From NCBI GenBank assembly GCA_009602725.1, contig WELB01000077.1, forward strand, positions 155,066 through 183,936: 28,871 bases of DNA, read 5' to 3'. Origin of the DNA: Spirogloea muscicola. Lineage: Eukaryota; Streptophyta; Zygnematophyceae; Spirogloeales; Spirogloeaceae. Both the position numbers and the translations under genes were made by a program. Below are positions 1 through 28,871 of the stretch, one piece after another. Positions within the stretch are counted from its first letter, which is position 1. Each line of letters starts with the position of its first letter. The notes under the pieces were generated by a model that saw only the letters and a program-made list of their open reading frames with translations, made no database searches and was not told where the DNA came from.

Positions 1-240
1 GGCGGGGCCGGGGAGCCATGGCCCGGGGGCCCAGGCCAGCTTTGGCGCCAAAAAGCCCCGCGCACGTGCGGAGCGCGGCACGCCGCGAGTGGCTCCGCGC
101 GCGCCGGCCGCGGCGAGCGCCACGTGGCGGAGGCGGTTCCCGCGGTTGCTGCCGCGGCATCGTTGAGCGCCCCACTCGATGTCGCCCACTTGCACGTAGC
201 TGTGCGACATCCAGCGCCTTCCGGCCCGGTGGACCCTGTC
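1..240. other. GC-rich edge segment, no gene resolved
   Basis: The first 240 bases are much richer in G and C than the repeat block that follows, and resemble the 5' ends of other genes in this window. Two CACGTG palindromes (about 64-69 and 120-125) are visible; CACGTG is the classic E-box/G-box core. Both strands have open frames here, but I recognise no protein and no clear splice junction. It could be the 5' part or first exon of a gene lying mostly outside the window, or just CpG-rich spacer. Confidence 0.2.
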
Positions 241-490
241 CTCGTCTCTCACATTGTCCACTCTCTTCTTGGCCGGCTTGAACTGGCCTCTCTTCCACTC
301 CATGCGCCCCGCGCGCCTTCTCTCTTCTTGGAGGTGGATTGGCGCCTCAGTATAGCTTGTCAGATATGCATGTGCTCACTCGGGGGATAGCAGTGTCCCC
401 CTTAGCCAGCTCATTACCCAGTTAACAGGACATTTGTAAGGCTCGAATTGGCCTCCCTTTCAATCTCATGCGCACTGCGCGCCTTCTTCT
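240..490 (-). repeat. Dispersed repeat D, two eroded partial copies
   Basis: The reverse complement of 440-490 contains a GCGC...GTGCGCATGA block followed by GGGAGGCCAATTCGAGCC. The same block occurs on the plus strand at 6751-6800 and 12835-12880, and in shortened form at 28797-28840. A second, weaker copy lies at about 250-330. No coding potential is seen. I call this repeat D; it forms the left end of longer composites elsewhere in the window. Confidence 0.6.
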
Positions 491-639
491 GGCTGCTGCT
501 TCCGGGTCTCGGCAAAGTGCCGCTTCTCCTGCTCCGAGTTACTCTGATCTGCTGTTGCTCACACGGGGATACTGAGCAGCCATCTGCATCTCCCTCTGCA
601 CCATCTTGCACTTTGTAGTGTAGTCCTTTTTCAGCACCT

Positions 640-1160
640 CTTTCTTTGGCTTTGAACATTGTCCATTCTTTTTGGGTTGGCTTTGCCAGCCCCTCTTCTC
701 AATGGGCGAGCACCTTCTTCTGGGCTGGCTTTGCGAGCCCCTCTTCTTCTATGGGCCAGCCATCTCCCTTCTGGCTGGCCACTCACAGCCATCGCCTCTA
801 CTGGAAGCGTCCTTACTTCTGGCTCTGGCCAGGGGACATACTTCCAGGAGCATAGCCTCTCCGACCTGCGCCTGCTTAGCAGGGGTTACTGAGTGGTTAG
901 TAGCTGCTTTGTTTTTTCTTGTGTGCTTGTCATTTCTGCTGCTTCGCCTTAGGGCTTCGCCTGGCTTCCCCCCCCCTCTTCTTGTACTCTGTTCATTCTT
1001 TTTTGGGCTGGCTGTTCCAGCCCATATTCTCAATGGGCGAGCCCTTCTTCTTACTTCTGTTGGTTACTGAGAGCCCCCTCCATTGCGGATAGGGGCTGGC
1101 TTTTCCAGCCCCTATCCTCAATGGCCGAGCCCTTTCCTCCATTGGGAGAGCCACTTCTCA
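640..1160 (-). repeat. Repeat B, cluster of four hairpin-core copies
   Basis: Four successive copies of a short unit are seen. Each has a GGCTGGC...CCAGCCC core followed by an AATGGGCGAGC-like tail (about 665-710, 715-770, 1008-1055, 1092-1135). Read on the minus strand, the fullest copy (about 955-1045) matches plus-strand copies at 6980-7060, 13500-13570, 14030-14095 and 28605-28700. Those share a CCAGCCCAAAAAAG stretch followed by AATGAACAAAGTAC-like sequence. Pyrimidine-rich CTTCTTCT tracts separate the cores. The open frames here are read through repeat sequence and are not genes. Confidence 0.65.
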
Positions 1161-1229
1161 CAGCCACCAGTCAATTTGGAAGCGCTGTTCTTCTACTGGA
1201 AGAGTCTTCATTTTGGATGAGCTCCCGCC

Positions 1230-1720
1230 CCCTTCCGGAGGCGGACAAGAGTCCAGTATCGACCCACATTTGCTGGCCACGCAGTGAGAAGTGCAGAGCA
1301 GGGAAAGCTGCAGCACTACTCTGACTACCCCTGACGAGACCACCTCTGCCAGCCGCAATCGACGCCTTTGGCTCACGTCTATGGGCTGCATGGGTCCGTT
1401 TCATACCGTTTTCATACCCTACTTGAGAGTGTCGCAAGTCTAGGATATGCACGACGTGAGGAAATGCTTCCAGCCAACATGGGCATGCCGGCAGCCTATT
1501 TGTCAATTTTTGCAACATCGTGTGTCAGCCTGTTTGCAGCGAGCTCAGGCTCATGCTTTGCACCAGAACGCTGGTCGAGCCTCAGCTGGCGGCCCAAGAG
1601 CTTGTCAATTGCTGTCCGCTATTCGGGCATAAATTAGCGATCTCTACGTGCTGACTCGTGATTGATTAGGGTTCTTAGCGGCAGGTGATGTACCTGTCTC
1701 AATGTGCTTGCCTTTGTACT
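1230..1720 (+). mobile_element. Non-LTR retrotransposon-like fragment A1, eroded
   Basis: This segment aligns by eye along its whole length with 7223-7690, sharing ATGCTTCCAGC, GGCATGCCGGCAGCCTA, CAGCGAGCTCAGGCTCATGC and a 3' tail with AATGTGCTTGCCTTTG. Its frame is broken: where the other copy reads AEQRKLRHYSDYP, this one hits a stop just after SDYP and shifts frame again further on. The protein pattern (AGHA, AEQ, K, HYSDYP, then a D-T/A-F-G step) resembles the region after the reverse transcriptase in LINE-type polyproteins of algae and fungi. It is a 3'-end fragment only; no RT catalytic motif is present. Confidence 0.55.
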
Positions 1721-2100
1721 TGGCCGCTCAGGCCCGCCATCACTCAATCAGAACCCCCTTCATTCAGTAGAATGCGATGGCTGTGATGCCCAGCCCAAGA
1801 AAAGATTGACAAAGTCCAAGGGGCCAGATTCTCAATAAAGCACACAGTGACTCACGGGGCCGCTGGGTGCTCAAGCTCCCCTGTTCCACCGCCCCCTTTG
1901 AAAGAGCCACTCTTCTGGAACAGCCACTTCTTCTTTAATACAGCTCTTCCAGAATGAGGCAGTGGCTATGATAGGCCAGTCCACTGGCATGTACAAGTTT
2001 TGAAAGGGCCGAATGGCGCAAGAACAGGATAGTATTCTTTAGGACGTCAGCAAGTGGGCTCCAAATAACCTCGTCAGCAAGTGTAAAGCAGAAGCGGAAG
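1721..2100. other. Intergenic sequence without recognisable gene
   Basis: No credible exon, RNA gene or strong repeat match was seen here. A short CTCTTCTGGAAC / CTTCTTCTTTAATA stretch resembles the pyrimidine spacers of repeat B, so this is probably decayed repeat sequence. Confidence 0.35.
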
Positions 2101-2355
2101 AGTTCACTACTTCCCTCTTGAGCAGCCGCAGGTCGGAGAAACTAGTATCCCAGTAGAGGGAATTGTCGTGTATTTGAAACAAACAAAGGCCAAATGGCCG
2201 AGTACAAGGGCAAGCACATCTAGAGACGCACATCACCCTACAGCAGTTTGACCCGCTCAGTAACCACGGGCAGAACATAAAGGTCGCTAGTCGATGCCTG
2301 AATACTAGATGGCAGATACGAAGAAGTGCTCGCCCATAGAGAAGAGTGGCTGGCA
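2100..2355 (-). mobile_element. Fragment of retroelement A tail plus repeat module
   Basis: The reverse complement of 2170-2320 matches the 3' tail of element A (GTACTCGGCCATTTGGCC, then the TGACCCGCTCAGTAACCACG block). The same block occurs at 6290-6360 and 25395-25455. Next to it lies GAAGTGCTCGCCCATAGAG followed by AAGAGTGGCTGGCA, which recurs exactly at about 28759-28791. The AGCCGCAGGTCGGAGA module at 2119-2135 also recurs near 7845 and 8010. This is nested, decayed repeat sequence without coding function. Confidence 0.55.
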
Positions 2356-2683
2356 GATACGAAGCCCTTCTGCCACCAACTAGAGCTCGCCCAGTTTTCT
2401 GGCAGAGGGTCTCCAAGTAGCGGGCCGAAAGAAGCTACCTGGGTTCTGTTTTCGGTGTTTCCCGGTGTTTGCTGGAGCACCTCAGCGTGTCTGTATCTCC
2501 TGATCGAGAAGGCGTGGGCGGAAGGCTGGGATGAAGTGATGGCGGCCGAGACCAGGGGCAAGCACGTCGACGAGTCCATCGCCTGCTGCCTCGGGTCAGC
2601 ACGGAGAGGCCGCCAGTCGATGCCCGGATAGCGGGCGGCAGGAGCGGAGCGGCGGAGCCCAGGCTCGCGCCGCGCCGCGGGGC

Positions 2684-4834
2684 ATGGCCGCGGGCGAGCC
2701 GCCCTCCCCCCCCGCGCGCCCCGCCTACCGCGCCGCCCGCAAGCCCTCCGCCGTGAAGGTGTACACCGTCAACCACGAGTCCAGGTCGGCCCCCACCACG
2801 CCACCACTCTGCCGCCTGCCCGCCTGCTGCCTCAGCAGGCCCTGCGCCTTCCGGCCTCCCCAGTCCCGTCGCCCGCCATCCCGCTCGTTGCACAGCCACC
2901 GTCGTTGCGGTAGCGATTGTCGCCCACTGCCCTGCCGCTGCAGAAAATCGTCACGCTTAGCCTGCCTGCTTGCGGACGCAGATACCTCATTGTGAGGAAC
3001 GTCCCAGCGCTGGGCTGCACCGACGAGCTCATTGGCCTCTTCGGCACCTATGGACCTATTGAGGAGTAGGGGCCCTGCTCGGCGAGCTGCACCACTCCCC
3101 TTGACCCGTCAGCTCGTCCAGTGCTACTGCAAGTCACACAATACTGATACTGGGAGTGTTCAGCGGTGTCAGTGTGAGGTGACAGTCCATGGTGGAAAAG
3201 CACGTCAGTGACTCACTCTACAACTTCGACGTGTCTCCCCAACCGCGGGGCCTTGCTTTCAGGTACCGCCTGATGGACGAGCTGGAGAGTGCCCCTTTCA
3301 CCGACATATACTGGATCAAGTATGTGCAGATTGCCAGTGCCCGGTAAGCCACAAGGCCACAAATGAGCACTCTCTCAGTCGCCTCATCCATACCGTACTG
3401 CAGTCTTGCTCGGCAACCTCCTCACAGGACCTGCCTGGAAAGGGTGGCTCACACCAATTGCACTTCTTCCCTGCAATGGGACTCTTCTCTGATGACTGTT
3501 GAAGCCCTTCTTGCAGCTTTGCCAAGCGGAAGCTTGACAAATTCCAGTTTCTGGGAAGCCTCCTGGAGGTGACGTACTCGCCACGGGATGAGACGGTCAT
3601 GGATACACGCAGCAAATTTGAGGAGCGATGGTGGACAGTGGTCCGCAAGTGCGACTGTGAGGATCAATGCCTGACTTCTTGCATTTGTGCACCTGCACAC
3701 CTGTCTCAACAGCTGCAAATATCTCCGCAGGCTGCTCACTGAGGTCCTCATTGCTGCTTGCCTGGTAGCCACGCTCAGAAAGGCAAAGCAAGCTGGAGAA
3801 CCTGCAACTCTTGCATTGCGCCAAGCACTACCTTCCATGGAGCCGGTGCTGCACATCACAGGAGCTTCTGCTACTCCTGGACGGCTGCCTGTAACGCACA
3901 TGCTCGAAGCTCCCTGGCCTGGGCATCAATATAGGTTTGATACTGCAAAGCTTGTCGTTATTGCCATCACGTCGAATACTGCACACGGTTTATTGTTTGC
4001 GGAATACTTTGCATGGTACTCCACTCATGTGCAGTATCAGTGGTTGCATTCTGGTAGCAGATGCCCTGTGCAGCAGAGGCTGCCAGGGGCCATTGCATCA
4101 AGCCAGCCAGAGGCCATCAAGGATCAAGGACTGTCGCACTATGCAGTAGCTGGCTTCAGCTTCTGTGAGACCCTTCACGAACCAAAAGGTTGCAATGTGC
4201 GCAGTGTGTCTGTGAACCAGGAAGCCCAGGTACAGGCTGAAAGTCGGTCAGCTGCGCCCATCAGCAATATGCTTCATGGCTCTTCAGCACGCCCTGGAGA
4301 GTCATTGGTGAATGCTCCCCAAGCGCAGCCAGTAAGTCTACAAGCTATGCCCGTCAAGTACAACTGTTTGCTATCAACAAGGTTCAGGGCTTGTACTAAC
4401 GGGGTCCTGATATTTCTTCTGCCTACTTCTCCTGGGCAGTCATCCAGAGCACTCACTGGTGGTCAGGCATAGATAGGCACAGTGGCGCTTGAAGGGGATA
4501 TTGTCAGTGCAATTGCATCTGCTTGCACTCCCTGACTTGTGGCTTGGGGCTCAGGCGTCGACCAGGCAGTATGAAGGCGTCATTCAATATAGGACTCTCC
4601 GTGTTCCTGTCTTGGCCAGTCTACTGAGGTCGCCACACTTTTCTTGTGCTCCTGTCTTGGCCAGTCTACTGAGGTCGCCACACTTTCTTTGTGCTGCAGC
4701 AAGTCGTAGAGGTTGGTGGTATGGCAACTCCAATGTGCTGCGACATTGGGTTCACGTGCCGCCCTCCTGAAAGACGTGGCATAGATCAGCTGGAGTCAAA
4801 GCGGGCTCGCAAGGAAACGCGGAGGCGAATCTAA
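2684..4834 (+). CDS. RBM48: RBM48-like RNA-binding protein (RRM), multi-exon
   Basis: This looks like RBM48, known in animals and plants as a partner of ARMC7 needed for splicing of U12-type introns by the minor spliceosome in the nucleus. The ATG at 2684 opens a GC-rich first exon. Exons join in phase: 2684-2784, 2982-3065, 3263-3343 and one starting at 3517, all with GT-AG borders. Together they read KVYTVNHES, then YLIVRNVPALGCTDELIG (RNP2-like strand, residues about 35-55), EEYRLMDE, FTDIYWIKYVQIASARFA (RNP1 region) and KRKLDKFQFLGSLLEVTYSP. That is the RBM48 RRM, including the family's KRKLD and TYSP segments. A plausible last exon starts at 4700 and ends with LESKRARKETRRRI and TAA at 4832. 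The end of exon 4 (near 3647) and the exons up to 4700 are unresolved; the 3687-4472 open frame may contain part of them. Confidence 0.8.
4601..4690 (+). repeat. Perfect-phase 45-bp tandem duplication
   Basis: Two adjacent 45-base units (4601-4645 and 4646-4690) share CCTGTCTTGGCCAGTCTACT followed by GAGGTCGCCACACTTT and differ at a few positions. A third unit seems to start with GTGCTGCAG, which contains the AG used as acceptor for the proposed last exon of the RBM48-like gene (exon start 4700). The duplication thus repeats a pyrimidine-rich stretch just upstream of a splice acceptor. Confidence 0.9.
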
Positions 4835-5389
4835 GATGGACAGGCGCCTTACTTTGAGCAGCCTCAATTGCTGGTTAGTGCGTGCATTCTTCTGTTCTTC
4901 TGAGGAAGACGTGCAGCAGCTGTCTGTGACCTAGCAAATGTCGCAGGGTGTTGGCCATGACCGATTGACCCTGGCCATAGCTGACAAGACTATGTGTGCC
5001 AGAGAAATGGCAATGGGGCAGCAAGCTCACATGAGCATTGGGAGTGGATGCAGTAAGAGAGGAGTACAGTGCCATCGGATCCTTAGGAGGGCTCCTGCGG
5101 CGGGTCCATTGGCGCTGTCGAGTGGCTAGTTAAGGCTCTACCCAAGCGGTGTCATTCTTGTAGTGGCAGCTTGCGTGGCGTCGGCTTGAAAAGGGCGTGG
5201 CCAAGACTGAAACGCCCTCAAGCGCACGGCTACCCAGCTGGAGGAGGGAAGGAACAATGGAAGATGGCGCGTACTGAGAGACAGAGCCGGAGCTATCAGA
5301 GGAGGAAGAAGGATTCTAGGAGGCGGCTGCATAACGCTACTTGAGTGCAACCGAGGAAGCTCTGGAGTGCATCAACTCTTTGCGGAGCC
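4835..5389. other. Intergenic sequence downstream of the RBM48-like gene
   Basis: Presumed 3' untranslated region followed by spacer. No exon-like open frame with splice sites, no tRNA and no strong match to the repeats of this window was found. Confidence 0.4.
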
Positions 5390-5515
5390 GCAGACTAGGC
5401 AGCGCAGGGCCTTCCTGTAACCCCCGTGTCAGCAGGAGGAATTTCAGATGAGCTGAGGGAGGAGAGCCAGAGGCTGCAGCAGTGGCACAGTTGCCGCGGC
5501 GGTGCTAGGCAAGAG
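5390..5515 (+). repeat. Dispersed repeat C, diverged copy
   Basis: Shares CCCCCGTGTCAGCAG, TCAGATGAGCTGAGG and GCCAGAGGCTGC(T)GCA with 7940-8010 and 13305-13390 and, inverted, with 11755-11835. It is more diverged than those copies. As at 13.2-13.9 kb, it lies directly to the left of a minus-strand retroelement A' fragment, so the two may belong to one element. Confidence 0.55.
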
Positions 5516-5559
5516 ATTGGTACCGTTGGAGAAACATGGGGAAACGCAGTCAGCAGTAC

Positions 5560-6016
5560 AACACTAGACCCAAGGCATGGCGCCTCCAGAAAATGCTGCA
5601 CCCTGTCAGCGTCGCCGCTGGTCAGCTTGAGAGGCCGCGGCAAAAGTAGCGAGGATCACCAAGGCTCGTAACACTCGTGGATATTCATGGCCAGCGGGTA
5701 GAAGGTATCGCCAGCATGGTGGTTCCAAATACTTATTTGACAGTCTTCTTGTTGCTCAGGCACCTTCACAACCTAGCCAAACCTCAGGATAGACAGGGCC
5801 CCCTCTTCCAGAACCCGATGCTGATGCAACGTTCATCAAAGGCTGCTCGCCTTTCAAGGGAATGCCCACCAGGTCAACAAGCCCCATCCAAAGGACCCCA
5901 CCACGGAGTTGCACGGGCACCCCATAAAGAACCACTTTATACCGCCTCCAGCATGATGCCGTACTTAGCATCGAGCAAGAGGTTGTAAGAGCGAGCTCAC
6001 GAGCACCTGAGCTCAT
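5560..6016 (-). mobile_element. Retroelement A' fragment, frame-broken
   Basis: Read on the minus strand, about 5780-5660 contains VVKVPEQQEDC and then HHAGDTFYPLAMNIHECY. This is nearly the same protein stretch as AVKVAEQKKLHKYKDHPAGD followed by TFYPLAMDIHGCY at 13.6-13.8 kb. Upstream on the same strand (6016-5760) a different frame stays open for 86 codons. In-frame stops and frame changes show it is dead. The family resembles the post-RT C-terminal region of LINE polyproteins; the exact clade cannot be told without a search. Confidence 0.55.
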
Positions 6017-6269
6017 GGGCGCCCATGCTCAAGGCACTGTGCTCATTGAGGCTGCAATACAAAAGAGAACACGGCTGAGATCAGGCCAGCTTTGAAAGCA
6101 GCCGCAAGTTGGACTTGGCTTGTAGCCGAAACGAAGGTATGTGCGCATGAAACGAGAGGGAAACCAAAGCAAGCCAGTTGATTGTATTCAGGTAAACCAA
6201 GACACTATTAGAGAAAGGAGAGCAGCTCTGCCCAAGTGAGCGAGGAGTGGAGTCTGTGTTAAGTCATGA

Positions 6270-6565
6270 AGGGCCTAAGTGGCCAAGTACAACGGCAAGC
6301 ACATCGACAGATGTACATCACCTGCTGCTAAGCTGACCCGCTCAATAACCACATGTCAGCATGTAGAGTTCGCTAAGATGCCCAAAAACCGGACGGCAGA
6401 TGACAAGCCCTTCTACCACCAGCTAAAGCTGGACCATGCCTCGTACAAAGCATGAGCCTGAGCTCGCTGCAAACAGGCTGACACGCGACATTGCAGAAAC
6501 GACAACATGCTGCAGGCATGCACATCTCGGCTGGAAGCATATCTCACGTCGTGCATATGCAAGAA
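6270..6565 (-). mobile_element. Retroelement A fragment (3' end, inverted copy)
   Basis: The reverse complement carries the landmarks of element A: the CAACATGCTGCAGGCATGCA / GCTGGAAGCATATCTCACGT region, GCCTGTTTGCAGCGAGCTCA, GACGGCAGATGACAAG and the TGACCCGCTCAATAACCAC tail with TTGCCGTTGTACTTGGCC. It ends on the left in the same tail as 2170-2320 and 25366-25455. It covers only the last part of the open frame plus the tail. Confidence 0.6.
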
Positions 6566-6750
6566 CTTGCACGAGCAAGGTCTGTGAAAAGCCCAGTCCA
6601 GATAAAGAAAGTGGAGAAACGCAGCTGCTATGACTAAGGGGCGGCTGGTGAGAAAACAAGCCTGAGTGCATACTGGAGAGTTATAGCTCTTCTTTCGGAA
6701 GGCAATGGCTGTGAGAAGCCAGCCCAGAGATTTGAACAAGGAAAGAACAG

Positions 6751-7180
6751 AGAAGACGCGCGGTGCACATGAAGGGAAAGGGAGGCCAATCCAAGCTAAT
6801 GAGTTGTCCAAGCAAAGACTAGTGCAAACATATAAGGCTACATACATCATAGACCTATGCTAAGGTGGCAAAGGTAACAGAGTAACGTTAGTACCCACGG
6901 GTGAGCACATGCAACTCCGACTAGCTGACTTAGGCAGCCGGAGCGTCGCCACAGAAGCCGCTGGCCTGACTTGGAGAGCAGGGCTCGCCCATAGAGGATA
7001 GGGGCTGGGAAATGCCAGCCCCAAAAAGAATGAACAACGTACGAGAAGGGGCCAGGGGAAGCACTAAGAAAAAGAGCGCGCCCAGCACGCTGATGGATAG
7101 CCAGAGCTGCCAGCGCTGCAAACCAGGTGAAAGCCACATTCTGTGCTTTGTAAGTTTTCCTAGTATGCAACTAAATGCCT
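6751..7180 (+). repeat. Composite repeat D with embedded repeat B
   Basis: The segments 6751-6975 and about 7085-7180 are colinear with 12831-13135. They share GAGGCCAAT(C/T)CAAGC, GCTAAGGTGGCAAAGG, TTAGTACCCAC(A/G)GGTGAG, the GCCGGTGGCC-like block, GCACGCTGATG(G/A) and GCGCTGCAAAC. Between these halves, about 6980-7080 holds a repeat B unit (GGGCTCGCCCATAGAGGATA, GGGGCTGGGAAATGCCAGCC, AAGAATGAACAACGTAC) that the other copy lacks. The simplest reading is that B inserted into D here, or was lost from the other copy. Confidence 0.65.
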
Positions 7181-7222
7181 GCGGAGGCCCACGAGCCTTG
7201 GTTGACGTGGTGGTGACGGAGG

Positions 7223-7690
7223 CATATAAGAGTTCCGCATCGACGCACATTGCTGGCCACGCAGTGGGAGGTGCTGAGCAGAGAAAGCTCCGACACTACT
7301 CTGACTACCCCCGCAGCGATCACCTCCTACCGGCGGCAGTTGACACTTTCGGTTGCATGGGTCCTCGCTTCCAAAACCTACTGGAGAGTATTGCAAGTTT
7401 GGGATATGCTCGACATGAGGATATGCTTCCAGCTCAGATGGGCATGCCGGCAGCCTACTTGTCATTCTTGCGACATCGAGTGTCAGCTTGTCTGCAGCGA
7501 GCTCAGGCTCATGCGTTGCATCAAAAATCTGGTCGAGCCTTAGCTGGTAGCTCAAGAGCTTGTCGATTGCCGTCCGGTATTCGGGCATCAGTTAGCGACC
7601 TCTATGTGCTGACTCGTAGTTTCAGGTCAGCTTAGCAGCAGGTGACGTACATTTGTCAATGTGCTTGCCTTTGTACTTGGCCACACGGGC
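7223..7690 (+). mobile_element. Retroelement A fragment with longest intact frame
   Basis: This is the best-preserved copy of element A. A frame open until 7635 includes TEAYKSSASTHIAGHAVGGA, AEQRKLRHYSDYPRSDHLLP, AAVDTFGCMGPRFQNLLESI and FLRHRVSACLQRAQAHALH. The order (AGHA, then AEQxKLxxYSDxP, D-H-LLP-A-VDTFG-x-x-G, then a helical RVSxxLQRAxAxAL block) matches my memory of the C-terminal domain that follows RT in non-LTR elements of algae and fungi. No RT motif lies upstream, so it is 5'-truncated. The noncoding tail ends near 7690 with AATGTGCTTGCCTTTGTACT. Confidence 0.6.
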
Positions 7691-7859
7691 CCTCCATCTC
7701 TTAATACATACTCCATTTCTTCCCGATAGAAGAAAGACTCTTCCAGCAGAGGGCGTGATTGGCCAGCCAGAAAAAGAATGATGATGCGAAGAGCCAGAAA
7801 AGCACGCAGCGACTCCAAGTGGTGCTCAATATTCCCTAGTGAGCAGCCGCAGGTCGAAA

Positions 7860-8030
7860 AGAAAGCGGCTGCTGATATGAAAGAATCGGCTGTGAAATGC
7901 CAGCCAGATGCATACAGGTGTTCATGACGGAGCCAAAGGCTAGGCAGACAGGGCGCCCTCAATACCCCCGTGTCAGCAGTAGGAAGTCAGATGAGCTGAG
8001 GGGAGGAAGAGCCGCAGGTCAGAGAGTCTA
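7860..8030 (+). repeat. Dispersed repeat C, near-complete copy
   Basis: Begins GCGGCTGCTGATATGAAAGA, continues ATCGGCTGTGAAATGCCAGC and GCCCTCAATACCCCCGTGTC, and ends in CAGATGAGCTGAGGGGAGGA. It is almost identical to 13205-13350 and inverted at 11755-11925. Its first 45 bases are also the framework of the small foldback insertion at 25488-25559. It stops about 80 bases before the ATG of the next gene, so it may form part of that gene's promoter or 5' UTR. Confidence 0.75.
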
Positions 8031-8107
8031 GTCTCCGAGAGGTAAGTGGCACGGTGCATACATGCACCCGCCTCGAAGCGCACTGCCGGCGGCGGCCCCC
8101 ACCCGCC

Positions 8108-9089
8108 ATGGCCGCGGCGGCCTTCAACCAGGGCCCTGTGTGGGCGGCGGCCGCGCCGCGCGCCGCCTGGGCGTTTCTGGAGGCCCACGGCTGGCCCCTC
8201 CTCGCCCTCCTGCTCCTTGCCGCCCTCCTCGTCCCCCGCCTCCGCGCCGCCGCCACTCGCCTGCGCCCCCCCGGTGGGCGTTGCCCCGCCCGCCCACTTT
8301 CCACCTCGCTGGTCTCGCCCCGCGGGACTTTCCTCTTATTCCCGCGAGCCGTGCCGTCCCTTGTTCCAGATGGCACCAAGGCAGCAGCATACGCTGAGGG
8401 GATCCGGCGGGCGAGGGACGCGCAGCAAGCAGAGCTGGAGCGCCAGCGGGTGGAGCGTGCCGAGCGCTTGGCTCAGCAGGAGCAGGAGGAAGAGGCCCGT
8501 CACCGTGCGCAGCGCCTGGAGGAGCTGGACCGCAAAGCCACGCGCCTGGGCCTTCGGCCACGAGGCAAGGGGCAGCGTTTAGGGACGCCAGAGGATGATC
8601 TTCCGGTGCGTCGCCCTGCCAGATGTCCACAGTACCACCACAGTAGGCTGCTGTCGCCCTTGGCTTCATCAGGTGCAGGTCCAACTCCAGCGCCATATAT
8701 TGGCTGGGATGGTGCAGATCAGTGATGGGAAGCGTGAGGGTCTTGGCGATGGTGACGGCGAAAGAGGAGGCTGGAGTGGGAGCCATAACCCGGCGCCTGC
8801 GACTTCAACCCTGCCTGCTAGGCCGCGTGGCACGCTCCTTCCAGGTGCCGGGCTGCAGCTGATGGGCTCGCTTGACATCTTGGGTCACCCTCCGCTCCCA
8901 AGCCTGCATCCAATTTGCAGCTCACTGTCCTCTTTGCTAGCCATGAGGCAGTCGCAGCGTTTGTGCCACTCTGGTCTGCAGGAGGGTACAGTCCGATGAG
9001 AGAGCGAGGGCACATATCCACTTACCGACCTTCGCAACGTATCAGAAATCCCCAACCCGGCCGACTATAACCCCCTCTCTTTGGTCTGA
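8108..9089 (+). CDS. Selenoprotein S/VIMP-like single-pass membrane protein
   Basis: The ATG at 8108 gives an N-terminal segment with one membrane helix (residues about 29-47, WPLLALLLLAALLV). A GT-AG intron (8274-8369, 96 bases) joins it in phase to DGTKAAAYAEG and a long charged helix (RRARDAQQAELERQRVERAE and onward) ending LGLRPRGKGQRLG, up to about 8605. A short exon at 9046-9089 would end PNPADYNPLSLV then TGA. One N-terminal helix, an E/R/Q-rich coiled coil and a late YNPL motif are the layout of selenoprotein S (VIMP), an ER-membrane adaptor in p97/Derlin-dependent degradation. The link between 8605 and 9046 is not resolved (phases do not match directly), so the YNPL exon is tentative. 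Any charged-helix membrane protein is the alternative. Confidence 0.45.
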
Positions 9090-9859
9090 TGTGATTATGC
9101 TGCTCTCCTGATCGGCGTCCAAGGATGGTGAGTTAGCTAAAACCGTCAGGCACCGGCACTCGCATTCTTGAGGTTCTCTATTTGCCTTGTCACTGAAAGA
9201 ATTCAGGTGGCAGTAAGGCCATCCTACACTCTCGCGCCTTGCAGATGCATCCTCATTTGACTCTCGAAAGTCTTTGTCTGTGTGCAGTCGAATTTATGTT
9301 GTGCTACATTGCCTCCACTTGTACACGGACCATTCAAAAGCCCAATGATACATTTTGCATAAGTGGTTGGTCCACCATGAGGAGCTGTGCAGTCTAACAA
9401 GCAGCTGACACTGATGGATACGGCCGCAGGCTCCAAGATTTGGTTTAAGCAGATGCTTGCCACAGCTGCTGGTCTAGAGGGTAGGTTACAGAAGTGCAGC
9501 TGTTTGACCTCGCCCTTCAGGTAGGCACCAATGACACCAGCTCGAGACGGTCCGATGCTGCATCTTCACGGCACCGCAAAGAGGCCAATGGCAGGCTCCG
9601 TGTGTCTCTGAAGTGTAAGCATGCGGTCCAGTTTTTGGTGTGTTCCATTGTTTGGCATCATTGGCATTCAGCGTACCCTTGCAGGTGTGTCGAGTTGATG
9701 TTCACAGGTACACAGTACGGTGTTAAGCAATTTGCACCACTCAGTACAACGATGGTTGAGGGAGGACGAGGGCAGAGAACATACCGAGTGGACTTTCAAT
9801 TTGCTCACGAAAGGCAATGCTTTCAGACGTACTAGCAGATGCAGAGGTGAATGCACGGC
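9090..9859. other. Spacer between convergent genes
   Basis: The two flanking genes end towards each other here, so most of this is expected to be 3' UTR and spacer. No exon with matching splice sites, RNA gene or match to the dispersed repeats was found. Confidence 0.4.
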
Positions 9860-11550
9860 TCAGAGGGGAGGGAGCAACTTGCGGATCCATTCTCGAAAGT
9901 CTCTGGCTTCATCAGGGTGAAAGCGATGGATTTGTTCAGGCCCCCTCCGAAAGGTACATGACACACCTGCCTCCTTCAGCAGGTCCCTACCCACTTCCCC
10001 ACACCTGAAGTCCACGACGCGGTCCTGGTCGCCATGACTCCACCAGACAGGAGTATCCTGTACCAGAATGCGAGTTATTATGACGAGCTGTCAGTCAGCC
10101 CGAACAGAAGGCCGCAGCTAACAGTTAGCAACGGTAACAACAAAGCACAGAAGTCTAGGCTTGACTTCTTTGCGACCTGCATAAATGGCCTGGTCAATGC
10201 AGTTTAGCTCAAGGGGCACATGTAGCTCGAATTGCATGTGCTTGCAGCCTTGACTAATTGTGATGAACGGAAGTCCCAACCATGACTCAATGCTTGCCCA
10301 GTAAGAGATTAGGCTGGCGCATTTGGAGTCCCGGGCCATGGGAGTGCCCAGAGGTGACAGAAGGCAATGAACACGTGCCTGCGCCTCAGGCGAGACGAGG
10401 GAGAGGAAGGTGGAGTTGGGGAGCGGCACCCAGCCCCAGAGTACGGCTGCACCAGCAAGCTTGTGGGGGTAAAGCATGGAGCTCATCAGCGTCAAGGCAC
10501 CCCCTTGGCTGAATCCCGCCACCACCATCCTTTGCATTTACAAGAGGAGACAGGCTGTCAACTGGCTGACCACACTCGCAGAGTACGGCAGCGCAAGGTC
10601 ACCGGCAAGAAAACGATGTCCACCGCCAAGAAAACGATGACGAAATCGTCAAAACTGTAGCACAGAAGCCCTGTTACCTGTGGTGCTCAATGCCAGCAAG
10701 TGCTTGGGTCTCGAGCAGCGAATGCACTGTCCGCACTGCCGCAATGACATCTGCAGAACACCGGACAGCCCTTTGCATGAGCTGTGCGAGCATCTGCTGC
10801 TGCTGCTGCCTGGAGTGGGGCCCAGCTTGCAGTACTGCACTGGTGGCCACGCACAGGTCCCACAGCAGGACTCACCCTCCTGCTTGGAGGGAGGTGAGTC
10901 AGCCTTCACAGGAATGACAGGCATGTCGAACCACGAGGGTGTGACCGCCCCACGGTTGCAGGTCACCGCCTGCTCCGGCGCTGTGATCCAGAGGCCCGTG
11001 GGCATCAGCAGGCTGAAGGGTGTGCCGACAAGATCTGAAGGCCCATCAAGCTCTGCCACTCTTGAGCGGTGACGCAGGGGAGCCCTCACGCATGCCAGGA
11101 GGTCCACTGCGTCAGCGAAGAGGTGGAGTTTCAGCGGGATTGCATCGCTGGGTGCAGCGAGCTACCAGCGGGATGGAGCCACTTGATGTGGCCGAATGTG
11201 GGGTCCATATGCATGTCCTTGGCGTACGAGCGATCGTTGCCGGGGCGGGAGCCCAGGCCGTGCAGCCAGACCACCAGGGCGGTGTGCTGCGCAACCGCGG
11301 CTGCGTCGCTGCCCCCTGGCAGCTGAGCGGCGGCCTGGGCCCCGGGGCCGAGCCCCTCGGACGACTGCACGACCACGGAGCCGGACTCGTCCTCGACAGT
11401 CTCGGCGGTAACGTCCGGCTTGGCGCGCGCGGCGCCGAGCGGTGCGGCAGTGCCGCTGTCATCGCCGAGGGCGGCGGGGCGCGCGGAGCGCAGGTAGAGC
11501 GCGGCGGTGGCGGAGAGGGCGAGGGCGAGGGCGAGAGCGAGGGCGGCGTG
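9860..11550 (-). CDS. Acyl-protein thioesterase-like serine hydrolase, membrane-anchored
   Basis: An alpha/beta-hydrolase of the phospholipase/carboxylesterase (LYPLA, acyl-protein thioesterase) family, which removes acyl groups from lipids or S-acylated proteins. Exons from 5' to 3': 11550-11166, 10980-10876, 10750-10678, 10529 to about 10379 or 10373, and 10057-9860; the first four join in phase. The first exon encodes an A/L-rich helix (AALALALALALSATAALYL), a variable linker, then ALVVWLHGLGSRPGNDRSYA (oxyanion HGLG) and FGHIKWLHPA. Next come APEQAVTCNRGAVTPSWFDM, HSLLETQALAGIEHHR, VVAGFSQGGALTLMSSML (nucleophile Ser in GFSQGG) and DTPVWWSHGDQDRVVDF (acid Asp). The end is RRGPEQIHRFHPDEARDFRE, where the His of QIH aligns with the family's GxGH. 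The triad looks complete. The start codon is not found; the single N at 11551 sits just upstream. The exon 4 donor is either GC (after 10379) or a weak GT (after 10373). Confidence 0.85.
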
Positions 11551-11639
11551 NCGGCCGCGGGGGCGAGAGCGGTGGTGGGGGCCGGCAGGCGGCCGGGCGG
11601 CTGGTGGCAGCCCCTGGCGGCCTCGCCGGCCTCGGTTTC

Positions 11640-12095
11640 TCTTCCTACTTCACAGCCGATTCTTTCATATCAGCAGCCGCTTTCTCTTTTCCTACTTCCC
11701 TGCAGCGCTCCCAAGCGCTTGCTTTGCACCGCCGCGCTGGTCGCGCCCTTGCAGCAGCCTCTGGCTTGCGCAGCGGGGTTGCTCTTCCTCCCCTCAGCTC
11801 ATCTGACTTCCTACTGCTGACACGGGGGTATTGAGGGCGCCCTGTCTGCCTAGCCTTTGGCTCCGTCATGAACACCTGTATGCATCTGGCTGGCATTTCA
11901 CAGCCGATTCTTTCATCTCAGCAGCCGCTTTCTTTCTCCTACTTCTCCCCCCCTGCTGCTGACACGGGGGTACTAGTAGCGCCCTGACTGCCTAGCCTGT
12001 GGCTCCGCTGATGTAGCCATGAACACCCTCTGTGTGCACCTGGCTGGCTTTTCTACAGCCGCCCTCTTGATGTCAACAGCCGCATCCTTCCTTTC
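11640..12095 (-). repeat. Repeat C, three tandem or nested inverted copies
   Basis: On the minus strand, 11925-11705 is a close copy of 13205-13430. It runs from GCGGCTGCTGAGATGAAAGA through GCCAGCCAGATGCATACAGG and TCAATACCCCCGTGTCAGCA to GCCAGAGGCTGCTGCAAGGG. A partial copy (11690-11650) lies to its left. A more diverged one (12095-11950), with a TGGCTCCGCTGATGTAGCCA version of the unit, lies to its right. Open frames in this stretch are read through the repeat. Confidence 0.7.
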
Positions 12096-12780
12096 TATGC
12101 CAGCCAGCCCGCAGCACCAGTGATGTGGGCTGCTCACCCTGCTGCCCCTGCGTCGGGCCACCACTCTTCGCGCAAGCGGCTTCTTCTTGCTGGAGGAGGT
12201 AGAGCCACCCAAGCCTCAGGTCCCTCATCGATGACAATTGCCAGCGGGACAAAGTCGACTCCCACAGGATGCGTAATTGACGTCCTTGGTCCTGCAGCTT
12301 TTGGTGGCCAAGCGATTGGCCTCCATGGCCGATGGAGATGGATGGATCCTTGTTGCCGCTGTCAACAGTTGCCCTCGTCATTACATATGGCACTGACGCG
12401 CAGGCCACCACCAGGCGTGTGGGGTTCAGGGTGCAGTCCTCTAAGCACTGCACCGCCTTCTCCCGCTTGCCGCACCAGCGGGCAGCTCTCTGCTGCAGAC
12501 GAGAAGTGCTTGAGCCGCGCCTACGGTCGCTTGCACCACTTGCACCAACGTGCTCGCATGCACCTGGACACAGCACAGCTCGCCTTTGTGGCACCTCTGT
12601 CAGCGAGCCCTCCACTGCCAACGCTACTGCTATCCTGGCACCACGAGACTGGTCACAGCAGCGTATTCAATGCAGCACCATCGCAGCAGCGTACGGCTGA
12701 AGTTGCATGGAGTTCGGCCCCACAAGCCTCTTCTGCCCGCTGCCTCACTTTGAAGCTGTACAGCGCTAGCTGACTCTTAA
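12096..12780. other. Unresolved coding-like segment, both strands open
   Basis: A plus-strand frame (12120-12773, 217 codons) and a minus-strand frame (12621-12073, 182 codons) overlap. The minus frame has stretches that look more protein-like, such as RWCGKREKAVQCLEDCTLNP and TRLVVACASVPYVMTRATVD. Another minus frame just downstream reads VDFVPLAIVIDEGPEAWVAL. I recognise no family in either. It may be an exon remnant of a gene broken by the surrounding repeat C and D copies, or chance. Confidence 0.2.
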
Positions 12781-12830
12781 AGCGAGGCGGTCACGGCCCA
12801 CCGGAGCCCGTTGTCCGTTTTTTGGAGAGC

Positions 12831-13135
12831 AAAGAAGGGCGGCGGTGCGCATGGAATGAATGAGGCCAATTCAAGCCGATACGTTGTTCAGGCTAAGGCT
12901 AGTGCAGAAAATCTGTCTACATGAAACGAAGCCCTGTGCTAAGGTGGCAAAGGAAACAGTGTGAGGTTAGTACCCACAGGTGAGCACAAGCTAATTTGGG
13001 GAGTCGGAGCGCCGCCACGAATGCCGGTGGCCTGTTCATCAGCGTGCGGAGCACGCTGATGAGTAGCCAAAGCTTGCGAGCGCTGCAAACTTGAGCGAAA
13101 GCCGCATCTTACAGTTGCAACTTATGCTTGCGGAC
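12831..13135 (+). repeat. Dispersed repeat D, second composite copy
   Basis: Colinear with 6751-6975 plus 7085-7180 but without the repeat B unit found there. Where B sits in the other copy, this one has a short perfect inverted repeat (13037-13061). It is followed by a repeat B-like core (13139-13185) and then repeat C, so the order D, B, C is seen here. Confidence 0.65.
13037..13061. repeat. Perfect 11-bp inverted repeat, 3-base loop
   Basis: Arms CATCAGCGTGC (13037-13047) and GCACGCTGATG (13051-13061) around GGA. The right arm matches GCACGCTGATGG of the D copy near 7087; the left arm is absent from that copy. It is not near any recognised stop codon, so a terminator role is not suggested. 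Confidence 0.85.
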
Positions 13136-13138
13136 TGC

Positions 13139-13430
13139 TTCGGGCTGGCTTTTCACAGCCCTTGCCCCCATTGGGTGAGCCACTTCTACCATCGTAAAGA
13201 GAATGCGGCTGTTGATACTAAAGAATCGGCTGTGAAATGCCAGCCAGATGCATACAGGTGTTCACGACGGAGCCAAAGGCTAGGCAGACAGGGCGCCCTC
13301 AATACCCCCGTGTCAGCAGTTGGAAGTCAGATGAGCTGAGGGGAGGAAGAGCAACCCCGCTGCGCAAGCCAGAGGCTGCTGCAAGGGCGCGACCAGCCCG
13401 GCGATGCAAAGCGATCGCCTGGGACCGCTG
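13139..13430 (+). repeat. Repeat B core followed by full repeat C
   Basis: Positions 13139-13185 hold a repeat B-type core (GGGCTGGCTTTTCACAGCCC, then ATTGGGTGAGCC). From 13203, AATGCGGCTGTTGATACTAA, ATCGGCTGTGAAATGCCAGC, CAATACCCCCGTGTCAGCAG and AACCCCGCTGCGCAAGCCAG follow, the longest copy of C. It is the inverted partner of 11705-11925, with about 1.3 kb between them. Confidence 0.75.
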
Positions 13431-13499
13431 TAGTCACATAGATAAACGCATTTGGTAGCAGGAAACAAGACCCAAAGGCACCGAGCCACCGGAAGAAAG

Positions 13500-13570
13500 A
13501 GCTTGAGGATAGGGGCTGGAACATTGAGGAGAGGGGCTGGAACAGCCAGCCCAAAAAAGAATGAGCAGAG
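13500..13570 (+). repeat. Repeat B, hairpin-core copy
   Basis: GAGGATAGGGGCTGGAACAT is followed by a doubled core (GAGGAGAGGGGCTGGAACAG, then CCAGCCCAAAAAAGAATGAG). It lies 3' to the retroelement A' fragment when that is read on the minus strand. Confidence 0.7.
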
Positions 13571-13860
13571 TACAAGAAGCCCAAGAAGGGCTGCACCCTG
13601 TTCCCGGCACCGCTGGTCAGCTTGAGAGGCCAGCAGCGAAAGTAACGAGGACCACCGACCCCCGTAACACCCATGGATGTCCATGGCCAGGGGGTAAAAG
13701 GTATCACCCGCCGGGTGGTCCTTGTACTTGTGCAGCTTCTTCTGTTCGGCCACCTTCACAGCATAGCCGGTCTCAGAAGTAATGGGCCCCTTCGTCCAAA
13801 AGCTGTCGGTGAGGACAATGTCCATGAGGAGCCGCGTAAGGCGGGGGAAGGATGGGTCGC
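13570..13860 (-). mobile_element. Retroelement A' fragment, second copy
   Basis: The minus strand reads RLLMDIVLTDSFWTKGPITS, AVKVAEQKKLHKYKDHPAGD, TFYPLAMDIHGCYGGRWSSL and LSLLASQADQRC. It shares AEQxKLxxYxDxPxxDxxxP with element A (7223-7690) but is a separate subfamily, closest to 5560-6016. The open frame runs on into repeat B sequence on both sides and has no RT motifs, so this is a truncated fragment. Confidence 0.55.
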
Positions 13861-14029
13861 AAGGCCGGGACCGCGCGGGGGTCGGCAAGTACTCAACGGG
13901 GCAGCTGGGCCCCAAGGGCGCGTCGCTCACTGGCGCCCCGCTCGCTGGCGGCCCACGTGTCAGACATCCGCCACTGTCGGGCACCAGCAACGTCACCGCT
14001 GACGCACTGCCCCAGCCTTCAAAGAAAGA

Positions 14030-14095
14030 GAAAGGGCTCGCCCATTGAGGATAGGGGCTGGACAAGCCAGCCCAGAAAAGAGGATGAGCAAGCGG
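14030..14095 (+). repeat. Repeat B, hairpin-core copy
   Basis: AAAGGGCTCGCCCATTGAGG, ATAGGGGCTGGACAAGCCAG and CCCAGAAAAGAGGATGAG match the copy at 28610-28670 almost base for base, including the flanking AAAGAGAAAGGGCTCG-like stretch. Confidence 0.75.
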
Positions 14096-14099
14096 TGCA

Positions 14100-14630
14100 G
14101 CCTCCCGACCCGGCTGCCTTGCGCGTCTGGCCGGCGCGAAATCAAGCCCTTTCACCATGGCAACCAATCAAACTCACACACAGTGCAATCACATCTTCCT
14201 GCTCTGGTAAACGTGGCAGTCTCCTGCGACTTCAAGCGCAATGCTAGTATGAGGTGGTCCTTGTCCTGCTCGACGTGCTTCGGTTTACGGAGCCACAGCG
14301 TATGCTGTCCATCATCTTCCCCGGTCCTCCAATCCCCCCCTCCCCCCTCCCCAGATTTATTGACTCCTTCCCTTTGTACCCCGCGCGTCCCTCCACTGTC
14401 CTCCTTCAGACCTGCATCTCTTGACGAGAGGTTACTGAGAGTCTCGTTGCTGCTATCTTAGTCCTTCGCACTCCGACTTCTTCAGACCTTGTCCATTTCT
14501 TTGGGCTGGCCTCTCCCAGCCACCAGTCAATCTGGCCGCGCTTGCTTTCCTCCACTGTAGTCCCCTGATGCTTCCAGTCAGTTCCTGCTCCCTCTCACAG
14601 ATGCATGCCCGCTCAGTCAGCAGCATCAGT
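14100..14630. other. Pyrimidine-rich spacer without gene
   Basis: Long C/T-rich tracts (CCCCCCTCCCCCCTCCCC near 14335, repeated CTTC and CTCC) and one weak repeat B core near 14500-14525 (GGGCTGGCCTCTCCCAGCC). No exon could be supported. Confidence 0.4.
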
Positions 14631-15300
14631 TTATTGAATGTGCAGCTTATCTCGCCGTAAGTGCTGCAGGCTGATGCCTTTCAGACAGTGCTCGCTCCAA
14701 CGAGCGAGGATCACAGCAATGGCAGTGGGCCTATCGGCAGGGCTACCAGCACAAGCTTTGCAGCTCTGCATGAAAGCTCAGGGCTCACGCACACGTCCAC
14801 AAGCGGAGTGGCGCGGATGATCTTCGCTGGTCCATGGTACTTTGACATATCATGCTCCACAGGCCTCATTAGCGGGCCACCATCCCCGAGCTAGCAAGCC
14901 ATTGGCATCTGAGCTTGAGAATTGACGTCTCAGCTACGTCTCCAGATGTGGGAGCATCCTCGTCAACATAAAGAGTCCTCAACTAGGTAGTCCACGGGTC
15001 AATCTGCAAGTCAGTGGACACTCTAGAGGTCCAGTATGCTCCTCTGCGTTATGAGCCAGAGCATCCACGACATGCTCTGTGAGAAGCGAGATCACACGAC
15101 TTGTGCCTGCCCGCGCTCCTGCACTTTCTCAGCTTTCACCTTCCTGCAGAGCCCTCAGTGCATGCTGCTTTGGCCACTGCACTCCTGGCCCTTCACTCTG
15201 TGGCTTTGCTCAGCAATGAAGTGCCCAGATGTTCATGGAGGCTGACCGCACCCCCTGGACCGCATTCCCTGAAGATGCTTCTGGGCTCCTAGCGAAGCAG
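14631..15300 (-). pseudogene. Possible protein-kinase-like remnant or unresolved exons
   Basis: Several minus-strand stretches in order resemble a protein kinase of the TKL type: RSIFRECGPGGAVSLHEHLG (near 15280-15220; a hinge region would read ...GGSL), then LRTLYVDEDAPTSGDVAETS with ILKLRCQWLA (14985-14890; an activation-loop-like T/S-rich stretch before W-[TL]-APE). Next come YVKVPWTSEDHPRH (from 14849) and, in the same frame after a TGA, MQSCKACAGSPADRPTAIAV (ending at a TAA at 14631). C-x-x-x-SPxDRPT-x-x-x-V is the kinase alpha-H/I signature. No HRD, DFG or glycine loop was found and frames change, so this may be a pseudogene, an exon set I failed to join, or coincidence. Confidence 0.3.
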
Positions 15301-16215
15301 CTACGTTGCTGGACTGCTTGCCAGAGCGGCCAGTTGTCAGTGGAGCTCACAGCTCCCACCTTTTGACCACAACCTCCGCTTTCATTAACAATCTGCAGCT
15401 TCCTTGAATTGTGAGTGCAAGCGGCAGCTATTGACACCAGCACAAGTTTGGTGCTTTGCCGTGCTCTGCAATGTCAAACCTTCAGTACGCAGCAAGACAA
15501 TCTTCTCAACCAGAAGCAGAAATGCTGTTCTCGCAAGCTCCACCTACTGCAGCAGATGCACAGAAGGCACTAGTTCGGGCAGGTTGGCAGTCAACAGCGC
15601 ATGATTGACCCGTATGCATAATGCACGCCTGGATTTGTGTGAACAGCAGCACACAAGCGGAAAGATGGGGACCAGAAAGTTTGAAAGTACAAGTTGGGCT
15701 ATAGAAATACACCTAGGCTAGAGAAGCACTTGACTAGTCTGCCACACCATCGATGCAAAGCCATCGCCTCTTGGCAGAGCTTGACAGAAGGTGGTCATGC
15801 ACGTGTCTAGTGCATGGCTGATCCTAGCTCCAAGCCCAGACGACAGAGCTAGTCGATGGTCCTACTGTCAGCACCACACTGCTCACCTCGACTCCTATCA
15901 AAGCAGGACCAGGAGATGCCATAGTTTCTGGCCTGCAGGCAGCTGCTTGGGGTCGCTTAGCGCGGTACCTGGGCCAAGCGCCCAGGCCACTGTGGGCCAG
16001 GGCAAAACCTGGCCCAAAGTGAGCGACTCCAAGCAGACCACGAATACATATAAATACACAGAGCTTTTATTGCCTATCAGGTCTCTGATTAGAGGGTGAA
16101 GAGTGACTGTGCCATCCCTTATTCTCGTACAACTCGCATGGCAGAGGTGGCCGGCAAGAGGTGCTCGAGTGGAGGTTAGGGGAAAGGGGAAGGGAGGGTG
16201 CACGTGTCGGAGCCT
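15301..16215. other. Spacer, no gene resolved
   Basis: Only short open frames on both strands, no convincing splice-linked exons and no match to repeats A-D. The part next to 16216 is expected to hold the 3' UTR of the leftward gene that ends there. Confidence 0.35.
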
Positions 16216-16777
16216 TCAGGTGCCAGGGGCACTGCTGACTGGAAGCTCCTCTTGTGGTCTGAGCCCACCTGCATTCCTGTTCAGGCTCACTTGCCGCGTT
16301 GCAGGTCCAGGCCGCAGCCTCTGCTGCACCTGCGCATCCGGGGGTGGCAGCGAGCCCATCGGCATGCCTGCTGGGTGTGTCAGCCTTAAGCCGTCTGAGC
16401 CCGAGCGCTGGAGGGCGGCTGTGCCGTCGGCCGGCGCGTCTGCGCTCCCGAACTCGTGGAAGCTCCTCCTGCCGAAGTGCTGGAAGGTCTGAAGCGGGAC
16501 GCCAGCGGGCGGGCCGGCCACGGGGACGCCCTCCACGGTCTGGCCCTGGATGAGGACGTTGAACCAGGGGCCGTCCTCGATGGAGTTCTGGCGGGAGATG
16601 CCGACCTTGACGGTCTCCGTGCTGGACTGGCGGGAGAGCGACGGCTGCGGCCGCAGGCTGAGCTGGCGCGCCAGCATGGAGGGCTGCGCCTCGCCGGGCA
16701 GGATGACGGAGAAGCCGTGGAAGGACTGCTGCCGCTTCAGCACCTCCGCCTGCGGCGCGAGGCCAGCCTCCGCGCGG
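16216..16777 (-). CDS. Unrecognised protein with RQxS motifs, 3' exon
   Basis: A terminal exon that seems to start after a CAG acceptor (exon from 16777, entered in phase 2) and ends in TGA at 16216. It encodes about 186 residues: EVLKRQQSFHGFSVILPGEA, MLARQLSLRPQPSLSRQSST, VKVGISRQNSIEDGPWFNVL, IQGQTVEGVPVAGPPAGVPL, then a low-complexity tail ending EELPVSSAPGT. Five RQ-x-S or RQ-S units (KRQQS, RQLS, SRQSS, SRQNS, TRQVS) fit the R-x-x-S pattern favoured by AMPK/CaMK/PKA-type kinases. The regular codon pattern and strong acceptor support a real exon. The upstream exons probably lie in or beyond the N gap. I do not recognise the family; the compact GPWFNVLIQGQTVEGV part may be the end of a folded domain. 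Confidence 0.5.
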
Positions 16778-17063
16778 CTGCACAGGACGAGGGGCGGGGG
16801 GCGACAGTCAGCCTGGCAGTCTTCCCACCCGGACCCCCCAGCTCAAGCTCAAGCTCAAGGGGGGGCTGCCGTCCGGCCACGGAGCGGCGGGCAGGGTGGG
16901 CGGTGAGACGCGGCGCAGGCCGGCGCCCGCAACGCCTCCACGGAGGACGGGGTATCGTCACCACGGAGGACGGGGTGGCGCGGGCACAAGCAACCGGCGC
17001 AGCGGGCTGGGAGCTGGGCCAAGCGGGCGGGGGTGGAGGCGCGTCGGCGGCGGGGGAGGAGGG

Positions 17064-17870
17064 NNNNNNNNNNNNNNNNNNNNNNNNNNNNNNNNNNNNN
17101 NNNNNNNNNNNNNNNNNNNNNNNNNNNNNNNNNNNNNNNNNNNNNNNNNNNNNNNNNNNNNNNNNNNNNNNNNNNNNNNNNNNNNNNNNNNNNNNNNNNN
17201 NNNNNNNNNNNNNNNNNNNNNNNNNNNNNNNNNNNNNNNNNNNNNNNNNNNNNNNNNNNNNNNNNNNNNNNNNNNNNNNNNNNNNNNNNNNNNNNNNNNN
17301 NNNNNNNNNNNNNNNNNNNNNNNNNNNNNNNNNNNNNNNNNNNNNNNNNNNNNNNNNNNNNNNNNNNNNNNNNNNNNNNNNNNNNNNNNNNNNNNNNNNN
17401 NNNNNNNNNNNNNNNNNNNNNNNNNNNNNNNNNNNNNNNNNNNNNNNNNNNNNNNNNNNNNNNNNNNNNNNNNNNNNNNNNNNNNNNNNNNNNNNNNNNN
17501 NNNNNNNNNNNNNNNNNNNNNNNNNNNNNNNNNNNNNNNNNNNNNNNNNNNNNNNNNNNNNNNNNNNNNNNNNNNNNNNNNNNNNNNNNNNNNNNNNNNN
17601 NNNNNNNNNNNNNNNNNNNNNNNNNNNNNNNNNNNNNNNNNNNNNNNNNNNNNNNNNNNNNNNNNNNNNNNNNNNNNNNNNNNNNNNNNNNNNNNNNNNN
17701 NNNNNNNNNNNNNNNNNNNNNNNNNNNNNNNNNNNNNNNNNNNNNNNNNNNNNNNNNNNNNNNNNNNNNNNNNNNNNNNNNNNNNNNNNNNNNNNNNNNN
17801 NNNNNNNNNNNNNNNNNNNNNNNNNNNNNNNNNNNNNNNNNNNNNNNNNNNNNNNNNNNNNNNNNNNNNN
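17064..17870. other. Assembly gap (807 N)
   Basis: An uninterrupted run of N. The gene to its left runs leftward and the one to its right runs rightward, and both lack their 5' ends, so the gap probably hides two first exons and a shared divergent promoter. Its borders are extremely GC-rich (near-pure C runs at 17990-18000), a usual cause of such gaps. Confidence 0.99.
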
Positions 17871-17871
17871 G

Positions 17872-20800
17872 CTCCGCCTCGCCGACCTCGCGCCCGCCGA
17901 CGGCCTGCCCACCACCACCTACAAGGCCGCCGTCGCCGCGCTCTCCCACTCCCTCGCCCGCTTCAACACCGCCATCATCCAGGTCCGCCCCCCCCCCCCC
18001 GGGGGCCCGCGCCGCCTCGGCTGCGGCCGCCGGCTCGCTGCGGCCTCACGGCCTGCCCCGCGGTCGTGGCAGCGCTCACTGCTCTCAGAGCGGTGCACGA
18101 TCGCCTTGCAGCTGACACCTACAGTGCCGTTCCGGCGGCCCGCTCAGCCGGGAAGCTGACCCCCCGCTCACCTCGTCCGCAGCTGCCGCCCGGAGAGGAC
18201 GCGCTCGCGACCTACGCTCTCGACTCCAGCTCCGCCTTCTTCCACCACAAGCCCGTGCCCACGCCGGACTTGCAGACGCTGCAGACACCGGACGGCCCTC
18301 AGGTCCCACCCTGCAGCCCCCCTTGTGCGGCGCCCTGGTGTCAACCGGGGCTGACGAGTGTGGCCCTCACCCGCAACCTCGGGACCCCCCCCCCCTGAGC
18401 ACCTGCGGCGGGCGCCAGCTGATTGCCAGCACAGGCGTCCTCCTCACTCCCTACAAGAGCTTACCCTAATAAGCCTCCCCGACACTCTTGGCCACTTTCT
18501 TTCTTCCCCATCACTTTTGGCGAAGGTCTACATGTGGTTGTGCTAAGTATCTGTCAAGCTTGCACGTCTTGCTCTGAGCCTGGCCACGTTCAGGAGTCCT
18601 AAATTTAGTGTGTCGACAGCCTTTGGCGGTGCCTCCGTTCCTGAGGCCCATCTTTGATGATGACCTGTGCACTCCACTGCGGGGGTCCCCAGCAATGGCA
18701 AATGCAGCTTTGCTGTTCACTCCTCAGTATCACAATTGGCACCCTCCTTTCGGGAAACACTTGCCATATACAGGCTGCATCAACCTGAGCTGTCCTGCAG
18801 CCTTAGGTCTGGCCACTGAGTACAGAGGTTTTAGGTTCCTTGAGCTGACGGCTTCCATTGGTGCATCTTTTGTCGAGGTCCTGTGCGGACTTATCTGTCG
18901 ACCTAGCCCCTCCTCTCCCCCTTCCCGCCCCCAACCAGGGGCCTTCCACCATTGCTCTCTTCCTTCCTTGTCAGCTCATCTCTTGTCAGCTTGGCACATG
19001 GAGAAGTAGGTGTTGACAGCGGCTTCAGTTCCTCTTGATATTTGCTGGCAGGACTGGAATCGGACAAGCGGATATTCCATCGATGCGGCTTTGGGACGCG
19101 AATCTTATGATTATCGGCCTGGGGTGCTGCCATACATAGCAGCCGGGCACCCTGTCTCAGTACCTCCATCATGCCTTCCACAAGTCTTTGCCTCGCTCGG
19201 GAATGCCTGCCGCATCATCTTGGAAGCCATTGGCCGCTCCTTGGACCTCCGGAGCTATGCCTTTCACGAGCTTCTGGACAACACGCCTCTCAAGGTGAAG
19301 ATTGATGGTGCAGGTTCTGAAGCAAAGCGAGTACATTCTGTGACCATGGATGACAGGAGCTGCAGGCTGCTACTCATCTGCACTGGCACTAGGAGGACAT
19401 GCATACCACACAATCCAAAACTCAATAGACCTTTCTCTCAATCGATGCACGAACTTGCTCACAACTGCTCCACTGTCGCCCAACATGCTGCAGGTTTCAG
19501 AAGAGTCATCCTCCGTTCTCTCTGCTACTTGCTATGGACGCCGCAGGTCAGACCAGCCTCCTGCTTTGCGTGTCTGGTCTAATAAGTGGGAGCTTCCACG
19601 AGCTATTCTGAAGTGCCTGTGCTTGTGCAAGCAAGCCTTGGTCTATTCAAGGAGTGCATGGGAAGGTGCAGACCACGTTGCAAGTAGGTCATGCATGCTT
19701 GCTAGACTGACACTTTCACCCCAAGTAGGGTTTAACAGCCGCTGCAAGGAGCAAGATGTCTATATAGGAGTGGCTCCTGCTGTAATGTTTCAAAGTCAAT
19801 GTCACCACCTCACGAGGATGAGTGGAAATGCAGTGTGTACGACAACGTGAATTTGCAGCTGCAAGCATCGGAAGACACGGAGCTCCGCGCAGAGAAGGGC
19901 CTGCTGGCCTTGGTGAGGTCTGATCGCCCAGGCCTCCACATCAGGATGCCCAACGACGGGTGGCTGTTGGTTGATGCAGAGACATCAGCTTCAGATTTCG
20001 TCCTCCTTACTGGCCTTGCCCTGCACCAGGTGACCTACCTGCTGGGCACTTGCACTTGGGCACTTGTCTTGGTTTTGCAATCAACGGAGATTGTTTCTTG
20101 AACGATTCTTCAACCTCTGGGATCTGAAGCAGTACATTTGTTTATCACTAAGTGATGGAGAGAAGAGGCCGATTCATCCTTTCTCTTGGGAGATGTCAGT
20201 ATTTGTGTGAATTCCTAATGGCTGCCTCGTGAGGCTTGAGAGCTGACCACCCTGTGACTTGCTTCCAGGCTACAGGTGGCTATGTGACACCTGGGGTGTA
20301 CAAAGTGGATGCCATGTCTGCTTATGCAGACCCGCATCAGCTTGGACTAGATCCAGGGGCTCTGAGCTCCCAGAGAGCGAGAGTGTCGCTCTCCTTCAAG
20401 TTGATGCCAAGAAGCTCTGCGATCCTCCACTGTGCAGCTCTTACTGCTGCAGGGCACATGGTTCCACAACCTTTTCACCTGCCCGTCTCTGTGCAAGATT
20501 TCATGATTCGACAGCACCCACTAGACCAGATATCTTCCAAGAGCATGGGCCTCGGTAGGCTCGAAGGCAAGAATTCATTCTTCTCACCTGGGCTCTCTTG
20601 ATGTCATTGCAGTACCTTGCTCTGATGCGTTCATAAGATAGTTCTGGCATTGCACAGGCCATTCGGATGTGCCGTGGCATTGTGATAATGCCTCTTTCTT
20701 ACGCACCCCGTCATTAGAATGACTTAGGGCTAGACCGCAGACGACTCGCTTAAGAGCTCGAGGCTGGCTTGGCTGCAGGGAAGCGAAAGAGAAGGACTTC

Positions 20801-22070
20801 ACGGGTGTCGGGAGTGAGGCCTTTGGCTCCATCTAAGCGGCTCAGAATGGAAGCTCAACGTGTGCTGAAGGAGAAGGTGCAGGACCTTGCTGAGATGAAG
20901 GGAATAAAAGTGCGCTTCTGCAACAAGGAGGTCCGCGCCTCACTTCGCCTTCAAGTTGCACAGTCAACACACGGATTGGTCCGGACTCTGTTCTAATTGC
21001 CCGTGACGTGATAATGCCATGAGTAAGATTATGTCTTCCGTGACATACTTGAAGAGAGTGCCCACTGCGAGCCAGGGCAGACTCTTCTAGATAAGAGAGA
21101 CTATTCCCATGATGTCTTCGGACTTGTTGCAAGCAAGCAGTCAATCTGTGAGGAGCAGTGCAACTTTACTGGCTGCTTACTTTCCTACAAGGTCTGGTCA
21201 TACAGGAGTGTGAGCAGCAGCACATGGGACAGGAGGGGGTTCCTTGCCAGCTACAGCGCATGGCGTTGGGCTGGCCAGAGTCCGTGCCGTTTGTGCACCC
21301 CCATGATCTGCCTAACAAGAGCAAGCAAGTATTCTTGGAGCACTTTGAGCCTGGGTGGACTGCAGCTCAAGATGGCGATTTCGTCCAATACGATGGAGCA
21401 CCAGGCGGACTGAAGAAGGTCCGAGTTGGAGATGAGAGTATGCTCAGCGACCATGCCTGGCCACTTTAGTAGGTGATGGCGGCTTGATTGGAGTACCTTT
21501 GTGAATGCATCTCGCATCCGGCACCCTGTGGTTCTGTAGAACTTGACTGGAATGCTAAGTGGAGTGAAGGCAACTGTGTGCAGTGCTCGGAGATGAAGCC
21601 AGGTTCTCACTTAAGGCCATCTATGAATACTTGAGAGAGAGGGGCAAGCCGGTGCCCACCGGGAAACCGCAAGTCATTGGCCACAGGGTGAACATCCCAC
21701 TCTTGACTCGGCTTGTTTTCGAGGCTGGCGGTCGCCATCAGGTGAGTCAAGCTCACAAGAACTGACAGCATGCGGGGTAATCTTGAATTTGCTCGTCTGC
21801 AAGATGTGGACAAGCAGCTGCTGAGTGGCGGGTGCCAGGAGTGCTGAACAATACTGACGGCAAAGCGCCTGTGTGACCCAGTTTGCTCTTCATGACGGCT
21901 TCAATCGCTTCATTCATGACAACTTCAATCTGGAGACTGCCTCAGAAAAGGACAAGGAGAGAGCCTTTGAAAGGTTGGTGAAATTGTATGACCAGGTCAT
22001 TGGAGATTACATGAGTGACATCCTCCTCCCACTTCTCAAGCAACGGGCCCCAGCAGCATACATTCCATAA
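17872..22070 (+). CDS. Degenerate 2OG-oxygenase-like / ARID-like fusion, 5' partial
   Basis: Ten exons join in phase: 17872-17982, 18183-18302, 19052-19294, 19494-19546, 19834-20029, 20269-20554, 20779-20930, 21192-21437, 21584-21741 and 21882-22070 (TAA). Exon 8 needs one extra base, most likely in the G run at 21235-21239. About 584 residues are visible. Residues 1-335 follow the isopenicillin-N-synthase/2-oxoglutarate-oxygenase fold of a plant family: RESYDYRPGVLPYIAAGHPV, FHELLDNTPLK, SSSVLSATCYGRR, KGLLALVRSDRPGLHIRMPN and SLSFKLMPRSSAILHC. The H-x-D...H iron ligands are absent: LRAEKG replaces HxDKG, and GGYVTPGVYKV replaces GGR...HRV. An R-x-S-like RVS remains. Residues 337-387 are basic (GKRKRRTSR, an NLS-like run). 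The C-terminal part, LKAIYEYLRERGKPVPTGKP, QVIGHRVNIPLLTRLVFEAG and ERAFERLVKLYDQVIGDYM, resembles an ARID DNA-binding domain. A nuclear, non-catalytic regulatory role is my inference. Confidence 0.7.
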
Positions 22071-22290
22071 GATGGTGAGCAATGCCTACAGATAAGTGAA
22101 GGATGTCATGGACCGACAACCTCTTTATATCACAGCAGATAGTGGAGAGTTGTCTTTAGGTTGCTCCTTGACACACTGCTTCTAGATTGTTCTTGAGAAA
22201 ACAGAGGTCAGCAAGTGCCACCCTCAAGCAACACTTCAGCCCAGTTTTCCTGCAGCCCAGTTTCCTGCAGAAGCTTGAGCTCTGCAGAGG

Positions 22291-25200
22291 CTAAACAAAA
22301 GCGCCTCCGCTATATGTTGTGTATAAGTATCTAACAATATTCTGAGACTCGCTCATAGATGTTCCTGTATTGGGATCCACAAGATATGGCACATGTACAG
22401 CTTGGCAAGCTTTGCATAAGGAACGTCACACTGTCAACAGGGATACAAAACCTTCAATGAAGGTGACATGGACACAAAGTGACACCAACACCAACATCTT
22501 ATCCCAGCTGAAGGGAAAGAACCCTTCAAGGCAATGAAGGCAATTCATGGCAACCACAGGCAAAACGTAGAAAACTACCTGTGTTGAGTTGTCAAGTTGG
22601 CGGAGCTTGGAACGCCTAGAGGAACCTTTGCCTACATTGTGTAGAATGTAAGGTAACTCCAATTCACACAGCGCCTCGCGAACCAATCTCGCAAACTGGA
22701 GAACAACGATGCAAGTAGCAGAGGTATAGCTGAGACCTGCAAGCTCCTAGTATTGTCAGCAACGAGGACCAATGAACGACAAGCAACTGAGAAGCACTGA
22801 GCTCCTATCACTGTTCACCTAAAGGACTTTCAAGCACCCAACCTGCCTGGCTATAAACTAAGTCAGAGAAGAGTCAGTTTCTACGAGAAGAGCATACTAT
22901 ACTCCAGCCAATATGCAAGTTCGGACCTGATTGTTCTCGTACGAGTAGAGCTCCAAGAGTTGGGCAGGTACTTGAGCTGCCGCTTTCGCGTGGCGTGACA
23001 TACCCCTACCTGCTCGGACAACCGTTGGTATCCAGCCGGTCAAGAGAGTGCTGCATGGTTCACTTTTCGCAGTCAGCTGACATCAAAGGCAACATCAAAT
23101 TTTCCTTCCAATCTGGCATGCCTCGGTATCAAGGTGCCTGCTGAATTTCCGTGCACAAGACTCTGTCCTTGTCACTGCTTGACTGCGACACAAGCACCAG
23201 TGATGACCAAATGACCTCCCGAAGTAGCAGTCGAGCAGATTTACCTCTGAAGTAGGCCAGGTGTGGGCTGTGCCCCTGCCCCATACTCCTTAAACAGGGA
23301 TCTCACGATATCACCTGCAATGAATCCTCCCCATGATCTGCTTGAGAAGGGACTGGAGGAAGAGCTGCTTTTTGCCCATATGTTCCTTGAAGCAGTTACC
23401 TAGTAATGCAATGCGATTGCACTGCTCCATGAACAGCTTGAAAGACGGGCGTTAAGGAAGAGCTGTCAATTGGAGATGGTGAGCTGTCAAATGGAACAGA
23501 TAGCAGGAGGAGCCAGACATGTATACCATTGAGCAAAGTGGTCTCCACCCCACAAAAATATAAAATTGCTTGCTTGCACTTGCTGCCTGCTGCTTTGAGG
23601 GGAAGTGCTTGCTATCATGTCAGGCTTACCGCTCTCGTACATGCTTATGCCCGTGTTTGGGTCGACCAAATAAGGAAATCTGGGACTCCACAGAGACTAG
23701 AATCACTCTTGAGCTGCATGCCATTCCAGCAGCTGACTATGGAGCTTGATAACAAGCCAACACTGACAATTTCTATGTTTGGAGTGAGATCAATCTTTGA
23801 TCAGCCCAACAGAATTCCATGGGTGCTAAGGGCGACAAGTGCAGGTCACTGTCACCTTGAAATGAGCAGAGCATGCACCAGTAGAGAGTATGTTAAGTAA
23901 GTCGGCACTCACTGCTCCTTTCCTCCCTGACTTCTCACTATTTCCCGGTGGCGCAGCGAGTCCTTAGGGCATGGATAAACCTGCACATGGGACCAGGCAG
24001 CTGAGGTCAAGCTGCCAAACATAGACGAAACCATGGAGGGTCTATGCAATCGACAGGCCATCGAAGCGGCTGCAAGTCTTCTATGTGCTCCAAGGCTGAG
24101 TGATTGCAATGGGATCTGTTGAGCCTGAGCGCCCCTTGTTGCTGAAGCCATAGTACTTAAGTCTGTACATCGTCCTTCCTAAATCCGATAATGCGACTAC
24201 CTCAGCAGAGAGGTCCAGCTCTGTGAGTGCCTCTCTTGTACGACGGCAGAATGGGCAGGCTTCTGCACTCAACCACAGAAGGGTATGACGACTTTATGCA
24301 TGTTGACTTGTTTGTCTAGGTACGCCCACCGAGTCTCGAAAGTAAGGCTGCAGCGCCGAAGTCAACAAGATTTACTGCTCAGGCTCTCGCCACAAGAAGG
24401 TCCAGGTCACACTTGAGCAACTTCTGTGGCTTCCGACAGGGATATACGAGCTGTAAAGAGGCCCACATCCACTCAGCCAATAAGCAGGTATGGCAGCACG
24501 AAAATGGTACCAAACTCGTAGACTTGCAGGAGCTTGGCGGGCTGCTTGCTCCCTGGTGCTGCCTTGACTTGTGAGCCCCACGGAAGTCGGGCCATGCTGG
24601 CGAGGCCGGACGTGAGCACCTGCGGCCACCTTCGCATGACCGCAATTCAGGATCAGAGTCCTGACTTCAGACCTCATCTTCTTGCTGTGCACGGACAGTC
24701 GACGGCCCAACTGCGTATGGCTCGTGCGGACAGGGCGCACACGACGCTGCGTCTTTGCATTGCCGCCAAGGCAATGGCAAGCAAGTCCGGCACGAAGGAG
24801 GAGAGCAGGAGTCAATACGGTGCACCGGGCTGGCTACTCAAGTCGCCTTATACCGCCATTGCAAGGGAGCTATACGTCTGCAGGACAGGCGCACCTCTAG
24901 AGTTCGATTCCGGGGTGCTGCAGCGTCCCCGCCCTGCAAGGGGGCCCAACCGGCGGCAGCACGTCAGGGCGGGGAGCCTTGCAGGAGGAATGGCCAGCAG
25001 TAGATGCGCACGCTAATGACTGTGGACGCAGGGCCTGACCGACAGAAGCTTGAGGAGCGGGCACAGGAATCGTCGGGGCCCGGCGGCTGCGCCGCCGCTA
25101 GCAGCGGCCACTGGGGCCGGCGGCGCCTCCGTGTCCTCGCCGGTGCTGCGAGCTGCCGCCTGGACGGCGAAGCCCGCACGCCTGCCGCTTGCGCGCGCGC

Positions 25201-25303
25201 TTCCGGCGGCTGCGCTGCGCAGCAGAACGTGCAGAGGCCGCGGTGCCGGCGGCCGCCGGACAGGGCCGGCGGCGGGAGCGACAGCAGCCAAGGCCGCCGC
25301 CAT
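22291..25303 (-). CDS. Plastid-targeted double thioredoxin/GST-N-fold protein
   Basis: Homologue of a plant/algal plastid family with two tandem GST-N (thioredoxin-like) domains. The ATG at 25303 (context AACAATGG) starts an A/R/S/P-rich stretch of about 60 residues typical of a transit peptide. Exons: 25303-25040, 24619-24511, 24262-24201, 23980-23913, 23679-23630, 23314-23245, 23050-22927, 22695-22579 and a last one from about 22400 to 22291 (TAG). All joins are in phase except the last. Domain 1: LLQVYEFEACPFCRRTREAL (redox CPFC, about residues 127-130), VYPCPKDSLRHREIVRSQGG, QFPYLVDPNTGISMYESGDI. Linker: STLLTGWIPTVVRAGRGMSR. Domain 2: LELYSYENNQFARLVREALC (no CxxC), ELELPYILHNVGKGS, VPYLVDPNTGTSMSESQNIV. 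VDPNTG in both domains supplies the cis-Pro loop region. The last acceptor (AG at 22402-22401) needs one extra base to enter the VPYLVDPNTG frame. Confidence 0.9.
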
Positions 25304-25365
25304 TGTTGGGAATGCCGGCTTGAGCGGCTGCAGGGCGGCTGCAGGACAACGGCAGAAGTGATGGA

Positions 25366-25835
25366 GGGCCGGAGTGGCCAGCTACTGAAGCAAGCACGTC
25401 GACAGATGTAAATCACCTGCTGCTATGTTGACCCGCTTAGTAACCACGAGTCAGCATGTAGAGGTCGATAAGTAATGCCCGAATAACAAGTATGCGGCTG
25501 CTGATATATGTGAAAGCCGCTCTGGCTTTCACAGCCAGAGCGGCTGTGAAAGCCAGCCAGAATAACGGACGGCAAGCCATTATGACAAGCTCTTCAACCA
25601 CGAGCTAAAGCCGGACCAGGTTTCTGTTTACCAGGACTTCGTAAAGCTCGAATTTGCCTCCCTTTCAATTCATGCGCACCGTGCGCCTCCCCCTCTGTCT
25701 GCTGCAAAACCTAAGCCTGAGCTCGCCTAGACTTGCGATATTCTCAAATAGGGTATCATAGCGTGGGACCCATGCAGCCAAAGGTGTCTAGTACGGCCGG
25801 TAGGAGGTGATCGCTTCGGGGTTAGTCAGATTAGT
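25366..25835 (-). mobile_element. Retroelement A fragment, interrupted copy
   Basis: Minus-strand copy of element A. The tail (25366-25460) has TGACCCGCTTAGTAACCACG as at 2250 and 6330. The ATGCCCGAATAAC...GGACGGCA block (25476-25573) matches GTCCGGTATTCGGGCAT at 7575-7590 in reverse. The 5' side (25745-25830) matches CGATCACCTCCTACCGGC and GGTTGCATGGGTCC of 7319-7365 in reverse. A foldback insertion splits it at 25488-25559, and a fragment of repeat D (CTCGAATTTGCCTCCCTTTC, 25648-25690) lies inside it as well. Confidence 0.6.
25488..25559. mobile_element. 72-bp foldback (MITE-like) insertion with 7-bp duplication
   Basis: The insert is flanked by GAATAAC at 25481-25487 and again at 25560-25566. 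Element A copies elsewhere read ATGCCCGAATA(A/G)CGGAC-like sequence without interruption, so this is an insertion with a 7-base target-site duplication. The insert is built of overlapping inverted repeats: GCCGCTCTGGCT (25516-25527) with AGCCAGAGCGGC (25533-25544), TGAAAGCC (25511-25518) with GGCTTTCA (25524-25531), and GGCTTTCACAGCC (25524-25536) with GGCTGTGAAAGCC (25542-25554). Its ends, GCGGCTGCTGATAT and GCCAGCCA, are those of repeat C's left part. Confidence 0.7.
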
Positions 25836-26777
25836 GCTGCACAGACAGGCAGTGGATTGGCAGGGCACTGGAACGGGGCTGCAATTGCAGCACAGCATGC
25901 AAGTATGAGAAGGGCATCTCTTTTCAAGGGGCCGAGGTTTGCAGTGGGCCAGCCCATGTTGACTATCAACGTTCTACCCCATCAGTAAGTACACCACCAG
26001 TCTGCGGGCACCAATTTGCCGATGGTCCCCAGTCAAACGACCAGTCAGTAGCCAAGTCAATGGCCACTGACAATCTACAGCCAACGAGCTTCTTGCAGGT
26101 ATATTATCAACGGGTTCTAGGATGCCCTCTCACTTGTGCCACGTTAAGAGCTCAGAGGCGGAAAAGCGGCCAGGTACTGTTGCCACACAGGATGAAGTGG
26201 TGGCAAGTTCAAGAGTCGAGTATGACATGAAAGCTCTCTGTTTAGACCGTTGGTGCTCATTGCATAGCATGTTTGACCTCGACAACTCCAGGCAATTGCC
26301 AAGGTGCTGCCAGCAATATGATTGCTGTAATGCTTACCCCTCGTTGCCTTTGATACCAGAGGCTAACGCCATGTTCAGAGATAGACCTGTTACAGCTTAT
26401 GGGCAGGGGCAGGTTGCCGGCTGAATGCACATTAGAGACTAGCAGCCTGGTGTTCCTGCACCTTCTCACTGTGTGGCTCAAAAATGCCTCTGGGCTGGCC
26501 AGCAAAGCGGCAGCAAATTGCAGTATAAGGTGCGCAGGTAACACTGGCGGGGCTTGAGCAGAAAGCAGGGTTGAAGTAACAACACTGGACTGCTGCAAGA
26601 GTCGAAGGCCCGCATGCTACTTGCGTCACTTCCAGGGTGCACTCACATAGGATGGGCCACTTAGCGATGCTGTTGCTGCACTTTCCTCTAATTCTGCCCA
26701 TTGTTCAGTGCTACTACCGCCTTGTCCTCCTCCTCATTGGTCAATTTTCTGGGGCCAGTACCAGCCGTGACATATGG
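25836..26777. other. Spacer beyond the XRCC4 stop, no gene resolved
   Basis: No gene is supported. The part nearest 26777 should be 3' UTR. One stretch, 26750-26695 on the minus strand, reads KLTNEEEDKAVVALNNGQN then TAG after a CCCCAG acceptor. It could be an extra 3'-terminal exon of the XRCC4 gene, but its phase fits only with one extra base. Confidence 0.35.
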
Positions 26778-28534
26778 CTAACCCTTCTCCTGGTCTGATT
26801 GCTCCTCATCAACTGTGGCAGCCTTGGATACAGCCCCCTCATCATCTGCTTCATGCATAGCTGAGATGGTCTCCATACCAGCTGTGCTCTCCACCTCTCC
26901 CATCCTACCCGTCCTCCTGGAAGCCTGCGTCTCGACCCCAGATGGCCCCACCTTCACAGCACCTGTCTGCTTATGGCCACTGTCCTCCTCATCAGTACCA
27001 TCCTCCATGTCCTCGCTCTTTTCACTCTTGGCGTCCGAATCTTCATCAGGCTGCGCTGTTGCCTCTGAGGCGGGTGTCCTGGCTGCCACAGCTTGCAGCT
27101 CCCGTATCTTCGCCTTCTTGGCATTTAGCAACACAACAACCTGCTCACAAGCAAAGATAGAAGTGCAAGATTGAGCTTGACCTCGGGTGCATGGCAGCTT
27201 GAAAGCGTCGTCTTGCAACTTTACTCTTGTCGTGCCACAATTTCAGAATGGCCTTTGCCTTTCTCTAAATGGTGGAGGCTGTATGAGCTGCAACATACAA
27301 ACTAAGAAGGACACCCATCTTCCCTCGAGCTCCTGAGAGTTGCATCAGAAGAGAATGTCGCATATTGCTTTTTCATGTGTTATCCAGGAAGTGCTCACAT
27401 GATTAAGATGGACTTGCCCATATGACACAAGAATGAATAGAGAGGCGCACAAGCTCTCAGACCTTTTTCAGCAGAAGATCTTCTGCCTGCTGCTTTGCAT
27501 CCTTGAACCGTTCGCTCTGGGTCAGGCATTTCTCTGCTTCTGCTTTCATCCGCTCAAAGCTGCGAGCTTTCTCATCAATTGTCTCCTGCCACTCCAGGGT
27601 TCTATTGATTGCCGGGCATCAAGTGTCAATGACTGTGAAGCAGGGGACACAGCCATCCTCCACTCAACACGACATCTGACAACATGCAGGAGACCTTGCA
27701 GCTTCTTGATATGAAATACTAGTGCAATTGTATGTGAACCTGATTTGAGATATGGTGAGGCTGTGTTGTCGGACTTGTGGAGGGGTTAGGCTCACCAGCA
27801 AAGTCAGGCGGTCATCCATGACAAAATCCAGGATGCTGCAGATGACCTCTTGGCTGTTGGAGGCTGACTCCAGCTCCCACCTGGCCTCGTACTTGATGCC
27901 TCCTTCAGCCAATAGGAGAGTCCATGTCAACTACACAGCGGCAACCAGCTGCACATGAGCAGCCCACGGAAGCGCCCGTACTAAGTGAAATCCTGCTAAT
28001 TGACGCTGAAAGAAGGCGGGCATGCGACCTAAGCGTGCGTGCTCGCTCAATGATTGACCAAGAACCAGACGTGAGGGCCCGCAATTACACACCAAGGCCT
28101 TCCCGTCCTCAGACACGTCGAGGCTGTAAGTTGACGCAGACTGCTGCTGCGCAAGGTACTTCATGACGACGTCCCGCACGTAATCTTCTGGAGGAATGTC
28201 CCAGTCGTCAGCTCTCTCGGCCACCTCGGCGCTGGACGCTGTGGGGAAAACAGAAGCAATACGCGTCACGCAGTTGAGACCGCGCGGCCAGCAGGCCCCG
28301 AGGCGCTTGCTGACAGAGTTGCGCACCACCAGCGGAGCGCGCGATGGCGCAGGATGCAGCAGGCGCCAGGCAGGAAACGCGCGCACCGTGGCAGGTCCAT
28401 GCGGCGGCGCCGGTGGTGACGGCCAGGTGGAAGGCGTCAGGGAGCCAGGCGCCGCGCACGTAGACGGCGCCTGCGGGCGCCAGGCGCAGGCGGGCGCAGG
28501 TGGCGGGCGCCGGCGGCGGCGGCGAGGCAGCCAT
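26778..28534 (-). CDS. XRCC4: XRCC4, non-homologous end-joining scaffold
   Basis: XRCC4 dimerises through a coiled coil and holds DNA ligase IV during non-homologous end joining in the nucleus. The ATG is at 28534. Exons: 28534-28387, 28238-28093, 27930-27796, 27632-27463 and 27140-26778 (TAG). The first three joins are in phase. Exon 4 is one base short; an extra A in the AA at about 27606-27605 would give LDARQSIETLEWQETIDEKA. Head domain (1-143): DAFHLAVTTGAAAWTCH, ASSAEVAERADDWDIPPEDY, VRDVVMKYLAQQQSASTYSL, WTLLLAEGGIKYEARWELES and QEVICSILDFVMDD. Coiled coil (about 150-220): RSFERMKAEAEKCLTQSERF, AKQQAEDLLLKK, then VVVLLNAKKAKIREL, the family's hallmark (LNxKKxKIRxL). The tail is acidic and S/T-rich with MEDGTDEEDSG, which recalls the CK2 site of animal XRCC4. 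About 320 residues, close to the usual 300-340. Confidence 0.88.
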
Positions 28535-28604
28535 ACCAGGGGCCGCGAGGGAGCGCCTGCTGCTCTTCTGCTCTGGCTGGCGGCTGCCGACGAGAACAAA
28601 AAAA

Positions 28605-28700
28605 ACGGAGAAAGGGCTCGGCCATTGAGGATAGGGCTGGGACAGCCAGCCCAAAAAAGGAATGAACAAAGTACCAGAAGGGGGCTAGGCGAAGCACTAA
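28605..28700 (+). repeat. Repeat B, longest copy
   Basis: AGAAAGGGCTCGGCCATTGA, GGATAGGGCTGGGACAGCCA, GCCCAAAAAAGGAATGAACA and AAGTACCAGAAGGGGGCTAG, continuing GCGAAGCACTAATTAGGAAG. It mirrors the minus-strand copy at about 930-1045. It begins about 70 bases upstream of the XRCC4 ATG, so it lies in that gene's promoter or 5' UTR. Confidence 0.7.
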
Positions 28701-28754
28701 TTAGGAAGACAAGCACAAAAAGAAACAAAGCAGCTACGAATCACTAGGGCAAGG

Positions 28755-28850
28755 CGAGAAGTGCTCGCCCATAGAGAAGAGTGGCTGGCAACGAGAGAAG
28801 GCGCGCGGTGCGCATGAAATTAAAGCGAGGAAGAAGTGGCACTCCCAATG
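28755..28850 (+). repeat. Repeat modules shared with 2321-2355 and repeat D
   Basis: GAAGTGCTCGCCCATAGAG plus AAGAGTGGCTGGCA matches 2323-2355 exactly. It is followed by GAAGGCGCGCGGTGCGCATG, the start of repeat D as at 6751 and 12835. The D copy is cut off by the terminal A run. Confidence 0.65.
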
Positions 28851-28871
28851 AAAAAAAAAAAAAAAAAAAAA
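28851..28871 (+). repeat. Terminal run of 21 A
   Basis: The last 21 bases are all A, directly after repeat D-like sequence. This could be a retroelement poly(A) tail or a contig end caused by the homopolymer. Nothing lies beyond it to decide. Confidence 0.9.

Follow-up and report, generated by a model that had tools for sequence, protein, structure and literature searches.

The KDM5/JARID1 histone demethylases carry a JmjC oxygenase together with an ARID and a PHD, and offer a comparison for a protein in which an oxygenase barrel and an ARID occur together. A second comparison is offered by the isopenicillin-N-synthase-like (IPNS-like) oxygenases, described in Pfam by DIOX_N (PF14226) and 2OG-FeII_Oxy (PF03171), in whose active members an RxS pair binds the 2OG carboxylate. 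Land-plant proteins with a degenerate 2OG core, marked by YDYRPGL, SSSVLSA and LMPxSxAIL patterns, are also known, and none of them is known to be joined to an ARID. Here we describe a locus of the alga Spirogloea muscicola, in a window of 28,871 nucleotides (contig WELB01000077.1, positions 155,066 to 183,936), that may hold one gene for a dead IPNS-like barrel, a basic linker and a divergent ARID-like domain, that is, a chromatin-tethered pseudo-oxygenase; we put the probability of this reading at roughly 0.45. As in KDM5/JARID1, a 2OG-oxygenase-type barrel and an ARID would lie within one protein, but the barrel is IPNS-like rather than JmjC and its iron ligands are missing. A Pfam scan of the full protein up to E 10 gave no match to JmjC, JmjN or PHD; apart from ARID it returned a single weak match, AMG1_III, which overlaps the ARID region and was taken as chance. 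Of the land-plant patterns SSSVLSA and LMPxSxAIL are found in the protein, while YDYRPG is followed by V and not L; we treat this likeness as a lead only.

The gene is modelled on the forward strand as ten GT-AG exons with consistent phases (17872-22070), encoding a product of 579 residues, and its 5′ end is hidden in an N gap (17064-17870). The same genome contains two more syntenic copies, C75 and C156, beside the window copy, C77. The visible part of exon 1 (17872-17982) is an open frame that ends at the donor CAG|gt, forms the start of the IPNS-like N-terminal part and aligns with the corresponding part of 32 bacterial IPNS-like proteins; it can be seen in the window copy alone, as C156 and C75 have N gaps there. 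Exon 2 (18183-18302) continues this N-terminal part and is present in C77 and C156 (97.5% identity, no gaps), with an N gap at the same place in C75. From exon 3 onward all three copies can be compared, and the exons are gap-free throughout: exon 3 (19052-19294; YDYRPG region and IPNS-like helices) is 96.3-97.5% identical, exon 4 (19494-19546; the SSSVLSATCYG strand) 98.1-100%, and exons 5 (19834-20029) and 6 (20269-20554), which encode the first and second parts of the barrel, 96.4-98.0% and 97.6-98.6%, respectively. Intron 6 (20555-20778), at the junction of oxygenase and linker, is gapped and only 81.2-86.5% identical. It is followed by exon 7 (20779-20930; 97.4-98.0%) and, with the phase kept, by exon 8, which begins at 21206 (CAG|GAG) and ends at 21437 (94.4-97.4%). 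Exons 9 (21584-21741) and 10 (21882-22070, including the stop) encode the first and second halves of the ARID-like domain, and the stop codon has the same position in all three copies (TAA, TGA and TAA). The window sequence and the gap-free exons of the two syntenic copies thus bear out the exons, phases and 20554/20779 junction (G|GG, GT...AG) that an earlier note had proposed.

The three copies also allowed us to ask how the gene evolves. Over the 1509 bases of exons 3-10 all three pairs differ by only 2.45-3.31% with no gaps, whereas introns 3-9 contain 80-117 gap columns and differ by 13.99-17.46%. The sites at which these exons vary among the three copies are distributed 6/5/52 over the first, second and third codon positions, and dN across them is 0.005-0.008 against a dS of 0.09-0.12. 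In exons 9 and 10 dN is zero in all three pairs (115 residues), and at the place of the HxD motif the amino acids are the same in 3/3 copies, codons 188, 193 and 194 varying synonymously only. The gene is therefore under purifying selection in all its parts. A decaying pseudogene or a chimeric assembly could be suspected from the N gap at the 5′ end and from the loss of the intron 6 donor in C156, yet three contigs share one order, and the gap-free exons set against diverged introns, the bias in codon position and a dN far below dS, down to zero in the ARID-like part, are those of a constrained gene. These counts speak strongly against a pseudogene or chimera, least so for copy C156, and we rejected this explanation as scarcely credible.

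If the oxygenase and ARID-like parts belong to a single fused gene, the exons on either side of intron 6 would be joined in one transcript. The donor of this intron is GT in C77 and C75, where the intron is of the GT-AG type, and among the GT candidates from exon 6 base 201 onward the modelled donor is the sole one that reads open and in frame into exon 7 (1 of 11 and 1 of 14, respectively). In C156 the donor is GG, and none of the 12 GTs tested as a substitute opens exon 7 in frame; C156 may have lost its function or been shortened, may use a rare splice form or may contain a sequence error. This missing donor would suit a model of two products, from two adjacent genes or from retention of intron 6 (giving an oxygenase-only protein) and a separate ARID-like product from exon 7, as would the in-frame Met at 20848 in exon 7 of all three copies and the single TGA, 27 codons into the intron, at which read-through of exon 6 ends in both C156 and C75. 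The read-through tails, however, look non-coding: a protein-level comparison of C156 with C75 finds 7 of 28 codons changed (stop included), with differences of 5/2/4 by codon position, and the tail of C77 is gapped and stops after 15 codons. The stop near 20601 to which the earlier note had drawn attention is indeed present, but the stretch that holds it (20555-20601) differs by 15-19% between copies, compared with 2.5-3.3% in the exons, and so behaves as non-coding sequence. Conversely, the 69 bases of exon 7 upstream of the first in-frame Met show just 2-3 differing sites per pair and no gaps, and three of the four variable codons are synonymous. A 23-base block that is the same in all three copies (20602-20624) was judged ordinary because the longest identical runs in introns 3-9 reach 14-35 bases. 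In C77 and C75 we therefore favour the single fused gene with good confidence, and regard two products as unlikely.

Searches of the oxygenase part against Pfam and the PDB, both up to E 10, returned no match, and we therefore built a profile from bacterial IPNS-like proteins. The profile comprises 32 of 39 loci (L004-L042), leaving out L009-L012, which are the same genes as L004-L006 and L008, and L007, L013 and L032, whose matches are only 99-105 residues long. The oxygenase part scores 18.3 bits with it, while none of 10,000 shuffles exceeds 6.5 and the reversed sequence reaches -0.9. In a MAFFT alignment covering the N-terminal part and the whole barrel, 18 of the 37 columns that are strongly conserved are retained; the Y, G, L, W and G columns are kept, as is RxS. 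The IPNS-like fold that had been proposed from the sequence is thereby supported, with the limit that membership comes from this home-made profile of 32 proteins only, Pfam itself being silent. Judged by profile and alignment over both the N-terminal part and the barrel, the latter is descended from the IPNS-like oxygenase family. Unlike the oxygenases of that family, this barrel falls below Pfam detection, has an insert between YKV and RxS, is followed by a linker and an ARID-like domain, and lacks both histidine iron ligands.

The H, D and H ligands are each present in 32/32 profile sequences, and the HxD...H triad they form is absent from the gene. The HxD place (19868-19894) contains no histidine, and its pairing depends on the alignment: the profile places S188-E189-D190 there, which keeps the Asp, while the first reading of the sequence had chosen R194-A195-E196. 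The first histidine is thus replaced by S188 or R194, the acid is possibly D190 or E196, and the distal histidine, as both profile and alignment indicate, is replaced by Y252 (20299-20301; HRV to YKV). Since neither place has an aligned histidine the loss of both is robust; of the proposal that all three Fe(II) ligands are replaced, this much stands, and the loss of the acid is alignment dependent. The claim that the RxS pair persists is borne out, as R279 and S281 of R279-V280-S281 (20380-20388) align with columns conserved in 32/32 sequences. Could the barrel still be an enzyme or a metal site by way of other ligands, such as Asp190 or Glu196 and Tyr252? One alignment places Asp190 opposite the Asp of HxD, RxS is retained and the entire barrel is constrained, all of which would agree with such a site. 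Against this, both histidine ligands are missing, the nearest others being H211, H240 and H264, the last within the segment inserted after YKV, and the pattern is opposite to that of the characterised Fe/2OG halogenases, in which the acid is lost and both histidines are kept. We thus consider use of alternative ligands quite improbable and the barrel very probably dead, the lost ligands being expected to abolish catalysis.

Between the two domains exon 7 encodes a basic, NLS-like stretch (KRKRR...KRLR), in agreement with the earlier note, and this stretch would carry the protein to the nucleus. The part encoded by exon 8 has no Pfam match in the full-protein scan, and the linker has no match in the PDB.

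To judge the C-terminus we compared it with ARIDs in several ways. The Pfam ARID profile matches residues 474-560 over profile positions 6-88 of 89, with E = 0.0012 (19.6 bits) in the full protein and E = 5.4e-5 (24.0 bits) when the C-terminal 115 residues are used alone, the latter just under the curated cut-off of 24.1. A small ARID profile gives 13.8 bits, versus at most 8.6 in 5,000 shuffles, and the profile-profile probability is 36. Among solved structures the C-terminus finds its best matches in ARID4A (E = 0.017) and ARID5B (E = 0.2, aligned over C-terminal residues 4-107, nearly the whole domain), both weakly. ARIDs typically have a conserved Trp and a Ser-Ala-Ala region; the Trp, found in 5/5 compared ARIDs, is Phe here, the Ser-Ala-Ala segment, found in 4/5, is absent, and the segment ahead of the last helix is slightly shorter. 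These changes also set the domain apart from those of ARID4A and ARID5B. The proposed ARID-like domain is hence supported by the Pfam E-value and qualified by a score under the cut-off, by the low profile-profile probability and by the missing Trp and Ser-Ala-Ala, and a true ARID fold at the C-terminus is likely. The same genome also encodes, on C50, an ARID gene with a Cys/His segment that we take to be PHD-like, and C73 has a similar ARID match.

While the fold may be that of an ARID, DNA binding may have been lost, so that the domain would act as a protein-protein module and the protein as a scaffold with no DNA binding of its own. The change of Trp to Phe, the absent Ser-Ala-Ala, the shorter segment before the last helix and the score below the Pfam cut-off are all in line with this, and the strong constraint on the domain, whose 115 residues have a dN of 0 among the three copies, has been weighed against it. 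As such constraint fits DNA binding and a protein-protein role alike, it does not discriminate between them, and we hold the loss of DNA binding to be a serious though less probable reading.

When viral and genome contig collections were scanned with the residues of exons 3-10 no relatives were found, and the 14 stretches of the genome contig collection that fit the pattern encode none. In the open-access literature we found no report of an ARID-oxygenase fusion or of green-algal ARIDs, which does not imply their absence from print, and nothing on oxygenase pseudoenzymes; in passages of two papers, 'arid' occurs solely within JARID entries of the reference list (PMC3475032) or as a climate term (PMC13366370).

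The whole protein is kept intact by selection, and its job is therefore probably non-enzymatic; the site of that job is perhaps chromatin. In the chromatin-tethered reading, the ARID-like domain would dock the protein on DNA or on a chromatin complex, and the iron-free barrel would provide either a folded scaffold or a pocket that accepts a small carboxylate without turnover. We offer this chromatin-scaffold mechanism tentatively. A further version seems to us a long shot: the iron-free barrel would still use RxS to bind 2OG or a similar carboxylate, and with the ARID-like domain attached the protein would be a chromatin factor that senses a metabolite, having arisen independently in algae as a non-catalytic equivalent of the JmjC-ARID demethylases.

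If the gene is real as a protein, it would represent a second, independent joining of a 2OG-oxygenase barrel to an ARID-like domain, and the barrel in this case, though under strong purifying selection, appears unable to hold iron in the usual way. The role of a dead 2OG oxygenase, perhaps a nuclear one, would then be directly testable in an alga, and binding studies would gain a natural site of the 2OG type that lacks iron ligands.

The gene at 17872-22070 on the forward strand of the window (C77:155066-183936, part of a 153-Mb assembly of 471 contigs) reads as ten exons bordered by GT-AG, with all junctions in phase and a TAA at the end. The style of its genes suggests that the assembly probably comes from a green alga. 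The spliced exons predict a protein of 579 residues whose N-terminus is open because the 5′ end of the gene falls within a run of Ns (17064-17870). Joining the oxygenase part to the linker at 20554|20779 restores a Gly codon split as G|GG, bearing out the in-phase junction claimed in the earlier note. The exon after 20930 starts at 21206, and use of an alternative AG 14 bases before this position would shift the frame. Elsewhere in the window lie an RNA recognition motif gene (2700-3665, forward strand; Pfam RRM_1, 7e-6), which resembles RBM48, a phospholipase/carboxylesterase-like exon (10121-10537, reverse strand; Abhydrolase_2, 1.2e-7), and an XRCC4 N-terminal-like exon (27934-28740, reverse strand; 5.1e-5, 23.6 bits, cut-off 26.2) that possibly belongs to a DNA-repair gene.

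Searching the spliced protein against its own genome returned three places, the window and two further copies on contigs C75 and C156. All three copies contain exons 3-10, two of them (the window and C156) exon 2, and the window alone exon 1. Over the fetched flanks, which reach 1.5 kb downstream and some 1.1-2.1 kb upstream, the copies are collinear. An exon that lies 14 kb upstream in the window recurs on both C156 and C75, indicating that a whole region was copied. Two or three copies were also seen for other genes (on contigs C50/C73, C230/C108/C12 and C11/C18/C26); such copy numbers, together with the dS of about 0.1 that separates the copies of the gene examined here, would fit a triplicated or hybrid genome. 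Pairwise comparison of the three copies shows 41, 37 and 50 differences over the 1509 sites of exons 3-10, which align without gaps, and 213/1477, 208/1487 and 258/1478 over introns 3-9, where the alignments contain 85, 80 and 117 gap columns. The variable exon sites are distributed 6/5/52 over codon positions 1/2/3, and dN is 0.005-0.008 at a dS of 0.09-0.12 for exons 3-10 together, 0.003-0.009 at 0.081 for the oxygenase exons 3-6, 0.007-0.014 at 0.087-0.171 for the linker exons, and 0 at 0.097-0.174 for the ARID-like exons. Judged by these substitution patterns, constraint acts on every part of the gene.

The donor of intron 6 (20555-20778) is GT in the window copy and C75 and GG in C156, yet the downstream ARID-like exons of C156 are unaltered at the protein level. 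When each GT between base 201 of exon 6 and the end of intron 6 was tried as a donor into exon 7, one open in-frame donor was found in the window copy (1/11) and one in C75 (1/14), both being the modelled donor, and none among the 12 GTs tested in C156, so that C156 may yield a shorter protein, be unusually spliced or contain a sequence error. Read-through of exon 6 could give an oxygenase-only form ending inside intron 6, as C156 and C75 share a TGA that closes the frame after 27 codons, within the first 84 bases of the intron. The window copy lacks this tail and stops after 15 codons. However, the tails of C156 and C75 disagree at 7 of their 28 residues when the stop is counted, their differences fall 5/2/4 by codon position, unlike those of the exons, and 20555-20601 differs by 15-19% between copies. 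The 69 bases of exon 7 ahead of its first Met differ at only 2 or 3 sites per pair, with three of the four variable codons synonymous, as expected if this stretch is translated as a continuation of exon 6.

Neither Pfam (E up to 10) nor the PDB returned a match to the oxygenase part. A bacterial IPNS-like profile (39 loci taken, 32 entered) scores 16.4 bits against the full protein, where the match spans residues 124-323, and 18.3 bits against residues 1-335 in isolation; among the controls, the best of 5,000 residue shuffles reached 6.5 bits, the best of 5,000 block shuffles 6.0, and the reversed sequence scored -0.9 bits. Profile-profile alignment, as a single comparison, gave a probability of 78 (E 1.8e-5) locally and 86 (E 5.3e-7) globally. 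Aligned with MAFFT, the protein keeps 18 of the 37 columns conserved in ≥80% of the 32 sequences, including Y172, G209, L210, W219, G236, R279 and S281, the last two being the RxS motif that the earlier note had said persists. An ordinary family member is also present in this genome (a PF03171 match on contig C26, locus L003, which by eye reads AHTDYG on the minus strand).

Neither iron-binding His is kept: the proximal place is occupied by S188 (or R194) and the distal by Y252, and the only His between 150 and 251 are 211 and 240, the next (264) lying within an inserted segment. The MAFFT alignment pairs the ligand Asp with D190, followed by a five-residue insertion; alternatively, R194-A195-E196-K197-G198-L199-L200 lines up with HTDxGLL and needs no gap. 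As the position of the acid depends on the alignment, we claim two lost ligands rather than the three proposed before.

The linker (residues 337-464) is highly basic at its start, with 11 K/R among residues 336-365, and matches nothing in Pfam or the PDB. Taken alone, the last 115 residues align with positions 6-88 of the 89 in Pfam ARID (E 5.4e-5, 24.0 bits, cut-off 24.1); within the full protein the match has E 0.0012 (19.6 bits). PDB matches are ARID4A (0.017, 0.046) and ARID5B (0.2), with unrelated chains from 0.57 on. The locus is absent from an exon-by-exon Pfam search of the genome, as expected because an intron divides the domain. With a small profile built from five ARIDs the score was 13.8 bits against a maximum of 8.6 in 5,000 shuffles, with a profile-profile probability of only 36. 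These Pfam and small-profile matches favor the ARID-like C-terminus first suggested from the sequence, but the score is under the Pfam cut-off, Phe replaces the usual Trp and the Ser-Ala-Ala segment is gone; we regard it as a divergent ARID that may bind DNA.

KDM5 proteins likewise join a barrel, JmjC, to an ARID; in contrast, the protein described here has no JmjC match and lies outside that family. A single open frame at C50:385400-387000 (locus L043) encodes an ARID and, after it, a PHD-like Cys/His segment, and presumably belongs to a KDM5-like gene. Searches of open-access papers for an ARID-oxygenase fusion or for green-algal ARIDs yielded no account of a protein of this kind. The best-supported account of the sequence evidence is a fused, constrained barrel without the iron-binding His and with an ARID-like tail. 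Such a protein is probably nuclear and, attached to DNA or to a chromatin complex, may act as a scaffold or as a sensor that binds a carboxylate.
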